A DNA stretch of 64,000 nt, from NCBI GenBank assembly GCA_030950365.1, contig JAUZRQ010000009.1, positions 1 to 64,000 of the forward strand, given 5' to 3'. Positions 1-64,000 of this stretch are shown one piece after another (positions within the stretch are counted from its first letter, which is position 1; the number at the start of each line of letters is the position of its first letter). The position numbers and the translations under genes were made by a program. This DNA comes from Candidatus Zhuqueibacterota bacterium. Its GTDB lineage: Bacteria > Zhuqueibacterota > Zhuqueibacteria > Zhuqueibacterales > Geothermadaptataceae. The notes under the pieces were generated by a model. The model did not search any database, was not told the DNA's origin, and saw nothing but the letters and a program-made list of their open reading frames with translations.

Positions 1-885
1 ATCCTGTACGTGGGCGAAACCCGCAAGCCCTCCCTGCCGCTGGCCATTGCGGTCGATTTCCCATAGCTGGCGCGCGCGGTTATCCGCCAGCCACAGCACG
101 TTTTGAATCGGATCCAGGGTCATCGCGCCGGGCTTTTGCAATGGCTCCAGGCTCCAGAGCAGAGTACCATCGTCGGTGTAATGTTTGAGGGCCACCGGCA
201 TGCGGCTAAGCATCCAGAAGCTGCCATCCGACGTGTCGATTTCGATATCGATGACATCACGCTGAATGATTTCAAGGCCGGTGGGCTCGCCTTTGGCATC
301 GAGCTGCACCACGGCACGCGACCAGAAATCCGATACCCAGGCCTGATGCGTGCGCGGATTCACTGCTATGCGAATGGGATTGAGAAACAGGCCGGCGGTG
401 AAAATGATATGCTGGCCATCGTGAGTGGTGCGTGCAACCTTACCATCCGCAGCGTTTACCAGCCAGATAAAGGACGGTCCAGGTGTGATGCTCACAGCCT
501 CTGACGCCGGGGTTTCGTAATCATCCGAAATGACCGACAGTCTGTACCAGCGTGGTTGCTCGTATGGCGCATCGGTTTCCATGTATTGGGTTCGGTCTGC
601 ATTCACATCCGACACGGCGGTAAACCCGGCCTCACCTGCGAGCTTGCGATAAATACGAATCGCGGTGATATCCTTGAATGGAAACGGATCCCACCGCACC
701 ACGACGGTGTCCAGAAATGACACCACATGGGGCCTTGCGGGAATGCCGCCAGTTTCGCGGTTCTGAGGATCAAGAGGATTTGTTCTCGGACGTTTACTAC
801 AGGATAAAAAGAAAGCGGTGAATAGCATCACCGCCATTGGCCAGACCAAACAATCAAAACGAATCCGAAATCGAAGCGAGTTCAT
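1..885 (-). CDS. Putative lipoprotein with Fn3-like and beta-propeller regions (3' end cut by window edge)
   Basis: An open minus-strand frame of 295 codons starts at ATG 885 and runs off the left edge without a stop. The first 30 residues form a basic then hydrophobic segment ending in FFLSC, which reads as a lipoprotein signal with the lipidated Cys at about residue 29, although the box is not canonical. Residues ~45-135 look like a fibronectin type III domain (VVVRWDPFPFKDI, WYRLSVISDD). Residues ~140-295 carry repeated Trp/Asp-rich blades (AWVSDFWS, LWLADNRARQLWEIDRNG) typical of NHL or YncE-like propellers. Probable envelope-anchored protein; substrate unknown. The fold assignments are by eye. 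Confidence 0.7.
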   Translation of the reverse strand, partial: MNSLRFRIRFDCLVWPMAVMLFTAFFLSCSKRPRTNPLDPQNRETGGIPARPHVVSFLDTVVVRWDPFPFKDITAIRIYRKLAGEAGFTAVSDVNADRTQYMETDAPYEQPRWYRLSVISDDYETPASEAVSITPGPSFIWLVNAADGKVARTTHDGQHIIFTAGLFLNPIRIAVNPRTHQAWVSDFWSRAVVQLDAKGEPTGLEIIQRDVIDIEIDTSDGSFWMLSRMPVALKHYTDDGTLLWSLEPLQKPGAMTLDPIQNVLWLADNRARQLWEIDRNGQRQGGLAGFAHVQD

Positions 886-1421
886 AGACTGCAGGCGTCT
901 CCGGCCCTGTTTTTTGACGTCGTACTTATTCAGCCGCTCAGCTATCCAGCATTCCGGGCTTTTCGGTTGAAAGCGAGGTTTTGATGTGGCGCGATTTTTC
1001 ATTCATGGAATGGCAGAAAATACCGGAATGACAATGGATCAAGCGAATTATTGGAATGGCTGAAGGTTTTCTTGAAATATAACTGTTCAACTCATTATTA
1101 TCCGTTATAGCGAGAAGCGGAGCGATGAAAAGAGCTCATTTGCATATTCCAAAAGAGACAACAAAACACCTATCTGACGGCTGTTCGTGTGGATGACCGA
1201 GAATGCATATGGCGAAAATAGCTGAATAGTTTCCTCGACTTTCCGCTAACTTCAAATAAAAATAAGAAATTGCTGTGGGGAAAGCAAGCGAATATTCGAG
1301 GAAATCTCGGGTCAGGAAGGGAAAAACATATACGACGGATGCGCCTTTGGCCAAAGTAGAATTCTGCCTCTATTTCGGAGCATAAAACCAGCCATTTCTC
1401 TATTGCTACACAGTTCGGATT
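886..1421. other. Intergenic region without a supported gene
   Basis: This 536-base gap separates two minus-strand genes. It is AT-richer than its flanks and holds one degenerate dispersed repeat (about 1081-1136). A 72-codon minus-strand frame at 1136-1354 has no ribosome-binding site or recognisable motif and is not accepted as a gene. The promoter of the lipoprotein gene starting at 885 should lie here, but no convincing -35/-10 pair was picked out. Confidence 0.5.
1081..1136 (+). repeat. Degenerate copy of dispersed GTCATYGCGAG repeat
   Basis: The segment starts with AACTGTTCA, the same 9 bases that bound the larger copy at 11043-11213. About 20 bases later it has CGTTATAGCGAGAAGCGGAG followed by CGATGAAAAGAGCTC. 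This matches the consensus CGTCATTGCGAGGAGCG-AGCGACG...GATCTC with several substitutions. It is a decayed member of the same family. Confidence 0.5.
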
Positions 1422-3455
1422 TTATGAATTTAATTTGAAAATACGTTTTAAAAAGCCGCCTCCGTTCCCCTCAGCAGATGTTTCCCCTGCCGACGTTGGC
1501 ATGCGGTTAGCGCCACCGTTTTCAGGTGATTGCCGCCGCTGCATGTTTTTTTTCAATGCGCTGGCGTAAATCAGGCGATTCTGGATCGCTACTGAAATCT
1601 GGTTGGCGAGAATCTCCAGAGTTTTGAGTCGACTATCGTCCGGATATTCAAGATCCACCGGATCATCGATAATGATGGCGCCGATGATTTTGCCAGTCTG
1701 CGACTTCAAAGGCACAGCAATGGCAGCAGCCTGTGACCATTCATCCGGCATACGTGATTCATGGCGATCGACGTAATAAACGTGCTTGATTTCGGCCAGA
1801 GCCGGATGCTTGCGCTTGATCAAATACGCTTTGCCTTGCGCAAATTCCGGCCGAAACAGCGTTAGAAAATCCTCAATATCGATCTTTAGTTCGGACACCT
1901 GTCGAGCCTTAATCTTGTCATCGCAGGCCACAGCGCGAATTTCCAGTTTGCGGGTTTTCTGGCTAATGAGGCCCAGGATTACCAGTTGAAAATCCAGGCA
2001 AAATTTCACCGACCAAACGATTTCCTGCAGTAGCTCGTCCAATCGGAGATACAGCTTGAAAATGTTGCTGGTGACCAGCACTTGCATCAACCGGCGATTG
2101 CGCTGGGCCTGTTCGAGAGTGAACCTGTGGTTCAAAATCAGCATGGAAACCAACCGGCTAAACAGTTCCAGGGTGCGGAAAAACGTTCGATTGGCTCGAA
2201 AATCTGGTACAGGATCATCCAGAGACAGGTAACCAAACGAATTGAGTTCACGATCGGCGAGATTGATAACCACGATGTCGCGCGGGTGCCATTGCCCGGC
2301 AGGACGCCGCCGCTGGGAACGCCGCTCCAACATGCTGGAAGCTAAGGCATGTTGCCGTCCCCTCCGATCCTGCTCAAAGTACAAAACCTTAATACGATAG
2401 CGGTTCTCAAAAATCCGGTCGATCACATCCTTGGGGACCTCGAGGCGCCGCTTTTCTTTTTCTGTCGGTTGCCCATAGCCCACCATAACCACCTTGATGT
2501 ATGCTTTCCGGGCACGATCCAGAATAGCCAGGGTAGCCCGTTTGAATTTGAAAATTTGACAGGTGAGTCGCGCCAGCCGGCCAAGAAGCGTCGGAAATGA
2601 TACCTCTCTGCTGGTTTCCATCAGATGCCAGAGCTGATCGATCAATTGGGCTTCCTGAAAATGCAGAGCCTCCCCATTGGGCGGCCGGCCGTTGAATTCC
2701 AGTTCTTCAACTTCACCACGGTAGCCACGCACTTGATCCTTTTCAGCAAACGCCGGTTGCAGCCGCAGCATCACCGGCACGTGCGTGCCATATTTGCCCA
2801 CCAGCTCGATCTCGAGTGGCGCTTTGGTCGCCTTCGACTCGACCTCGTTGAGCCATTCAAAAAAATACCATTGCTGATGGCGGGGAATGAGATCAAGTAG
2901 TGTGAGTTCCAGCAGTTCGTCCTCACTGAATCCGGAAAGGGAAATCAGGCCGGGATTGACCGAAGTGAATTTTCCCTGCGCGTTCAACATGAAATAGCCT
3001 TTCTGCCTCGGGATGGATTCGGCTCCGGAACGGGCTGCTTCCTGCTGCTCCAGGCGGGCTTTTTCGATAGCCTTTTTCACCGCAAACGGTAAAGCTGTCA
3101 AATAGCCGCGCGCTTTTTTTATGTAATCGGTCGCCCCTAGTTTCATGGCCCGCGCCGGTTTTTCCGTGTCGTCTTCGGAAAACAACATCAGGACCGGGGT
3201 GTTGATTTTGTTTCGCTGCAACGCTTGCAGCAGATCAAAATTATCGCCTTCTTCGATGTCCTCGTCAGCAAGAATTAAATCATAATGATGCGTCTTTGCC
3301 AGCCGCACCGCTTCCTGGATCGAGCCGCAGGTGTCTACTAAAAAGCTGGCGTCGTAAAATTTGAGCATTTTTTGGGTGATTTCTCGCTGCGAAAGATTGG
3401 CGTTGGCCAGCAGAATCTGTACTTGCGGTGAAGTCTGGCTTTGCGATGATGTCAC
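1422..3455 (-). CDS. Response regulator with REC-PAS-GAF-GAF architecture
   Basis: A 677-residue cytoplasmic signalling protein. The N-terminal receiver domain (~10-130) has the phosphoacceptor Asp in DLILADEDI (about residue 64), a Ser in VLMLFSEDD and a Lys in GATDYIKK. A PAS domain (~150-260) follows, with GYFMLNAQGKFTSVNPG, then two GAF-like domains (~280-450 and ~470-640). No histidine kinase, GGDEF, HD or DNA-binding domain is visible, so the output is probably through a protein partner. The start is taken as GTG 3455 because GGGAGGAG sits 6-7 bases upstream; the longer frame from TTG 3479 overlaps the terminator of the preceding gene. The C-terminus (last ~40 residues) is low complexity and basic. 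Confidence 0.8.
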   Translation of the reverse strand: MTSSQSQTSPQVQILLANANLSQREITQKMLKFYDASFLVDTCGSIQEAVRLAKTHHYDLILADEDIEEGDNFDLLQALQRNKINTPVLMLFSEDDTEKPARAMKLGATDYIKKARGYLTALPFAVKKAIEKARLEQQEAARSGAESIPRQKGYFMLNAQGKFTSVNPGLISLSGFSEDELLELTLLDLIPRHQQWYFFEWLNEVESKATKAPLEIELVGKYGTHVPVMLRLQPAFAEKDQVRGYRGEVEELEFNGRPPNGEALHFQEAQLIDQLWHLMETSREVSFPTLLGRLARLTCQIFKFKRATLAILDRARKAYIKVVMVGYGQPTEKEKRRLEVPKDVIDRIFENRYRIKVLYFEQDRRGRQHALASSMLERRSQRRRPAGQWHPRDIVVINLADRELNSFGYLSLDDPVPDFRANRTFFRTLELFSRLVSMLILNHRFTLEQAQRNRRLMQVLVTSNIFKLYLRLDELLQEIVWSVKFCLDFQLVILGLISQKTRKLEIRAVACDDKIKARQVSELKIDIEDFLTLFRPEFAQGKAYLIKRKHPALAEIKHVYYVDRHESRMPDEWSQAAAIAVPLKSQTGKIIGAIIIDDPVDLEYPDDSRLKTLEILANQISVAIQNRLIYASALKKNMQRRQSPENGGANRMPTSAGETSAEGNGGGFLKRIFKLNS

Positions 3456-3477
3456 ACCCGTTCTCCTCCCTTCGGAC

Positions 3478-3512
3478 AAAAAAGGCCACCCTGGTTTGTC
3501 ACTGAGGTGGCC
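3478..3512 (-). terminator. Rho-independent terminator after the beta-barrel/TPR gene
   Basis: On the minus strand a perfect 7-bp stem GGCCACC/GGTGGCC with a 15-base loop is followed directly by six Ts. It lies 50 bases after the stop of the gene at 3563-4921 and just before the regulator gene. It therefore ends the upstream operon and argues that the regulator is transcribed separately or by read-through. Confidence 0.85.
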
Positions 3513-3562
3513 CTAAGATGCAAAATTTGGTGGAAAAAATGCGTGATACTGCAGCAGATGAA

Positions 3563-4921
3563 TTACAGTCGGTTCAAATATTTATGTACGCTATCAACGT
3601 ATTCGCTGTCCGGGTACTGGCTCAGCAATCTATTAAACACAGCAACAGCCTGGTCATTATTACCCAGTTGCATATAAGTTCGTCCCATCATGTAAAGCGC
3701 GTCATCGCCCTTAAGGGTGCGTTCGTAATTCAGCACTTTCTGAAAAGCGTCGATGGCAGAAAGATAATCGCCTGCAGCGAAATAGCTTTCACCGATCCAG
3801 TATTGACAGTTGCTGGCCAGTGAATGATTGGGATATTTCTGAATTATGGCGGCAAAAATGCTAATAGCATCGCTAAATCGCCGGCTGTAGAATTTATTGA
3901 GGGCATTTTCGTAGGCCGTGGAAATATCCTGAATGCGCATGGCGATGGTGGAAACCGACGCCGGTTTGATGGGCGTAGTCTGACGAGGCACCCGGGTTTG
4001 CTGAAACGCATTGATGGTGCCCTGACGGCTGGCGATTTCTTGCTGCAGCTTATAAATTTCGCGTTCTTTGCGCTCGATGGCCTCATTCAGTTCATCGATC
4101 CGCGAGCGCAGGCGAACGTATTCTTCCACGGTGACGGCGCCACCAGCCGCGGCCGTTGCTTCCATACCCTGTTGTTGGTTTTCGAGGGTGCTCAATTTGT
4201 TCAGGAAATCGCCAAGGTCCTCCTCACCCTCGTCGCCCTCGGTGGACTCGGAATTTTCTTCAGTATCTGTGAAAAAGGTTTCGTCGCTTTCCTCACCTAC
4301 CTCATCGAGCCTGGTGAACAGTTGCTCTTCCGGCACTGTGGATTTCGGTCCAAGGAAAAAGGTCACCCCGGCGCGGGCGGTCAAATAAGCGTCATTGATC
4401 TTGTTGCCACGCTGTCCGCCATCGAGGTCGTCGCCCGTGGTATATTTGGCCGTACCAAAGAACGAAACGGCCATGGTCGGTGTCACAAAAAAGCGAAATC
4501 CTCCGCCGAGCAACGCCTCGGCGTCATTGTACCGCTTGTTCTGTTCAACCTGGAAATTAAACCCGCCGAATCCGGCCATTAAAAACGGCCGAAATCGGCC
4601 AAACCGCATAAATTCATAATCGGCATATAGATCACCAAAAAAGAGATTGGTGACGAAGGTTTTAGAGATACCGGGCAATTTGAACCCCAGCGTATTGTAA
4701 CCGGCCGTCAGATTTATACTCAGTTTATCGGTCAGTCGATATGTTAACAGCCCTTCACCGCCAAAACCAAACGGCGTCACAGCCAGGTCGCTGTATTGCT
4801 GCGATGCTCCACCGCTAAAGCCAAAGCCCCATCGGCCTTTCAAACCCTGGCTGAACACATCATCATGTATTTGGATTACGAAAGCCAGGAGCGTAACCAG
4901 GAAGATGCGCTTGAAGTTCAT
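3563..4921 (-). CDS. Outer-membrane beta-barrel protein with coiled coil and YbgF-like TPR tail
   Basis: A 452-residue envelope protein with an N-terminal signal peptide (NFKRIFLVTLLAFVIQ). Residues ~25-200 are Gly/aromatic-rich alternating strands like OmpA/OprF-type barrels. A very acidic linker (~215-245, ending EGDEGEEDLGDFL) leads to a coiled coil (LRSRIDELNEAIERKEREI). The last ~120 residues contain TPRs very like the tol-pal protein YbgF/CpoB (ISIFAAIIQKYPNHSLASN, YWIGESYFAAGDY). ATG 4921 is preferred over 4963 because AGAGGAG precedes it. It is followed by a strong terminator. The barrel-plus-CpoB combination suggests a link between the outer membrane and the periplasm; this is inferred. 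Confidence 0.7.
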   Translation of the reverse strand: MNFKRIFLVTLLAFVIQIHDDVFSQGLKGRWGFGFSGGASQQYSDLAVTPFGFGGEGLLTYRLTDKLSINLTAGYNTLGFKLPGISKTFVTNLFFGDLYADYEFMRFGRFRPFLMAGFGGFNFQVEQNKRYNDAEALLGGGFRFFVTPTMAVSFFGTAKYTTGDDLDGGQRGNKINDAYLTARAGVTFFLGPKSTVPEEQLFTRLDEVGEESDETFFTDTEENSESTEGDEGEEDLGDFLNKLSTLENQQQGMEATAAAGGAVTVEEYVRLRSRIDELNEAIERKEREIYKLQQEIASRQGTINAFQQTRVPRQTTPIKPASVSTIAMRIQDISTAYENALNKFYSRRFSDAISIFAAIIQKYPNHSLASNCQYWIGESYFAAGDYLSAIDAFQKVLNYERTLKGDDALYMMGRTYMQLGNNDQAVAVFNRLLSQYPDSEYVDSVHKYLNRL

Positions 4922-4997
4922 TTTAACACTCCTCTGTCTGTGAATTGAGCTTCCATGCCCCAAAAAGGGTCAAGGGATTGCATTGCGAAAGGGTTCT

Positions 4998-5543
4998 CTA
5001 TTGTTGGTTGGCATTTTTCTTTCGATACCCTAAATACGCCTGCAATTCCACCGGTAGCACCTTTTCCATATTGATTTTTTCGTCGGTGTAGAGGTTGTAG
5101 GCCTCTACCAGTTCCTCCAGCGTCTGTTTCAATTGCTGCAATTCGCTGTCCGATTTCTTTTCCTGAATCGCGTCCCGAATGGCCAGAATCGTATCACCGA
5201 TCTTCTCGAAATAGAAATTGAGCATGGACTGATTGATCAAATTGTTGACGGACGCTTTGACATCTTTTTCTTTATCAACAAGGGTTTTTAGGGTATTCTT
5301 CAGATGGAATAAATTTAAATCCTTCACGAGCTGCTTGTCGATGCCCAGGTAAATGAACAGCGCCGGTTGCTTTTTGTAGTAATCGGTTTTCAACGCAATA
5401 TTAGTCAGCAGGTATTGTTCCACGATAACGCGCTCGCCAAATGTGATCTTCCTGTGGGTAGCGTATCGAAGTGAATTGGCTTCTTTATTATATTCCACGC
5501 GCACCATTAGATCGGCAAACGAAAAATAAAGTAGCTCTTTCAT
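4998..5543 (-). CDS. Hypothetical protein, 181 aa
   Basis: I do not recognise this family. The protein has no signal peptide or membrane segment. The N-terminal third looks beta-rich (LLYFSFADLMVRVEYNK). The rest is helical and charged, with a possible coiled coil at ~115-150 (KKSDSELQQLKQTLEELVEA). It lies 76 bases upstream of the beta-barrel/TPR gene on the same strand and ~195 bases after aroB, so it is probably co-transcribed with the barrel gene and shares its terminator. A cytoplasmic role is likely, but nothing points to a function. Confidence 0.6.
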   Translation of the reverse strand: MKELLYFSFADLMVRVEYNKEANSLRYATHRKITFGERVIVEQYLLTNIALKTDYYKKQPALFIYLGIDKQLVKDLNLFHLKNTLKTLVDKEKDVKASVNNLINQSMLNFYFEKIGDTILAIRDAIQEKKSDSELQQLKQTLEELVEAYNLYTDEKINMEKVLPVELQAYLGYRKKNANQQ

Positions 5544-5693
5544 TTACTCGCTCTCGTTTGAGTCACTGCATCACCTGGCTGCTTTTTGCATTAAAATTAC
5601 AACATTTATGCCAAACCGGCCGCCTGTGCAGCCTTTGACATAATCTTAAAAAAATCAAGAAATAGCAAGCATTGGATTTTTAAAGGGGTTGTC

Positions 5694-5739
5694 TCAAAAG
5701 TGTCCGCTTTTGAAACTTTGTTAAAAAGTGAACACTTTT
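5694..5739. repeat. Two tandem AT-rich hairpins at the aroB 3' end
   Basis: Two short inverted repeats lie side by side: TCAAAAG (5694-5700) with CTTTTGA (5707-5713), and AAAAGTG (5724-5730) with CACTTTT (5733-5739). The second overlaps the aroB stop codon and on the minus strand is followed by a run of Ts, so it may act as a weak terminator. The two hairpins share an AAAAGTG-n-CTTTT pattern, as if duplicated. GGGGTTGTCTCAAAAG (5685-5700) resembles some IS termini, but no transposase is present. Confidence 0.4.
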
Positions 5740-6838
5740 ATGCCAGCCAGGGTCGCGAACGAATATATGAAAGAGCCTGCCGAAGAGTGTCCTCAGAGAT
5801 GTCCTCAAACAGACGGGCTTCTCCCACAGTCACCGGAAGCGCGAGACGAATTTTCCCCGCTTTCTTCTTTTTATCAAAGGCCATCAACGCAAAAACCTCA
5901 TCCATATTAATACCATCCAAGGTGGCCCTTAGCGGAATTTGGGTAAAAAATCTTTCCAGTCGATGAAATTCCGCTTCCGACAACTCTCCCATTGCCCGGG
6001 AAATCCAGGCCTCGGCAAGCATCCCCCAGAAAACGGCTTCACCGTGCCGCAGCTTGTTGTACTCCGATGCGGCTTCGAGCGCATGCCCGATGGTGTGACC
6101 ATAATTCAAAATGGCACGAACCCCGGCTTCTTTTTCGTCTTCTTCCACAATGCGCGCCTTGATCTGGCAACTTTGAAACACCGCCTGCTGAATGGGCTCG
6201 GTTTCAATCGCAAGCAGACGCCTCATCTCCATTTCGCACAGTAAAAACAAACCACGATCTGCGATTATCCCATGTTTGACAATTTCGGCCATGCCGCTAA
6301 TGATTTCCGTTTCCGGCAGTGTGCGTAAAAAATGTATGTCAATGAAGACCAGTCTGGGCTGATAAAAGGCGCCGATCAGATTTTTGCTCATTGGATGATT
6401 GATGGCGACCTTGCCGCCAATGCTGGCATCTACCTGGGCCAGCAGGGTCGTAGGTACCTGATAGAACGGTAGTCCACGCATGAAAGTGGCAGCGACAAAC
6501 CCGGCCAGATCGCCAATGACGCCGCCCCCTAAAGAAACGATGCCCCAGTCGCGAGCCGCGCCAAATTGCAGCATTTGGGTGATAATCTTTTCGTACACGA
6601 TCAACGATTTGGCTTCTTCGCCAGCGTTCACGACGATGGACTCCACGGCGAAATCGTTGCCGGTCAGGGCTTCGGTCATGGGTTGCAGGTAAAGTTTGGC
6701 CACACGATCATCCGTGATGATGATCAACCGGCGTGGCGCGGCATACAGCTTTAGCAGCTCAGGTAGCTTGCCCCAATACTGATCACAAATGAAGATCGGA
6801 TAACTGTTCGGCCCAAGCCGAACTTTTAATGTTCTCAT
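5738..6838 (-). CDS. aroB: 3-dehydroquinate synthase
   Basis: AroB converts DAHP to 3-dehydroquinate, the second step of the shikimate pathway, using NAD and a divalent metal. The hallmark blocks are all present: GGGVIGDLAGFVAATFMRG, QVPTTLLAQVDASIGGK, NHPMSKNLIGAFYQP, NYGHTIGHALE and LRHGEAVFWGM. The metal-binding Glu and two His lie in AEIVKHGII, GHTIGH and the RHGEA block. The protein is 366 residues, a normal length. ATG 6838 is chosen because the family usually begins a few residues before the V-LG-SYPI strand; ATG 6874 would overlap the dehydrogenase gene by 17 bases and cannot be excluded. It is downstream of, and probably coupled to, that gene. No other shikimate gene is in the window. 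Confidence 0.95.
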   Translation of the reverse strand: MRTLKVRLGPNSYPIFICDQYWGKLPELLKLYAAPRRLIIITDDRVAKLYLQPMTEALTGNDFAVESIVVNAGEEAKSLIVYEKIITQMLQFGAARDWGIVSLGGGVIGDLAGFVAATFMRGLPFYQVPTTLLAQVDASIGGKVAINHPMSKNLIGAFYQPRLVFIDIHFLRTLPETEIISGMAEIVKHGIIADRGLFLLCEMEMRRLLAIETEPIQQAVFQSCQIKARIVEEDEKEAGVRAILNYGHTIGHALEAASEYNKLRHGEAVFWGMLAEAWISRAMGELSEAEFHRLERFFTQIPLRATLDGINMDEVFALMAFDKKKKAGKIRLALPVTVGEARLFEDISEDTLRQALSYIRSRPWLA

Positions 6839-6857
6839 AGACGATTGACTTTGCAAA

Positions 6858-7823
6858 TCAACGGTTGCTTTCATCGTTTCGGATGAGGACCTTCAACACT
6901 CCGGTTTTTTGCGCAGCCTCGAAAGCGGCCAGTCCATCACTCAGGGGGAATTCTGCATGGATCATTCTCATCACTTCGACGCGTTTTTCTGCCAGTAGGC
7001 GCAATGCCGGGCGGAATGGGCCACAGCGCGAACCAATAAGTTCGATCTCATGAATGACCAGTGGCGCGAGATCGGTTTGAATGCCGCCGGCGTAGGTGCT
7101 TTTCAACACCAGCCGGCCACGCGGTCGGGTTTTGGCGATGGCGGTCTCGAATGCCTTCGGCGCGCCGGTGGCCTCGACCACCAGATCGAATGCCTGGGCT
7201 GGCAGGTCGTCTGCGCTGGCGGTTGTGCGAATGCTCAGACTTTCGGCCAGAGCCAGCTTTTCGCTATGCCTACCCAATAGTGTAACGTCGCAGCCGAACT
7301 GCTTCAAAACCTGCACAATGAGCAAGCCCAGTTTGCCATCCCCGATGACCAGCGTGGGCAGGCCGGGAGGCAAGTGCAATTGCTCGGCGATTTCGCACGC
7401 CGCGGCCAGCGGCTCGGTAAAGACCGCCTCGCGATCCGGAACCGACGCTGGAATCTCGTACAAATTATCCACCGGCAGAGTCAGAAATTCGGCCATGGCG
7501 CCGTCTTTGTTGAAGATGCCCAGCACGGTTCGATTGGGACAGTGGCGCTGCAGGTTTTGCCGGCAATAATCGCACTCGCCACAGCCGAGGTTGATCTCTC
7601 CCACCACCCGCTTGCCGAGCCATCCCGGATCGTCGCATTCAACCACCTCGCCTACAAATTCATGACCCAAAATGCCGGTGAATCCCATATAACCACGGGT
7701 AATCTCAATATCGGTATTGCAAATACCGGCCATGCGCATGCGGATCAGCGCCTCGCCGGGCTGCGGCTGAGGCATAGGGCGTTCGCCCAGAGTTAAACTA
7801 CCGTCGAAATAAAGGGCTTTCAT
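6858..7823 (-). CDS. Zinc-dependent medium-chain dehydrogenase (alcohol dehydrogenase family)
   Basis: A 321-residue MDR-family NAD(P)-dependent alcohol/polyol dehydrogenase. The catalytic zinc ligands appear as C35 in MAGICNTDIE and H54-E55 in ILGHEFVGEV. The structural zinc site is C81, C84, C87 and C95 (CGECDYCRQNLQRHC). The Rossmann motif VIGDGKLGLL follows. It is somewhat shorter than classical ADHs (~350). ATG 7823 gives a standard N-terminus (KALYFDGSLTLGE); the frame extends upstream but lacks family similarity there. It is the first gene before aroB, with a plausible promoter at 7878-7905. The substrate cannot be read from the sequence. Confidence 0.88.
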   Translation of the reverse strand: MKALYFDGSLTLGERPMPQPQPGEALIRMRMAGICNTDIEITRGYMGFTGILGHEFVGEVVECDDPGWLGKRVVGEINLGCGECDYCRQNLQRHCPNRTVLGIFNKDGAMAEFLTLPVDNLYEIPASVPDREAVFTEPLAAACEIAEQLHLPPGLPTLVIGDGKLGLLIVQVLKQFGCDVTLLGRHSEKLALAESLSIRTTASADDLPAQAFDLVVEATGAPKAFETAIAKTRPRGRLVLKSTYAGGIQTDLAPLVIHEIELIGSRCGPFRPALRLLAEKRVEVMRMIHAEFPLSDGLAAFEAAQKTGVLKVLIRNDESNR

Positions 7824-7877
7824 ACAGCGATTTCTATTCGATATCATACTATTATTGCACCAATCCGTACGCCCCGA

Positions 7878-7905
7878 AATATACGCCAACCGACCTAAAA
7901 ATCAA
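7878..7905 (-). promoter_or_regulatory. Putative sigma70-type promoter for the dehydrogenase-aroB operon
   Basis: On the minus strand TTGATT (7900-7905) and TATATT (7878-7883) are separated by 16 bases, about 55 bases upstream of the dehydrogenase start. The -35 differs from consensus at two bases and the -10 at one. The position in the only gap upstream of the operon supports it. Confidence 0.5.
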
Positions 7906-7993
7906 ATGAAAATTGCGAAACGGGTCGGAATTCCACTGAACAGCATGATGCCAACTTAACCGCATTGGAATGAGCTGTCCCATATTGATCATC

Positions 7994-9286
7994 TCATGCA
8001 ACTTTCATCATGTGCGGAGTGCGAGCTGTGGTGTGAGCGGATAGCTCATGCAGGCGGCGGCGCACATGAGCAATGTGATCGCGAAGCTCCGCCGGTGCGC
8101 ACTGGAGAAAACGCCGATAATAATCTACCGCTTCATTGGTGCGATGGAGAGTGTCCAGAGCGAGCGCGCAATTCAACAGCGCCTCATGGTAGCGCGATTC
8201 GAACGACAGCGCATGTCGGTAGCACTGAATGGCCTCTTCTGTTTTGCCCAACCGAGTCAGCGCAATACCTTTATTGTTCCAGGCTCGAATGAATCCGGGG
8301 TTGATTTCCAGTGCACGGTCATAGCTGCGAATGGCGCTGGCATAATCTTTCATCTTGACAAGCATGTTGCCGCGATTGTACCACAGCATGGCATCCTGAT
8401 CATTGATCCGCAAAGCTTGATCAAGTGCCAAAAGCGCCCGCTCGGGTTGTCCCTGTTTGCTGTGCAAAATGGCAATATACGCCCAGATCTTGGCGTTGGT
8501 CGGCGCCAACCGCGCTGCCTGCAAGAACAATGTGATGGCCTTTTCATTCTGTCCCATTCGGCGCAGCAGCTTTCCGTGCATAAAAGGCACTTTCCAAAGA
8601 GCAAGAGGGCGTTCCTGTAACCGTTCATAATACGCATTGGCTTCGGTGAGTTGCCCGAGCTTGCTCAGCGCCAGTCCTTTGTTGTAAAACAGCAGCGCAT
8701 CCGGTTCAAAATGCTTTTCGATCTCGTCAAAATAATTCAACGCTTCGCGCGGCATGTTTTTTTCGATCAGAATCGCGCCAATATTCAGCATCACTTCTGG
8801 TAAAACAATCCAGTCATGGATTCTCAAGAATTCATGCAACGCCTCATCCATTCGCTGATTGCGCAATAAAGTCATGCCTTGTAGCCAGTGGTGCCACAGC
8901 TGCTCTTTTTCCTTCGTCTCGGGGAACACATCGATTGCGCGCAAAAACTCGCGATGGCGCAAGCAGAAGATCGCTTCATATTGATCCTGATCACAAGCAG
9001 GCGGCAATGATTTAAGCGCACTGCGGTAAAAGTGCGAGTACACGCTGATCCGGTCGTTGACGAGAAAATAGGCATTGGTAATGAGCCCGGCCAGTACCAG
9101 CAGGCCAAGAATAAAAATCTCCTCGCGCGATGAGCGGTTTAACAGTTCAAGGATCAGGCCGATAAGCGTCACCAGCCCCAGAAGCATATTCACCGCAAAA
9201 AGCCGGTAATTTTCTTGGTGATATGCGAAATAGGCGAGATACGCAAACAGCGCCAGTGCTCCCATCACCGTAGCGATAAAATACAT
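7994..9286 (-). CDS. Membrane-anchored TPR protein
   Basis: A 430-residue protein with three N-terminal transmembrane helices (FIATVMGALALFAYLAYFAY; LLGLVTLIGLILELL; IFILGLLVLAGLITNAYFLV). A cytoplasmic or periplasmic domain made of about eight tetratricopeptide repeats follows, the last four being very regular (NAKIWAYIAILHSKQGQ, AMLWYNRGNMLVKMKDY, IRAWNNKGIALTRLGKT). ATG 9286 is chosen because AAGGAGG lies just upstream; the longer frame to 9379 has no such site. TPRs indicate a protein-interaction scaffold; the partner is unknown. It appears to be a single-gene unit. Confidence 0.75.
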   Translation of the reverse strand: MYFIATVMGALALFAYLAYFAYHQENYRLFAVNMLLGLVTLIGLILELLNRSSREEIFILGLLVLAGLITNAYFLVNDRISVYSHFYRSALKSLPPACDQDQYEAIFCLRHREFLRAIDVFPETKEKEQLWHHWLQGMTLLRNQRMDEALHEFLRIHDWIVLPEVMLNIGAILIEKNMPREALNYFDEIEKHFEPDALLFYNKGLALSKLGQLTEANAYYERLQERPLALWKVPFMHGKLLRRMGQNEKAITLFLQAARLAPTNAKIWAYIAILHSKQGQPERALLALDQALRINDQDAMLWYNRGNMLVKMKDYASAIRSYDRALEINPGFIRAWNNKGIALTRLGKTEEAIQCYRHALSFESRYHEALLNCALALDTLHRTNEAVDYYRRFLQCAPAELRDHIAHVRRRLHELSAHTTARTPHMMKVA

Positions 9287-9591
9287 ACATCCGCCTCCTT
9301 GATGCTCTCCCAGGTCGATTGCGGGTTTATCTACTAAACAATCGGCATGTCGGAGCCAGAGTTTTGAAATATGAACCAAATATCATATCTAAGTATGGCA
9401 CTGCGCTGGCACTGTGCTTTTCGGATAGTTGTAGAGAGAATTTACTTCACGCCTGTGGAGGGTAAGGGAACGCCAGAATGATGGTTCATCCACCTGGAAA
9501 GACACAACGCAAAATGGGAATAGTGTAGGGAAATACAAAAGAATTTGCTTTGGTGAATTGGCTAAGAGCAAAGCTAAACTTTGGTAGCGCA
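9287..9591. other. Intergenic region, no gene seen
   Basis: About 305 bases lie between the LiaF-like gene and the TPR gene. Apart from the ribosome-binding site of the TPR gene (AAGGAGG near 9297) and a small CAAAG/CTTTG inverted repeat near 9571-9585, no feature was found. A 67-codon minus-strand frame here lacks any supporting signal. Confidence 0.4.
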
Positions 9592-10146
9592 TTAGGGCTC
9601 TTCTTTAGAAGCGTACTCCTTCTGCTTTTTCTGTTGCAGGCTATTCCGAATCAGCATTATCCCGATGATAATAAAGATAATCGGCCAGAGATCGACGAGG
9701 AACTGTGCCCGGATGAGATTGAGGTTGTTGAAAAAGATGATCAGGCCGAGCGCTGTAAGCATTCCGCCGAAAATAAAGTCGAACACGTTTTGGGAATGGC
9801 GAAGATACATGGCCAGAAATCCGAATCCCGCCGCAATCAGAAAAATCGGCCAGGCCGTTTCGATGGGCCAGAACGGGATCAGCTCATAATTGCGGATGAG
9901 GAAGAATCCACCGAGGGTGGCGAGAAACACGGTATTGAACAGCGAATTCGAGTGCGAGAACTGCCGGTAGCGCATGAAAGACCGCGCGCCGGCAAATAAT
10001 AGCAACACCGGATAGATGTGAATCCAATCCAGATCGACCCAGTCCAGCTTCTGGGCTAACAAATACAGACCGAGAAAAATGAGAAACAGGCCCGGCAAAA
10101 TCGACCGCCGGGCAGCAGGCGAGGTCATGGTTTGTGTCTGCACCAA
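9592..10146 (-). CDS. LiaF-like multi-pass membrane protein (DUF5668-type)
   Basis: A 184-residue protein made almost wholly of short hydrophobic helices paired as in LiaI/LiaF transmembrane regions: ILPGLFLIFLGLYLLAQ, WIHIYPVLLLFAGA, TAWPIFLIAAGFGFLAM, FDFIFGGMLTALGLIIF and LWPIIFIIIGIMLI. The repeated W-(P)-hydrophobic-G pattern is typical of DUF5668 domains, which accompany envelope stress systems. It starts 12 bases after the stop of the double-PspC gene and is surely co-transcribed with it. No LiaF C-terminal beta domain is present, so it is a membrane-only version. A role in envelope stress sensing is inferred from family and context. Confidence 0.75.
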   Translation of the reverse strand: MVQTQTMTSPAARRSILPGLFLIFLGLYLLAQKLDWVDLDWIHIYPVLLLFAGARSFMRYRQFSHSNSLFNTVFLATLGGFFLIRNYELIPFWPIETAWPIFLIAAGFGFLAMYLRHSQNVFDFIFGGMLTALGLIIFFNNLNLIRAQFLVDLWPIIFIIIGIMLIRNSLQQKKQKEYASKEEP

Positions 10147-10158
10147 TTGCGTTTCGTG

Positions 10159-10947
10159 TCAGGATTTGGGTTGACTTTCCGAGTACATCCGCTCATCTTC
10201 TTCGGGAACCACGATGGCCATCACAATGTAGGCAATGATTCCGAGAAATAGGGATGAAATAGTCAGTAGAACATACAGCACGCGCACAATCGACGGATCG
10301 ACGTTGAAATAGCGGGCCAATCCGCCGCACACACCGGCAATTTTGCGGTCATGAATGGTACGGGTCAGGCGCTTGGTTTCGGTCATGACGGCCTCTTCCT
10401 TTTCGGCATGCAAGGATACATCACTGTCTTTTTTGAAAATTAAATACAATCCCAGGCCAATAATAAACACCGATATCAAAAAACCACCGTCAAAAAAGTG
10501 AAATCGCCAGGGAAACATGAAACGGAAGTTGAATTCGTCCATCAGCAGGGCGAGCCCGAGGACGATGAGCACAATGCCAATGATCATCCCCAAATTGTCG
10601 GACGATTTTTCGCGCTCCTGCGACTGGGCAAAATCGTGCGGATTTTCCGGAATGATGATCCATCCGGCGAGGTAGGCCACAAAACCAATGCCACCGAAGA
10701 ACCATGAAATGGCCCACAAAATGCGCACCAGCGTGGGATCGATCTGAAAATACTCGGCCACACCGCCACACACGCCGGCAATATAGCGGTCCGAAACCGA
10801 GCGGTACAGTCGCCTGGTGGTGCCACCGACCTGCGATTGTTCACCGCCGGGTGAGGATTGAGGCTCTGTAGGGACCGGTACCGGGGATTTTTCCTGATCG
10901 GCTTTTGATTTCTTTGGTTTCCCGCCGCGTTTCTTTTCCTCTGCCAT
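10159..10947 (-). CDS. Protein with two PspC domains flanking a DUF5668-like membrane region
   Basis: A 262-residue membrane protein. A Lys/Pro-rich N-terminal tail (~1-40) leads to a first PspC domain (~45-105; RSVSDRYIAGVCGGVAEYF, then a transmembrane pair). A middle membrane region (~120-168) follows, then a second PspC domain (~190-252; RTIHDRKIAGVCGGLARYF). PspC proteins sense inner-membrane stress in the phage-shock response. The two PspC copies are clearly homologous, so the gene carries an internal duplication. The start is supported by GAGAGGAAG upstream of ATG 10947. No PspA or PspF homologue is in the window. Confidence 0.85.
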   Translation of the reverse strand: MAEEKKRGGKPKKSKADQEKSPVPVPTEPQSSPGGEQSQVGGTTRRLYRSVSDRYIAGVCGGVAEYFQIDPTLVRILWAISWFFGGIGFVAYLAGWIIIPENPHDFAQSQEREKSSDNLGMIIGIVLIVLGLALLMDEFNFRFMFPWRFHFFDGGFLISVFIIGLGLYLIFKKDSDVSLHAEKEEAVMTETKRLTRTIHDRKIAGVCGGLARYFNVDPSIVRVLYVLLTISSLFLGIIAYIVMAIVVPEEDERMYSESQPKS

Positions 10948-11042
10948 GGACTTCCTCTCGGTTTGTATGCAATTTCAAAAACAATAACGACTTTGATGGA
11001 TTCGTAACGGCTCCGCAGTCTCAGGTTGCAGTTTTACGGCGC

Positions 11043-11213
11043 AACTGTTCAGCTAATTCCGTTTAATGCAATCTTGCCAGTCATCGCGAGCAGCCGCCGC
11101 AAAGCGGGTGCGCCTGTCCGACTGCTGGCGGACGGCGATCTCTTTGTCAATATAACAATGAGATCACGTCGTCGCTCCGCTCCTCGCGATGACGGGTAGG
11201 AGACTGAACAGTT
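11043..11213. repeat. Inverted pair of GTCATYGCGAG repeats with 10-bp terminal inverted repeats
   Basis: This 171-base element lies in the gap between the PspC and rpiB-like genes (10948-11360), which holds no gene. It is bounded by AACTGTTCAG (11043-11052) and its exact reverse complement CTGAACAGTT (11204-11213). Inside, GTCATCGCGAG (11077 onward) and CTCGCGATGAC (ending about 11193) form a second inverted pair, and GATCTCTTTG/CAATGAGATC form the centre. The transcript could fold into one long hairpin. It resembles a small non-autonomous mobile element (MITE-like) built from two copies of the dispersed repeat. Confidence 0.7.
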
Positions 11214-11360
11214 ACTTTGCGGCCCGTCATTGTGAAAAGCGATTGAATGCCGTTTTTCTGCTTTGCCAGGCGGCTTCTGCTTGTTAAGTCTCTGCGACGT
11301 GCCAATGGATTGCTCGTTTGCGAAGCTGTTATACACAGACGTAGAAATGGCGCAAAGGTT

Positions 11361-12029
11361 TCAGCCGAATTGACGATATTTTGCCTCGATGGCCATCATT
11401 TTTTCCAGCCGGCGCTGATGGCGGCCGCCGCCAAAGTGGGTGCTAAGCCACGTTTCCACGATTTTTTTTGCCAGAGCATCGCCGATGATCCGGCCGCCGA
11501 GGGTGAGCACATTGGCGCCATTGTGCTCGCGGCTATTGAACGCGCTGAACAGATCGTTACAGCAGGCGGCGCGAACGCCGGGCACTTTGTTGGCCACCAT
11601 GGCCGAGCCAATGCCCGCCCCATCGATGATGATGCCCCATTGTACCGCCCCGCCTGCGACTTTTTCGGCCACAGCCTGTGCAATATCCGGATAATCAACC
11701 GGATCGGGGCTGTGTGTGCCCACGTCCTGCACCTGATAACCGAGGGATTTCAAATGCGGCACCAGAATCTGTTTCAGCTCAAAGCCGCCGTGATCGGCGC
11801 CAATGGCGATGCGGCGATCGGAAGCAGCTTGCGCGGGCTTCGGTGCAGGATTGGGCGTCCCGGAGAATTTTTGCCCGGTATCTGCCCCCATAACGATATC
11901 GATGCCTTTGGCTTTGGCCGCATCGCGGGCAGCCGGCGTGATCAACGTGGTTTTTTCGACGTGAATCGTGCGTTTGCCAGATTTCCACGCATGAATGACC
12001 TGAGCTTCCGTGAGTAGCGATCGGGGCAT
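11361..12029 (-). CDS. RpiB/LacA/LacB-family sugar-phosphate isomerase with N-terminal extension
   Basis: A 222-residue protein. Residues ~73-222 align with ribose-5-phosphate isomerase B (IAIGADHGGFELKQ, YPDIAQAVAEKVAGG, ANKVPGVRAA, SREHNGANVLTLG). That enzyme interconverts ribose-5-P and ribulose-5-P, or related aldose/ketose phosphates. Residues 1-47 are an extra module (LTEAQVIHAWKSGKRTI, LITPAARDAAKAKGIDI) resembling the N-terminus of EutT-type and microcompartment-associated enzymes; a Pro/Ala linker follows. The position of the catalytic Cys in E. coli RpiB (ICGTG) is Asp136 here (IDGAG). It lies 18 bases after pcm. The substrate may not be ribose-5-P, so no symbol is given. Confidence 0.85.
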   Translation of the reverse strand: MPRSLLTEAQVIHAWKSGKRTIHVEKTTLITPAARDAAKAKGIDIVMGADTGQKFSGTPNPAPKPAQAASDRRIAIGADHGGFELKQILVPHLKSLGYQVQDVGTHSPDPVDYPDIAQAVAEKVAGGAVQWGIIIDGAGIGSAMVANKVPGVRAACCNDLFSAFNSREHNGANVLTLGGRIIGDALAKKIVETWLSTHFGGGRHQRRLEKMMAIEAKYRQFG

Positions 12030-12047
12030 CTTTAAGCATTCCTTGAT

Positions 12048-12707
12048 TTAATTCATCTTTTCTGCGATGCCGGTCATTGGTACGAAACGCACCATGGGCC
12101 CGCGAATGACGTCGAGACGGTTTTTGCTCAACTTGAGAACTTTATACAGATGCTGATCGAAATGGCCGACGGGCAGCACCATCACGCCACCTTCTTTGAG
12201 CTGGTCGGTGAGTACATGCGGAATTTCCGTCGGCGCGGCGGTAACAATGATGCGGTCGTACGGCGCATGTTCGGACCAGCCCAGCGATCCATCGCTCAGC
12301 CGCGTGTGTATATTGGTATAGCCGAGCCTTTTCAAACGCTGGGTGGCGAGGTGATACAGCTCGGGAATGATTTCCACAGTGTACACTTCCTGTGCCAGCT
12401 CGGCAAGAATGGCCGTTTGATAGCCAGAGCCGGTGCCGATCTCCAGCACGCGATGCTTGCATTTTACATCCAGCATGGCGGTCATATAAGCTACAATGTA
12501 AGGCTGGGAAATCGTCTGATTCTCTCCAATGGGCAGGGGCGCGTCTTTATAGGCGAGATGGCGCAAATCGTCCGGTACGAACAGGTGTCGGGGCACTTTC
12601 CGCATGGCGGCAATCACGCGTTCGTCCTGAATGCCTCTACGAATGATCTGCTCTTCCACCATTTTGTGCCACAAACGGGCAAATTTCTCGTCGCGTGTAT
12701 TCGCCAT
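12048..12707 (-). CDS. pcm: Protein-L-isoaspartate O-methyltransferase
   Basis: This SAM-dependent enzyme methylates L-isoaspartyl residues to start repair of damaged proteins in the cytoplasm. The 219-residue length is typical. Diagnostic blocks are RHLFVPDDLRHLAYKDAPLP, ENQTISQPYIVAYMT, the SAM-binding VLEIGTGSGYQTAILAEL and the C-terminal GGVMVLPVGHFDQHLY. It sits between the HDAC-like gene (43 bases upstream) and the rpiB-like gene (18 bases downstream), all on the minus strand, so the three probably form one operon. The ribosome-binding site is weak. Confidence 0.95.
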   Translation of the reverse strand: MANTRDEKFARLWHKMVEEQIIRRGIQDERVIAAMRKVPRHLFVPDDLRHLAYKDAPLPIGENQTISQPYIVAYMTAMLDVKCKHRVLEIGTGSGYQTAILAELAQEVYTVEIIPELYHLATQRLKRLGYTNIHTRLSDGSLGWSEHAPYDRIIVTAAPTEIPHVLTDQLKEGGVMVLPVGHFDQHLYKVLKLSKNRLDVIRGPMVRFVPMTGIAEKMN

Positions 12708-12750
12708 TTAACGTGATCTTTCCGGCATTTTGGATGGATACTTTGCTTTC

Positions 12751-13695
12751 TTACGCTTCATACTGCATCAGCTCGGTGACATGCGCCAGCACTGAGCCGG
12801 CAAGCGCCGCCAGATTGTAGCCGCCTTCCAGCGACGAAACGACACGGCCGTCGCAGTGTTCACGGGCCAAAGTCAGCACCAGTCGCGTCATTGCCGCGAA
12901 ATTATCCTCGGTGAGTTGCAACTGCGCCAGCGGATCATCTCGATGGGCATCGAATCCGGCGGAAATAAGCACGAATTGCGGTGAAAACGTCTGGAATACA
13001 TCCGGGATGACCTCTTCGAACTTCTGCATGTATTCCTCTGCCGGTGTGCCCGGTGCGAATATCACGTTGCGGTTGAAGCCTGTGCCCTCGCCCGAGCCGA
13101 TCTCATCCGGCCGGCCCGTGCCGGGATATAGCGGCCATTGGTGCAGGCTCAAAAAATACACCTGCCGATTGTCATAAAACGCCTGTTGCGTGCCGTTGCC
13201 GTGGTGCACATCCCAGTCAATGATGAGCACTCGTTCCAGATGATGATGGTGCAGCAAATTGTGCGCGGCCAGCGCAATGTTGTTGAACAGACAAAAGCCC
13301 ATGGCGCGGTCTTTTTCAGCATGATGGCCGGGCGGTCGTACGGCGCAAAATGCATTGTTGAGTTCGCCGGCCATTACGGCGTTAGTCGCTTCGACAAGTG
13401 CATTCACCGCCAGCAGCGCCGCATCGTACGATCTGGCCGAAACCAGGGTGTCCGGATCCAGTGAGGCCGGCGCATTTTCACAGGCACTCACGATTCGCTG
13501 GATGTGCTGACGCGTGTGGTTCACTTCCAGAAAGTCGCGCGAACACCGCTCCTGAATGGGCCGCAGCAATGGCTGCCACAGCCCGGCTTCCTCCAGCCGC
13601 CGCCGAATGGCTCGCAGCCGGTTGGCGTTTTCCGGGTGACCGTTTTGCGTGTCGTGCGCGAGAAACAAGTCATCGTAAAAAATGGCCGTGTTCAT
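12751..13695 (-). CDS. Histone-deacetylase-family amidohydrolase
   Basis: A 314-residue zinc-dependent deacetylase of the HDAC/AcuC/acetylpolyamine amidohydrolase superfamily. The active-site pieces are seen in order: the His pair in RPPGHHAEKDRAMGF, zinc ligands Asp and His in DWDVHHGNGTQ, the third zinc Asp in SAGFDAHRDDPLA and the catalytic Tyr in EGGYNLAALA. In bacteria such enzymes deacetylate acetyl-CoA synthetase, polyamines or other small amides; the actual substrate cannot be assigned. GAGGCAG precedes ATG 13695. It heads the HDAC-pcm-rpiB-like gene cluster. Confidence 0.93.
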   Translation of the reverse strand: MNTAIFYDDLFLAHDTQNGHPENANRLRAIRRRLEEAGLWQPLLRPIQERCSRDFLEVNHTRQHIQRIVSACENAPASLDPDTLVSARSYDAALLAVNALVEATNAVMAGELNNAFCAVRPPGHHAEKDRAMGFCLFNNIALAAHNLLHHHHLERVLIIDWDVHHGNGTQQAFYDNRQVYFLSLHQWPLYPGTGRPDEIGSGEGTGFNRNVIFAPGTPAEEYMQKFEEVIPDVFQTFSPQFVLISAGFDAHRDDPLAQLQLTEDNFAAMTRLVLTLAREHCDGRVVSSLEGGYNLAALAGSVLAHVTELMQYEA

Positions 13696-13857
13696 GGGAC
13701 TGCCTCAGATGCTTTCGCTTCATCGTGCAGCTATTCAGGCCCTGGCATGGCGCTCAGAAACCCAAACAGCCGATTCACCGTTTCGATGGATGCGTCCTGT
13801 CCGCAACAGGCCGGAATCGAAACCTCCCTGATCGCGATCCGAACTGGGCCGGCCTGG

Positions 13858-14274
13858 TTATTCTTGGAGCTGCAATTTTTTAACCACCGCTTTCGAACGC
13901 CCCTCCAGATAAATTTTATACTCACCGGGCTTCTGTAGTTTTACGGTCAACGTATCCTCGAAGGGCACCAGCACCTGCACGACCATCGCGTCTTTATCGT
14001 AGGTGACATCCGGAATGATGGTAATCTGACCTTTGTCGATGCTGATTCTGTAATCGGTGATACGGTATGCGGGATTGGGAAGATTGCCTCTGACCCGGAT
14101 CAGCACTTCGTGCGTGCCCGCTTTTTGCTGCAGCACCTCAACATCGTCAATGTACACTTTGTGTTGTGATTGTTCCGATGGTTGCACGGCTGGTCTCCCC
14201 TGTTCGGCGGATTTATTGCTCCAGCATCCCGAAACGAGAAGCCAGAACGCGAGAAAACCGATGATGGATTTCAT
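13858..14274 (-). CDS. Small putative lipoprotein
   Basis: A 138-residue protein with a clear lipobox: FLAFWLLVSGC with the lipidated Cys at residue 17. The mature part begins with a polar linker (~18-38). It then forms an all-beta domain (YIDDVEVLQQKAGTHEVLIR, PNPAYRITDYRISIDKGQIT, PGEYKIYLEGRSKA). AGAGGTAA precedes ATG 14274. I do not recognise the family; the beta domain resembles small Ig-like or BACON-like folds by eye. It lies 101 bases downstream of the amidase gene on the same strand, which suggests an envelope role. Confidence 0.7.
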   Translation of the reverse strand: MKSIIGFLAFWLLVSGCWSNKSAEQGRPAVQPSEQSQHKVYIDDVEVLQQKAGTHEVLIRVRGNLPNPAYRITDYRISIDKGQITIIPDVTYDKDAMVVQVLVPFEDTLTVKLQKPGEYKIYLEGRSKAVVKKLQLQE

Positions 14275-14375
14275 GATGATTACCTCTGGTTTGGTGCGAT
14301 CCTGCGTCCGGCTTGTCTAGTGACGAGCGAGGACCCTGATCATCCGGACCGACTGGTCGTGCGGCTGGATCCGCA

Positions 14376-16223
14376 TTATTCCGCGCGTGCCTGCTTGACA
14401 AAGTCGAGCACGCCTTTCATGATACCTTCGCACACGGCCCGACGAAAGCCCGCATCCCGAATTCGCATTTCTTCCAGCGGATGCATGATAAATGCCGGCT
14501 CTACCAGCACGGACGGCATCCAGGTGATTCGGCACACGGCTAAATTGTCATAATACAATCCAAAATTAGGAAGTTTTGTCCTTCTAAGCAACTGTTTTTG
14601 CACAAATTTTGCTAGCGGATAACTTTGCGTGTGGTAATAATAGGTGCTGGTTCCCCGGCTTGTAAACGGATTAACGCCGTCTGGTAGTGCATTGAAGTGG
14701 ATGCTGATAAACAAATGGGCATCAATGGCCTCAGCAATTTTGGTACGCGAAGCGAGGTTAATGCCTTGCTGGCCGTCGCGGGTAAGAAAAACCTCGGCAC
14801 CTTTGCTCTCCAACATGTTCTTGAGCGTGTGGGCGTACTGCAGAGTGGCCTCTTTTTCGGTAATACCGGTTGCACCGAGTGCGCCGTCGTCCGGACCGTG
14901 CCCCGGATCGACGCAAATCAGCATGCCTTTTAGTGGCTTGCGGCGACCACCCGTGAACCGTGGCGGTTTTCGGATTTCGAGAAAGAGGTTGGTGCCTTCG
15001 TAATACACCCGGTAGCCCCACTGCTGCAGCGTGTTCAGGTGGATGATCAGCTTATAAACGTCGGTCTTTTCCTGCCGCCACTGGATTTCGCCCACATAGG
15101 GATCGATGAAATCGTGCCGAATCCAATCGGTGTTTGATACCGCGCCATAGAGACGCAAGATCAGTTGTTGTGGCCGCGCGGATTGCTCCACGCCAAAAGG
15201 CAGACGCTCCTGCAAAAACAGCTTGATGCGCGCCCGATCCGGGAAATTTTGCGTGCGCGCCACCATGATTTCGCTGGATGGTGGCGGTGTGCCTTCAGGC
15301 AACAGCCGCACGGCGCTCACCGGCACCCAGGTTTCTTCATCCGCTGCCAGGCGCACACGGTAATAATCTCCATCCCGGCCAGTGATCCACAAGCGCACGC
15401 CTTCGGGCAGAAAAAGCTGATAGCCTTTGCCTGGCGCAGTGCGGCCGATGGTCATTGGCTGTTGCAGCAATCCGACCCGCGGGACGTTGGTTTTCAAAAT
15501 GGTCAACATGGCCGGCGAGATGTACGATTGCGTGCGACCATCGAGGCTCTGCAGGGTGAATTGAATCGGCACTGCTCCGGGCGGATCCTTCGGTTGGATG
15601 ATGTACGTTGCTGCGTAAATGCCTTGCACTTCGGGAAGGCGCGGCGGCCGGTCCTGGCCGAAAACCGCCTCGCCCCAATAGAATGGTTTTCGCGGGCGCA
15701 GTTCGACCATGGGCAGATAATCGATCACACCAGCCAGGGTGACAAACGCCTTTTGTCCGGGAGTGCCTTTCATTAAAAAGGTCACTTTGTCGCCCGGCTG
15801 CAATTCCATGGGCCGGACAGGAAAAATATATGTAGTATCAATACCCAGCGTATCGGCTGGCCCGGTTTCCAGATATGTGGGGATGCTGACCCAACGATCG
15901 ACCACCGTAGTATCCCCCTTCCAGATGCTGATACAGTGAAAGCGAAAATCGCCCGGCTGTACCGGCACCATGACCATGAAGGTGCCGTTTTTGTATTTCC
16001 GCGCCCGGATGCCGTTCACAAAAACGGGCGCCTTGCGAGGAAAAACATGTCCGAAAACAAAGGTAGAATCCGGCGCAAAGATTTCATCGCCCTCTTTGGG
16101 ATACACCACCGAAAGGCGGGGCTGTGACTGGCCATGTGCGGGGAAAACCAGCGCCAGCAGAATTGCTGCAATCAGCCACCATCCGAAATTGTTGAATATC
16201 CGGTGCCGGAAAACCATCTTCAT
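14376..16223 (-). CDS. N-acetylmuramoyl-L-alanine amidase (Amidase_3) with long N-terminal region
   Basis: A 615-residue exported peptidoglycan amidase that cleaves the bond between muramic acid and the stem peptide. A signal peptide (~1-31) is followed by Ig-like and SH3-like modules (~35-310; GVRLWITGRDGDYYRVRLAA) and an AMIN-like region (~320-430). The C-terminal zinc amidase domain (~435-612) shows His in CVDPGHG, Glu in GITEKEATL, His in FISIHFNALPDG and the catalytic Glu in VLVEPAFIMHP. AmiA/B/C proteins are much shorter; the long N-terminus probably handles cell-wall targeting. It follows moeA by 65 bases. Confidence 0.9.
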   Translation of the reverse strand: MKMVFRHRIFNNFGWWLIAAILLALVFPAHGQSQPRLSVVYPKEGDEIFAPDSTFVFGHVFPRKAPVFVNGIRARKYKNGTFMVMVPVQPGDFRFHCISIWKGDTTVVDRWVSIPTYLETGPADTLGIDTTYIFPVRPMELQPGDKVTFLMKGTPGQKAFVTLAGVIDYLPMVELRPRKPFYWGEAVFGQDRPPRLPEVQGIYAATYIIQPKDPPGAVPIQFTLQSLDGRTQSYISPAMLTILKTNVPRVGLLQQPMTIGRTAPGKGYQLFLPEGVRLWITGRDGDYYRVRLAADEETWVPVSAVRLLPEGTPPPSSEIMVARTQNFPDRARIKLFLQERLPFGVEQSARPQQLILRLYGAVSNTDWIRHDFIDPYVGEIQWRQEKTDVYKLIIHLNTLQQWGYRVYYEGTNLFLEIRKPPRFTGGRRKPLKGMLICVDPGHGPDDGALGATGITEKEATLQYAHTLKNMLESKGAEVFLTRDGQQGINLASRTKIAEAIDAHLFISIHFNALPDGVNPFTSRGTSTYYYHTQSYPLAKFVQKQLLRRTKLPNFGLYYDNLAVCRITWMPSVLVEPAFIMHPLEEMRIRDAGFRRAVCEGIMKGVLDFVKQARAE

Positions 16224-16288
16224 GTATGCCGCTCTTCATCGCAGTTCGGATTTCAAATGCCAACCACTTGAAACGATGCAAGAAGCCA

Positions 16289-17503
16289 TCAGGTCAAATA
16301 AAAATCTTCGCGCAGCAACACCTGCACCCGTTCGTTTTCGAACATTTCGGTGCGGTCGATGGGACAAATCAGGTAGGCATTGCTACGGGCGAAACTGGCG
16401 ATGTCGCCGCTGCCTCGCGTTTCTAAAGGTCGGCAGAAAAATTGCCCATCTTCATACCAGCAAACCGATGGATGGTAATTCTCACGCTGGGATTTGTTGG
16501 CGAAGTATTCGGTCAAAATCGCCGTTACCTGTGGATTCTGATAGACCGGATAGCCCATCATCTTGCGCAAAGCCGGCCGCACAATCACCTCAAAAACAGT
16601 TGCGCTGCTAACCGGGTTACCAGGCAGGGCAAATACCAGCCTCTCACCGATTTTGCCGAACACTGTGGGCTTTCCTGGTTTGATGGCTACTTTTTGATAA
16701 AATAATTTCACGCCTAGATCTTTGAGCACGTCTTGCACCAGGTCAAGATCGCCCATGGACACCCCGCCGGTCATTAGGAGAACATCATATTTCAATCCTT
16801 GAACGACCTGAAAACGAAGCGCATTTTTATCATCCTTTGCAACTCCAAGGATGGTCGAATTCAATCCGAGTCGGGTACATAATGCTTGCAGTTGAAAACT
16901 GTTTGAATTCCGAATTTGTCCTGGCATCGGTTTGATATGAGGATCGACCAGCTCATCGCCGGTGGCGAGAATGGCAATGTTCGGTGGCCTGTATATTTTA
17001 ACATTTACTTTGCCTGTGGCCGCCAACAGTCCAATAATCGGCGCCTGGATGTAGGTACCCGCCGCGAGCACGGGCTCGCCGGCCTGAACTTCGGCGCCGC
17101 GCGGTACGACGTTGAGACCGGGTTTCACCGGCTCTAATATTTCCACAACCCGCCCCTGATCGTGCAACCGGACTTTTTCCACCTCGCGAACGGCATCCGC
17201 GCCTTCGGGTAGTGGCGCGCCGGTCATGATTTTGGCAGCCTGACCCGGCTGCAATTTAAATTTGGGATAGGAGCCGGCGGGGATAAATCCCACCACCTGC
17301 AGACGGGCAGCACCCAGCAGGGCATCGTCTGACGCCAGCGCATAGCCGTCCATCATGCTGCGGTCAAACGGCGGCATGTCGATATCCGACACGATGTCCT
17401 CGGCCAGAACAGCGCCGATGCAACGTGTAAATTCAGTTTCGATGGTTTTTTGCCGCGGCGTATTGGCCAGCGTGATTTCGATCGCATCCCTGACGCTAAT
17501 CAT
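16289..17503 (-). CDS. moeA: Molybdopterin molybdenumtransferase
   Basis: MoeA inserts molybdate into adenylylated molybdopterin in the final step of Moco synthesis in the cytoplasm. The 404-residue protein has the family blocks: DIDMPPFDRSMMDGYALAS, GAPLPEGADAV, ILATGDELV, TGGVSMGDLDLV, KPGKPTVFG and FALPGNPVSS. ATG 17503 is chosen because AAGGGAA precedes it; it overlaps the end of the SPOR-domain gene by 8 bases, so translation is probably coupled. No other molybdenum cofactor gene or molybdoenzyme is present in the window. Confidence 0.95.
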   Translation of the reverse strand: MISVRDAIEITLANTPRQKTIETEFTRCIGAVLAEDIVSDIDMPPFDRSMMDGYALASDDALLGAARLQVVGFIPAGSYPKFKLQPGQAAKIMTGAPLPEGADAVREVEKVRLHDQGRVVEILEPVKPGLNVVPRGAEVQAGEPVLAAGTYIQAPIIGLLAATGKVNVKIYRPPNIAILATGDELVDPHIKPMPGQIRNSNSFQLQALCTRLGLNSTILGVAKDDKNALRFQVVQGLKYDVLLMTGGVSMGDLDLVQDVLKDLGVKLFYQKVAIKPGKPTVFGKIGERLVFALPGNPVSSATVFEVIVRPALRKMMGYPVYQNPQVTAILTEYFANKSQRENYHPSVCWYEDGQFFCRPLETRGSGDIASFARSNAYLICPIDRTEMFENERVQVLLREDFYLT

Positions 17504-18314
17504 GATTCCCTTCATCCAGTTTGATGATATGATAGCTCAATTGGAATTTCTTTTTAAACGCTTCTCCGAATTTTTTTGCTGTCTCTCGATCGTGAAATTT
17601 GCCCAGAATCACTCGATACTGCGTTTTTTTCTTGTGCACGATTTCCTGAATTTCAACCGGATAACCAAGCAGCCCGAAATATTTTTTCTGGCTTTCGGCG
17701 TTCTCGCGCTTGCGGTAGGCACCAATTTGCACGGCGAAGCGTGGCTGGGTTGCCACTGATGGCGGATACACACCCAGGCCATCCACGACGCTTTCGGGCC
17801 GATCTCTGGATTCGAAATATCGCAAATCGTCCTCGATCAGCGCGATCAGCAACTGGGACTGGGATATCTGCTTCAAGCGCAGCCATTCCGCACGCGCGGA
17901 ATCGCGTTTACCGGCAGCAAACAAGCATTTGGCCGCATAGTATTGCGCCATCTCTTTCAGACCGCTGTTGTAGGGCGAACGGACGACTTCCTTGAAATAC
18001 TTGCGTGCCATGTAATAAAATCCGCGGGCAAAATAAAATTGCCCGATGCGGTAAGTCGCTTTGATGCCATATCGGGTATTGGGAAATTTTTGCGTTAATT
18101 TTTTGTACAGCTCCAAGGCCTCTTGTGCATTCTCGGTAAATGATGCTTGCATGAACAACATCGCTGGAGAATTGGGATAGCGGCGCGCGAGGTCATTAAT
18201 TTTAAGGCGGGCCCGGGTGAGATTTTCCCGGGCAAGGAGATCGATCAGTTGTTTTTCGGTGATCTGAGCTCGGGCTGGTTGCAGTAGCAGAGAGAGGAAA
18301 ATGACCGTGTGCAT
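17496..18314 (-). CDS. Exported TPR protein with C-terminal SPOR domain
   Basis: The C-terminal ~75 residues form a SPOR domain (FAVQIGAYRKRENAESQKKY, YRVILGKFHDRETAKKFGEA), which binds denuded peptidoglycan at division sites. The middle (~30-150) has TPR-like helices (QEALELYKKLTQKFPNTRYG, ARGFYYMARKYFKEVV). ATG 18314 gives a short signal peptide (HTVIFLSLLLQPARAQ) but has a poor ribosome-binding site; the frame stays open to 18515, so an upstream start is possible. The protein is likely periplasmic and involved in cell-wall or division processes. It overlaps moeA by 8 bases. Confidence 0.75.
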   Translation of the reverse strand: MHTVIFLSLLLQPARAQITEKQLIDLLARENLTRARLKINDLARRYPNSPAMLFMQASFTENAQEALELYKKLTQKFPNTRYGIKATYRIGQFYFARGFYYMARKYFKEVVRSPYNSGLKEMAQYYAAKCLFAAGKRDSARAEWLRLKQISQSQLLIALIEDDLRYFESRDRPESVVDGLGVYPPSVATQPRFAVQIGAYRKRENAESQKKYFGLLGYPVEIQEIVHKKKTQYRVILGKFHDRETAKKFGEAFKKKFQLSYHIIKLDEGNHD

Positions 18315-18562
18315 GAGCCCGATGCCAATAGGTGCGATCAAAGCGCGTATGCATGCTCCTTTTGTTCCACCCGTGCCATGGCATCCAATGGCCATTGCCG
18401 CAGAACGGGTTGGCCATGGCGAGCCCTGGTTTCTTTTAGCCAATTCGCTCATGGAGGTTCGAAATGGGAATACAGCGATTGTTCGAATAATACCCAGAAG
18501 CTTTTTGACGATCACATTCGATTGACACGCTGGTTTCTTACACCTTTACCTTGGACGTTGGT

Positions 18563-19711
18563 TCAGACCCCCTCGACGGTTTCCCATTTCTGACACTTCG
18601 GGCATCGCCAAAACGGCTCGCTTTCAACGTGATCGCAGTTGGAGCAACGGTACTTCAGCTTGGAATTCTCTTCGGTATTGATGAGCGCCAGCGCCTGCTC
18701 GACCGCAAGTTGATCGCGGCCGCTGCGGTGGAAATAGCGGATCAAATACTCGCGCGCAGGCCGATAGTCAGGATTTTTCTGCAAAATCTGCTGGCAGAGC
18801 TGCACGGCCTGTTCGAGTTCGCCTTTTTTCTCCTTGATCTCCGCCAACGCCAGATAGGCGGCCCAGTTTTCAGGACTGCGCTGGATCACTTCCTGATACA
18901 CATTTTCGATTTCGCCGAATTCACCGATTTTAAACAGCAACTCTTTTACCCGGGAAAAGGCGAGATCCGCCTTTTCGGGGGCGGCAGCCATGAATTTTTC
19001 CAGAGCCCGAATGGCTTCCTGCGGCCGATTCTCGCGCAAATAACTGTCGCTCAGTTCAAGATAGCCGGCGGCACACTTCGGATCGATTTTAATGGCCTCT
19101 CGAAAATGCACGCGGCTCTGCTTTTCGTCGCCGGCACGGGCGGTCTTTTTCCCCAGTTCCACTTTGTACAGCGCCAGCCGTGATTTACGAAAGTCGTTTT
19201 TCAGTTTGGCCAGCTTTTTATAGATCTCCGCCGCCTTCTCCCATTCACCCGCCGCCTCCAGCAATTGCAGCTCTTTTTCTTTGGCCCACAAATCGTCCTT
19301 TTTGATGGTGAGGATCTTCTGCACCATCTGCAGCGCCAGGTCGTAGCGCTCTTTGGCTTCGTAATCCTGCACCAGCGCTCGTAAAATTTGCAAACGCTGC
19401 ACCGGAGTGAGGCTGCTACGCGCCGTCAGGTCGCGGTGCACCTTGATGGCCTGACCCAGATGACCCATGGTGCGCAGGATGTCGCCGATTTTGATATAAG
19501 CGTCGATATTGTTGGTGTCCTTGCGGGCGGCATCCTTCAGCTTGTGTAGTGCCAGGTTCAGATCGCCGGAAACGAGATAATTCAAGCCGGCGGCATAGTC
19601 AGCGGCGGAATCATCCTCGCGACGCTCCGGACGACGCGTCACAAAGAACACCAGCGCCGCCAGCACAATGACCACAAAGACGACGACAAAAAACGCAATT
19701 GAGTCCTGCAT
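18563..19711 (-). CDS. lapB: LapB/YciM-like TPR protein with C-terminal zinc ribbon
   Basis: LapB is an inner-membrane-anchored cytoplasmic protein that controls LPS synthesis by delivering LpxC to FtsH in enterobacteria. The 382-residue protein has one N-terminal transmembrane helix (FFVVVFVVIVLAALVFFV), about seven TPRs and a C-terminal rubredoxin-like metal site (YRCSNCDHVESEPFWRCPKC). This is exactly the LapB layout and length. It lies 29 bases downstream of a lapA homologue, as in E. coli. The role in LPS control in this organism is inferred from the family. Confidence 0.88.
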   Translation of the reverse strand: MQDSIAFFVVVFVVIVLAALVFFVTRRPERREDDSAADYAAGLNYLVSGDLNLALHKLKDAARKDTNNIDAYIKIGDILRTMGHLGQAIKVHRDLTARSSLTPVQRLQILRALVQDYEAKERYDLALQMVQKILTIKKDDLWAKEKELQLLEAAGEWEKAAEIYKKLAKLKNDFRKSRLALYKVELGKKTARAGDEKQSRVHFREAIKIDPKCAAGYLELSDSYLRENRPQEAIRALEKFMAAAPEKADLAFSRVKELLFKIGEFGEIENVYQEVIQRSPENWAAYLALAEIKEKKGELEQAVQLCQQILQKNPDYRPAREYLIRYFHRSGRDQLAVEQALALINTEENSKLKYRCSNCDHVESEPFWRCPKCQKWETVEGV

Positions 19712-19740
19712 AAATATCCATTCCCTACAATTTCACAAGG

Positions 19741-20094
19741 TTATTCTTCGGATTCCTCTTTGGGCTCTGGCAATGGTTCGGTCGCAGTGGGTACGATTTC
19801 GGTTTCAATGGAGAGATTGCGCAGGTTGTCGAGCTCTTTCTGGATTTTGGCGTTTTCGGTGCGCAATCGTCGGATTTGCATCTTCAGGCTGAGCACCTGA
19901 AAAATGGAGAAAAACAGCCAGAAAATCACACCAAGGGCAAACGACAGATACACGATCACCCATACCGGGATCGGGCCGGTTTCATATTTGCCCTTTAGAA
20001 AGATGACCGACACTTCCTGGGTATTGTTCTGAAGCGTAAATCCCAAAACCAGAATGATAATCAATGCCGCGGAGATCCATTTCAATATCCACAT
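19741..20094 (-). CDS. lapA: LapA-domain membrane protein
   Basis: A 117-residue inner-membrane protein. Two transmembrane helices (~5-22, ISAALIIILVLGFTLQNN; ~43-67, PVWVIVYLSFALGVIFWLFF) flank a short loop with VSVIFLKGKYETGPIP, the typical DUF1049/LapA pattern. A coiled coil (MQIRRLRTENAKIQKELDNL) and an acidic Pro/Glu tail follow. It is paired with lapB immediately downstream. GAGGAG lies just before ATG 20094. LapA helps assemble the LPS regulatory complex in enterobacteria. Confidence 0.88.
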   Translation of the reverse strand: MWILKWISAALIIILVLGFTLQNNTQEVSVIFLKGKYETGPIPVWVIVYLSFALGVIFWLFFSIFQVLSLKMQIRRLRTENAKIQKELDNLRNLSIETEIVPTATEPLPEPKEESEE

Positions 20095-20187
20095 AAATCA
20101 ACTCCTCATCGTTCAGCAAAAATGGACTCTGGGAAATAAACGAATTGGGGAGGTTGCTTTTTTGTACGACATGGTTCAGATCGTCCC

Positions 20188-20312
20188 TGGTCATTGCGAA
20201 CCCATGTCGGGAAAGACGGAGCGATCTTTTCGCCGTGCGATTTTGCCTTCCTCGCAGGCCATTGTTTAGAAAGGCAATAGTCTGTCATCTGATGCCACCC
20301 AATGGCGAGATC
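20188..20312. repeat. Degenerate dispersed repeat pair upstream of lapA
   Basis: GTCATTGCGAACC (about 20192) and GGAGCGATCTTTTCGCC match the dispersed repeat on the plus strand. CCTTCCTCGCAGGCCATTG (20250-20268) and AATGGCGAGATCGCT (20301-20315) look like decayed copies in the other orientation. The copies are diverged. The rest of the 20095-20387 gap holds only the rpsA terminator and the lapA leader. Confidence 0.4.
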
Positions 20313-20333
20313 GCTATTTACATTCGCATTTGT

Positions 20334-20378
20334 TCAAAAAAGCAAAAACGAGGCTGGATGGTTGGCATCCAGCCTCGT
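20334..20378 (-). terminator. Strong Rho-independent terminator of rpsA
   Basis: Ten bases after the rpsA stop, the minus strand has ACGAGGCTGGAT, a 7-base loop, then ATCCAGCCTCGT. This perfect 12-bp stem is followed by TTTTGCTTTTTTG. It ends the cmk-rpsA operon and separates it from lapAB. Confidence 0.93.
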
Positions 20379-20387
20379 CGAACATCA

Positions 20388-22505
20388 TCATTCGTCCTTT
20401 TTCTCTTCCGCCGAATCCGGACCGGCCTGGGCGCCGTCATCGGCTAAGGCCTCAGATGTATCGTCCTTTGCCTCATCGGCCGCCGTTTCAGGCGCTTTGG
20501 CTTCTGCCTCGGCCGCTTCCGCTTTGGTTTCGGTTGCGGCTTCTGCCGCACTCGTGTTTTCGGCTTTGGCCTCCTCGGTCTTTTCAGCCCTTTCTTTTTT
20601 AGCTTTTTTGACCGTGGATTTTGGGGCCGTTTTCTTTTTTCCTTCGCCCGCTTCAGCGCCATCCATCGCAACATCGACTGGAATGTCCTGATCGCCAATC
20701 CCATCAATCAGAAGTTCCTCGCCGCTATCGGACTCCACGGCTTTCCTGGCAATCCGCTCGGACAGAATGATACGCTTCTGATCGCCGTTGAAATCGATCA
20801 CCACCAGATTCAGGGTATCGCCAACGGCATAGCCCTCGGACGGCTTGTTCAGTCCCTCTTTGGCCAGGTGATTAATCGGCACGAAGCCGTCCACGCCTTC
20901 CGGCAATTCCACGATCACCCCTTTGTCGATCATGCGGACGATTTTGCCTTCGGTGCGCTTGCCGACGGCGTAGATCTCCGCAAAATGCGGCCAGGGGTTA
21001 TCAATGGTTTGCTTGTAACCGAGCGAGATGCGGCGATTCTCTTTATCCACGTTGAGGACAACGACCTCCACCTCATCGCCTTTTTTCAGCACCTCGCCAG
21101 GATGGCGGATCTTCTTGGTCCAGGACAGGTCGGAAATGTGCACCAGGCCGTCGATGCCTTCTTCCAGCTCCACGAAGGCACCAAAGTTGGTCAGATTGCG
21201 CACGATGCCTTTCTGGCGCGAGCCAACCGGATATTTCTCCTCGATCTGATCCCACGGATCGGGCTGCAGGGCGCGCAAACTCAGGCTGATCTTGCGCTCT
21301 TCCACATTCAGATCGATGACTTTCACTTCCACCGTTTCACCGACCGAAAGAATTTTGGACGGATGTCGGATGTGCTGCGTCCAGCTCATCTCGGAAATGT
21401 GGATCAGGCCCTCAACGCCCTTCTCCAGCTCCACAAAAGCGCCATAGTCCTCGATGGATACCACCTTACCAGTGACCACCGATCCCACGGGGTATTTCTT
21501 GTCGACTTCTTTCCAGGGTTCCGGTTGCAACTGCTTAAGGCCCAGCGAAATGCGGTCCTTGGCCTCGTTGAAATCGATGACCATGACTTTCAACTTCTGA
21601 TCCAGTTGCACCAGCTCGGACGGATGTTTCACGCGGCCCCATGACAGGTCGTTGATATGTAGAAGGCCATCCACGCCACCGAGATCAATGAATACGCCGA
21701 AGTCAGTAATATTTTTAACTGTGCCTTCGAGAATCTGGCCTTTTTCGAGGTTGGCCAGAATCTTTTCACGCTGTTCCTGCAGCTCTTTTTCCACCAACAC
21801 CCGATGCGAAACCACGATGTTCTTGCGCATTTCATTGACTTTGACGATCTTGAAATCCATCGTCTTGCCAATGAACGCATCGAAATCACGAATGGGCCGC
21901 ACATCGATCTGCGAACCAGGCAGAAAGGCATCGACACCGCCCAGGTCCACCACGATACCGCCCTTGATGCGGCGCACACAGGTTCCCTGAATGACCTCGT
22001 CCTTTCGGTACGATTCCATAATGCGTTCCCAGTTGCGCATGAAATCGGCTTTCTTCTTGGAAAGCACAAGCTGACCATCAGTATCTTCCACCGATTCCAG
22101 GAAAATTTCGATCACCTGGCCCACTTCCAGTTCCGAAGGATCAGCAAACTCGTCGATTGGAATGACACCGTCGGATTTGAATCCGATGTCCACGGTGACT
22201 TCCTTATCACTGATGGCGACAATTCGGCCAGTGACAACTTCACCTTCTTTGAATTCGGACAGGCTGTCGTCGTACAGCTTGATGAAATTTTCGTACTCCT
22301 CTGGATCGTACTCGAAATCTTCTTTCAATTCGTCGATGGTCACTACCTTATCGAGCTGATCCAGGTACGAAGCGCCGGATGATTTAGCAGCGGCCGAGCC
22401 ATTGCCAGAAGAACCGCTTTGCATCTGCTCAGCGGCGTCCTCTTGCTTCACCTCGGGGGCATCTGGAGAATTGGGTACAACTGGTTGCTTATCCGTATCA
22501 GACAT
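20388..22505 (-). CDS. rpsA: 30S ribosomal protein S1
   Basis: S1 binds mRNA and helps the 30S subunit load transcripts. The 705-residue protein has six S1/OB repeats at ~92-160, 172-242, 255-328, 342-415, 428-501 and 513-588, seen by their G-V-G-V-V-L/I-G-GH-S pattern (TDFGVFIDLGGVDGLLHIND; EDYGAFVELEKGVEGLIHIS; TNFGAFVELEEGIDGLVHIS). It is longer than E. coli S1 (557) because of an acidic N-terminal tail and a C-terminal low-complexity tail (~610-705) rich in Ala, Glu and Lys. A near-perfect AAAGGAGGT precedes ATG 22505. It follows cmk by 26 bases, the same gene order as in many bacteria. Confidence 0.95.
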   Translation of the reverse strand: MSDTDKQPVVPNSPDAPEVKQEDAAEQMQSGSSGNGSAAAKSSGASYLDQLDKVVTIDELKEDFEYDPEEYENFIKLYDDSLSEFKEGEVVTGRIVAISDKEVTVDIGFKSDGVIPIDEFADPSELEVGQVIEIFLESVEDTDGQLVLSKKKADFMRNWERIMESYRKDEVIQGTCVRRIKGGIVVDLGGVDAFLPGSQIDVRPIRDFDAFIGKTMDFKIVKVNEMRKNIVVSHRVLVEKELQEQREKILANLEKGQILEGTVKNITDFGVFIDLGGVDGLLHINDLSWGRVKHPSELVQLDQKLKVMVIDFNEAKDRISLGLKQLQPEPWKEVDKKYPVGSVVTGKVVSIEDYGAFVELEKGVEGLIHISEMSWTQHIRHPSKILSVGETVEVKVIDLNVEERKISLSLRALQPDPWDQIEEKYPVGSRQKGIVRNLTNFGAFVELEEGIDGLVHISDLSWTKKIRHPGEVLKKGDEVEVVVLNVDKENRRISLGYKQTIDNPWPHFAEIYAVGKRTEGKIVRMIDKGVIVELPEGVDGFVPINHLAKEGLNKPSEGYAVGDTLNLVVIDFNGDQKRIILSERIARKAVESDSGEELLIDGIGDQDIPVDVAMDGAEAGEGKKKTAPKSTVKKAKKERAEKTEEAKAENTSAAEAATETKAEAAEAEAKAPETAADEAKDDTSEALADDGAQAGPDSAEEKKDE

Positions 22506-22531
22506 GTAACAATACCTCCTTTATGTATTTT

Positions 22532-23239
22532 TTACCCCGGACGAATCCGAGGATTTTCGTCTTGCTTCTGTACAACTGCCCGGAAGGCCTGAAGGATGCG
22601 GTCCACCTGCTGCTCAATGGTGAGTCGGGTGGTATCGATTTCGATCGCGTCATCGGCCTTTTTCAAAGGTGCAGTCTCGCGCTGCGAATCAATCTGGTCT
22701 CGCCGTTGGATATCGACCTTCAATTCGTCGAGCGCGATATCGATGCCCTTTTCGCGCAGTTCTTTCAACCGCCGCTGCGCGCGGGCGTCGAGCGAGGCGG
22801 TTAGAAAAATTTTCAAATCGGCATCCGGAAACACCACCGTACCGATGTCCCGGCCTTCGACGACGACATCGGCCTGGCTGGCCAGTCGTCGCTGCAACTG
22901 CACCATTTCGCGGCGCACTGCCGGATGCCGGGCCACGATGCTGACCGAGCGGGATACCTCGGGCGATCGGATCGCCCCGGTGGCCTCTTCGCCGTTGATC
23001 CAGATTCGGCTCTGATCGCTGTGCGTCTGTAGCTGGAATTCCGAGTTTTTCAACAGGTTGACCAGCTCCCCCTCCGCCTCAAGATCGATGCGATTTCTCA
23101 AGGCAAGCAGAGTCAAAGCGCGATAGAGCGCCCCGGTATCGAGATAGGTAAAACCCAAACGCTTCGCAACTAGCTTCGCCGTCGTGCTCTTTCCAGAACC
23201 GGCTGGTCCATCGATCGCAATAATTTTATTTTTCCGCAT
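22532..23239 (-). CDS. cmk: Cytidylate kinase
   Basis: Cmk phosphorylates CMP/dCMP to the diphosphates with ATP. The 235-residue protein has the P-loop GPAGSGKST (11-19), TYLDTGALYRALT, the CMP-binding region (GEEATGAIRSPEVSRSVS) and the Cmk-specific VVEGRDIGTVVFPDADLKIF with LTASLDARAQRR. A plausible promoter lies 45-75 bases upstream (23285-23314). It is co-transcribed with rpsA. Confidence 0.95.
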   Translation of the reverse strand: MRKNKIIAIDGPAGSGKSTTAKLVAKRLGFTYLDTGALYRALTLLALRNRIDLEAEGELVNLLKNSEFQLQTHSDQSRIWINGEEATGAIRSPEVSRSVSIVARHPAVRREMVQLQRRLASQADVVVEGRDIGTVVFPDADLKIFLTASLDARAQRRLKELREKGIDIALDELKVDIQRRDQIDSQRETAPLKKADDAIEIDTTRLTIEQQVDRILQAFRAVVQKQDENPRIRPG

Positions 23240-23284
23240 TCGTTTGTCAGTATAAAGCGCTTAAAGCATTAAAATACAAATCTT

Positions 23285-23314
23285 AAATATAAGCGATTCA
23301 TCATGAAAAAGGCA
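23285..23314 (-). promoter_or_regulatory. Putative promoter for cmk-rpsA
   Basis: On the minus strand TTGCCT (23309-23314) and TATATT (23285-23290) are 18 bases apart. The pair lies in the 100-base gap between the SDR-like gene and cmk. The -10 is one base from consensus, the -35 two. The predicted transcript start is ~40 bases before ATG 23239. Confidence 0.5.
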
Positions 23315-23339
23315 ACAATCTTTTTCATTTTTTGAAAAT

Positions 23340-25049
23340 TTAATCTTTCATTCGCGCGCCCTGTTCTTCGTTAGCCAGAATCCAGCCGGCCACTTTGCCG
23401 ATATTGATCTCCCTGTCCTCAAGCCAGAAGCGCCGATCCCGATCATATTGCGAGCTGGTGTCGTTTTCCGGGATGGAACTGATCTCCTGAAAAATGTCAT
23501 GCATGCGTTTGCGCCAGACACGCATGTTGTCTACCCGAAGATCAACCCACCCGTCATAGGCCCATCTGTTTATTTTCTCCGCGGTGATTTCCTCTTCCTC
23601 CGAACCCCGGTATGGCGGGATTTTGATTTCCGGGCCGCGCAGCAGCCGTTTGCCATCCTTTAATAAAATTGGGATACCAATGGACAGTATTTGCGCCCGC
23701 AAATGCTGATCTTCGAGTATTTTCTTTTCCAGCTCGGCGGCGAGGGTTTCCTCATCGGTATCTCGCACATTTTCCATGGTTTTGAAACACTGCCGCAGCA
23801 GGTGCGCTTCGTACAACAGCTTCGACAGCCGCGGTGGGCCCAGCAGCTCGAAGGCGATGCTATCGCAGTTGTGTTTTTGTTGCAGTTCTTCCATCAATTT
23901 CAGCGCCCGCTGGCGCATGAGACCGGCGCGGTAGGTCGGCCCCATGGTGGCATTGTCCAGCGCATTGATGATATCGTGCCCGGTATTACCGCCTTTGATT
24001 TCGTACACCACGTTGCGGGCGATTTCTTCGGGTGTCACGAGCTCCATCTGACCGGAGCTGGAAATAGCGGCAAATTCGGCCATGGAAAAAATGCCGTTTT
24101 CGCCCGTATCGATGTACACCGATTTCAAAATTTCTTCGTCCATCGGCCTGGCGCAGCTTTCATCGTGCAAATGCAGTGTTTTTTCAAGCGGTACGGCATT
24201 TTCCGGCGGACAGTCATATAACTTAATCGGCTGATTGCCGCGGTGGATGGGGCCGTACTGAATCCGCTTCCAGGCAATCGCCGCCGTGGGCTTGATTTCT
24301 TTGGTGATCGGGGCATCCGGGGTGCGGGCCATGAGAAACAGGAGCATGGTGTGCGCCCCGGCCACTGAGGATTTGCTGAGCAGTACGCGCGACGGCTTTT
24401 CCTCGCTGTGCGTGTACGGAATATTCAGGCCCATACCTCCGGTACCGCTGGTGCCGATTTTGAAATAAAATTCCGTTTTGACCCGACGCATGGCCTCATA
24501 CAGAATCTGCACATGCCGGATGAGCTGCGGCACGTACAGCGTGCACAGCAACTGCTCCACGCCTTCGATAAACGATTCGCCGGCCTGGCCCTCTTTACGC
24601 GCCTTTTCCAGCTCCTTGCTCAGTTTGAAATAGGTTTTGAATACATCCTGATAGGCCACCGCCGTGGCGGAATTGATGCAGTCGATGACGATATGCGGCC
24701 GGAACCGTTTAAACAACTGGAACAGGAAGCTGCGCTCGAGTACTTCCTCATTAAAATCGCCCAGCACATCGTCGATGAGCTTTTGGCGCGCCTCGGGGTC
24801 TGTGATGAGCTGTCGCCGCGGAATTCCTTGTAATTCTTCGCGCAGAAAAATATCACCCCACACCGGGGTGATGATGGTATCGGTTTGGGTTTCACTGGTT
24901 AAAATGTCACATGCCTCGGTGGCTTCCTGCTCCAACAAAGATGCTACAATCAATTCATCAGGCTGCTCGGAGAGAATCCGTCGGCAGATGGCCATGCCCA
25001 CCAGTCCGGCTCCACCCAGAACCATGACACGTTTATTCTTGATTTCCAT
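23340..25049 (-). CDS. Unrecognised NAD(P)-binding SDR-like protein, 569 aa
   Basis: The N-terminus (KRVMVLGGAGLVGMAICRRI, ~6-25) is a Rossmann dinucleotide-binding motif of the extended SDR/epimerase type. VIDCINSATAVAYQ (~120) sits where an SDR strand would be. The family's Ser-Tyr-Lys triad is not obvious: the region after FYFKIGTSGTGGMGLNIPY has Tyr and Lys at unusual spacing. The C-terminal half (~350-569) is helical and matches nothing I know. It is about twice the normal SDR length. The gene overlaps rluB by 17 bases as the last gene of the scpA-scpB-rluB operon. The function is unknown; a nucleotide-sugar or lipid enzyme is only a guess. Confidence 0.6.
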   Translation of the reverse strand: MEIKNKRVMVLGGAGLVGMAICRRILSEQPDELIVASLLEQEATEACDILTSETQTDTIITPVWGDIFLREELQGIPRRQLITDPEARQKLIDDVLGDFNEEVLERSFLFQLFKRFRPHIVIDCINSATAVAYQDVFKTYFKLSKELEKARKEGQAGESFIEGVEQLLCTLYVPQLIRHVQILYEAMRRVKTEFYFKIGTSGTGGMGLNIPYTHSEEKPSRVLLSKSSVAGAHTMLLFLMARTPDAPITKEIKPTAAIAWKRIQYGPIHRGNQPIKLYDCPPENAVPLEKTLHLHDESCARPMDEEILKSVYIDTGENGIFSMAEFAAISSSGQMELVTPEEIARNVVYEIKGGNTGHDIINALDNATMGPTYRAGLMRQRALKLMEELQQKHNCDSIAFELLGPPRLSKLLYEAHLLRQCFKTMENVRDTDEETLAAELEKKILEDQHLRAQILSIGIPILLKDGKRLLRGPEIKIPPYRGSEEEEITAEKINRWAYDGWVDLRVDNMRVWRKRMHDIFQEISSIPENDTSSQYDRDRRFWLEDREINIGKVAGWILANEEQGARMKD

Positions 25050-25791
25050 GCAGCAAACCTACCTGTTTTTTTAGCGCTTTGATTTCTTTTTCGGATAAAT
25101 AACGCCATTCCCCCAGAGGCAAATGGTTCAGCTTGATGGGCCCGATCTGAATTCGCTGCAAGGCGGTCACCCGCAAACCCAGCGCGGCAAACATGCGGCG
25201 AATTTGCCGGTATTTGCCCTCGGTGATGATCACCTGGCAGAACTTGCGATTGGCCGGATTCGGAAACATCAATTGCCCCTTCACCACCGTGCGAGGCCCA
25301 ATTCTAATCCCTGTCGTGAAGGCCTGTACCTGCTGCGGGGTGATGGTGTGATTCAGCAGCACCCGATAGGTTTTTTCGACCTTATAGCGCGGATGCATGA
25401 GGCGGCTTGCCAGCATACCGTCGTTAGTGAACAGCAAAAGTCCTTCGGAGTCGCGATCGAGGCGACCGACGGGAAATAAGCGCACCGGCGTTCGAACTAG
25501 CTTGAAAACGGTCTGGCGGCCTTTTTCGTCTTTGGCTGTAGTGATGTAGCCTGGAGGTTTGTTCAGGGCGATGTAGGTGGGCACATACGAAGCGGTGACC
25601 GGATTACCCTGTACTTCGATGACATCGCGATCCGGATTCACGCGGTGAGCGGGGTGATCAACGCAACGGCCATTGACTTTGACCTGGCCGCTGGTAATAA
25701 GCGCCTCCACCCCACGCCGGGAGCCGATCCCGGCCATGGCCAGAAATTTATTCAACCGGATACCCTCATTCGGGGATGTCCGGTCATGCAT
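25033..25791 (-). CDS. rluB: Pseudouridine synthase, RluB/RsuA family
   Basis: This enzyme isomerises a specific uridine in rRNA (23S for RluB). The 252-residue protein has an N-terminal S4 RNA-binding domain (IRLNKFLAMAGIGSRRGVEA). The catalytic domain has Asp112 in VGRLDRDSEGLLLFTND and the C-terminal EGKYRQIRRMFAALG. ATG 25791 overlaps the scpB stop by 8 bases; an upstream in-frame ATG at 25845 would add a basic tail inside scpB and is less likely. Its place next to scpAB is common in bacteria. Assignment to RluB rather than RluF/RsuA rests on context. Confidence 0.9.
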   Translation of the reverse strand: MHDRTSPNEGIRLNKFLAMAGIGSRRGVEALITSGQVKVNGRCVDHPAHRVNPDRDVIEVQGNPVTASYVPTYIALNKPPGYITTAKDEKGRQTVFKLVRTPVRLFPVGRLDRDSEGLLLFTNDGMLASRLMHPRYKVEKTYRVLLNHTITPQQVQAFTTGIRIGPRTVVKGQLMFPNPANRKFCQVIITEGKYRQIRRMFAALGLRVTALQRIQIGPIKLNHLPLGEWRYLSEKEIKALKKQVGLLHGNQE

Positions 25792-26419
25792 CGTTTTGGG
25801 TTTCGGATTCCTGATGGTTGTCCTCTTGCGGTTCTTCCGAGGCATCCCCGGAGCTCAACGCTTCGATGATTTGATCCACATATTTGCCCTCTCCAAACAG
25901 CTCCTCGATTTCCCGTGGTTTGGGCAAATCGCTGATGTCGTTGATGCCGAAATACTGCAAAAACTCCGGCGTTGTGGAATACAAAAGCGGCCGTCCGATG
26001 CCTTCTCCGCGTCCGCTGATGGTGATGAGCCGCCGCTCGAGCAGGTTTTTGATCACACCATCGGAATTCACGCCACGAATCGCAGCCACCTCGGCCTTGC
26101 TGATCGGCTGCTTGAACGCAATGATGGCCAGGGTTTCCAGCGCCGCTCGTGACAGGCGGTTCGATGTGCGGCCCATATACATTTTCCGGATCCAGGTCGC
26201 AAATTCCGGCCGCGTGGTCATCTGATATCCGCCGGCTACGCGCACGATCTGAATAGCACGTCCGGAACTCTGGTAATCGTCGTTTAGCGCCTCAATGACC
26301 TTTTCAAAATCGACACCATTGGATTCATCAATAAAATTTTTCAGCATCTTTGGCGTGACCGGGCCATCGGACGCAAAAATGATGGCCTCCACAACCGGTT
26401 TCAGTTGAGCGACGTCCAT
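25784..26419 (-). CDS. scpB: Segregation and condensation protein B
   Basis: ScpB is the winged-helix kleisin partner that binds ScpA in the SMC condensin complex for chromosome segregation. The 211-residue protein shows the typical LKPVVEAIIFASDGPVTPKM, GYQMTTRPEFATWIRKM, LSRAALETLAIIAFKQPISK and EAIRG-like IRGVNSDGVIKNLLE blocks. The C-terminus is acidic and Gln-rich. It overlaps scpA by 19 bases and rluB by 8. No smc gene is in the window. Confidence 0.95.
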   Translation of the reverse strand: MDVAQLKPVVEAIIFASDGPVTPKMLKNFIDESNGVDFEKVIEALNDDYQSSGRAIQIVRVAGGYQMTTRPEFATWIRKMYMGRTSNRLSRAALETLAIIAFKQPISKAEVAAIRGVNSDGVIKNLLERRLITISGRGEGIGRPLLYSTTPEFLQYFGINDISDLPKPREIEELFGEGKYVDQIIEALSSGDASEEPQEDNHQESETQNDA

Positions 26420-27141
26420 CGTTTCCTTCGAACCCAGATTTCTCCAAATGTGGATGATTGCGTGACTTCGACTTCTCCTCGACGAATGAGCTCTAATAGG
26501 CTCAAAAACGTAACGATCATGATGATACGCTTTTTGAGTTTTTCGAGCAGTTCATAAAACAGAAGCTGGCCTTCGTTTTGATCCAATTGCCGCAAAATAT
26601 AGCCAATCTGATCGTCAATGGTCACCGGGATTTGTTCGACACTGTGCTGAGTAACTTTCGGCGCCTTTTGCAAAATCTCCTTGAATGCCCACATCAAATC
26701 AAACAGGGTATAACTGGTTTTGGGATCCCACCAGTCCTGCGGCTCCGGCTCCATGTGCTGATCGAAATAGCGCCGCGTGTACAGCAATTGCCGCTGCGAT
26801 TCGTAATCGGCCATCTTGATGGCCACCTCTTTAAAGCGCTGATACTCCAGCAGCCGGCGCACCAACTCCTCGCGCGGGTCCTCTTCCTCCTCTTCGTCCA
26901 TGTCCACTGGCGGCTTCGGCAGCAGCATTTTCGCCTTGATGCGAATCAGGGTTGCGGCCATCAAAATAAAATCGCTCGCGCCTTCGAGATCGAGCATCTG
27001 GATGATTTCAATGTATTCCAGATATTGCCGGGTGATTTCGGATATCGGAATATTGAACAGGTCCACCTCATTTTTCTTGATCAAATACAAAAGCAAATCC
27101 AGCGGACCTTCGAAATTTTCCAGTTGAACGCGATAAATCAT
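26401..27141 (-). CDS. scpA: Segregation and condensation protein A (kleisin)
   Basis: ScpA bridges the SMC heads in the condensin complex. The 246-residue protein opens with the family signature FEGPLDLLLYLIKKNEVDLF and IPISEITRQYLEYI. It has SDFILMAATLIRIKAKMLLP and ends in the winged-helix region (IIMIVTFLSLLELIRRGEVE). ATG 27141 is used; GTG 27147 two codons earlier is equally possible. It heads the scpA-scpB-rluB-SDR-like operon. Confidence 0.95.
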   Translation of the reverse strand: MIYRVQLENFEGPLDLLLYLIKKNEVDLFNIPISEITRQYLEYIEIIQMLDLEGASDFILMAATLIRIKAKMLLPKPPVDMDEEEEEDPREELVRRLLEYQRFKEVAIKMADYESQRQLLYTRRYFDQHMEPEPQDWWDPKTSYTLFDLMWAFKEILQKAPKVTQHSVEQIPVTIDDQIGYILRQLDQNEGQLLFYELLEKLKKRIIMIVTFLSLLELIRRGEVEVTQSSTFGEIWVRRKRWTSLN

Positions 27142-27375
27142 GTTCACAAGAAGTTCTCATGGTTCCAGGGTTTCATGCGCACGAATCCCCGCTCCGATCG
27201 GACCGGACCTCAGGCATGAATGATCCTGTGTTCTTGAATTGACGAAATTTAATGAATAGCAGGCAAAAGAGGAAAGGTGCGGTGAACCCAGTCCTGTCAG
27301 TTGGCCACAGGAGCCCATTCGGACTTTTCAGATGCTTCTTTGCAAAAGAAATGCAACACCCTCCTGCTTTTTATC

Positions 27376-27891
27376 TCAAGCCAGGAACAAATAAGGCTTC
27401 CAGCATTCATCAATTTTGCCTATATGCTGATAGATGAAAAACAGATAACTGGGCCGCTTTGGCTCGCGCAACAACGGCATATTGGCCTCTTCCGGTGTAC
27501 GATGGCCTTTTTTGTTATTGCACTCGACACAGGCGCACACCAGATTCTCCCACGAATCGACGCCGCCGCGCTTTTTCGGAATCACATGATCGACCGTCAG
27601 CGGTTTGTTGCGGCGGCCACAGTATTGACAGCGGAAACCATCGCGCTTGAGAATGTTTTTGCGCGACAAAATTACCCCCCGCCGCGGCAGGCGGACAAAT
27701 GCAATCAGGCGCACAATACTGGGATACGGATAATTCTCTTTGACGGTACGAATCGCCCAATCCGGTCGCCGCTCAATGAGCTCAGCCTTACCCAAATAAA
27801 TCAAAATCAAAGCTTTCTTGGCATTAATCACACCGATGGGTTCGTAATTCTGATTTAAAATCAATACCTTGTGGTTGAGGGAGTACGTCAT
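27376..27891 (-). CDS. HNH endonuclease family protein
   Basis: A 171-residue protein with an N-terminal beta region (VLILNQNYEPIGVINAKKAL) and a C-terminal HNH nuclease fold. Two CxxC zinc pairs (RCQYCGRRN; CACVECNNKKG) bracket the HNH core LTVDHVIPKKRGGVDSWENL. This form, similar to proteins often annotated as RB69- or 5-methylcytosine-like HNH enzymes, is widespread in Bacteroidetes, Chlorobi and cyanobacteria as a single chromosomal gene. Its substrate is not established. It is on the same strand 235 bases upstream of scpA. The 228-base gap between them has no clear feature. Confidence 0.9.
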   Translation of the reverse strand: MTYSLNHKVLILNQNYEPIGVINAKKALILIYLGKAELIERRPDWAIRTVKENYPYPSIVRLIAFVRLPRRGVILSRKNILKRDGFRCQYCGRRNKPLTVDHVIPKKRGGVDSWENLVCACVECNNKKGHRTPEEANMPLLREPKRPSYLFFIYQHIGKIDECWKPYLFLA

Positions 27892-28084
27892 TTCAAAAAC
27901 CTGGAAACATAAACATGGATGATTTTTCCGGATGGCTGGTTTGATTGTTCCAGCCGTCGGAAAGACCGATTATCGTTATTTAAAATTATCAAGGCCAGGC
28001 ACGAATCCGGTTCAAACAGCCCGGGCGAACCAACACGCGACTCCCGCAAACTCCAAAAGCGTCCTCAAAAGCGGCGTTCAGATG

Positions 28085-28355
28085 CTAATAAACCTCATCG
28101 TGTGATCCAATATCGACAAATACGGCTCTACACTCGTCAGCAAAGAAAAAAAAACAATTCTTAAATCATATGTTAGGCTAAAACTCCAGAGATTCTTGAG
28201 TTCTCCCGAAAACTTGTGAGTCTTGAGCTCCTTACGAAACGGGTCTTCTAAGAAGATCTCGAATTTTTTCCAAAATAGCTTATCTAATTTATGATTTTTC
28301 TGATTTTTTTCTTGTAAGCTCGCTTGAATGATGAGTTGAATGTAATTTCGATCAT
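28085..28355 (-). pseudogene. RelE/ParE-superfamily toxin gene, two frameshifts
   Basis: Starting at ATG 28355, which overlaps the antitoxin stop, the minus strand encodes IEITFNSSFKRAYKKKIRK and then hits a stop after a run of five As near 28285-28289. One extra A restores KLDKLFWKKFEIFLEDPFRK, LKTHKFSGELKNLWSFSLTY and DLRIVFF. A second shift in a run of nine Ts (28146-28154) must be corrected to read ADECRAVFVDIGSHDEVY and stop at 28085. The repaired 90-residue product has the size and C-terminal DIG-HDEVY signature of RelE/ParE-type toxins. Either the toxin is dead or both homopolymers are sequencing errors. Confidence 0.8.
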
Positions 28356-28567
28356 TCAGTTTCTATGCTTTTCCGCAGTTCATCAATATTTGACGAAAAA
28401 CTGAGCTTGCCTTTTCTAAGTTCAGCTATGCTTTTGCTATAATTTTTGGCAATTTCTTTTCTCTTTTCTTCAATAAAATACTTCTCAATTAATTTTTTCA
28501 ATTCCTCTTTGTCCGAAAGGGACAGATTCTTAATGTTTTCTATCAAAACGTCGTATTGCATTTCCAT
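28352..28567 (-). CDS. Putative antitoxin of a type II toxin-antitoxin pair
   Basis: A 71-residue charged, helical protein (VLIENIKNLSLSDKEELKKL, RKGKLSFSSNIDELRKSIET). It matches the size and layout of antitoxins that accompany RelE/ParE toxins: an N-terminal helical region and a C-terminal toxin-wrapping tail. The stop overlaps the start of the toxin remnant by 4 bases (ATGA), as expected for a TA operon. A near-consensus promoter lies 21-49 bases upstream, so the mRNA would have a very short leader; no clear ribosome-binding site is seen. The base composition is much more AT-rich than its neighbours, suggesting transfer. Confidence 0.7.
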   Translation of the reverse strand: MEMQYDVLIENIKNLSLSDKEELKKLIEKYFIEEKRKEIAKNYSKSIAELRKGKLSFSSNIDELRKSIETE

Positions 28568-28587
28568 GTTTTAAACACGCAGTGCTT

Positions 28588-28616
28588 ATTATATGGGATT
28601 CCGCTTATTGGGTCAA
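28588..28616 (-). promoter_or_regulatory. Near-consensus sigma70 promoter of the toxin-antitoxin operon
   Basis: On the minus strand TTGACC (28611-28616) and TATAAT (28588-28593) are separated by exactly 17 bases. The predicted start is ~28581, leaving a leader of about 14 bases before ATG 28567. The only departure from consensus is the last base of the -35. Confidence 0.85.
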
Positions 28617-28817
28617 TCCATGTAGCCTATTGCTTAAAACCCGGACAACCTAAATGGCTATCAACATTTGCAACTAAGCATACACAGCTACGAGAAATTA
28701 AAGGTAAACCGCTAAAGAATCAAGAAATTTTTAATAAATCGTGCTCCCCACTCAGCCCGCGATCGGGAGTAATGCGACCTCAGTGCCGGACAAAGGCCGG
28801 CAAAAACAGGTGCGATT

Positions 28818-28844
28818 ATCATGGCTCATCGTCTGCGCCATGAT
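28818..28844 (-). terminator. Candidate terminator hairpin after the Trm112-like gene
   Basis: ATCATGGC and GCCATGAT form a perfect 8-bp stem with an 11-base loop, starting two bases after the stop of the Trm112-like gene. A run of five Ts follows only after 11 more bases, and a second stem, TGCCGG/CCGGCA, comes next. It marks the probable end of the long operon from valS, but it is not a classical intrinsic terminator. Confidence 0.4.
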
Positions 28845-28845
28845 C

Positions 28846-29019
28846 CTATTCGTCCATCGGTGATGCTTCATCCACCAGCATAATCGGGAAGTCATCCCTG
28901 ATCGCATATTTCAATTTGCACTGATGGCAAATCAGCACCTGCTCCTCTTCACGATACTCTAATTCACCCTTGCACTGCGGACAGGCAAGGATTTCCAACA
29001 ATTTTGCATCCACTGCCAT
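28846..29019 (-). CDS. Trm112-like / UPF0434 zinc-ribbon protein
   Basis: A 57-residue protein that begins AVDAKLLEILACPQCKGELE and continues ICHQCKLKYAIRDDFPIML. The CPxC...CHQC pair forms a small zinc ribbon and DFPIMLVDEA is the family signature. Trm112 family members activate methyltransferases in eukaryotes; the bacterial YcaR/UPF0434 version is common near lipid A or nucleotide genes. It begins 2 bases after the ybgC-like stop, so it is the last gene of that operon. Confidence 0.9.
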   Translation of the reverse strand: MAVDAKLLEILACPQCKGELEYREEEQVLICHQCKLKYAIRDDFPIMLVDEASPMDE

Positions 29020-29021
29020 GA

Positions 29022-29441
29022 TCAACTTTCCCGGTTTTCGGTGGTGTAATACCGCTTCAAATGCTCAATAAAATATTTTGGTGGCCGGGCTACCTGGCCT
29101 TTGTTGTTGGTGAAAATATGCAGCGTGTATCCTTCGGCCAGCATTTGATTTTCATGCAGAATTTGGTAATCGATCCGAATTTTCAATCGCGGTAGCTCGG
29201 CCAGCCTGGAAACGATGGTGACCTCGTCGTCGTAGCGCGCTGGCTTCTTATACTCGCAATGCGCTTCTATGACCGGCAGCCAGTAGCCATCCTGCTCCAG
29301 CCGCCTGTATGGCATGTCGATAGAGCGCAGCAGTTCGTTCCGGCCGACTTCGAACCATTCCAGATAGCGGCCATAATATACAAACCCCATCTGATCAGTC
29401 TCGGCGTAGCGCACCCGAACCCGAGTTGCATATTCGATCAT
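29022..29441 (-). CDS. ybgC: YbgC-like acyl-CoA thioesterase (4HBT hotdog family)
   Basis: A 139-residue hotdog-fold thioesterase that hydrolyses acyl-CoA esters. The catalytic Asp is in [23 protein letters not shown] (Asp16), the hallmark of the 4-hydroxybenzoyl-CoA thioesterase/YbgC family. The remaining strands ([36 protein letters not shown]) also fit. The start overlaps the accA stop by 4 bases (ATGA), so the two are translationally coupled. In proteobacteria YbgC sits with tol-pal; here it accompanies fatty-acid synthesis. Confidence 0.9.
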
Positions 29442-30427
29442 ACCGTGCGTTTCTCCTTGCCATAGACGGGATGGTTCTCGTAAAATCCCATTTTTTCGTA
29501 TTTCTTGATGCGCTCCTGAACCAGCACGTCCGGATGGATTTTCTTCAATTCCGACAAATTGCGCAGAATGGCCTTTTTTAGCAGCGATGCGGCCTGATCA
29601 TAATCCCGGTGCGCGCCGCCGACCGGCTCCTGGATGACCTCATCCACCACGCCCTGTTCTACCAGGTCGTTGGCGGTCAGCTTCAACGCCTCGGCGGCAA
29701 TGGATGATTTCGAGGCATCTTTATAAAGAATGGCCGCACAACCTTCGGGCGAAATCACCGAATACCAGGTGTTCTCCATCATCAGCACGCGGTCGCCCAC
29801 GCCGATGCCCAGTGCTCCGCCGGAGGCGCCCTCACCGATAATGACGATCAGAATCGGCACCGGCAGCCGCGCCATTTCATACAGATTGCGCGCAATGGCC
29901 TCGGCCTGCCCGCGTTCTTCCGCGCCGATGCCCGGATACGCACCGGGGGTATCGACCAGCGAGATGATGGGCCGTTTGAATTTGGCCGCCAATTTCATCA
30001 CCCGCAGCGCTTTGCGGTAGCCTTCCGGATGGGCCATCCCAAAGTTGCGATACAATTTCTGTTTGGTATCGCGGCCTTTCTGATGGCCGACCAGCACAAT
30101 TTTCTCGTTATCGATTTTTCCCAACCCCGCCACGATGGCCGGATCATCACCGAAGGCGCGATCACCGTGCAGCTCCACCCAGTCTGTGACAATGCGTTCC
30201 ACGTAATCCAGAGTATATGGCCGCTGCGGATGCCGGGCCAGTTGCACCCGCTGCCACCGTGTGAGCTTGGAATAGATCTCCTGCTGCAGCTTCTGTGCTT
30301 TTTCCTGCAGCCTGGCGATCTCCTCGTCCAATCCGATGCCTTCGGTGGCGGCATAGTCCTGCATTTCTTTAATTTTCTTTTCCAGCTCGATGATCGGTTT
30401 CTCAAAATCCAGCACAAATCCTTCCAT
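29438..30427 (-). CDS. accA: Acetyl-CoA carboxylase carboxyltransferase subunit alpha
   Basis: AccA with AccD transfers the carboxyl group from biotin to acetyl-CoA, making malonyl-CoA for fatty-acid synthesis. The 329-residue protein has the coiled-coil N-terminus ([16 protein letters not shown]), [40 protein letters not shown], the oxyanion-hole motif [13 protein letters not shown] and [13 protein letters not shown]. It is 12 bases after the GT2-fusion gene. AccD is not in the window. Confidence 0.96.
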
Positions 30428-30439
30428 TGTCCTCCGCCT

Positions 30440-32608
30440 CTATGTTTCTTTCGAACCGCGTAATATCGCTTTGATCAGAATTTCCAGGTCCAATAATGGC
30501 GAATAATGTGTTAAATAAAATAGCTGGAATTTTTCTTTTTCCCTGGCCGTCAGACCTTTATCTCGGTTGACCTGAACCAGGCCAGTGAGCCCTGGTTTTA
30601 AAAACTGCTCGGCTGCAGGCATTTTTTCGCTCGAGTGCATTTCGCGGCCCACGAGCGCCAGTCGGCCTCTGAGCACCAGCCAGAGATACGGCACCAGATT
30701 CAGGATGCGATGGCCAGGAAGCCGAACAATCTCGACTGGATCCGCATCCGAGCCGAGTTTCAGCGTTGAGCGTTCCACCTGCTGGCGATGCCGCAGACGC
30801 TGCAGCAGGTACGGCAACGATATCCATAAAAGTACGAAACTTGATATCACAAAATCAAACATTCTTTTCATCATTCGATGTCCCGCATGCGAAAGCCGGT
30901 AATCCACATCCAGCAGCGGCACATCGCTGAGCTGATCAATGCTGGCCTTACCAATGATCACTTCAAGATTGCTGGGAATCAGCTTGAAATTGACCTTGCT
31001 GGAACGACATTCGGAAATCATTTTCAGAATCTTGTCATATGGAATGCGGTGGGTGCTAAAAATGACTTCCTGAATATGGCGCCGCTGAACAATATCCCGA
31101 AGATTGTCCGCACTGGTCAGCACCTTCAATCCGTTATAGCTGCGTCCCACATCATCCGGATTCAGGCTCACCAGGCCGACGATTTCATATCCTTTGCCGA
31201 TGCGCGTTTTGAGTTTGCTCAGGATCTTTTCGCCGCGGGAGAAATTGCCCACCACCAGGGTTTTGCGCTCCAATAGCGTGCGGCCGAGGGTGCCTTTGAA
31301 GGGCACCAACCGCAGCAAATGCAGCAATTTGTATGTCAATCGCCAGCCGCCGAGGAACAGCAGGTTGAAGCTTCCGGCCAGCAGCACCACCGCGCGCGAA
31401 TAGGCGAACTGCTTGAAAAAGTAGGTAAACGCGCTGTTGATCATGAAGCCGGTCAAGGCCGCCGCCGAGGCGCGGAAAAAGGAAAATTTCCAGCGCGAAT
31501 ACGAGCCCCATGCGGCCAGAGAAATCAGCCACACGCTGCTGTAAATGGCGTTCACCGGCAAATAATCCTGCCAGAAGCGCAAATGGCCAAACTTGATGAA
31601 AATCGCCGCCGCCAGAGAGGCCTGCATAAACAGCAGGTCCAGCAGCGGGATGGCAATGCTCCGGAACGAATTCTGGAAAAAGCTGAACGCCGCCCGCAAC
31701 CAGATGGCAATAATCAGCAGGTAATAGGTAACAAAAAAATACCGATGCCGGAAATGCTTTTTGACGAATCGCGCCATGGATTGATAGAATATGAGCAAAC
31801 TATCGAGGCGGCTGCGCTTGCTGCTTTCGCCTTTGAAATGAATGATCTGCGTGTCGGGAACATAGTAGATCTTCCAGCCGGCCTGGATGGTACGGTAGCA
31901 CCAGTCCAGGTCCTCGCCATACAGAAAGAACGACTCGTCTAGCAACCCCACCTGTTCGAACGCCTCACGCCGGATCATCATGAAGGAGCCGGAAATGGCA
32001 TCCACCTCGGCGATTTGATCTTCCGGAAGGTAGGTCAAATTATAGCGGCCGAACAGGCGCGATTTCGGAAACAGGAAGCTCAGGCCGGTTAAGCGGGTAA
32101 AGGCCACCCAGGGCGATGGAAAACTGCGGCGACAGGCAAGCTGTAAACTGCCATCGGGATTGAGAATTTTGCAACCGACCATGCCGGCATCGGGATGGGC
32201 CTTCATGAAAGCAATTAGCCGCTCGAAGGTGTCTTCCTGGGCGATGGTGTCGGGATTGATCAGCACGAGGTACTGCCCTCTCGCCTGCCGCAGCGCGCGG
32301 TTATTGGCCCGGGCAAAGCCTTCGTTGCGGGTGTTCTGAATCAGAGTGATGTCGGGGAACTGCTCGCAGACCAGCTTCGTGCTGTCATCGTCCGAGGCGT
32401 TGTCAACCACAAAGATTTCCGACGGTATATGCTGCAGGGCGGATTGAATCGAAATCAGGCATTGTTGCAGGAATTCTTTGACGTTGTAACTGACAATGAT
32501 CACCGAAACAACAGGCTGACGGACGGGCCGCGCCTCGGTGGCCGGTTCACTTTGCCTGGCAGGGACATCCAGAGTTTGCGATGCAGTTGTATTAATCGAT
32601 TCCGGCAT
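30440..32608 (-). CDS. Fusion of GT2 glycosyltransferase and degenerate polyprenyl-phosphate sugar-1-phosphate transferase
   Basis: A 722-residue membrane protein. Residues ~33-260 are a GT-A glycosyltransferase (SVIIVSYNVKEFLQQCL; VVDNASDDDS; LVLINPDT; GEDLDWCYR). Residues ~290-435 carry about five transmembrane helices. A Rossmann-like domain (~448-560; TLVVGNFSRGEKIL) follows, as in WbaP/WcaJ-type enzymes. Residues ~578-722 match the bacterial sugar-transferase domain (KRMFDFVISSFVLLW; KPGLTGLVQVN). The catalytic LDELPQ block reads LNLVPY (636-641) and the GPRP motif reads GREM. The phosphoglycosyltransferase part is therefore probably inactive while the GT2 part looks intact. It sits in a glycan gene set with rfbD and dpm-like genes. 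Confidence 0.85.
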   Translation of the reverse strand: MPESINTTASQTLDVPARQSEPATEARPVRQPVVSVIIVSYNVKEFLQQCLISIQSALQHIPSEIFVVDNASDDDSTKLVCEQFPDITLIQNTRNEGFARANNRALRQARGQYLVLINPDTIAQEDTFERLIAFMKAHPDAGMVGCKILNPDGSLQLACRRSFPSPWVAFTRLTGLSFLFPKSRLFGRYNLTYLPEDQIAEVDAISGSFMMIRREAFEQVGLLDESFFLYGEDLDWCYRTIQAGWKIYYVPDTQIIHFKGESSKRSRLDSLLIFYQSMARFVKKHFRHRYFFVTYYLLIIAIWLRAAFSFFQNSFRSIAIPLLDLLFMQASLAAAIFIKFGHLRFWQDYLPVNAIYSSVWLISLAAWGSYSRWKFSFFRASAAALTGFMINSAFTYFFKQFAYSRAVVLLAGSFNLLFLGGWRLTYKLLHLLRLVPFKGTLGRTLLERKTLVVGNFSRGEKILSKLKTRIGKGYEIVGLVSLNPDDVGRSYNGLKVLTSADNLRDIVQRRHIQEVIFSTHRIPYDKILKMISECRSSKVNFKLIPSNLEVIIGKASIDQLSDVPLLDVDYRLSHAGHRMMKRMFDFVISSFVLLWISLPYLLQRLRHRQQVERSTLKLGSDADPVEIVRLPGHRILNLVPYLWLVLRGRLALVGREMHSSEKMPAAEQFLKPGLTGLVQVNRDKGLTAREKEKFQLFYLTHYSPLLDLEILIKAILRGSKET

Positions 32609-32653
32609 AAGTTTCTATTCGTCGTAACAAACAATCGTTAAAAGCAACCCCAA

Positions 32654-33373
32654 TTATATTTTGCCCACCAAATCCCAAAACTTCAGGCGCCACACCATCA
32701 GCGCGGCTTCGATCATGACTTTGCGGGACATTTTGCTGCTGCCGCGGTCGCGGTCGGTGAAAATGATCGGAATTTCGCAGAAACGAAAGCCCTTTTTCCA
32801 GACGATAAAATGGAGTTCAATTTGGAACGAATAGCCATCACTCTGGATTTTGTCCAGGTCGATACTTTCCAGCACCGTGCGGCGAAAGCACTTGAAACCA
32901 CTGGTACAGTCTTTCAGTGGCAGCCCGGTAATGGTACGCGTGTACCAGTTGGCGAACAAACTGAGCAGCAGCCGTGACAGCGGCCAGTTGATGACGTTGA
33001 CCCCGGTCAAATAGCGGGAACCAATCACCAGATCATAGCCTTCCTGGATGGTATCCAGAAAGCGCGGAATGTCATCCGGATTGTGCGAGAGATCTGCATC
33101 CATTTCAAAAATAAGATCAAATTTATGCTCGATGGCGTATTTGAATCCGGCGACGTAAGCCGTTCCGAGGCCCATTTTGGCCGGCCGCCGAATGAGATGA
33201 ATCGCCGGATTTTGCTGCTGCAGCTCTTCGACCACCACGGCGGTGCCATCGGGCGAATTGTCGTCCACCACCAGCACTTCCAGATCGGCAATTCCGAGCG
33301 CGAAAACCCGTTCGAGCAGGCGTTTGACGTTACCGGCTTCGTTATAGGTTGGTATGACAATCAGAGTCCGCAT
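32654..33373 (-). CDS. Polyprenol-phosphate mannose (dolichol-phosphate mannosyl) synthase-like GT2
   Basis: A 239-residue soluble GT2 enzyme of the DPM1 type. It shows LIVIPTYNEAGNVKRLLER, VVDDNSPDGTAVVVEEL, the metal-binding DADLSHNPDDIP, DLVIGSRYLTG and LKDCTSGFKCFRR. Enzymes of this family transfer mannose or another sugar from a nucleotide sugar to polyprenyl phosphate for use by membrane transferases such as DUF2723 or PMT proteins. A DUF2723 protein is encoded upstream in the same strand block, which fits. The sugar is not known. The gap to the fusion gene is 45 bases. Confidence 0.9.
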   Translation of the reverse strand: MRTLIVIPTYNEAGNVKRLLERVFALGIADLEVLVVDDNSPDGTAVVVEELQQQNPAIHLIRRPAKMGLGTAYVAGFKYAIEHKFDLIFEMDADLSHNPDDIPRFLDTIQEGYDLVIGSRYLTGVNVINWPLSRLLLSLFANWYTRTITGLPLKDCTSGFKCFRRTVLESIDLDKIQSDGYSFQIELHFIVWKKGFRFCEIPIIFTDRDRGSSKMSRKVMIEAALMVWRLKFWDLVGKI

Positions 33374-33420
33374 TCACCATCCTTCCCTGTACCCGTAATT
33401 CCGTTCTCCTTTCCTGTGTG

Positions 33421-34353
33421 TCAGGCCTGCGCCTGTTTTGCCTGCAAAACGCTGGCGTATTGTTGTTTGAATTTCCGCAATCCCATACGCACATTCGACA
33501 TGCGGATGCCCAATGCCTTTTCCGCTTTTTCGATAATAAATCCCGAGTTGAGCGGCCGCGGTGCGGCCTGATTCAATTCAGCGGTCTTAATGCGTTCAAT
33601 CAGCCCGCCGTCCAGATCGAACTCTTCGGCAATCGCCAGGGCGAAATGATAGCGGTCGATCATTTCGCTGCCGCTGATGTGAAAGACATCCTGAATATTC
33701 GAATCGGCCAGCACGATCAACGCTTCGGCCAGCTCATCGGCCAGGGTGGGATTGCCAAGCTGATCATCGACCACCCGGATGGATTTGCCCTGCATGAGCT
33801 GATCGATCACCCAGGTGACGAAATTCGGCCGAACGCCCGGCGCGTAGCCGTAAACCACCATGGTGCGCGCAATGGCATAATTGGCGCCCGAAGCCATCAG
33901 CACGTTTTCGCCCGCCAGCTTGGATTTGGCATAGTACCCCAGTGGATTCGGCCGGTCCTCTTCGCGGTACGGACCGTTCTGACCATCGAAAACATAATCC
34001 GTGGACACATGAATTACCCGCGCATCCACCAAACGCGCTGCCCGGGCCAGATATTCCACCGCTTCCACATTGGTGCGCCAGCACGCTTCTTTTTCGGTTT
34101 CGCTGCGATCGACATTGGTGTAGGCCGCGGCATTAAAAATGAACTTCGGATGCAATTGCCTGGCCAGCTTCGAAAGCAATTTGTACTTGCTGATATCGCC
34201 TTCGATGTATTCGATTCCATCCACGGCATACGGCTCGCGGAATTCGCGCACGATGCCGTACACATCGTATTTTTCCCGCAATTGCCGAACCAGCTTCGAC
34301 CCCAACAGCCCGTGCGCGCCGGTGACGATCACTTTAGGCTTCAAGATGTGCAT
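33421..34353 (-). CDS. rfbD: dTDP-4-dehydrorhamnose reductase-like protein (RmlD family)
   Basis: RmlD/RfbD reduces dTDP-6-deoxy-L-lyxo-4-hexulose to dTDP-L-rhamnose with NAD(P)H. The 310-residue protein has the Rossmann motif VTGAHGLLGSKLV, NAAAYTNVDRSETEKEAC, STDYVFDGQNGPYREEDRPN and the YYAKSKLAGE catalytic Tyr/Lys pair. The extended SDR family also includes other sugar reductases, so the exact product is not certain. Its start overlaps the PfkB-kinase gene by 20 bases. rfbA, B and C are absent from the window. Confidence 0.85.
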   Translation of the reverse strand: MHILKPKVIVTGAHGLLGSKLVRQLREKYDVYGIVREFREPYAVDGIEYIEGDISKYKLLSKLARQLHPKFIFNAAAYTNVDRSETEKEACWRTNVEAVEYLARAARLVDARVIHVSTDYVFDGQNGPYREEDRPNPLGYYAKSKLAGENVLMASGANYAIARTMVVYGYAPGVRPNFVTWVIDQLMQGKSIRVVDDQLGNPTLADELAEALIVLADSNIQDVFHISGSEMIDRYHFALAIAEEFDLDGGLIERIKTAELNQAAPRPLNSGFIIEKAEKALGIRMSNVRMGLRKFKQQYASVLQAKQAQA

Positions 34354-35278
34354 ACGGCCTCACGTATTGGTTGAATTTCTCCCGGTTGATGGAACCCTTG
34401 AACGTGGTGTTTAGCGACGCAATGCGGTTGCCAAATTCCACGGCCTGAAAAAAATCCGCTGTTTGTAAATAATGAATCAAAAACGCGGCACTGAACGCAT
34501 CGCCGCAGCCGATGATATCCACGGGTTCGATGGAATTGGGCACGGGAATGTGCCTGATTTCGACATCGTTTCCGTTCATGTAAAGCCCAGCCAGCGCCCC
34601 ATTTTCACCAAGAGTGATATTCATGCCGCGGCAATCCAGTGTGGTCAGCACCTCGTGCATGAATTGCCGAAAGCCGGCGATGTTATACTCACTGTCAAGA
34701 TCGGCCAGAAGCCGTGCTTCTTCCTGATTCATTTGCACGAAATCCACCAGCCGCAGCCATTCCTGCCAGTCCGGTGGTTTTCGGAACACCCGCCGCCCGG
34801 CTTCGTCGCGGTCAAGCGCCATGGTGTGTAAATCAAAATACAGCAGGGCTGCGCTGTTTTCGGCCAGCCACTGCAGCGCTTCGCGCGAAATGTCCTCGCC
34901 GGTGATCATATTGACCAACACGGCATCCGCTTGCCGCAATGGCAGTACATCATCGGTGCTCAACGGCCGCATCGGCTGGGTGCTGATTTCGTCACGCCGG
35001 TTCGGAGATTTGTAGATCAGCGTCACCAGCGTGTTCGGCTGCTCATCGCGGATGAGCCGTTGGCCATCCACCTGCGGCAACTCCGAGATCATGGCCTGAA
35101 TGTCCAGCCAGAAATCGGCGCCCACGCGGGCCACCGGCAGCAGGCGCATGCCATCCGGCGCGAGAAAAGCCGCATTGGCCAGCGAGTGGTATAATCCGCC
35201 GATACTCTTCACCTCGCTGCCATCCAGCATGACAATGCGATCACGGATGAATGTGCCAATGAGCCCGATCGTCATCAT
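34334..35278 (-). CDS. PfkB-family carbohydrate or nucleoside kinase
   Basis: A 314-residue ribokinase-fold enzyme. It opens with [17 protein letters not shown] and [16 protein letters not shown], the N-terminal substrate-binding region. It ends with the ATP/anion-hole motif [13 protein letters not shown], in which the common GAGD is GCGD. The catalytic Asp is retained (GCGDAF). The phosphate acceptor cannot be named; the family covers ribose, fructose, adenosine and sugar-phosphate kinases. It overlaps purE by 4 bases and the rfbD-like gene by 20, so it belongs to the nucleotide-sugar/glycan operon. Confidence 0.85.
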
Positions 35279-35748
35279 TTTTGCGATAGATTGAGCCGTG
35301 AACCTTGCTTTTTGAATTCCGCCAGCTTTTCGGCCAGCTCGGCATCCGTGATTGCCAGAATTTGCACCGCCAGAATGGCCGCGTTGGCCGCTCCGGCCGA
35401 GCCGATGGCTACCGTGGCTACCGGGATACCCGTGGGCATCTGCACCGTGGAAAGCAGCGCGTCCAGTCCATTGAGGTGCGAGCCGGGCATGGGCACGCCG
35501 ATTACGGGCAGCGTGGTGTTGGCTGCCACGGCTCCGGCAAGGTGGGCCGCCATGCCCGCCGCCGCAATGATCACTGCGTAGCCTTTTTCGCGCGCGGTGC
35601 GGGCAAATTCTGCGGTTTCATCCGGATTGCGGTGCGCTGACAGAATATGCTCTGTGTAGTCGATGCCGAAGTGTTCGAGATAACTTCTGCAATTAGACAT
35701 GGTTGATTGGTCGCTTTTGCTACCCATCAAAATCGCAACTCTGGCCAT
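35275..35748 (-). CDS. purE: N5-carboxyaminoimidazole ribonucleotide mutase
   Basis: PurE converts N5-CAIR to CAIR in de novo purine synthesis. The 157-residue protein has the class I pattern [48 protein letters not shown] and [20 protein letters not shown]. PurK, which usually follows, is not adjacent. The gene is embedded between a DUF4837 lipoprotein and a PfkB kinase (4-base overlap). Confidence 0.95.
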
Positions 35749-35764
35749 AGATGCGTCTCTCCTG

Positions 35765-36805
35765 TTATTCGTTGGCTTTTTGCGTTTCTATTTTCAAATC
35801 CGCGGCGGTCCTAAAGCTGCGAGCCATGACCTCGAGCTGGCGTAAAAACGGTTCCTTGCGCATGCCCGGTGCAAACACCGCGATGTCGATCAAATAGGCC
35901 CGTTTGGTGGCGGCGTCGTAAAAGGCAAAAGCCTTCCAGGGGCCGCCCGCCACTTTCTCCTCGTTTTCCCACAAACCATCGATTTCCAACACCCAACGTT
36001 CGCCGATCTTGCTTTCATGCACCTGATATAGCGAATCCACCAGGCGGTCGTTTTCGTAATATTTGCGACCGATCCAGTTGCGGGTTTTGAAAATCCAGTC
36101 CCTGGTGACAATATCGGGATTATCGGTTTCAACCCAGTACACAAACAGCCAGCGCTCCGGCGAGGTGCGCCGCAGCATCACGAAGTTGTTTTTTTCGTCT
36201 TCACGGTAAATGATGTAATCGTGCTGGATGCGCAGAGTCCAGCCGTACTTTTCCAGCAATTTTTGCTCGAGCTCTTTCTGTTCGAGTTGCGCGAACATTT
36301 CCTTTTCGGTGCGGCGGAAATTCTCTTCCTGCAAAATATCGAACAAATAATCCTGATTCTCGGCGATGCGGGTTTTCAGGCTGCTGCTATCCGGCGCCAC
36401 CAGCACCAGGAGCAATTGATTTTCCGCCCACGGTTCCTGCTTGCGAAACACAAAACTCTGGCCGTTACGCACCTGATCGAGCAGTTTTTCCGACAGCATG
36501 GCCCGTACCTGCTTGGAGGTTTTATCCTGCCCGTCCAGAGTGCCCACCATGAGGATATAATGCCGAACCACAGCCCGGCCGAGCTGATCCGGCGGCATGT
36601 ATTTCACGGTGAAAATTTTCTCAGGCTGCGGCGTCAAAATAATTTGCTCCAGGGCTTCCTGCAGCACCGGCTTGATCGCGGCAAACAGTGTGGAATCGGC
36701 GACCACGACCACTTCGCTTTCTTCGCCAATGGCCGATTTTTTCAATTCACAGCCATACGACACCCACAGGCCCAGAATCAGGGCAAACACCAACCAGATT
36801 TTCAT
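35765..36805 (-). CDS. DUF4837-family lipoprotein
   Basis: A 346-residue putative lipoprotein. The signal [16 protein letters not shown] places the lipidated Cys at about residue 20 (numbering from ATG 36805). The mature part is a mixed alpha/beta protein with the DUF4837 signatures seen in FCB-group bacteria ([59 protein letters not shown]). The start is set at 36805 because GAGGAAA precedes it. The function is unknown. It lies 10 bases after the methyltransferase and 16 bases before purE. Confidence 0.85.
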
Positions 36806-36815
36806 CACGTTTCCT

Positions 36816-37781
36816 CTATTCATGGTGAGCTACCGATTTTTTCCAGAACGTCAGCAGGGTCGATCCCCTGAAACGCGTGGCGCTGGTTTTGAACAGACCG
36901 GCCGTCAGGGCAGCCCCGGCTACCACGCCGGCGCGCGCCAGTTTCAGCGGCGCCAGCCAGCGAGCCCGGACGCCCGACATCGCCTGCGCTTCGCTCATCA
37001 GCGCGTTGAATAGCGAATCCAGTGGCAGATTTTGCCAGCGGACGAGCTGCAGCCCGTGCATTTCACACAAATGCCGCAGGGTTTTCAGGCTGAAATGCTG
37101 CAAATGCCGCGGCACATCCAGCGCCACCCAGCGCTCGCCATAAAAGCGCGCGTCCATGCTTTCCACATTGGGCACAGCAATGACCAGCGTCCCTTGCGGT
37201 CGTAGCAAGTCGCGAATTTTCTGCAGGGCCTTGTGCGGCGCATAAAGATGCTCCAGCACGTGCCACAGGGTGATCACATCAAAAGCCTCATTCACATCCG
37301 GCAGGTCTTCCACCAATCCGGCATACACTTTCAGCCGGTAACGATGGATGGCGAATTGCACCGCCTGCCGGTCGCGCTCCACTCCCTTGCCCTGCCAGCC
37401 GTGCTGGACCATTTCGCGCAAAAATTCGCCGGTACCGCAGCCCACATCCAGCAGCCGCCCCTTTTGCGGATGCAGCGATTCGATCTGTCGCCGTTTCCAG
37501 CGCAGATTCCAGCGCCGCGCCGCCGCATACAGCCGCTCCAGAAGCGAAACGCGCTCGTCCTCACGCGACGACACAAACGGCAGGTAGGCGTCTTCATAAA
37601 ACCGGTGGCTGATATGTTCCGCCGGCCGCGGGTTCAAATATACCAGCGAGCAGCGCCGGCAGCGGGTCAACCAAAATGGGCCGTTTTGCGAAGCATGACT
37701 GGCTGCACGAACCTCCAATAAGGGCTCCGGCTCGTTGGCATGGCACACCGGACAAGGAGGAAATTCCAAATCCTGTTGCAT
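36816..37781 (-). CDS. Class I SAM-dependent methyltransferase with N-terminal zinc-ribbon-like motif
   Basis: A 321-residue protein. The N-terminus has a CPVC...CRRC zinc knuckle (CPVCHANEPE; LTRCRRCSLVYLNPRP). The Rossmann methyltransferase follows, with GRLLDVGCGTGEFLREM as motif I and FDVITLWHVLEHLY typical of the Methyltransf_23 family. A hydrophobic helix lies near the C-terminus (ARAGVVAGAALTAGLF). ATG 37781 avoids a long overlap with the preceding glycosyltransferase gene (stop at 37792); ATG 37814 is the next alternative. The family often modifies sugars or surface lipids; context supports glycan modification. Confidence 0.85.
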   Translation of the reverse strand: MQQDLEFPPCPVCHANEPEPLLEVRAASHASQNGPFWLTRCRRCSLVYLNPRPAEHISHRFYEDAYLPFVSSREDERVSLLERLYAAARRWNLRWKRRQIESLHPQKGRLLDVGCGTGEFLREMVQHGWQGKGVERDRQAVQFAIHRYRLKVYAGLVEDLPDVNEAFDVITLWHVLEHLYAPHKALQKIRDLLRPQGTLVIAVPNVESMDARFYGERWVALDVPRHLQHFSLKTLRHLCEMHGLQLVRWQNLPLDSLFNALMSEAQAMSGVRARWLAPLKLARAGVVAGAALTAGLFKTSATRFRGSTLLTFWKKSVAHHE

Positions 37782-37791
37782 GTCCACAGTT

Positions 37792-38832
37792 TCAGGCACC
37801 TGCAAGGCTCCCATACGTTTTCCTGCCGAACACGAAGTATTGCAAAACCGCGCTGCCCCGGTACATTTTCTGGGCAACACTGCGATCATCGACCCGCCGC
37901 AACCGCCGCACCTGCCGGCGGGCACGCAGAATATGCGCGGTGAACAGCGGCACCGCAGCCAGCGCCCGGAGAATGGCCAGGGCATGCGAAATTCGGCCAC
38001 GCGCCAATGCATACAGCAAAGCACCCAAATCCAGCAGCAGCCGCGCTGGCAAAATCCACAACAATCGCGCCAGTGACAGGTTTTTCAGTAGCATCAGCAG
38101 GTTGTTGCGGTGGTTCAAATACAATTTGTGCGGCGAATCGCTGGCCAGGGTGGAACCGGCCTCGTGAAAGACCACGGCTCCGGGCTCAAATACCACCCGG
38201 TAACTGGCCAAATGCATGCGCCAGTTCAGGTCAATTTCTTCCATGTGGGCGAAAAACACTTCATCAAACCCGCCCAGATTCTCCCACACATCCCGCCGTA
38301 TCAGGCAGCAGGCCCCACTGGCCCAGAAAATATCACAAGCCTGATCATACTGACCGGTGTCAGTTTCCAGCGTATCGAACAGGCGGCCGCGCGCAAACGG
38401 AAAACCGAAGACGTCGATCATACCGCCGGCCGCGCCCGCATAATCGAACCGCTGCGGTTCGGACAGCGACAGAATTTTCGGTTGCACCGCCGCAATGTCC
38501 GGTTTGCGCTGAATGGCCTCGACCAGGCGCTGCAGCGCCTGCGCGGCCAGTACGGCATCGTTGTTGAAAAAAAGCAAAAAATCGCCGCGCGCGAACAGGC
38601 TGCCATAATTACAGCCACCGGCATAACCGCGATTCCACCCGGCGCGCACCACCCGCAACCCGGAAAATGCCTCAACCGCGGCCTCGACACTACCATCAGT
38701 TGAGGCATTGTCCACCAGAATGATCTCGAATGGCGAATATCCATTTTCGAAAATCGACGTCAAACAGCGAAACAGAATCTCCCTGCCGTAGCGGTGCGGA
38801 ATAATGATGGAAATTAGCGGCTGCTCGCTCAT
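37792..38832 (-). CDS. Family 2 glycosyltransferase
   Basis: A 346-residue GT-A fold enzyme. It shows SIIIPHRYGREILFRCLTS, ILVDNASTDGSVEAAV, the DxD-like FLLFFNNDAVL, SGACCLIRRDVW and the acidic catalytic MEEIDLNWRMH. Two or more hydrophobic helices near residues 270-310 (LLWILPARLLLDLGALLYAL) suggest membrane association, as in rhamnosyl- or mannosyltransferases of O-antigen systems. The start overlaps the DUF2723 gene by 4 bases (ATGA). The sugar is unknown. Confidence 0.9.
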   Translation of the reverse strand: MSEQPLISIIIPHRYGREILFRCLTSIFENGYSPFEIILVDNASTDGSVEAAVEAFSGLRVVRAGWNRGYAGGCNYGSLFARGDFLLFFNNDAVLAAQALQRLVEAIQRKPDIAAVQPKILSLSEPQRFDYAGAAGGMIDVFGFPFARGRLFDTLETDTGQYDQACDIFWASGACCLIRRDVWENLGGFDEVFFAHMEEIDLNWRMHLASYRVVFEPGAVVFHEAGSTLASDSPHKLYLNHRNNLLMLLKNLSLARLLWILPARLLLDLGALLYALARGRISHALAILRALAAVPLFTAHILRARRQVRRLRRVDDRSVAQKMYRGSAVLQYFVFGRKTYGSLAGA

Positions 38833-41492
38833 TGCTGTTTGACGCTATCCGCGTTGCTGGCCTTCTGTTGCAGTGATTCGAATTGTTGCAGCAGGCTGCG
38901 GGCCATGCTGTTGTTTGGGTCCACCGCGATCCAGCGTTGCAGGACCTCGACGCCTTTGTCGTACTGGCCGCGCCGCCGATACTGGCTGACCAGAAATCCG
39001 TACGCCTGGGCCAGATCGGGCTTTTCTTTGAGAATTTCATTGGCCAGGGATTCCGCCGCCATCAGGTCGCCGGCCACGTCTGCGTACCATGGCAGGAATT
39101 GCACTTTCTGCTCCGGCTGCAAATCGCTCCGATGGATAACAAAATCCAGCCGCTTTTTCAACTCGCCGGGGCGCCCTGCCGAGCGGTACAACTGCCCGAT
39201 GAGAATGGCCAGATTCGGATCCGTCGGCGGAATGACCTCTTCCGGGATGATTTCGGTCATCTGATCCAGCACGCGCAGCGCATCTTCGTTTTTGTTTTTG
39301 GTGATATAATACTGCGCCAGGGTCAGAAACGCCGAGCGGTAGTTGCCGAGCAGCGCCTTGATGTTCTCGTTGTAATACACATCCGGGTTGTTCAGATTGC
39401 GGAACTGGTATTTTTCGAACAGGTTGGTTTCAAGAACCTCAGGATCGATCATCCGCCGGTCGATTTTCACCGGCAGCACCCGGAAAGCCAGTCCGTCCAT
39501 GCGCAGGTAATCGTGCAGGCCAATTTTATTGGCGTCGGCCACGGTGACCGCAAAGTACACCGGCCGCCGGAACTTGTTTTCGGACAGGATGTGGATGATC
39601 ATGATGTCTTGCACGCGAATGCCCTGGCCATACAGCGTGGGCGCCAGCTCGAATGAGACGCCGCGGTTCTCCGGTGGTTTATAATTGGGATCCAGTTCCT
39701 TCAGTTTGGCCACCCATTCGTTGTGGACGTCCTCCGGCACGTCGATATTGATACGCTGTTTTTGCCACGGCATGGCCCCGAGCCGGTCGATCTCACGGTC
39801 GGACAGTTTGATGGGCACCTTTGGCTCAAAGTCGCGCAGTTGCTTGATGTACCAGGGCGTGTTTAGCAGACTCAAATTCACCACCCGTACATCCGGCCGA
39901 ATGCCTTCCACGGTTTGCAAATACCACAGCGGAAAGGTGTCGTTATCGCCGTTGGTGAAAATGATGGCGTTGGGCTCACAGGTTTGCAGAATGTTGTAAG
40001 AATAGTCCCAGGCCACATAATTACCTGTGCGATCATGGTTATCGTAGTTAAAAGCAAACATCAAGCCGGGCACCAGCACCAACACCAGCAGTGTGGACAG
40101 CGCCATGATGGGCAGGCGATATTTTTGCGCCTTCTTCAACACTTCCTGCAAATATTCCAGAATGGCGCTCATGCCGATACCGATCCACAGCGCAAAAGCG
40201 AAGAACGAACCGGTGTAAGCATAATCGCGCTCGCGCGGCTGCGGATCTTCCTGATTGAGATAAATCACGATCGCGATGCCGGTCATGATAAACAGCACCA
40301 GAATGCTGAAGGAGCGGCGCCAGTCCCGGAAAAAGTGGTGTATCATACCAATCAAGCCCAGCAAAAACGGCAGCCCCAGCAGCCCCCGGAAGGCGATCGT
40401 TTCGAGGATGAGGCCGTCCGGCCCGAGGGTATCGCCCTTGCCAATGAACTGCCACCCGAAGTAACGGATGTACATTTTTTTGATCTGATATTCCCACAGT
40501 GGCGCGCGACGCTCCACAATGGACCAGTCACCATATTGTTCCCGGTTCAAGTAACTCACGAATTTGGCCGGCGTGTCTGGATCATTTTCATCGATGGCCG
40601 GGTTCAGGGAAGAACGCACAAAAATAATTCCGTATGTACTGTAGCCTATCAAAATCAGAAACAGCGACATGAATCCAAGCGCAAGTTCGCGTTTACGATT
40701 GACGATGGCATTGCGGGCCAGCCAGGCCACGGCAACAAACAGGATGCCCACGGCAATGAATGAGAATTTGTTGAGCAATTGCGGGATGCCTTTGACCACG
40801 CCAGGATAGATGGCCAGAAAGGCCAGCGTGGCCCCGAAAGCAAACACCGCAAACGATTCTAACGTGATTTCCCTGCGCTTCTGGAAGTACATGATCAGGA
40901 AGACCGTGGGCAGCGCCAGCAGATTGAGCAAATGCACGCCAAGAGCCAGACCCACGAGATAGAAAATCAGCACCAGCCATCGGTCCGATGCGGGATCTTC
41001 GTGTTGATCGGCCCAGCGTAGAATCAGCCACACCACAATGGCAGTAAAGAAAACCGAAGCCGCGTACACCTCGGCTTCCACGGAATTGAACCACTGGCTA
41101 TCAGAAAATGCAAAAGCCAGAGCGCCGATGACGCCGCTGCCGTACTGAATCAGTTTCTGTTCGACGGTCTTCGCTTTGCCCTGCCACATTTCCAGCAGCC
41201 GCACGATAATGAGGAATGCAAACATGGCTGAGAAAGCACTCAGAAGAGCCGAAATTATATTCACCCGCAAACCGATATCACTGGCGATCGGCAGCACGGA
41301 GAATATGCGACCAATCAGAATATACAAGGGCGCCCCTGGAGGATGGGGAATGCCCAGTATGTATGAACAGGCGATAAATTCGCCGCAGTCCCAGAATGAG
41401 GTCGTAGGCGCTATCGTGGACAGGTACGTGAGAAACGACACCAGAAAGACAACGGCCGCGGTGATGACTTTGGGATGTTTCCAATTCTTCAA
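38829..41492 (-). CDS. DUF2723 multi-pass membrane protein with C-terminal TPR region
   Basis: An 887-residue protein similar to the DUF2723/TMEM260-type membrane glycosyltransferases. The first ~480 residues hold about 12 transmembrane helices; the first periplasmic loop has the family motif TTSFWDCGEFIACSYILGIP HPPGAPLY (split here by a space), which carries the conserved acidic pair in DCGEF. A soluble region (~490-720) and TPR-like repeats (~720-880) follow. The start TTG 41492 is chosen because GGGAGG lies 6 bases upstream; TTG 41525 has its purine run directly abutting the codon. It probably transfers a polyprenyl-linked sugar to envelope proteins; this is inferred from family and context. 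Confidence 0.85.
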   Translation of the reverse strand: MKNWKHPKVITAAVVFLVSFLTYLSTIAPTTSFWDCGEFIACSYILGIPHPPGAPLYILIGRIFSVLPIASDIGLRVNIISALLSAFSAMFAFLIIVRLLEMWQGKAKTVEQKLIQYGSGVIGALAFAFSDSQWFNSVEAEVYAASVFFTAIVVWLILRWADQHEDPASDRWLVLIFYLVGLALGVHLLNLLALPTVFLIMYFQKRREITLESFAVFAFGATLAFLAIYPGVVKGIPQLLNKFSFIAVGILFVAVAWLARNAIVNRKRELALGFMSLFLILIGYSTYGIIFVRSSLNPAIDENDPDTPAKFVSYLNREQYGDWSIVERRAPLWEYQIKKMYIRYFGWQFIGKGDTLGPDGLILETIAFRGLLGLPFLLGLIGMIHHFFRDWRRSFSILVLFIMTGIAIVIYLNQEDPQPRERDYAYTGSFFAFALWIGIGMSAILEYLQEVLKKAQKYRLPIMALSTLLVLVLVPGLMFAFNYDNHDRTGNYVAWDYSYNILQTCEPNAIIFTNGDNDTFPLWYLQTVEGIRPDVRVVNLSLLNTPWYIKQLRDFEPKVPIKLSDREIDRLGAMPWQKQRINIDVPEDVHNEWVAKLKELDPNYKPPENRGVSFELAPTLYGQGIRVQDIMIIHILSENKFRRPVYFAVTVADANKIGLHDYLRMDGLAFRVLPVKIDRRMIDPEVLETNLFEKYQFRNLNNPDVYYNENIKALLGNYRSAFLTLAQYYITKNKNEDALRVLDQMTEIIPEEVIPPTDPNLAILIGQLYRSAGRPGELKKRLDFVIHRSDLQPEQKVQFLPWYADVAGDLMAAESLANEILKEKPDLAQAYGFLVSQYRRRGQYDKGVEVLQRWIAVDPNNSMARSLLQQFESLQQKASNADSVKQQ

Positions 41493-41576
41493 GGTCTGCC
41501 TCCCGTTTGTAAGCCTTTTAAACAACTCCTTCCGCTCTTATCGAATCGAATTCCCCTCTACCACTCAAATATATAA

Positions 41577-41660
41577 ACCACAAAGTCACAAAGGCACAAA
41601 ATTTCATCCACCAGATATGCTTTCAAATTTTTTTCCTTGTGCTCTTGGTGCCTTTGTGGT
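41577..41660. repeat. Long imperfect inverted repeat between recG and DUF2723 gene
   Basis: ACCACAAAGTCACAAAGGCA (41577-41596) and CCTTGTGCTCTTGGTGCC (41635 onward, ending TTTGTGGT at 41660) are nearly reverse complements across a 34-base AT-rich loop. The minus-strand RNA would fold into a long stem. It may attenuate or end recG transcription, or be a dispersed repeat seen in related genomes. Confidence 0.55.
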
Positions 41661-41674
41661 GAGTCCATATCAAT

Positions 41675-43777
41675 TCAGCTAATCTGCGCAAAATCCATAC
41701 GCTCATAAAAACGCTGGACGAATTTGAACCGGCGCGCATTTTTGAGAATTTGCTGTAATAATATATTATTTTTTTGAGCGATTTCAAAGGCTTCTTGACG
41801 GGCAAGTTCAAGAATATCTGCGTCGCGCACCAGGTCCGCCAGTTTGAAATCGGGCATGCCGTGCTGCCGCACGCCCAGATACTCGCCCGGCCCGCGCAAT
41901 TGCATGTCCACTTCCGCGATGTGGAAGCCGTCGTTGGTCTGGCACAGGGTGTCGATGCGCATTTTCGCTTCCGGCGACAGCGGCGTATCGCAGATCAGGA
42001 TGCACAGGCTCTCCTTTTCGCCCCGGCCGACGCGCCCGCGCAACTGGTGCAACTGCGTCAGCCCGAACCGCTCGGCGTTCTCAATGATCATGATGCTGGC
42101 GTTGGGTACATCCACGCCGACTTCGATCACCGTGGTGGCGATGAGCAACTGCATCTCGCCGGACTTGAACTGCTGCATGACGGCGTCTTTTTCTTCCGGA
42201 CTCATGCGGCCATGCAGCAGCCCCACATTGAACTCTTTGAAGAAGCCGTTTCGCACGCGTTCGTACGTCTCCGTGGCCGCGCGTAGATCGATTTTCTCCG
42301 ATTCTTCCACCAGCGGAAACACAATGTAAGCCTGCGTGCCCTGCAGCAGCTCATAGCGTAAAAAATCGTAAATCTCGCGCCGCTTGTGGCTCGGCCGCCA
42401 CACGGTGCGAATCGGTTTGCGGCCGGCGGGCAGCTCATCGATCACCGACACGTCCAGATCGCCGTACAGCGCCATGGACAATGTGCGCGGAATCGGAGTG
42501 GCGGTCATCACCAGCACGTGTGGCTGACAGCCTTTTTCCTGCAACGCGCCACGCTGCAACACGCCAAAACGGTGCTGCTCATCCACCACCACCAGCCCGA
42601 GGTTGTGGAATTTTACCTCGGGCTGAATGAGCGCGTGCGTTCCAATGACGATATTCGCCGCGCCGGTTATGATGTCGGCCATCACCCGGTTGCGGTGCGT
42701 TTTTTTCTGGCCGCCCACCAGCAGGGCCACATGCACCCCCAGCTCTTCCAGCAGCCGGTGCATGTTGATGTAATGCTGCTCGGCCAGGATTTCTGTCGGG
42801 GCCATGAGCGCCGCCTGATAGCCGTTTTCGACTGCCATTAGCATGGCCACCAGCGCCACGACCGTTTTGCCGCTACCCACGTCGCCCTGTACCAGCCGGT
42901 TCATCGGGTGCGGGCTCTTCAGGTCGTTCCAGATGTCGCGCAGCACCCGGCTCTGCGCCCCGGTCAATTTGAACGGCAATTTCTGCTGAATCAGCTCGCG
43001 CGTCTTCTGCCCCACATCCCGGAACGGTAGGCCCTGCTGCTGATCGTGATAATGCCGCCGCCGCAGCGCCAGCAACAGTTGCAAAAAGAAAAATTCGTCA
43101 AACTTCAACCGCCGCCGCGCCGTTTCGAGCTCCTGCTGATTCCCGGGAAAATGAATCTTTGTGATGGCATCTTTCAGCGGCAACAAATCGTGTTTTTGCA
43201 GCAATTCCACCGGCAATGGATCGCGAATTTGATCGCGATACAGCTCCAGCGCCTTGCGGATGAGCCGGCGAAAACCCCGGCTGTCGAATCCGACGCTGCT
43301 GAGCTTCTCCGTGGACGAATAAAGCGGAATAATCGCACCAGTGTTGAGCGTCTGCCAGTCGCCGCCCTCTTCGATGCGGTCGTAATCGGGGTGCACAAGT
43401 TGCAGGCCTTTGAAATAGCCGACCTTGCCGTGAAACGCAAACGTCATCTCAGGCTTGAAAATGCGCTTCCAGAAGGCCATCCCCTGAAACCAGACGCACT
43501 GCAAAAAACCAGTGCCGTCGGTCACCAGCGCCACAAACCGCTCTTTGCGGCCGCGCTGCTCCCGACACGACAGGATTTTACCGACAATGGTGACTTCCTC
43601 TCCCTCACGGAGCTCACGGATGGGCTTGACAATGGAGCGATCGAGGTGACGGCGTGGGAAATAATAAAACAGGTCTTCCAGGGTTTCAATGCCGTGCTCT
43701 TTTAAGGCCCTGCCCCGCTTCTCGCCGACTCCCTTCACAAATTGGATGTCAATGTCACCCGGATCGCGTTTGCTCAT
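41675..43777 (-). CDS. recG: ATP-dependent DNA helicase RecG
   Basis: RecG remodels stalled forks and Holliday junctions. The 700-residue protein has the N-terminal wedge domain ([35 protein letters not shown]). Superfamily 2 motifs follow: Walker [16 protein letters not shown], Walker [15 protein letters not shown], motif [13 protein letters not shown] and motif [12 protein letters not shown]. RecG-specific [15 protein letters not shown] is near the end. ATG 43777 is used; GTG 43792 five codons upstream, immediately after the DUF4139 stop, is an alternative. Confidence 0.96.
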
Positions 43778-43792
43778 CTTGCGGACACTCAC

Positions 43793-45181
43793 TTACCACT
43801 GAAAAAGAACCGTGTAGCGCAATTCCGTGCTCTGGCCGGCCGGCACATCGACCTGCCATTCCACACGATCTGCCGTCTTTTTCGCCACCGGTAAACTGCT
43901 TTGCGAAATCGACCAGTTCCCCGAAAAGCGCTCAACCACCCGCACCGTCACGGCCCGGTCTTTATGGTTGCGCATCCGGATGGCATACACTTCGCTGCGG
44001 GATTTCGGGCCCACGCGCGATTGCGCTACCTTTTCGCGTTCGGCTTTGATATCGAAGACGCGACCGAGCTGCAACCACACGCGCTCGCCCACTGGCGTGT
44101 GCCTGATCCGGTCTTCGCCAATGAACAGGCGTCCATCTGCCTGTTCCTGATACAATTGCACGTTTCCGGCGGGAAGCGGTTCCCCGAACAGCTTGGAATC
44201 GTTGGTCAATTCCAGCCGCACCAGCACATCGGTTTTCGATATGCGCGGCTCGTAGATATAATGTTTTTTGAAAGGAATACGCTTCGGTGGCAAAAACGGA
44301 ATCTGCTGCTGTTCACTGCGATCCAGGGATACGGAAAAAGGAACACGGTACACGTAATACTCAAACTCTTTGATGCGTTCCACCTGGGGGGCCGGGGCCG
44401 CCAATGCCTTTTCCATGGCCCGGTACACTGGCTCCACCGGCGCCCTCGATAGATTCACATCGCCGGCAACCAGCGTCAGGCGGGCTTTCTCAAAAGTCCG
44501 GTCGGTGCGGTTGTTGATGACAAATTGGCCGGACAGGGTGAGCCTTTCCTGATCGCGCCTCAGCAGCGCGATGTAATGCGCATGCCAGGACAGGCCGTCG
44601 GTCAGATAATGCAGGCGAAAGCGCTTCGTGGTGGAAGCGAGATCCCGAAAGCGGAGGACGATTTCCGGCCGGGACCGGTAGCGGTAATCTCCGTAACGCA
44701 CATCGTACGCCACGACATCGTCGGCAGATAGCACCCGCAGGGTTCGGTCGCCGACGCGGAGATACAGCTTGCCGCCGGTAGCCGCCACCAGGGTGCCTTG
44801 AATGCGGTTGAGGATTTTGGAATACAGCACAATTTCGGCACCGGTGTTCTGTTTCAGAATCTGCGCCAATCCGGCCTGCGGCCGTTTCAACCGGCTGTTG
44901 AGGATCGCCGGCCGCTTGCCGTCCGGATCGTCCAGATACAGGCTTTCGGCCTGAATGCCCATCGGCAGTTCGCGAAGTGTGGCCGTACCATCCGCGCCAA
45001 TGCGCAGGTCACGCGTTTCGCGCACCAGCGCCAGCCGGGAATACACCACCAGTGAAGCGGTTTCCTGGGCCGCTGCTCCGGCCGCGCACAAAAAAATCAG
45101 AATGACAGTCGCCTGCCATTCTGAAAAAAGCCGGTTCGGCCGGAGCCGTCGCCTACTCAGTAAGCTGAGCCAGGTTTTCAC
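43793..45181 (-). CDS. Exported DUF4139-domain protein
   Basis: A 462-residue protein with a signal peptide (about 1-38, VILIFLCAAGAAAQ). The family-typical beginning SLVVYSRLALVRETRDL and a C-terminal beta-rich DUF4139 region (~180-462; SWHAHYIALLRRDQERLTLS, ITLVAGDVNL-like LTLVAGDVNLSRAP) follow. The start GTG 45181 gives a basic n-region inside the end of valS (29-base overlap); TTG 45205 is possible. No enzymatic motif is visible. DUF4139 proteins are surface or periplasmic and of unknown role. Confidence 0.8.
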   Translation of the reverse strand: MKTWLSLLSRRRLRPNRLFSEWQATVILIFLCAAGAAAQETASLVVYSRLALVRETRDLRIGADGTATLRELPMGIQAESLYLDDPDGKRPAILNSRLKRPQAGLAQILKQNTGAEIVLYSKILNRIQGTLVAATGGKLYLRVGDRTLRVLSADDVVAYDVRYGDYRYRSRPEIVLRFRDLASTTKRFRLHYLTDGLSWHAHYIALLRRDQERLTLSGQFVINNRTDRTFEKARLTLVAGDVNLSRAPVEPVYRAMEKALAAPAPQVERIKEFEYYVYRVPFSVSLDRSEQQQIPFLPPKRIPFKKHYIYEPRISKTDVLVRLELTNDSKLFGEPLPAGNVQLYQEQADGRLFIGEDRIRHTPVGERVWLQLGRVFDIKAEREKVAQSRVGPKSRSEVYAIRMRNHKDRAVTVRVVERFSGNWSISQSSLPVAKKTADRVEWQVDVPAGQSTELRYTVLFQW

Positions 45182-47825
45182 GGATTTTTTCCAGTGTGAT
45201 TTCAAAATGCTTTTTCTTCTGTTCTTCGCGCTCCACCACTTGTTTGGGCGCGCGGGTGAGAAAATCCTGATTCTGCAGCTTCTTGTTCAGTTCGGCCAGC
45301 AGCCGCTCCAGCCGCTGTTTTTCTTTTTCGAGGCGGTTGCGCTCCACCTCGATGTCGATGAGCCCCTCCAGCGGCATGAAGATTTCCAGATTGCGCACCA
45401 CCGCCGTGGCCGAAAATTTGGGCCGCTGCAATTTGGCGCCAACGGTAAGCTGATCCACCTGCCCCAGTTGATGGAAATAGCTGAGGTGCCGGTTGATCAG
45501 TTCTGCGGTGGCGCTGTCCGCGCCGGAAATCAGCACGCTGGCGGCCTTCTTCACCGGGATGTTCATCTCGCCGCGGATGTTGCGGATGGCTGCGATCAGC
45601 TCCTGCAACAACACCAGACTATCATCGGCCGCAGCATCGCTGAACACCGCCTCATCCTCCGGCCATTTCGCCACCATGATGCTTTCGCTGAGCTGGGTAC
45701 CGATCTTATGCCAGATTTCCTCAGTGATGAACGGGATCAGCGGATGCATCATGCGCACCACGCCGCGCAGCACAAACAGGCCGACTTTCAGCGCTGCGTC
45801 GCGCGCAGCGGCGTCATCGCCATACAGCCGCGGTTTGATCAGTTCCAGATACCAGTCGCAGTACTCGCGCCAGAAGAATTGATGCAGCAGTCCAACCAGT
45901 TCGTGAAATTTGAAATGGTCCAGCGCGCGCGTGACTCGCTGCACGGTCTCGGAATAGCGCGTGAGGATCCAGCGGTCGGCCAGATCGAGATTCTGGCTGT
46001 CCCATAGCGTTTGAATGTCCGCCAGTCCGGCCGACTCGTAAATTGGATCATCCAGATTCATGGCCAGGAAACGAAACGCATTCCACAGCTTGTTGGCAAA
46101 ATTGCGCCCGATCTCGAAATCGCGCTCGGACAGATTGATGTCCGATCCCTCGGAAGACAGGGCCAGCAGTGAATAGCGCACCGCGTCCGCACTGTAGCGA
46201 TCGACCATGAGCAGCGGATCGATGCCGTTGCCGAGGGATTTGCTCATCTTGCGGCCCTGGGCGTCGCGAATGATGCCGTGCAGATACACATCGCGGAACG
46301 GGATATCGCCCATAAATTCCAGCCCGGCCATGATCATGCGCGCCACCCAGAAGAAAATGATTTCGTGGCCGGTAACCAGAGTGCTGGTCGGATAGAAATA
46401 GCGCAGCTCGGGAGTGTCTTCCGGCCAGCCCAGGGTGGAAAACGGCCAGAGCTGGGACGAGAACCAGGTATCCAGCACGTCCGGGTCCTGCCGCATGGAA
46501 CCGCCACACTTTTCGCAGGTATCCACCGGCTGCACCGAGGCCGTCTCGAAGCCGCAACGGTCGCAGTAGAACACAGGAATCCGGTGGCCCCACCACAACT
46601 GCCGCGAAATGCACCAGTCGCGGATGTTTTCCATCCAGTTGATGTACACCTTCACCCAGCGCTCGGGATGGAACTGAATTTTGCCATCGCGCACCACCTG
46701 CAGCGCCGGTTTCGCCAGCGGTTCAATTTTCACGAACCACTGCCTGGAAAGATACGGCTCGATCACCGTGTTGCAGCGGTAGCAATGCCCAATGGCGTGC
46801 GTGTGTTTTTCGATCTTTTCCAGCAGCCCCTTTTCTTCGAGTTCTTTGACAATGCCCTTGCGCGCTTCGTAACGGTCCTGTCCCGCATACGGCCCGGCGT
46901 TGTCGTTCATTTTGCCGTCTTCGTGCATCACGTTCACGCGCGGCAGGTCGTGCCGGTTGCCAATTTCAAAATCGTTGTGGTCGTGCGCCGGCGTGACCTT
47001 CACGGCGCCGGTGCCAAACGAGGCATCGACAAAGTCATCCGCAATGATGGGGATTTTGCGGCCGATGATCGGCAGGATGGCGGTTTTGCCGATGAGGGCT
47101 TTGTAGCGCTCGTCTTTGGGGTTGACGGCCACGGCCACGTCGCCCAGCATGGTTTCGGGCCGGGTGGTAGCCACGGTGATGTGCCCGCTGCCGTCTTCGA
47201 GCGGATAGTTGATGTACCAAAGGTTTCCTTCCTGATCGCGGTGCTCCACTTCTTCATCGGACAGCGCGGTCTGGCAACGCGGACACCAGTTGATGATGTA
47301 CTCGCCGCGGTAGATCAGGCCTTTTTGGTACAGCCGCACAAAGACTTCGGCCACGGCGCGCGACAGCCCTTCGTCCATGGTGAATCGCTCGCGCTTCCAA
47401 TCGCAGGCGCAGCCCAGTTTTTTCAACTGGTTGATAATGATGGCGCCGTGTTTCTCTTTCCACTCCCAAACGCGTTTTACGAATTCCTCGCGGCCGAGAT
47501 CGTGCCGGGTGAGCTTTTCGGTGCGCCACAGGTGTTTTTCCACCACGTTCTGCGTCGCAATGCCCGCATGATCGGTGCCCGGCATCCACAGGGTTTCGTA
47601 CCCCTGCATTTTTTTGTACCGGATCAGGATGTCCTGCAGGGTGTTGTTGTATGCATGCCCCATGTGCAGCCGGTCGGTCACGTTCGGCGGTGGGATCACA
47701 ATGCAGTACGGTTTTTTACCCTCGCGCGGCTCACCATGGAAATAGTTTTTGTCCAGCCAGAATTGGTAGATGCGATCCTCGACCTTTTTCGGATCATAAA
47801 CCTTGTCGATGCTCTCCTTGCCCAT
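45153..47825 (-). CDS. valS: Valyl-tRNA synthetase
   Basis: ValS charges tRNA-Val. The 890-residue protein has the class I HIGH motif as HMGH (residues 54-57, PPPNVTDRLHMGHAYNN), the editing domain (TTRPETMLGDVAVAVNP), KMSKSLGNGIDPLLMVDRYS and the C-terminal coiled-coil arm (EVERNRLEKEKQRLERLLAE). ATG 47825 is chosen because a TTGACA/TATATT promoter lies 50-77 bases upstream and the remaining upstream frame falls inside it. It begins the long minus-strand gene run. Confidence 0.96.
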   Translation of the reverse strand: MGKESIDKVYDPKKVEDRIYQFWLDKNYFHGEPREGKKPYCIVIPPPNVTDRLHMGHAYNNTLQDILIRYKKMQGYETLWMPGTDHAGIATQNVVEKHLWRTEKLTRHDLGREEFVKRVWEWKEKHGAIIINQLKKLGCACDWKRERFTMDEGLSRAVAEVFVRLYQKGLIYRGEYIINWCPRCQTALSDEEVEHRDQEGNLWYINYPLEDGSGHITVATTRPETMLGDVAVAVNPKDERYKALIGKTAILPIIGRKIPIIADDFVDASFGTGAVKVTPAHDHNDFEIGNRHDLPRVNVMHEDGKMNDNAGPYAGQDRYEARKGIVKELEEKGLLEKIEKHTHAIGHCYRCNTVIEPYLSRQWFVKIEPLAKPALQVVRDGKIQFHPERWVKVYINWMENIRDWCISRQLWWGHRIPVFYCDRCGFETASVQPVDTCEKCGGSMRQDPDVLDTWFSSQLWPFSTLGWPEDTPELRYFYPTSTLVTGHEIIFFWVARMIMAGLEFMGDIPFRDVYLHGIIRDAQGRKMSKSLGNGIDPLLMVDRYSADAVRYSLLALSSEGSDINLSERDFEIGRNFANKLWNAFRFLAMNLDDPIYESAGLADIQTLWDSQNLDLADRWILTRYSETVQRVTRALDHFKFHELVGLLHQFFWREYCDWYLELIKPRLYGDDAAARDAALKVGLFVLRGVVRMMHPLIPFITEEIWHKIGTQLSESIMVAKWPEDEAVFSDAAADDSLVLLQELIAAIRNIRGEMNIPVKKAASVLISGADSATAELINRHLSYFHQLGQVDQLTVGAKLQRPKFSATAVVRNLEIFMPLEGLIDIEVERNRLEKEKQRLERLLAELNKKLQNQDFLTRAPKQVVEREEQKKKHFEITLEKIRENLAQLTE

Positions 47826-47873
47826 GCATAACCCCAATTTTAATTTGTAATTAGCCCTCAGAATCGAAGATGG

Positions 47874-47902
47874 AATATAAAGAATCCACACCTAAATGTC
47901 AA
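47874..47902 (-). promoter_or_regulatory. Near-consensus sigma70 promoter of valS
   Basis: On the minus strand TTGACA (47897-47902) and TATATT (47874-47879) are separated by exactly 17 bases. The start would be ~47867, leaving a ~42-base leader before ATG 47825. Confidence 0.85.
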
Positions 47903-48766
47903 CAATGGACATTGAGGAACGATTTGTCGTGAATTGGGGTTTAAAATACTTTAGATTTGTTCAAGTTATCCGCTGCCCTGCCCCCAGCATCGTTCTTATT
48001 TCATGTTGCTGCGAGCCATGGAAGCAAGGCTCTTGCAGCGCCCGTCGAGACCGCAGAGCAAATTGTTAAAGCAATGGTAACACTTTTGCGTTAGATATTT
48101 TTATCAATCCGGCTTTCAGCGGCGACCATGCTGGAGCCGCTGAAATGCCGGAATCTCATCCCCTGCGCGTTCCTCGGATCACTGAACCGAGCCACGATCC
48201 GCGGCCTCACAAGCAGGGATGCTTATGCTACTGCATTCGCGTCAATCCGTGGCTCAAAAATAAATTTCCGCGGTTATCCGCCTAATGCGTGCAAGAATCA
48301 GCGGCCACAAGCAAGATGGTTGTGCTTCAGAATACGCTTAATCTGTGTTCGACTTTGCCTCCTGTTGTCCCTGTCACACCAGACACCGTCGCAGACGGTG
48401 TCGGATCTATGAGTTGGATGATGCTCCCAAATCTCACAAGCAAAAATGCTTCTTGCACCACAGCTTCCGTGTTCTTTTTTGCGGAAATCTTCAGAACTGA
48501 AATACGGTCGTGCGTGCCTGATGGATATCCCCTTTGTATCCGTCCTGTAGTCAATGCTTAGCAATGGTTAGAGGTTTCTTCCGGCAATGCGGTTTCATCA
48601 AAAATGAAATTTTTTCAATATTTGCGACATCCTGCTGATTTAGATTACAGGTCTGCCGTAAATTTGAAAATTGACGCATTTTGCCTGTCAAGCAAATATT
48701 TGATTTGACGATATCTTAACTAAGCTAACCGCAGGGTAAACCCAAGTGCGAGGAGCAAATGCATCC
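47903..48766. repeat. Hairpin-rich intergenic region with three related short repeats
   Basis: This ~860-base divergent gap has no supported gene. It holds an imperfect hairpin (CCGGCTTTCAGCGGC 48109-48123 with GCCGCTGAAATGCCGG 48136-48151) and a perfect 9-bp stem GACACCGTC/GACGGTGTC with a 3-base loop (48382-48402). Three related units contain CACAAGCA...TGCTT-like arms at 48206-48224, 48305-48327 and 48433-48451, spaced about 100-130 bases apart. Two of the units are preceded by GCGGCC. No T-run follows any hairpin. A divergent promoter for the HD-GYP gene may lie at the right end. Confidence 0.6.
48671..48699 (+). promoter_or_regulatory. Possible promoter of the HD-GYP gene
   Basis: TTGACG (48671-48676) and AAATAT (48694-48699) have 17-base spacing about 70 bases upstream of ATG 48767. 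The -10 is poor, so this is only a candidate. Confidence 0.3.
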
Positions 48767-50023
48767 ATGAAAATGGCCAAATTTTTCTTTGGGGAGAAAT
48801 CGCAAATCGTTCCTGGTTCCAACGGACACAGTCCCATTAAGTCGGCAAAAGCACGTCCTCACGCAGAAATGGAATCGGCGCAAAAGGATAGCCTGACAGG
48901 CCTGGTATCGCATTCGGCATTTCAGATAGCCCTGGGAGAACGCTTCAAGGCAGCTCGAATGCGTCACCTTCGGCTCTGCTGCATGATTGCCGATATCGAT
49001 TATTTCCATGCGCTGAATCGTAGCATGGGTTATTCTTTCGGGGATGCCGCGCTGGTGCAAATCGCAGAATTATTGCGAACTCTGCTGCCGCAGGATGCGG
49101 TAATTTCCCGCTTCTCCGGCGAGCAATTCGGTATCCTCGTGGAAGTGGATGCCAATCACAAAGCTATTTCCCTGGCTGAAACGCTACGCAAAACTATTGC
49201 GGATCATAAATTCGTCTATCAAAGCCAATCCACGTTTTTGACCATGAGTATTGGTCTGGCGGTAAGTGACGAACGTACCAAGGAAGCCTCAGAGCTGCTT
49301 TCATTTGCGCAACTCGTGCTGCGCACAGCTAAGCGAGAGGGCCGCAATCGCGTGTGTTACTGGGAACGGGAGCTCATATCCCCGGCAAACAAGCCTGCCG
49401 AAAACATTGTGGTCGAATTGCAGAAAAAATTTGCTGAGCTGGAGCGCGAGGTCAAAGCCTTTGGCACTTCGGAGGTACGATCGCTGCTCGATGAATTGGA
49501 TATTCCAGACGGCATGCCAGAGTCACATGCCGAAAACGTGGCTTTTATCGCCGCTTCTATTGCCGATGAAATGGGCCTGAATGACAAACAGATCGATACC
49601 ATCATTTCCGCGGCGCTGTTACACGATATCGGCAAGCTGGGCATCGATCCCGACATTTTATCGAAAAGCGGTTCGCTCACCCCGGAAGAATTTGAGGAGA
49701 TCAAAAAGCATCCGCTGCTTGGCGCGGAATTTCTGCAGGCGGCCGAGTTTTTTGAGAAAGAGTTGCCGCTTATCCGGCATCATCATGAACGCTACGACGG
49801 TCGTGGCTATCCGGATGGGCTCAAAGGCGATCAAATTCCGCTGGGTGCGCGTATCATCGGTCTGGCTGAGGCCATCGATGGTCTGCTGAGTGGCTCGATC
49901 TACCGCGAACCGATGAGCATCAAAGAGGCCATCGAGGAGCTGAGGCGCTGTTCCGGCAGTCAATTCGATCCCGAGCTGGTGAACATTGCAGTGAGGTTAC
50001 TAGAAACTGGTCGCATTGGTTGA
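48767..50023 (+). CDS. Degenerate GGDEF plus HD-GYP signalling protein
   Basis: A 418-residue protein. Residues ~35-195 form a GGDEF-fold domain (DSLTGLVSHSAF; DIDYFHALNRSMGY), but the catalytic signature reads SGEQF, so it is probably not a cyclase. Residues ~240-415 are an HD-GYP domain: HD in AALLHDIGKLGIDPDIL, then RHHHERYDGRGYPDGL. HD-GYP domains hydrolyse cyclic di-GMP or sense it. The start is ATG 48767, with GAGGAG 11 bases upstream; GTG 48746 is less likely. It is the first gene of a short plus-strand unit with the receiver gene 215 bases downstream. Confidence 0.85.
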   Translation: MKMAKFFFGEKSQIVPGSNGHSPIKSAKARPHAEMESAQKDSLTGLVSHSAFQIALGERFKAARMRHLRLCCMIADIDYFHALNRSMGYSFGDAALVQIAELLRTLLPQDAVISRFSGEQFGILVEVDANHKAISLAETLRKTIADHKFVYQSQSTFLTMSIGLAVSDERTKEASELLSFAQLVLRTAKREGRNRVCYWERELISPANKPAENIVVELQKKFAELEREVKAFGTSEVRSLLDELDIPDGMPESHAENVAFIAASIADEMGLNDKQIDTIISAALLHDIGKLGIDPDILSKSGSLTPEEFEEIKKHPLLGAEFLQAAEFFEKELPLIRHHHERYDGRGYPDGLKGDQIPLGARIIGLAEAIDGLLSGSIYREPMSIKEAIEELRRCSGSQFDPELVNIAVRLLETGRIG

Positions 50024-50100
50024 GGCCTGAGAAGCAGCGGAAACCCTGGCACCCGTTATGTAAGGAAAGATGCAACATCGGTGTCAGTTACAAACTCAAT

Positions 50101-50154
50101 AACCCGGTCAGGGACGGAAGCCCTGCCAGGGTTGAAGAGCCCACTCAACTCCGA
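50101..50154 (+). ncRNA. Candidate structured leader upstream of the receiver-TM gene
   Basis: AACCC (50101-50105) pairs with GGGTT (50129-50133) and CAGGG (50109-50113) with CCCTG (50121-50125). Two G-C pairs lie between them, around a 7-base ACGGAAG loop. The next bases (GTTGA ... TCAAC) form a further small stem. It lies in the 215-base gap between the HD-GYP and receiver genes. No T-run follows, so it is unlikely to be a terminator. It matches no riboswitch consensus I could recall. Confidence 0.35.
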
Positions 50155-50238
50155 GCGTAGAAAACATTTTTAATGCTTGCTTTCGCCATAAAAAATTTTC
50201 ATCTTTTACTGAAGCATTCATTAGCAGGAGCAAATTGG

Positions 50239-50706
50239 ATGATGGAAAATGTATTGATCGTGGATGACGAGGATGATATTCTGCACTTGATGGCAGAGGC
50301 AATCTCTCGCTGGGGTTACAATCCCATTATCGCCCACGACGGCCAGGATGCCATTCAGAAAGTGGAAGAACTGCCGGTGGATTTAATCCTCACCGATGTG
50401 CGCATGCCCAAGGTGGATGGCATTAGTCTGCTGCAAAAGGTAAAGGAGATCAATCCGGATACATCGGTGATTGTGTTCACCGGCTATCCGGCCATCCAGA
50501 GCGCGGTGGATGCACTGAAATCCGGCGCATACGACTATCTTGTAAAGCCTGTGGACCTGGCAGAGCTTAAGAACAAAATTGAAAAGGCGATACAGGCCAA
50601 ACGATTACAAGGCACTTATGGAGTGCTCAAAAGCATCAACTGGGCGCTGATCATTTCCATCCCGCTCTGGTTTTTGCTGGCCTTCATCCTCGTCCGGACA
50701 ATGTAA
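50239..50706 (+). CDS. Receiver-domain protein with a C-terminal transmembrane helix
   Basis: A 155-residue protein. Residues ~2-120 form a complete receiver domain: acidic pocket VLIVDDEDDI, phosphoacceptor D53 in LILTDVRMPKVDG, Thr in VIVFTGYPA and Lys in YDYLVKPVDLAEL. Residues ~132-153 (INWALIISIPLWFLLAFILV) form one clear transmembrane helix at the very end. There is no DNA-binding or enzymatic output. ATG 50239 (or the next codon, also ATG) follows AGGAG. A tail-anchored single-domain response regulator is unusual; its role may be to bring a phosphorylation signal to the membrane. Confidence 0.85.
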   Translation: MMENVLIVDDEDDILHLMAEAISRWGYNPIIAHDGQDAIQKVEELPVDLILTDVRMPKVDGISLLQKVKEINPDTSVIVFTGYPAIQSAVDALKSGAYDYLVKPVDLAELKNKIEKAIQAKRLQGTYGVLKSINWALIISIPLWFLLAFILVRTM

Positions 50707-51149
50707 ACGATCTCAGGGGGCATTGCTTTTTTCAGGGCACGTGTTTGGGGAGAGTTGGTTATTCATAAATCAAGCGCGTGGTAGCTTTCAGGGGGGATAG
50801 CATATAAACAATCCATTCCTCCTCTTGCCTATCATCCTTATTTCATCCGTGGGATGCGAAAAGCCATAAAGAATCAGACGACTGGCAAGAATCAAAAAAA
50901 TATAAACTTGCAGAGCTATCCGCGATCGCAAGAGAAGGTTTTCCGCGCAATTCAACAAACCAGGTTTCGCCCGGAGCAGTCAGAAGCTTCAAAAAAACTC
51001 CGTTGAAATCCATGTGCGCGTGCGGCTGCGCCACTCTAACGGAAATGCTATCGGCCAATTTTTGGGGTTGATGTGCGTATTCCTATGCCCTCGATTGTTC
51101 CTTCCACATCAAACAGCCGTGCGAAACGGCGGATTTTTTCGCATACCCC
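50707..51149. other. Convergent intergenic region, no gene supported
   Basis: This ~440-base gap lies between the plus-strand receiver gene and the minus-strand rhomboid gene. A 71-codon minus-strand frame (50843-51058) has no ribosome-binding site or known motif. No strong intrinsic terminator was seen for either neighbour. Confidence 0.4.
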
Positions 51150-51824
51150 TCAAAAATCTTCAAAATCGTCGATGTAAATACGTTTGCGTTTGGCGAAGAG
51201 CTTGACGGTGGCGGCGCCGTAAATGAAGCCGCCAATGTGGGCAAACCAGGCGATGCCGCCGCCCATGCCCATGCCGATGGTGGCGAGACCGCTGCTGAGC
51301 TGGGTAATGAACCAGAAGGCGAGCAGAAACAGCGCCGGCACCCGCAGTGTGGTAATGAAAAAGAAAATCGGCACCAGCACCAGCACCCGCGCACGTGGAT
51401 ACTGCACCATGTACGCGCCCATAATGCCGGAAATCGCGCCACTGGCGCCCACCATGGGAACGGTGGACATCGGATTCATGATCATATGTGCCAGCGCGGC
51501 AAACAGTCCTGCGCTGAGATAGAACACGATGTACCGCAGCGAGCCCATGGAATTTTCCACGTTGTCGCCAAAAATGTACAAATACAGCATATTGAAAATG
51601 ATGTGCGCGAACCCGCCGTGCAGGAACATCGAAGTGATCAGCGTGTGCCAGTTGGCCCCCTGCAGGATGCTCGCCGGCACGGCGCCGTATTTGAGCACAA
51701 ACTCATGCTCCAGCGGTGCCGGCAAACCGAGCTGGTAAATGAATACCAGAATGTTGATGGCGATGAACGCAAAATTCACCACCGGCCAGCCGGTGCGCGG
51801 ATTTTCATCACGGAGAGGTATCAT
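51150..51824 (-). CDS. Rhomboid-family intramembrane serine protease
   Basis: A 224-residue polytopic membrane protease. The family elements are ANWHTLITSMFLHGGFAHII, NMLYLYIFGDNVENSMG, the catalytic Ser in VGASGAISGIMGAY and the catalytic His in WFAHIGGFIYGAA. About six transmembrane helices are present. GAGGGAAAG precedes ATG 51824. It is the last gene of the flippase-GT4-GDPD-M23-rhomboid run, 18 bases after the peptidase gene. The substrate is unknown. Confidence 0.93.
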   Translation of the reverse strand: MIPLRDENPRTGWPVVNFAFIAINILVFIYQLGLPAPLEHEFVLKYGAVPASILQGANWHTLITSMFLHGGFAHIIFNMLYLYIFGDNVENSMGSLRYIVFYLSAGLFAALAHMIMNPMSTVPMVGASGAISGIMGAYMVQYPRARVLVLVPIFFFITTLRVPALFLLAFWFITQLSSGLATIGMGMGGGIAWFAHIGGFIYGAATVKLFAKRKRIYIDDFEDF

Positions 51825-51842
51825 GCTTTCCCTCGAATGGAT

Positions 51843-54251
51843 CTAAGGTTGAACGGTAAAGGTGCGCGTAACCACGGTGACGTTGCCGCTTTTGTCGGTT
51901 GCTTTGAAGCGGAGCTGATGCGTGCCCGGCGTCAGCGGCCGACGCGGCGCATAAACCACCACGTCGTTCTCCGGGTCGTATTCGGCGATGACCTTGCGTC
52001 CGTCGATGTACAGCTCCAGGCTCTCCTCGGATTCGAAGCCAGACTGCTCATCCTTGGCGTACACACGAATGGGTGTGGTGGGCTTCAGGATTTTGCGCTT
52101 ACCCGGCACGCGCACGATGACGGTCGGCGGGGTGTCATCCTTGCGCAGCGCAAACTTCTCCAGACTTAGCACCAGCGCCGAAACCCGCTTCGCTTCGGTA
52201 TCCAGCTTGTTGTCGATGAACACCCATTTGTTGCGGCTGAAATAGTACACCCCGAGTTTACTCGGATCGCTCACCATGTCCGGATAGCGGATGCTCACCT
52301 GCACGCCGGAGTTCAGCGGCACATCCTGCGGATGCGCCACATACACCCGGCTCACCCTATCGCGATCGCGCTGGCCCGCCGGCGGCTCCTCGATGTCGAT
52401 TCGGGCGAACATGTCGCGGTACAGCGATTGCTTCCAGAAATGCAGCCGGAACAGGCTGTCGGCCGAATACAGCCGCCGGCTCGTGCCCTGGGGAATCAGG
52501 TGCAGCTCCAGCTCGGTTTCCGCGGTGCTGACATCTCGCAGGGCGTTTTCGGCCTGCGCCCGCAACCGCACGCGGTGATCGGCAAGATCGTACGCGGACA
52601 GCGCCGCCACGTACTCGGACGGGCTTTTGGCGTACAGCACCGGATAGGTGCTGCTGCCGTCGTCGAGGGCCACTTCCAGCACCGGCGGCTTGCGCAGCGG
52701 CTGATTGGCGCGCACGCGGATGCGGACGTAATCGTCATACACATCCGGGGTGATGCTCAGTTTCAGTGGATTTTTGACCGGCGCGCCGGGCAGCACGATG
52801 AAATCCGGCCAGCTCCGCTGGCCCAGCGCATCCACGGTCAGGAGCTTGTAAATGGACGCCCGGCGATCGGCGAGCGGAAACAGAAACGGACGGGCATCGT
52901 CGAGCGAGACCGAAGTGTAACGCGCGCCGTTGTCGTCGGGAAAGGCAATGCGCTGCGACAGCCGCCATCGCGGTTTGCGATGGCCAGACTGCTCCCACAG
53001 CTCGACGTACTCAGGCCGCACCTGCGCGGAAAAGTGCATCTGCTGCAGCACGATGCCGGAATCCTGCTGCGAATACTGCGGAAAAATACGAAATTTTTTG
53101 CCCACGCGCAGCATGCCGGCGATGGTCGTGCGGTTATCGAAAAAATCCTCGATCACAATTTCGAACCGGTGCAGGCCGGGCAGCAACTGCCGCTCGCCGT
53201 CGCTCAGGATGATGCCGCTGTCGTGCGGCGCGTTTTCGGACGGTCCGCCGGTTTGCACGGCGCTGGCGGTCACGATTTGCTGAGGCGACGGCGTCTCAGA
53301 TGTGATCAAGCGGCCGCGCTCTTCACCGGCGTAATCGTAAAACGTCAGCCGGTTGGCCGGATCGAGGAACAGCCGGTAAAACAGCCCGAAACCGCGGCGG
53401 TGCAGCCGGAAATCCCGGTCCAGTTCCACAAAGCGGTTGTGGGCGTAATTGAACCGGTCATACTGCGTTCGGTAGTGCAGCTCGCCATCGAGCCGCAGCT
53501 CAATGCGGTAAAATCCAAACCGGTTGTTGACCCCGCCGGACTGATCGAAGCCGGCCACGGCCACGCCGATTTCGCCCTCGATGGAAACGGTGTCCGGCAG
53601 CACATACTGTCCGGGGCCCACTCTTTTGGGCCGAATGATCCATGGCTTGAAATCATTTTGAACGCGCGAGCCAAAGCTGAGCGGCATCACGGCGACTTTC
53701 GTTGGCGTAGGCGGCCGCCGGTCCTGGATGCGGAACCCGCGCGTAAACGGATTGATCGGCCGGTTGCTGGGATCGCGCAATTCGAAGTGCAGATGCGGCA
53801 CCCCGATGCCGGTCTCCCCGGTGTAGCCCAGAAATTCACCTTTCTTCACAGGAATCACATTGGGCGCAAAATAACGGTCCACACGGTAGCGGCCGTTTTT
53901 GGCCTGTTCCTGCCAGACGATTTTTTCCAGTTTCGGATTGAACTTCGAAAGATGCGCATACACGGCGATTTCGCCGGTGTCCAGCTTCAAGTAAATTGCC
54001 TTGCCATAGCCAAACGGCGACACCCGGATGCGCTGCACATAGCCATCGCGGACGGCAAAGATTTTATAGCCGGTCCGGTTCCAGGTCTTAATATCAATGG
54101 CAGCGTGAAAGCGCCGTGGACGGAATTCGGCGAACGACGAGGTGATCCAGCGGCTGGCGTCGGTCGGCCAGACGTATTCCTCATCCTGTGCAAAAATCGG
54201 CTTGATGCAAATCAAAAAAATAGCCAAATATGGTAACCTGCTCCATTTCAA
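51843..54251 (-). CDS. Large exported M23-family metallopeptidase
   Basis: An 802-residue secreted protein with a signal peptide (WSRLPYLAIFLICIKPIFAQ). Unusually, the M23/LytM domain is at the N-terminus (~30-190). The zinc ligands are H and D in FHAAIDIKT, and H in VPHLHFELRD, with YAHLSKFN between. The fold normally cuts peptidoglycan cross-bridges. The remaining ~600 residues are beta-rich Ig/Fn3-like modules (YVELWEQSGHRKPRWRLSQ; TPIRVYAKDEQSGFESEESL; GTHQLRFKATDKSGNVTVVT). The start TTG 54251 overlaps the GDPD stop (TTGA) with GAGGGA upstream. Activity is likely but unproven. Confidence 0.88.
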   Translation of the reverse strand: MKWSRLPYLAIFLICIKPIFAQDEEYVWPTDASRWITSSFAEFRPRRFHAAIDIKTWNRTGYKIFAVRDGYVQRIRVSPFGYGKAIYLKLDTGEIAVYAHLSKFNPKLEKIVWQEQAKNGRYRVDRYFAPNVIPVKKGEFLGYTGETGIGVPHLHFELRDPSNRPINPFTRGFRIQDRRPPTPTKVAVMPLSFGSRVQNDFKPWIIRPKRVGPGQYVLPDTVSIEGEIGVAVAGFDQSGGVNNRFGFYRIELRLDGELHYRTQYDRFNYAHNRFVELDRDFRLHRRGFGLFYRLFLDPANRLTFYDYAGEERGRLITSETPSPQQIVTASAVQTGGPSENAPHDSGIILSDGERQLLPGLHRFEIVIEDFFDNRTTIAGMLRVGKKFRIFPQYSQQDSGIVLQQMHFSAQVRPEYVELWEQSGHRKPRWRLSQRIAFPDDNGARYTSVSLDDARPFLFPLADRRASIYKLLTVDALGQRSWPDFIVLPGAPVKNPLKLSITPDVYDDYVRIRVRANQPLRKPPVLEVALDDGSSTYPVLYAKSPSEYVAALSAYDLADHRVRLRAQAENALRDVSTAETELELHLIPQGTSRRLYSADSLFRLHFWKQSLYRDMFARIDIEEPPAGQRDRDRVSRVYVAHPQDVPLNSGVQVSIRYPDMVSDPSKLGVYYFSRNKWVFIDNKLDTEAKRVSALVLSLEKFALRKDDTPPTVIVRVPGKRKILKPTTPIRVYAKDEQSGFESEESLELYIDGRKVIAEYDPENDVVVYAPRRPLTPGTHQLRFKATDKSGNVTVVTRTFTVQP

Positions 54252-54997
54252 GGTTGCAGTCCCTCCAGCATTTGTCGCACTTGTTGCGGATAATCAGTGA
54301 TGATGCCGTCCAGTGGCATGGCCTTCAGTTCCGGAATCCGCTCGAACGGAATATCGCCCCATACTAGCACATGCAGTCCCATTTCGCGCAAGTGGGTCAC
54401 AAATGGCAACGTGGCCAGGCTGGCTTCCAGATGAATGGCATGAATGCCCGCCAGTTTCATGATGGCCTTTTCGGTGCGGTGAATGAAAAAATTGCGATCC
54501 ACCAAAAATGCCGTGGCAATCTCCGGATCCAGCTTGCGGATACGGCGCAACGGGATCGGATTGAACGACGACACAATCACCCGGTTGACCGCGTTGTAGC
54601 GGCGAACCAGCGCGATCAGCTTCTTTTCAAGGCCATCGGCCCTACGCGGATATCCCTTAATTTCCACGTTCAGCACCAGGTCACCGATGAATTCACGGAA
54701 CACCTCTTCCAGTGTCGGGATGCGCTCCTGGCCGTTGCCACCGGTAATGCGCAGGGTTTTTAACTGCTGCAAAGTTTTGGCGCGCACGAAACCGCGGCCG
54801 CTGGTGGTGCGGTTCAGCCGGGCATCGTGCATGACGATCAATTCGCCGCTTTTGCACTGCCGGATGTCCAACTCGATGCCGTCCGCACCCTGTTGCCGGG
54901 CCGCCCGGAAACTGGCGAGGGTGTTTTCAGGGGCCTCGCCGGGCACGCCGCGGTGTCCGAGAATCAGAAAATGGTTTTGAAAAAAAGGATGCTCCAT
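54248..54997 (-). CDS. Glycerophosphodiester phosphodiesterase family protein
   Basis: GDPDs hydrolyse glycerophosphodiesters to glycerol-3-phosphate and an alcohol. The 249-residue protein shows the catalytic ILGHRGVPGEAPENTLASF, the metal-binding GIELDIRQCKSGELIVMHDA and NVEIKGYPR. The C-terminal half forms the TIM barrel with LHVLVWGD and DGIITDYPQ. No signal peptide is evident, so it appears cytoplasmic. ATG 54997 lies one base after the GT4 stop. It overlaps the M23 gene by 4 bases. Confidence 0.93.
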   Translation of the reverse strand: MEHPFFQNHFLILGHRGVPGEAPENTLASFRAARQQGADGIELDIRQCKSGELIVMHDARLNRTTSGRGFVRAKTLQQLKTLRITGGNGQERIPTLEEVFREFIGDLVLNVEIKGYPRRADGLEKKLIALVRRYNAVNRVIVSSFNPIPLRRIRKLDPEIATAFLVDRNFFIHRTEKAIMKLAGIHAIHLEASLATLPFVTHLREMGLHVLVWGDIPFERIPELKAMPLDGIITDYPQQVRQMLEGLQP

Positions 54998-54998
54998 C

Positions 54999-56315
54999 CT
55001 ACCCCCCACGCTCGAGCAATTGCACCAACTTAGCAGTCAACGACCTACGTGAATACGATTCCACCATATTACCTACGTCCGCCAATGGCGATGGCGTCGG
55101 TTTGCGGTCCAGGAATTCCAGATAAAACGCCTTCAGCGCCAGCACCATGCCATCGAAATCGTCCGGTTGCGCATGCCGCACCCGGCCAGATTTCTTGATG
55201 ATCGACAGCCCCTCGATATCTGGACACACCGCCAGGATCGGCCGGCCGGCGGCCAGATATTCGAACGTCTTTCCGGGAATGAATCCCGGATACGGATCGC
55301 CTGTGACTAAGTAAAGCAAAAGATCGGCCTGCAGCAAGCGTTTTATGGCCTCCGGGTGCGAAATATAGCCGGTGGCGTGTACGAAAGCGCCGAGCTGCAG
55401 CGCCTGCACTTGTTGTTGCAGCTCGCCGGTCAAATCTGCGCCGAGGAACCACAGCCGCACCGATTGCTGATTTAGACCGACCTCTTGCACAAAACGTTGA
55501 AACGCGCTTAAAAAGACAGTAGCATCGACAAAATTGCCCAGTGTGCCCACATGCACGATATCGAATCGATCATCCCGTGGGCCGGCGCGGCGGCGGCTGG
55601 CAAAATCCGCAGCTTCATAGCCGTTAGTGATCACTTCGATTGGCGCATGTTGCGGCGCAGATTCACTTAACCGTTGTTTCAGTCCCTCGGAGACCGCCGT
55701 GATCGCCGTGGCCGAGTTTAGCACAAGCCGCTGCAGCCAACGATTGAGCCACCGGTGCAGCGAGGTCGCCTCAGCTTGAAAATCGCCGCCGCTCCAACCG
55801 TCACGAAAATCCGCCAACCAGGGAACGCCGTACAACCGGTGCAGCAGCCAGCCGAGCAGATGTGCCGAATGCGGCGGTCCCGAAGTGAGAATCCAGTCCA
55901 CCCGTTCGCGTTTCAGCCATGACCGCGCCCCCAGAAACGCAAATGGCAGCCAGAGTAATTTTTGATCCGGAATCAGCACTAAATTGAGGCAGCGCCTCAG
56001 CCAGCGCTGCCACCGACTTGTGGAGACGGCCTTCTTTATGGCGCCGGTGTCGCCCGGTTTCCGGGCACTCCGCCGCCATCGCCGTAGCACGTGCGCCACG
56101 CGCAGCGGATCCAGCGAACCGGTTCGCACGATGGTGACTTGCTCCAACTCCTTCAACAGCGATATGTCGTGGGCATAATAATCGACGTCTTTCACGGTCA
56201 AAACGATGGGCCGCCAGCCGAATTGCGGCAAATGCCGGGCGAAACCGGCCAGGCGCTGCGTGCCCCCCATGCCCATGGGCGGAAAATAATAGCTGATCAG
56301 CAGTATCGTCTTCAC
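54999..56315 (-). CDS. Family 4 glycosyltransferase
   Basis: A 438-residue GT-B fold enzyme. The N-terminal donor-facing side has ILLISYYFPPMGMGGTQRLA and the middle carries ILTSGPPHSAHLLGWLL, LADFRDGWSGGDF and AVSEGLKQRL. The C-terminal GT1 region contains FDIVHVGTLGNF, ATGYISHPEAIKRLLQADLL and GFIPGKTFEYLAAGRPI. GTG 56315 is chosen to begin the conserved strand; upstream codons lie inside the flippase gene. The GGTQR and GKTFEYLAAGRPI motifs place it with capsule/O-antigen glycosyltransferases. The sugar is unknown. Confidence 0.9.
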   Translation of the reverse strand: MKTILLISYYFPPMGMGGTQRLAGFARHLPQFGWRPIVLTVKDVDYYAHDISLLKELEQVTIVRTGSLDPLRVAHVLRRWRRSARKPGDTGAIKKAVSTSRWQRWLRRCLNLVLIPDQKLLWLPFAFLGARSWLKRERVDWILTSGPPHSAHLLGWLLHRLYGVPWLADFRDGWSGGDFQAEATSLHRWLNRWLQRLVLNSATAITAVSEGLKQRLSESAPQHAPIEVITNGYEAADFASRRRAGPRDDRFDIVHVGTLGNFVDATVFLSAFQRFVQEVGLNQQSVRLWFLGADLTGELQQQVQALQLGAFVHATGYISHPEAIKRLLQADLLLYLVTGDPYPGFIPGKTFEYLAAGRPILAVCPDIEGLSIIKKSGRVRHAQPDDFDGMVLALKAFYLEFLDRKPTPSPLADVGNMVESYSRRSLTAKLVQLLERGG

Positions 56316-56335
56316 CAAAGTGTCCCGTTTGCGAT

Positions 56336-57889
56336 TCAGGCGGGGCCAGGAAACAGGCGCATAACATAAGACCGGATGGTGTCGATTTCGCGTTTTTCGA
56401 AAAAGCCGCTTAAAAGTAGCATGAGCGGAAAGGCCAGCAATAGTGCCAGCCGCCACCAGAAGCCGGGCTGCCAGGCCAGCAGGATAAACATATATGCCGC
56501 CATCATTGCGCCGATGCGCACAAGCCGGCCAAATTCATACGCCACCGGATACAGCCGCCGGCTCACCCCGTACAGCGCCACGGCCATCGCCACATAACTG
56601 AACACCGTGGCCCAGGCCGCGCCGTGCATGCCGTAGCGGGGAATCAGTGCAAAATTGCCTACGATGTTGACCAGCAACCCCAGCCCGGTGATGAACGGCA
56701 AATAAGCGGTCTTTTTTTCCAGATAAATGCCCACCAGAAAATTGAGATAGGCGCCGTAAAACACGTACGCCAGCATGACGATGGGCACCACCGTCAGGCC
56801 GCCCCAGTATTCTTCGCCAATCAGGTGAATCGACCCCAGCCGGATGCGCACGATGTCCTGCATGAAATAGCTAATGCTAAGATACACCAGCGCACAAGCG
56901 AACATAAAATAAGTCAGGACTTTGGCAAAAATGGGTTTGGCATCCGATTGTTTCGACGTGGACAGAAAAAACGGATGCCAGGCAAACCGGAACGCCGCCA
57001 CGAACAGCGACATGATCATGGCAAGCTTGTAGTTGGCGTGGTACACGCCGAGCACCTCGTAGCCCTTGATGGCTTTCAAGATGAAGCGATCGATCAGGTC
57101 CATCAGCACCACCGCCAGGGTGGATGGCAGATACGGCAGGCCGAAAACGAGCAGCTTTTTCAGCTCGCCGGCCAGCAGCACCGGACGGAAATGCTGCAGG
57201 ATGACCGGCAGCAGGGTCAAAAACGTGAACGCCGAGGAAAAAACGTTGGCCAGAAAAATGCCCCGCAACCCATAACCCAGTTTGGCCACGAACACAATGT
57301 TCAAGCTCAGATTGACGATGACGTTGAGTAGTTTCAGCGTAACGAACAACTTGCTGCGCTCTTTGGCGCGCAGCACCAGAAACGGCAGGATGGCCAGCGC
57401 ATCGAAAAACAAAATGGTTGCGGCGTACTGAAAATAAATCGTGGATTCGTTGAGGTAGTGCTGCAAGGGCGATCCGGATGAGGGGTTTTGCAAGAATTTC
57501 TCTACATTGGAGAGCACAATGACGCGGGCGAGATCATCGGCGAAAAGATAACCGAGGACAGAAAACAGCACCGAGGTGAACAGCACAGTCAAAAAGCCAG
57601 TGCTAAACAGGCGAATCTTTTCGGATTCGTCCTCGGCCAGAATGAAATAGCGTAGAAACGCCGAATCCAGGCCGTAGGTGTACAAGATGGTACTGATCGC
57701 CAGATACAGAAACATGATGGCAGCAATGCCCAGAGCATCCGGATTGAGGAAGTTGGTGTACAACGGTAACAGCAGAAAACCAACACCGCGGGTGAGAATA
57801 TGCCCGATGCCGTAAACCGCCGAGTGACGCATGAGTCGTTTTAAGCTCTGAAACATGGGAAAAGGTTCACAGTCGTTTGGGGTTGTCAT
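56336..57889 (-). CDS. Oligosaccharide flippase (MOP superfamily, Wzx-like)
   Basis: A 517-residue polytopic membrane protein with about 14 hydrophobic helices. The N-terminal GIGHILTRGVGFLLLPLYTN and FLNPDALGIAAIMFLYLAIS match the polysaccharide-biosynthesis/MATE-like fold. The later FGLPYLPSTLAVVLMDLIDR and LIPRYGMHGAAWATVFSYV are also typical. Such proteins flip undecaprenyl-linked oligosaccharides across the inner membrane. The start may be ATG 57889 or ATG 57856. It heads the operon with GT4, GDPD, M23 and rhomboid genes. Confidence 0.9.
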   Translation of the reverse strand: MTTPNDCEPFPMFQSLKRLMRHSAVYGIGHILTRGVGFLLLPLYTNFLNPDALGIAAIMFLYLAISTILYTYGLDSAFLRYFILAEDESEKIRLFSTGFLTVLFTSVLFSVLGYLFADDLARVIVLSNVEKFLQNPSSGSPLQHYLNESTIYFQYAATILFFDALAILPFLVLRAKERSKLFVTLKLLNVIVNLSLNIVFVAKLGYGLRGIFLANVFSSAFTFLTLLPVILQHFRPVLLAGELKKLLVFGLPYLPSTLAVVLMDLIDRFILKAIKGYEVLGVYHANYKLAMIMSLFVAAFRFAWHPFFLSTSKQSDAKPIFAKVLTYFMFACALVYLSISYFMQDIVRIRLGSIHLIGEEYWGGLTVVPIVMLAYVFYGAYLNFLVGIYLEKKTAYLPFITGLGLLVNIVGNFALIPRYGMHGAAWATVFSYVAMAVALYGVSRRLYPVAYEFGRLVRIGAMMAAYMFILLAWQPGFWWRLALLLAFPLMLLLSGFFEKREIDTIRSYVMRLFPGPA

Positions 57890-58090
57890 AAGCCATCGTG
57901 GGGCGTGAAAACGTTGTTCCGAATATATTTGACGCGGAAACGAATGTCAAGGAAAATACCAGGAAGACTTGCAAGGAAAAACGGGTTTGGTAGTTAAGGA
58001 TTGGAGTCCAATAGAATTGTTTCAGTTTGTTCTCCCGGTCGTTTCGAATGGGGGCAAACGCACGAAACAACCTCATGGTGCCAGGCCTGA

Positions 58091-58126
58091 GATCGCACCG
58101 TCGCTACAATTCTTGCGATAATGTAT
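58091..58126 (-). repeat. Degenerate copy of the GTCATYGCGAG repeat
   Basis: The plus strand reads GAGATCGCACCGTCGC and then TTCTTGCGATAATG, the reverse complement of a diverged consensus copy. It lies in the 628-base gap 57890-58517. Confidence 0.45.
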
Positions 58127-58282
58127 GGAGTAGCAAACCTATCGATTCTTCGGCTTCCTTTTTTTTTAATTTCCGCTATTGTTGATGAAAACCTGGGGGC
58201 GTTAAGTGAAAGGTCCTCCAAGCCGGGTCCGGGATCCCCAATAATGTGGGAAATCAGAACCAGAACTCCGACCGAACTTAAT

Positions 58283-58306
58283 TTATAGTGGGATAACCCA
58301 CTATAA
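58283..58306. promoter_or_regulatory. Perfect 10-bp inverted repeat in the long upstream region of the unknown gene pair
   Basis: TTATAGTGGG (58283-58292) and CCCACTATAA (58297-58306) are perfect reverse complements around ATAA. There is no T-run, so an operator is as likely as a terminator. It lies 212 bases before ATG 58518. The same gap (57890-58517) contains TTGACA at about 58419-58424 with only a weak -10 downstream. The perfect symmetry suggests a dimeric regulator binding site, but no regulator gene is next to it. Confidence 0.5.
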
Positions 58307-58517
58307 ACATTCTATTTGATTCAATCTCACCCGTAATGATGAAACTAAAAGCATTTAACTCCCCCCCTAAACGGTTCGATTTATAGATATGCAATTCATT
58401 TAATAATTATAAAAACTTGTTGACACAGAACATATTTTTCATTTTCTTAATTTAAAACCTGGAATACGGCTCGAAAGCAATTTAATTAAGGACGTAACCG
58501 AAGTACGAGGCGCTATC

Positions 58518-59261
58518 ATGATTCGGCCGAAAGCGAGAAACAGCCTGACCTACGAAGACTTTGAATTCATCAGCCAAACTCTGGCACCGAAAGCGGAATC
58601 ACAAAAGGCGGTGATGAGTTTGCTGGCCACCACGGAGGAGCGCGACCAGTTGCTGGACGATCCGCAACTGTTCGAGCGCATTCTCAGCGAACCGAGCCTG
58701 CACCAGATTTCGCCATACCTGTATTTTTACGTGCTCATCCGGCGGGTGCTACAGGAGTTCGACATCGAAGACCGGGATGTGGCGGACTATCTGGCCAGCA
58801 TGCTGACCGAGTTCTCGCGCGGCAATCGTGCGCAGATGATCTCCGAATATCATGAAAAGCAGTACCGATATCTGGTCGATCTGCTCAAAGACCTGCTCGA
58901 TGCCAACACCGAAGAGGTGTTCATGATTCAGAGCCACGTGGGCAATTACAGCATGTTTCTGGCCGGCGTGTTTCCGGATTATATTTTCTACCGCGCCAAA
59001 TACAAAAAAATGGCGCCAGATTTCCGCTATTATGAACAAATGGGCAGCACCAGCTATCAGCAAGCGGCGCGAAACCGGTTGGCGGAACGCTTGCAGGTGG
59101 CCGAAATTCTTGAAATTCTCGGCACCCAGTTCCGCAAGGTGCGGCTGGCGCTGAATTACATGGTAGATGAGTACATGAAGCTCGACCGTCAAAAACAGAG
59201 CCTGGATCGCGTGTATCGAAGGTTGCAGGATTTCATCAACACGCGCCGGAATCCGATGTAA
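58518..59261 (+). CDS. Hypothetical protein, first of a two-gene unit
   Basis: A 247-residue protein I do not recognise. It has no signal peptide or membrane segment and reads as all-helical (FEFISQTLAPKAESQKAVMS, YFYVLIRRVLQEFDIEDRDV, YRYLVDLLKDLLDANTEEVF). A short hydrophobic patch (HVGNYSMFLAGVFPDYIFYR) sits in the middle and the C-terminal third is charged. GAGG lies 7 bases before ATG 58518. The codon use matches the rest of the window, so it is probably native. It forms a unit with the next gene, 26 bases downstream. Confidence 0.7.
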   Translation: MIRPKARNSLTYEDFEFISQTLAPKAESQKAVMSLLATTEERDQLLDDPQLFERILSEPSLHQISPYLYFYVLIRRVLQEFDIEDRDVADYLASMLTEFSRGNRAQMISEYHEKQYRYLVDLLKDLLDANTEEVFMIQSHVGNYSMFLAGVFPDYIFYRAKYKKMAPDFRYYEQMGSTSYQQAARNRLAERLQVAEILEILGTQFRKVRLALNYMVDEYMKLDRQKQSLDRVYRRLQDFINTRRNPM

Positions 59262-59287
59262 TCGCAGCAATCACAGCGAGGTGAGTT

Positions 59288-59965
59288 GTGACGCTTCTGG
59301 CCCAGATACAGCAGATGACCGAACGGACGTATCGCCGCCCGATTGGCGTGAATTTCGAGAATTACGTGATCGGCTATTCGCGGTTCCGCTATCTGTCACA
59401 ATATGCATCCGGCAGCGAGTTGCTGTCGGAAATCGCCCGGGTGTTTTTTCGCGTGGCGCGGGGCCGTCTCTATGTGGGGATTTATTTCAACGACGAGCTC
59501 ATCCGGGTGCTGGAGAAATACGACCCGCGCCGGGGCCTGTCGGAAAAAAACATTCAAGCGTTTATGATTTTCATCGAAGAAATCAACCATGCGGTGCATG
59601 GTGCATGGAAATTTCTGGAAGGCCAACAGCGGCACATCGATGAGCCGTTCATCCGCGACCTGGAAATCCAGGCCAAGGTGGATACCTACATCCTGCTGAA
59701 GTATTTTCTCGCCTATTTTAACCGCAGCAAGCAATTGGAAAATCTCGACCGTCTGTGGCTGCGCTATCACGTTTTCGAGACCATGGACTACCGCTATACG
59801 GATCGAATGCTTGCCGAGCGGTATTTCGAGGCGGTGGAAATCGGGCAGCGGTTTTCCCGGTTTCTGGAGAGCCTCCCTCCTGTCGAGCGCCAGGACGAGC
59901 TATCGCGGTTCCGAAAAATGGATTATGCCGCCAAAAAGCGCTATGTGTCCTTCCTGCCCGCCTGA
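59288..59965 (+). CDS. Hypothetical protein, second of a two-gene unit
   Basis: A 225-residue helical protein of unknown family. A stretch at ~91-104 (FMIFIEEINHAVH) carries E97, E98, H101 and H104. This resembles metal-binding helices in zincin or ferritin-like proteins; whether it binds metal is speculation. E126 is a further possible ligand. It has no signal peptide. GTG 59288 is preceded by GAGGTGA. The stop is 15 bases from the stop of the convergent response regulator gene. It is the downstream partner of the gene at 58518. Confidence 0.7.
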   Translation: MTLLAQIQQMTERTYRRPIGVNFENYVIGYSRFRYLSQYASGSELLSEIARVFFRVARGRLYVGIYFNDELIRVLEKYDPRRGLSEKNIQAFMIFIEEINHAVHGAWKFLEGQQRHIDEPFIRDLEIQAKVDTYILLKYFLAYFNRSKQLENLDRLWLRYHVFETMDYRYTDRMLAERYFEAVEIGQRFSRFLESLPPVERQDELSRFRKMDYAAKKRYVSFLPA

Positions 59966-59980
59966 CGGTGGTGATGTCCG

Positions 59981-60355
59981 CTATACCGAAAGAAACGTGC
60001 GCACTTTCTGGCGCAAATTGTCAAGGCCGAACGGCTTGGGCATGTAATCAGTGTTGCTCTGCTGCAGCAACGGCACCAGCTTGTCTGTTTCTTTGAAGCC
60101 GGTCAACAGGATCACGGGCACGAAGGCCACTTCGGGATCCTGTCGGATGTCGCGCAGGGTGTCGATGCCGTTTTGCCGCGGCATCATCACGTCAAGCAGC
60201 ACCAGATCGGGATGATGCCGTTTCACGGCCTCAAAGCCGGTCACACCGTCTCCCGCTTCGATGACCTGGATGTTGGCGTCTTTTTCGAGGGTAGATTTAA
60301 TGAGCTTGCGTATGGCCGGATCATCATCAATCGTCAAAACGGTTTTTAATCCCAT
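59981..60355 (-). CDS. Single-domain response regulator (CheY-like)
   Basis: A 124-residue receiver-only protein: TIDDDPAIRKLIK acidic pocket, phosphoacceptor Asp in DLVLLDVMMPRQNG, Thr in VILLTGFKE and Lys in YMPKPFGLD. There is no output domain, so it acts like CheY or as a phosphate relay. ATG 60355 is chosen over 60412 because it begins the receiver directly. It converges on the unknown gene pair with only 15 bases between stops. Confidence 0.9.
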   Translation of the reverse strand: MGLKTVLTIDDDPAIRKLIKSTLEKDANIQVIEAGDGVTGFEAVKRHHPDLVLLDVMMPRQNGIDTLRDIRQDPEVAFVPVILLTGFKETDKLVPLLQQSNTDYMPKPFGLDNLRQKVRTFLSV

Positions 60356-60412
60356 GTCCTGCCTGCATCCTCCGCGTATGTTTGTATGATGAAAATGACT
60401 GTTGATGATCAT

Positions 60413-60841
60413 AAATTTGATCGCATTGTCAGGAATATTTCAGTATTCGCATTAGAATTTTCCGTGCCTATTTTGAATCCATTAGAAAGTAACCCATTAT
60501 TTATCATCGGGCGCTTACTTTAGAAGGTGCGCCGATCTCTTTGCCTTGTGCAAAGAGATTGCCGCGTCGCTTCGCTCCTCGCAATGACGATTAGAAGGCT
60601 AAATTTCTTTCACAATTGCATTGTTGCGAATGTTCTGTCGCACGCTTATGTACATAGAACTCAATAGACCATTTACCCGTCATCGCGAGCGGCCGCCGGG
60701 CGGCCGAGTGGCGATCTCGTTGATTAAGCGCTGATTAAGTGCCTACCCGTATTGTTAAAAACTTCCCCCTCCGCGCGCCCCGCGCCTGTGCGAGAGACTA
60801 TTTCCACCACCACAATGGTTAATCCAGAACCGGCGGCTTTT
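60413..60841. repeat. Intergenic region with several GTCATYGCGAG repeat copies
   Basis: This gap holds no gene. A perfect consensus copy lies on the minus strand at 60555-60589 (plus strand GAGATTGCCGCGTCGCTTCG then CTCCTCGCAATGACG). A second copy, on the plus strand, starts with GTCATCGCGAG at 60679 and ends at GATCTC about 60718. Next to the first, ATCTCTTTGC (60535-60544) and GCAAAGAGAT (60550-60559) form a perfect 10-bp inverted repeat, the same head-to-head centre seen in the 11043-11213 element. Confidence 0.75.
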
Positions 60842-62263
60842 TTACTGGCCGCGCACAATCTGCTTTTCACGGACGCGCTCGAAATCGTCCAGAAAATACA
60901 TTAGATTTTGCAAACATTCCTCCGCGCTGCCAAAATCCGCGGCATCCAGCCAGTTGATCGCTTCCCGGTGTTCCCGGAACCAGCGCCAGGCCAGCTCGCA
61001 GGCCTGTTTTTCTTCCGGTCCCGGGGATTTGCCGGCAGCCTCGCCATAGCACAATGATTCAATCAGCCGCAAGAGCTTCTTTCTGGGCTTGCGTTTTTGG
61101 TGACTCACCACACGCTCAAACCGTCCCGAGGGCGACAGCACATAGACAATCGCATCCGGTGACAATTGTGACAACAGTATTAAAATACGGCAACTTTCTT
61201 CGGTTTGCGGAGTGGCGCTGGCAAAGATTTGCTGCTGGATATTGGCGGTGGGCCGGTACTGGCGGATGAACCGTGCCTCCAGGATCAGCGCGTCGAGCTC
61301 GGTATCCACGGTTTGCCACTCGAGAGTCTGGATCTCCGACAGGATACGCGCCAGCTTGTCGGCGTTTTCGGATTGATACAAAAAGTACTCCGCCAGCCGC
61401 CGGCGCAAATTTCCGCTTTTGCCCACATAAACCGGTTCACCCGCGGCATTTTTCATCACATAAACCCCGGGCTGTTCGGGCAGGTCGCGGATATGGTCCT
61501 TTGAAAACGCAAATTCGGTAAAGTTCACAGCTTTGGACGGCCGTTTCGCAAGACGTAGCAGATCGGCCATGTCCTCAATGGAATCGGGCAGGGTTTGCAG
61601 CACATGCACCAGCAGTGTGGCCATGGCTTGAAGATGCTCGGAAAGAGCGGCCTCCCCGGCTGGCACGGGAACGTGGAATTGTTCATACAGCGATTCGAGT
61701 GTGGGCTTTTTCGGCAGGCGCAAAACATTCTGCGCGAAGTGCAAAAAATGCAATTCCCAGAAAACGGGCAAATTCGCCTTCGCCCGCTCAGACCAGAATT
61801 GCAGTGCATGTCGCAAGCGGCCGGGCTGGCAGGCCACGACGATACTGTCACCTCGCAGGCTCCCGAGCAACGCATCCAGTTTCGCCGCGATTTCAGCCGG
61901 GGCCTCGCTGCGGCGGAAGGACTGCGTCACGATGTCGCCCGGGGTTTGCTTGCGGACATCGGCGCGCCCCAGCCAGAGCTCCTCGGCCTGCGGCCACAGC
62001 CGGTTGTCAGGCCTCATGGCGCATATACAGAAATGGGCCTGCCTCAGGTCTTGCCGCTCGCTCTCATCGCCGGTTTCGGGCAGCAGATACCAGTTTCCGA
62101 GACCGTCGCGTCCAAAACGGGGATCATCACCAAGGGCTTTTTGCAGCAGCCGCTCCGCCGATGCGACCGAGCCACCGCGCAGGTGAAACAGCGAGCGCGC
62201 GATCGCCAGCGCCGGGGCGCTTCCCCCGTGCTGTTTCAGAAATTCAATCACCTTTTGTTTCAT
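60842..62263 (-). CDS. GIY-YIG nuclease-domain protein with long N-terminal region
   Basis: A 473-residue protein. Residues ~262-345 form a UvrC/Cho-like GIY-YIG domain: PGVYVMKNAAGEPVYVGKSG, catalytic Arg in NLRRRLAEYF and Glu in LDALILEARFIRQYRP. The N-terminus (~1-65) looks like a winged helix (EFLKQHGGSAPALAIARSLF). Residues ~70-255 are unassigned, in the place where Cho-like fusions carry an exonuclease, but no exonuclease motif was found. The C-terminal third is unknown. It overlaps the CYTH gene by 20 bases. DNA repair is inferred from the domain. Confidence 0.75.
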   Translation of the reverse strand: MKQKVIEFLKQHGGSAPALAIARSLFHLRGGSVASAERLLQKALGDDPRFGRDGLGNWYLLPETGDESERQDLRQAHFCICAMRPDNRLWPQAEELWLGRADVRKQTPGDIVTQSFRRSEAPAEIAAKLDALLGSLRGDSIVVACQPGRLRHALQFWSERAKANLPVFWELHFLHFAQNVLRLPKKPTLESLYEQFHVPVPAGEAALSEHLQAMATLLVHVLQTLPDSIEDMADLLRLAKRPSKAVNFTEFAFSKDHIRDLPEQPGVYVMKNAAGEPVYVGKSGNLRRRLAEYFLYQSENADKLARILSEIQTLEWQTVDTELDALILEARFIRQYRPTANIQQQIFASATPQTEESCRILILLSQLSPDAIVYVLSPSGRFERVVSHQKRKPRKKLLRLIESLCYGEAAGKSPGPEEKQACELAWRWFREHREAINWLDAADFGSAEECLQNLMYFLDDFERVREKQIVRGQ

Positions 62264-62783
62264 ACGCCACCTTTTTGCGCTCCATCAAATCGCAATAGGA
62301 CAGGGCGACGAGCTGCGAAGGCTCGATCTGAAAGATTCGTAAATATCGTTCCAGCTTACGCTGCTCTTCCTCGTGATCCCGTTCGGGCGTCATCACGGCC
62401 TCGAACTCTAAAAAGCCGCCCAGTCCCACCACCACATCCAGGTGCACACGTACGTTATCGATGGTGTAGAGTTCGCGCGTTTTTTCGACCACGGTGCGCA
62501 CGTTGTAAGCTGCACGCAGCATGGCTTCCAGGCGCGCCGGTTCCGGAGCCAGGTAGATTTGATACTGGCTTTCACGCGGCCCGGGCTGGTCATCCCGCTG
62601 ATAAAAAATGAGTTCGCCGTTGTCCTCGTCGCTGTTCAAACGCAGTTTGAGGCGGCCGCGCTCGCAGTCGAAATAAATGTCCTTTTGCACGATCGTCCGC
62701 CGGAAAGTTCCCCCCAATTGCTCGATGCACTTTCGCGCAAAATCGAACTCCTCGTAACGCGCCTTCAACTCGATGTTTTGCAT
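62244..62783 (-). CDS. CYTH-domain protein (class IV adenylate cyclase / triphosphatase superfamily)
   Basis: A 179-residue protein of the CYTH tunnel fold. It starts with NIELKARYEEFDFARKCIE and has the charged strands GRLKLRLNSDEDNGELIFYQ, VEKTRELYTIDNVRVHLDVV and FLEFEAVMTPERD. The basic and acidic residues lining the tunnel are retained. Members act on triphosphates, including ThTPase, adenylate cyclase and polyphosphate-related enzymes; which activity applies here cannot be told. It overlaps the GIY-YIG gene by 20 bases, so the two are translationally coupled. Confidence 0.85.
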   Translation of the reverse strand: MQNIELKARYEEFDFARKCIEQLGGTFRRTIVQKDIYFDCERGRLKLRLNSDEDNGELIFYQRDDQPGPRESQYQIYLAPEPARLEAMLRAAYNVRTVVEKTRELYTIDNVRVHLDVVVGLGGFLEFEAVMTPERDHEEEQRKLERYLRIFQIEPSQLVALSYCDLMERKKVAYETKGD

Positions 62784-62926
62784 TTAGAAACCCCATTGCC
62801 TGTCGATATTCTTAAATGAAATGCAACATTTGAAAAAATATTGAAATATCTGTTAAAATGCAATTTAAATACGGTGCGTAAATATTTTTTCAAATGTAGA
62901 CAGAGACCAAACGGAGATTGCCTTTG

Positions 62927-63841
62927 ATGCCTCAAAAATTGAAATCGAATCCAAATGTTCTGTATGGCCTTTGCAGGTTCCGGAATGCGGCCTTCATGAC
63001 TATATGGGCCATGGTCGGCCTGCTTTTGTTGTCCCTATCGGACGCGCAGGCGCAAAACTGGCTCAAAAAAAATAAAAAAGAGGAAAAGCCGCGACTCGTG
63101 GTGGCTGGTTCGGTGAGCTGCAAAAGCATTTTCGATCCGGCCGTGGTGCGGCATTTTGCCAAAACGCGCAAATGGGACGTGACCATCTACGGCTCGGGCA
63201 GCGAGGCCGCCATCGAAGCGGTGTACACCGGCGCCGTCGATCTGGCTATTTCCACCCGGCCGCTCACCGAGAAAGAACGCGCTAAGGGTCTGCGCGATTC
63301 GCTGATTGCCTACGACGCCATTGCGGTGGTGGTGCACAAGTCCAATCCGGTGCAGAAGCTTTCCATGAAACAGTTGAACAAAATTCTGCGCCGCAAGATC
63401 AAAACCTGGAAAAAGCTCGGCTGGCTGGATCAGCCGATTTCGGTGATTTTGCCGGATACCAGCTCCGGGCTGCGCACCATGTTTTTGCAAGCCGCGCTTC
63501 GCGGCAAGAAGATGAAAGTGCAGCCCAAAGAGGCGTTATCAACTTACGGCGCCATAGCCATGGTGCGTCAGGACACCCTTTCGATCACCATTTGTAGCCT
63601 GAGCCAGACCCGATATGCACATTTGAAACCCTTGGCCATCGAAGGCATCCGGCCGAGCAAAGAAACCATTGCCAATGGCACTTACCCCCTACGCGTGCCA
63701 GTGTTTCTGGTGACAAAAGGGCAGCCCACTCAACTAGTACAAACGTTTCTGAATTGGATGATGACTGGCAAAGTGTACACGGCACTGGCAAAACTGTTTT
63801 ATGTCCCAACTCAGGAGCCACGTTCCATGTTTGCAGAGTAA
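62927..63841 (+). CDS. PstS-like substrate-binding protein
   Basis: A 304-residue exported protein with an N-terminal signal (about 1-42, LLLLSLSDAQAQ). The mature part resembles phosphate-binding PstS: IYGSGSEAAIEAVYTGAVDL, ISTRPLTEKERAKG, NPVQKLSMKQLNKILRRKIK and ILPDTSSGLRTMFLQAAL. GGAGA lies before ATG 62927; TTG 62918 is another in-frame start. No pstCAB, phoU or sensor gene is in view, so it may be an orphan binding protein, possibly serving signalling or protease regulation. A strong terminator follows. Confidence 0.85.
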   Translation: MPQKLKSNPNVLYGLCRFRNAAFMTIWAMVGLLLLSLSDAQAQNWLKKNKKEEKPRLVVAGSVSCKSIFDPAVVRHFAKTRKWDVTIYGSGSEAAIEAVYTGAVDLAISTRPLTEKERAKGLRDSLIAYDAIAVVVHKSNPVQKLSMKQLNKILRRKIKTWKKLGWLDQPISVILPDTSSGLRTMFLQAALRGKKMKVQPKEALSTYGAIAMVRQDTLSITICSLSQTRYAHLKPLAIEGIRPSKETIANGTYPLRVPVFLVTKGQPTQLVQTFLNWMMTGKVYTALAKLFYVPTQEPRSMFAE

Positions 63842-63867
63842 GCGGCTCGCCTCCCCTCCACTCTCCT

Positions 63868-63910
63868 CGGCCCCGGCGCATGCTTATCATCGCGTCGGGG
63901 CCGTTTTTTT
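63868..63910 (+). terminator. Rho-independent terminator of the PstS-like gene
   Basis: CGGCCCCGGCGC (63868-63879) and GCGTCGGGGCCG (63892-63903) form a 12-position stem with a single mismatch, followed by seven Ts. It begins 27 bases after the gene's stop. The last 90 bases of the window after it show no further feature. Confidence 0.93.
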
Positions 63911-64000
63911 CTTTCAAATTTCAAACAGGGATCAATACTCCGTGTCCACCAAATGACCGTAATTGCATCGGCTGCAATTTATCTGCAGCAGGGCAATAAA

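Follow-up and report, generated by a model that had tools for sequence, protein, structure and literature searches.

An apparently ancient and conserved pseudoenzyme module of the large phosphoglycosyltransferase type, fused to a GT2 glycosyltransferase

The gene at 30440..32608 (minus strand) of the window, that is, the whole stretch of 64,000 nucleotides analysed, belongs to an uncultured KSB1-group bacterium and raises the question of what a phosphoglycosyltransferase scaffold may be doing once its catalytic residues have gone, and how it serves the glycosyltransferase to which it is joined. PF02397 is the family of the monotopic phosphoglycosyltransferases (PGTs), and the encoded protein (722 aa, ATG start, orthologues known) combines a C-terminal module of this type with an N-terminal GT2 domain. 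The reading preferred here, with a probability of about 0.65, is a joint one: the large-PGT module would be a conserved pseudoenzyme acting as a membrane platform or partner, while an active membrane GT2 would extend a polyprenyl-linked sugar made elsewhere.

Domain architecture and the former active site

All parts of the gene are encoded on the minus strand. The GT2 domain, residues 33-264 (31817..32512), combines the GT2 fold with a conserved D, an N-P-D and an E-D motif, and its signature residues D69, N118-P-D120 and E232-D233 are invariant across orthologues; as the original prediction had held, this domain is most likely active. Structure comparison showed that it resembles many GT2 enzymes, WrtF among them. 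The TIGR01556 rhamnosyltransferase model was among the best GT2 models but scored 67 bits, far under its curated cut-off of 200.55, and the donor and acceptor sugars cannot be read off the sequence.

The GT2 domain is followed by a four-helix membrane bundle at residues 290-431 (31316..31741), assigned from hydropathy and from the AlphaFold helices at residues 291-340, 344-366, 377-397 and 405-431, and by the PF13727 (CoA_binding_3) Rossmann-like module of large PGTs at residues 447-560 (30929..31270), so that the order typical of a large PGT, with bundle and PF13727 module ahead of the PGT core, is found here. The core itself begins with a reentrant-helix segment (residues 575-607, 30788..30886) carrying the invariant K581-R582-D585 and a nearly invariant Pro599, continues with a degenerate linker (residues 608-635, 30704..30787) in place of the GPVFFxQxRxG and YKFRTM loops, and ends in a retained scaffold (residues 636-717, 30458..30703) with the invariant residues G648, G654, G673, Y698 and D707. 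The PGT fold can be recognized by the K-R-x-x-D and proline kink of the reentrant helix, by G-x-x-S-x-V-G and P-G-[IL]-T-G, and by the C-terminal Y...D. Pfam matches cover residues 35-220 (GT2), 376-545 (PF13727) and 639-716 (PF02397), the last corresponding only to profile positions 91-175 of 179.

An AlphaFold model built from 51 sequences reached a pLDDT of 80 overall and of 87 over residues 285-722, with the GT2 domain mostly above 85 except for residues 150-200. The top Foldseek match of the module in the PDB was WbaP, followed by PglC; with superpositions this modest (TM 0.31 when normalised to WbaP and 0.58 when normalised to PglC), it is mainly the profiles that carry the claim of homology. 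A profile search with the module retrieved WbaP at 1e-30 and PglC at 2e-23, and profile-profile comparison with the active PGTs of operons gave a match over the whole length (probability 100, E 2e-51).

The original prediction had pointed to LNLVPY in place of LDELPQ and to GREM in place of GPRP, on a scaffold that keeps KRMFDF... and KPGLTGLVQVN. These features were confirmed, with LNLVPY at residues 636-641 and GREM at residues 654-657 (30638..30649), and the sequence matches to PglC and WbaP in the PDB place N637-L638 (30695..30700) where the active enzymes have their catalytic Asp-Glu. The extent of the loss had been understated, for profile coverage and alignment reveal that the first half of the PGT domain is gone as well, including the SPGPVFFxQxRxG and YKFRTM loops, such that the fusion protein possesses neither the dyad nor these two loops. 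Asp-Glu is absent from the dyad columns in all 93 aligned homologues, and these columns vary freely. A dyad relocated within the C-terminal domain, which would have overturned the prediction, was sought in the family alignment and the profile-profile alignment, and both argue against it; no Asp-Glu was found elsewhere in that domain. Some orthologues contain an 'LDEIP'-like string, which precedes the reentrant helix and falls in the PF13727/linker region, where active PGTs read 'NQIYGFPL'.

It is very improbable that the PGT domain still catalyses through other residues. Catalytic residues have migrated in some pseudoenzymes, as stated in general terms in PMC10211241, but here the dyad, the Q/R/G loop, the KFRTM loop and GPRP are all missing, and the dyad columns are free to vary. 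An assembly or frameshift artefact, for which one could invoke the 136 contigs of the source assembly, has a negligible probability and is refuted by the same losses in full-length orthologues from dozens of independent assemblies. In PglC, Arg88 and Arg145 are basic residues that bind undecaprenyl phosphate (PMC10519829). Their equivalents are not conserved in the alignment of the fusion family, the second column having been placed by eye, and docking of a lipid at the old site is thus unproven.

Distribution, selection and erosion of the family

Full-length homologues occur in assemblies of KSB1/Calditrichota, Ignavibacteria, Chlorobi and Bacteroidota; the fusion that the original prediction proposed to look for in related genomes is accordingly present in dozens of assemblies. 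With E below 1e-90 as threshold, the gene turned up in roughly 76 of the 82 genomes sampled from the source phylum. In the phylum of G099, the genome that carries the Chlorobi-labelled locus L060, long forms were counted in about 129 of the 296 genomes sampled. At E 1e-90, no fusion match was obtained for almost half of the Bacteroidota sampled. Orthologues are also seen in longer frames (1492 aa in L173 from 3456, 1035 aa in L174 from 5212), and the protein encoded by L046 (from 3636), 828 aa long, ends in an intact large PGT preceded by a further N-terminal part. The source genome contains five other PGT genes, all intact according to genome search and motifs, which answers the earlier question of whether a functional PGT gene exists elsewhere.

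The dead PGT domain is under purifying selection. In 14 close pairs, dN/dS by the Nei-Gojobori method was about 0.09-0.27 for the PGT part and, in most pairs, about 0.04-0.09 for the GT2, dS being near saturation in several; the PGT part evolves faster. Among proteins about 45% identical, K581, R582, D585, G648, G654, G673, Y698 and D707 are invariant in the PGT part, and each of these residues is present in at least four of five compared active PGTs of the source genome.

In the tree of large-PGT modules the dead modules form one clade (support 100/100, stem length 1.51) apart from the active PGTs. Intact GT2-PGT fusions of 750-824 aa, one of them in the source genome (L118 from 1285 on contig C11, 824 aa, with IDEIPQ), fall among stand-alone active PGTs, and the GT2 tree, which has several long branches, likewise keeps them apart, among other GT2s. 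These intact fusions were considered as ancestors of the dead one and rejected because of their grouping in both trees. It follows from the two trees that the GT2-PGT fusion looks to have arisen twice independently, and the dyad loss in the dead clade looks single and old. Taken as a whole, the family looks like an old and conserved pseudoenzyme branch within the PGT superfamily, and the papers searched contained no description of such a branch. A second fused paralogue of 759 aa (L122 from 6093), in which the dyad has changed from DE to EK and KFRTM to RFRVK, forms a tandem pair with an intact fusion (L122 from 3692) and represents an independent dyad loss.

In Bacteroidota a size series extends from about 665-720 aa through 611-660 aa, in which the PGT core has shrunk, to 390-430 aa, where the GT2 is accompanied only by the end of the PF13727 module; the short forms nest inside the fusion family in the GT2 tree, and two of them (L158, L159) still adjoin accA and the thioesterase gene. 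In G088, from another phylum, a 546-aa protein stops before the PGT core and has remained in the gene cluster. Since the core is reduced or absent in these lineages while the GT2 persists, it is not universally needed. Living intermediates from the full module to its complete loss are thereby known. One may ask whether the module is a mere relic, an inherited membrane anchor without any specific function and on its way to being lost, as the stepwise shortening seen in Bacteroidota, from about 700 to 390-430 aa, beside a persisting accA and the faster evolution of the PGT part would suggest; the dN/dS values well below 1 and the eight invariant residues at about 45% identity speak against this, and it is considered unlikely. 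For annotation pipelines, naming by PF02397 would miscount priming enzymes.

Gene neighbourhood and possible function

In the window the fusion gene is part of a co-directional run in which no gap exceeds 47 bases, comprising genes for a TMEM260-like protein (PF11028) with TPR (38829..41525), a GT2, a methyltransferase, DUF4837, purE, PfkB, an RmlD-like dTDP-4-dehydrorhamnose reductase (33421..34353), a DPM1-like polyprenyl-phosphate sugar synthase (32654..33373, named from sequence), the fusion protein, the accA homologue (acetyl-CoA carboxylase alpha subunit, 29438..30427, named from sequence) and a YbgC/FadM-type acyl-CoA thioesterase (29022..29441); those with coordinates are all on the minus strand. 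Between 36816 and 38832, the frame of the GT2 and that of the methyltransferase share 233 bases, and the methyltransferase start probably lies further in than the listed GTG. The TMEM260-like protein is the only PF11028 protein of the source genome, which also has RmlC.

The neighbourhood is widely retained, with counts that come from related and hence not independent loci: accA adjoins the fusion gene in all 102 loci with enough sequence, and DPM1 stands beside it in 83 of 98 (KSB1-type 20/33, Ignavibacteria/Bacteroidota 33/35, further loci 30/30). G082 and G088, from other phyla, keep the order TMEM260-like, RmlD, DPM1, fusion gene, accA, thioesterase. In one subgroup of the source phylum the fusion gene stays with accA and DPM1 is found near TMEM260, and a tight coupling of the fusion gene to DPM1 everywhere was rejected on this account. 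Of 15 genomes of the same class, chosen mainly from this subgroup, 14 have DPM1, and in 11 of these it shares a contig with TMEM260 at a distance of no more than about 10 kb, so that DPM1 and TMEM260 form the firmer pair and the tie of the fusion gene is looser. The DPM1-like synthase and the TMEM260-like protein, whose genes keep together over the phylum also where the fusion gene has moved away, are a candidate bacterial O-mannosylation module.

With a GT2 of this class, it is likelier that the lipid-linked sugar serves as acceptor than that it serves as donor. Of the original prediction, the GT2 fused to a catalytically dead membrane module can be retained, given a module that has lost its dyad and is under selection; the proposed coupling to a lipid-linked donor fares less well, as the arginines for undecaprenyl phosphate are not conserved and an acceptor is likelier. 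In the preferred scheme the fusion protein could not itself make a polyprenyl-PP-sugar. A neighbouring enzyme would supply the acceptor, either polyprenyl-P-mannose from DPM1 or, in Ignavibacteria/Bacteroidota, a polyprenyl-PP-sugar from an intact large PGT encoded upstream; the GT2 would add one sugar to it, and the dead module would keep the GT2 anchored to the inner leaflet, with docking of the lipid or association with an active PGT as further possible roles.

In a stricter version of such pairing the dead module would heterodimerise with an active large PGT, from which the GT2 would receive the polyprenyl-PP-sugar directly, the active enzyme being regulated or positioned in turn. All 28 Ignavibacteria/Bacteroidota loci have a large PGT that keeps the Asp-Glu and GPRP motifs within 4.5 kb upstream of the fusion gene, and WbaP is a homodimer (PMC10942596), which makes pairing plausible where such a neighbour exists. 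None of the 29 KSB1-type loci has one, however, and no PGT lies next to the fusion gene in the window either, so that heterodimerisation is viewed as rather doubtful.

With regard to the product, a 2025 review described the machinery of the shared Bacteroidota O-glycan core as unidentified and as resembling O-mannosylation (PMC12871550). The linkage of DPM1, RmlD and a TMEM260-like protein fits, by way of hypothesis, the Man-Rha core of these O-glycans and would narrow the search for its machinery to a small set of genes. It can be speculated, though at low probability, that the TMEM260-like, GT2, RmlD, DPM1, fusion and accA genes together constitute the Man-Rha core machinery of Bacteroidota-type protein O-glycans: DPM1 would produce polyprenyl-P-Man, the fusion GT2 would add a deoxyhexose on the lipid, and the TMEM260-like enzyme would transfer the product to protein, the dead PGT module being a repurposed lipid-carrier platform, dispensable once DPM1 had provided the primer. 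Sampled Bacteroidota without the fusion gene also have PF11028.

Comparison with known systems

GT2 glycosyltransferases of the WbbL/GlfT1 type extend polyprenyl-PP-sugars. They have the GT2 fold and the N-P-D, G-E-D-x-D and H-x-K-G motifs in common with the GT2 of the fusion protein, which differs from them in carrying a dead PGT module. With the large monotopic PGTs WbaP and WcaJ, the fusion protein shares the four-helix bundle, the PF13727 module, the reentrant helix and the PF02397 scaffold; unlike them, it has no Asp-Glu dyad, GPVFFxQxRxG or YKFRTM, its GPRP is replaced, and a GT2 has been added at the N-terminus. Bifunctional PGTs (Bi-PGTs), in which the PGT core is joined to functional domains (PMC10942596), and the intact fusions of loci L118-L123 display the same order of domains as the dead fusion, GT2 first and large PGT second. 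The intact L118-L123 fusions, on the other hand, have retained Asp-Glu and cluster with stand-alone active PGTs, whereas the dead fusion does neither.
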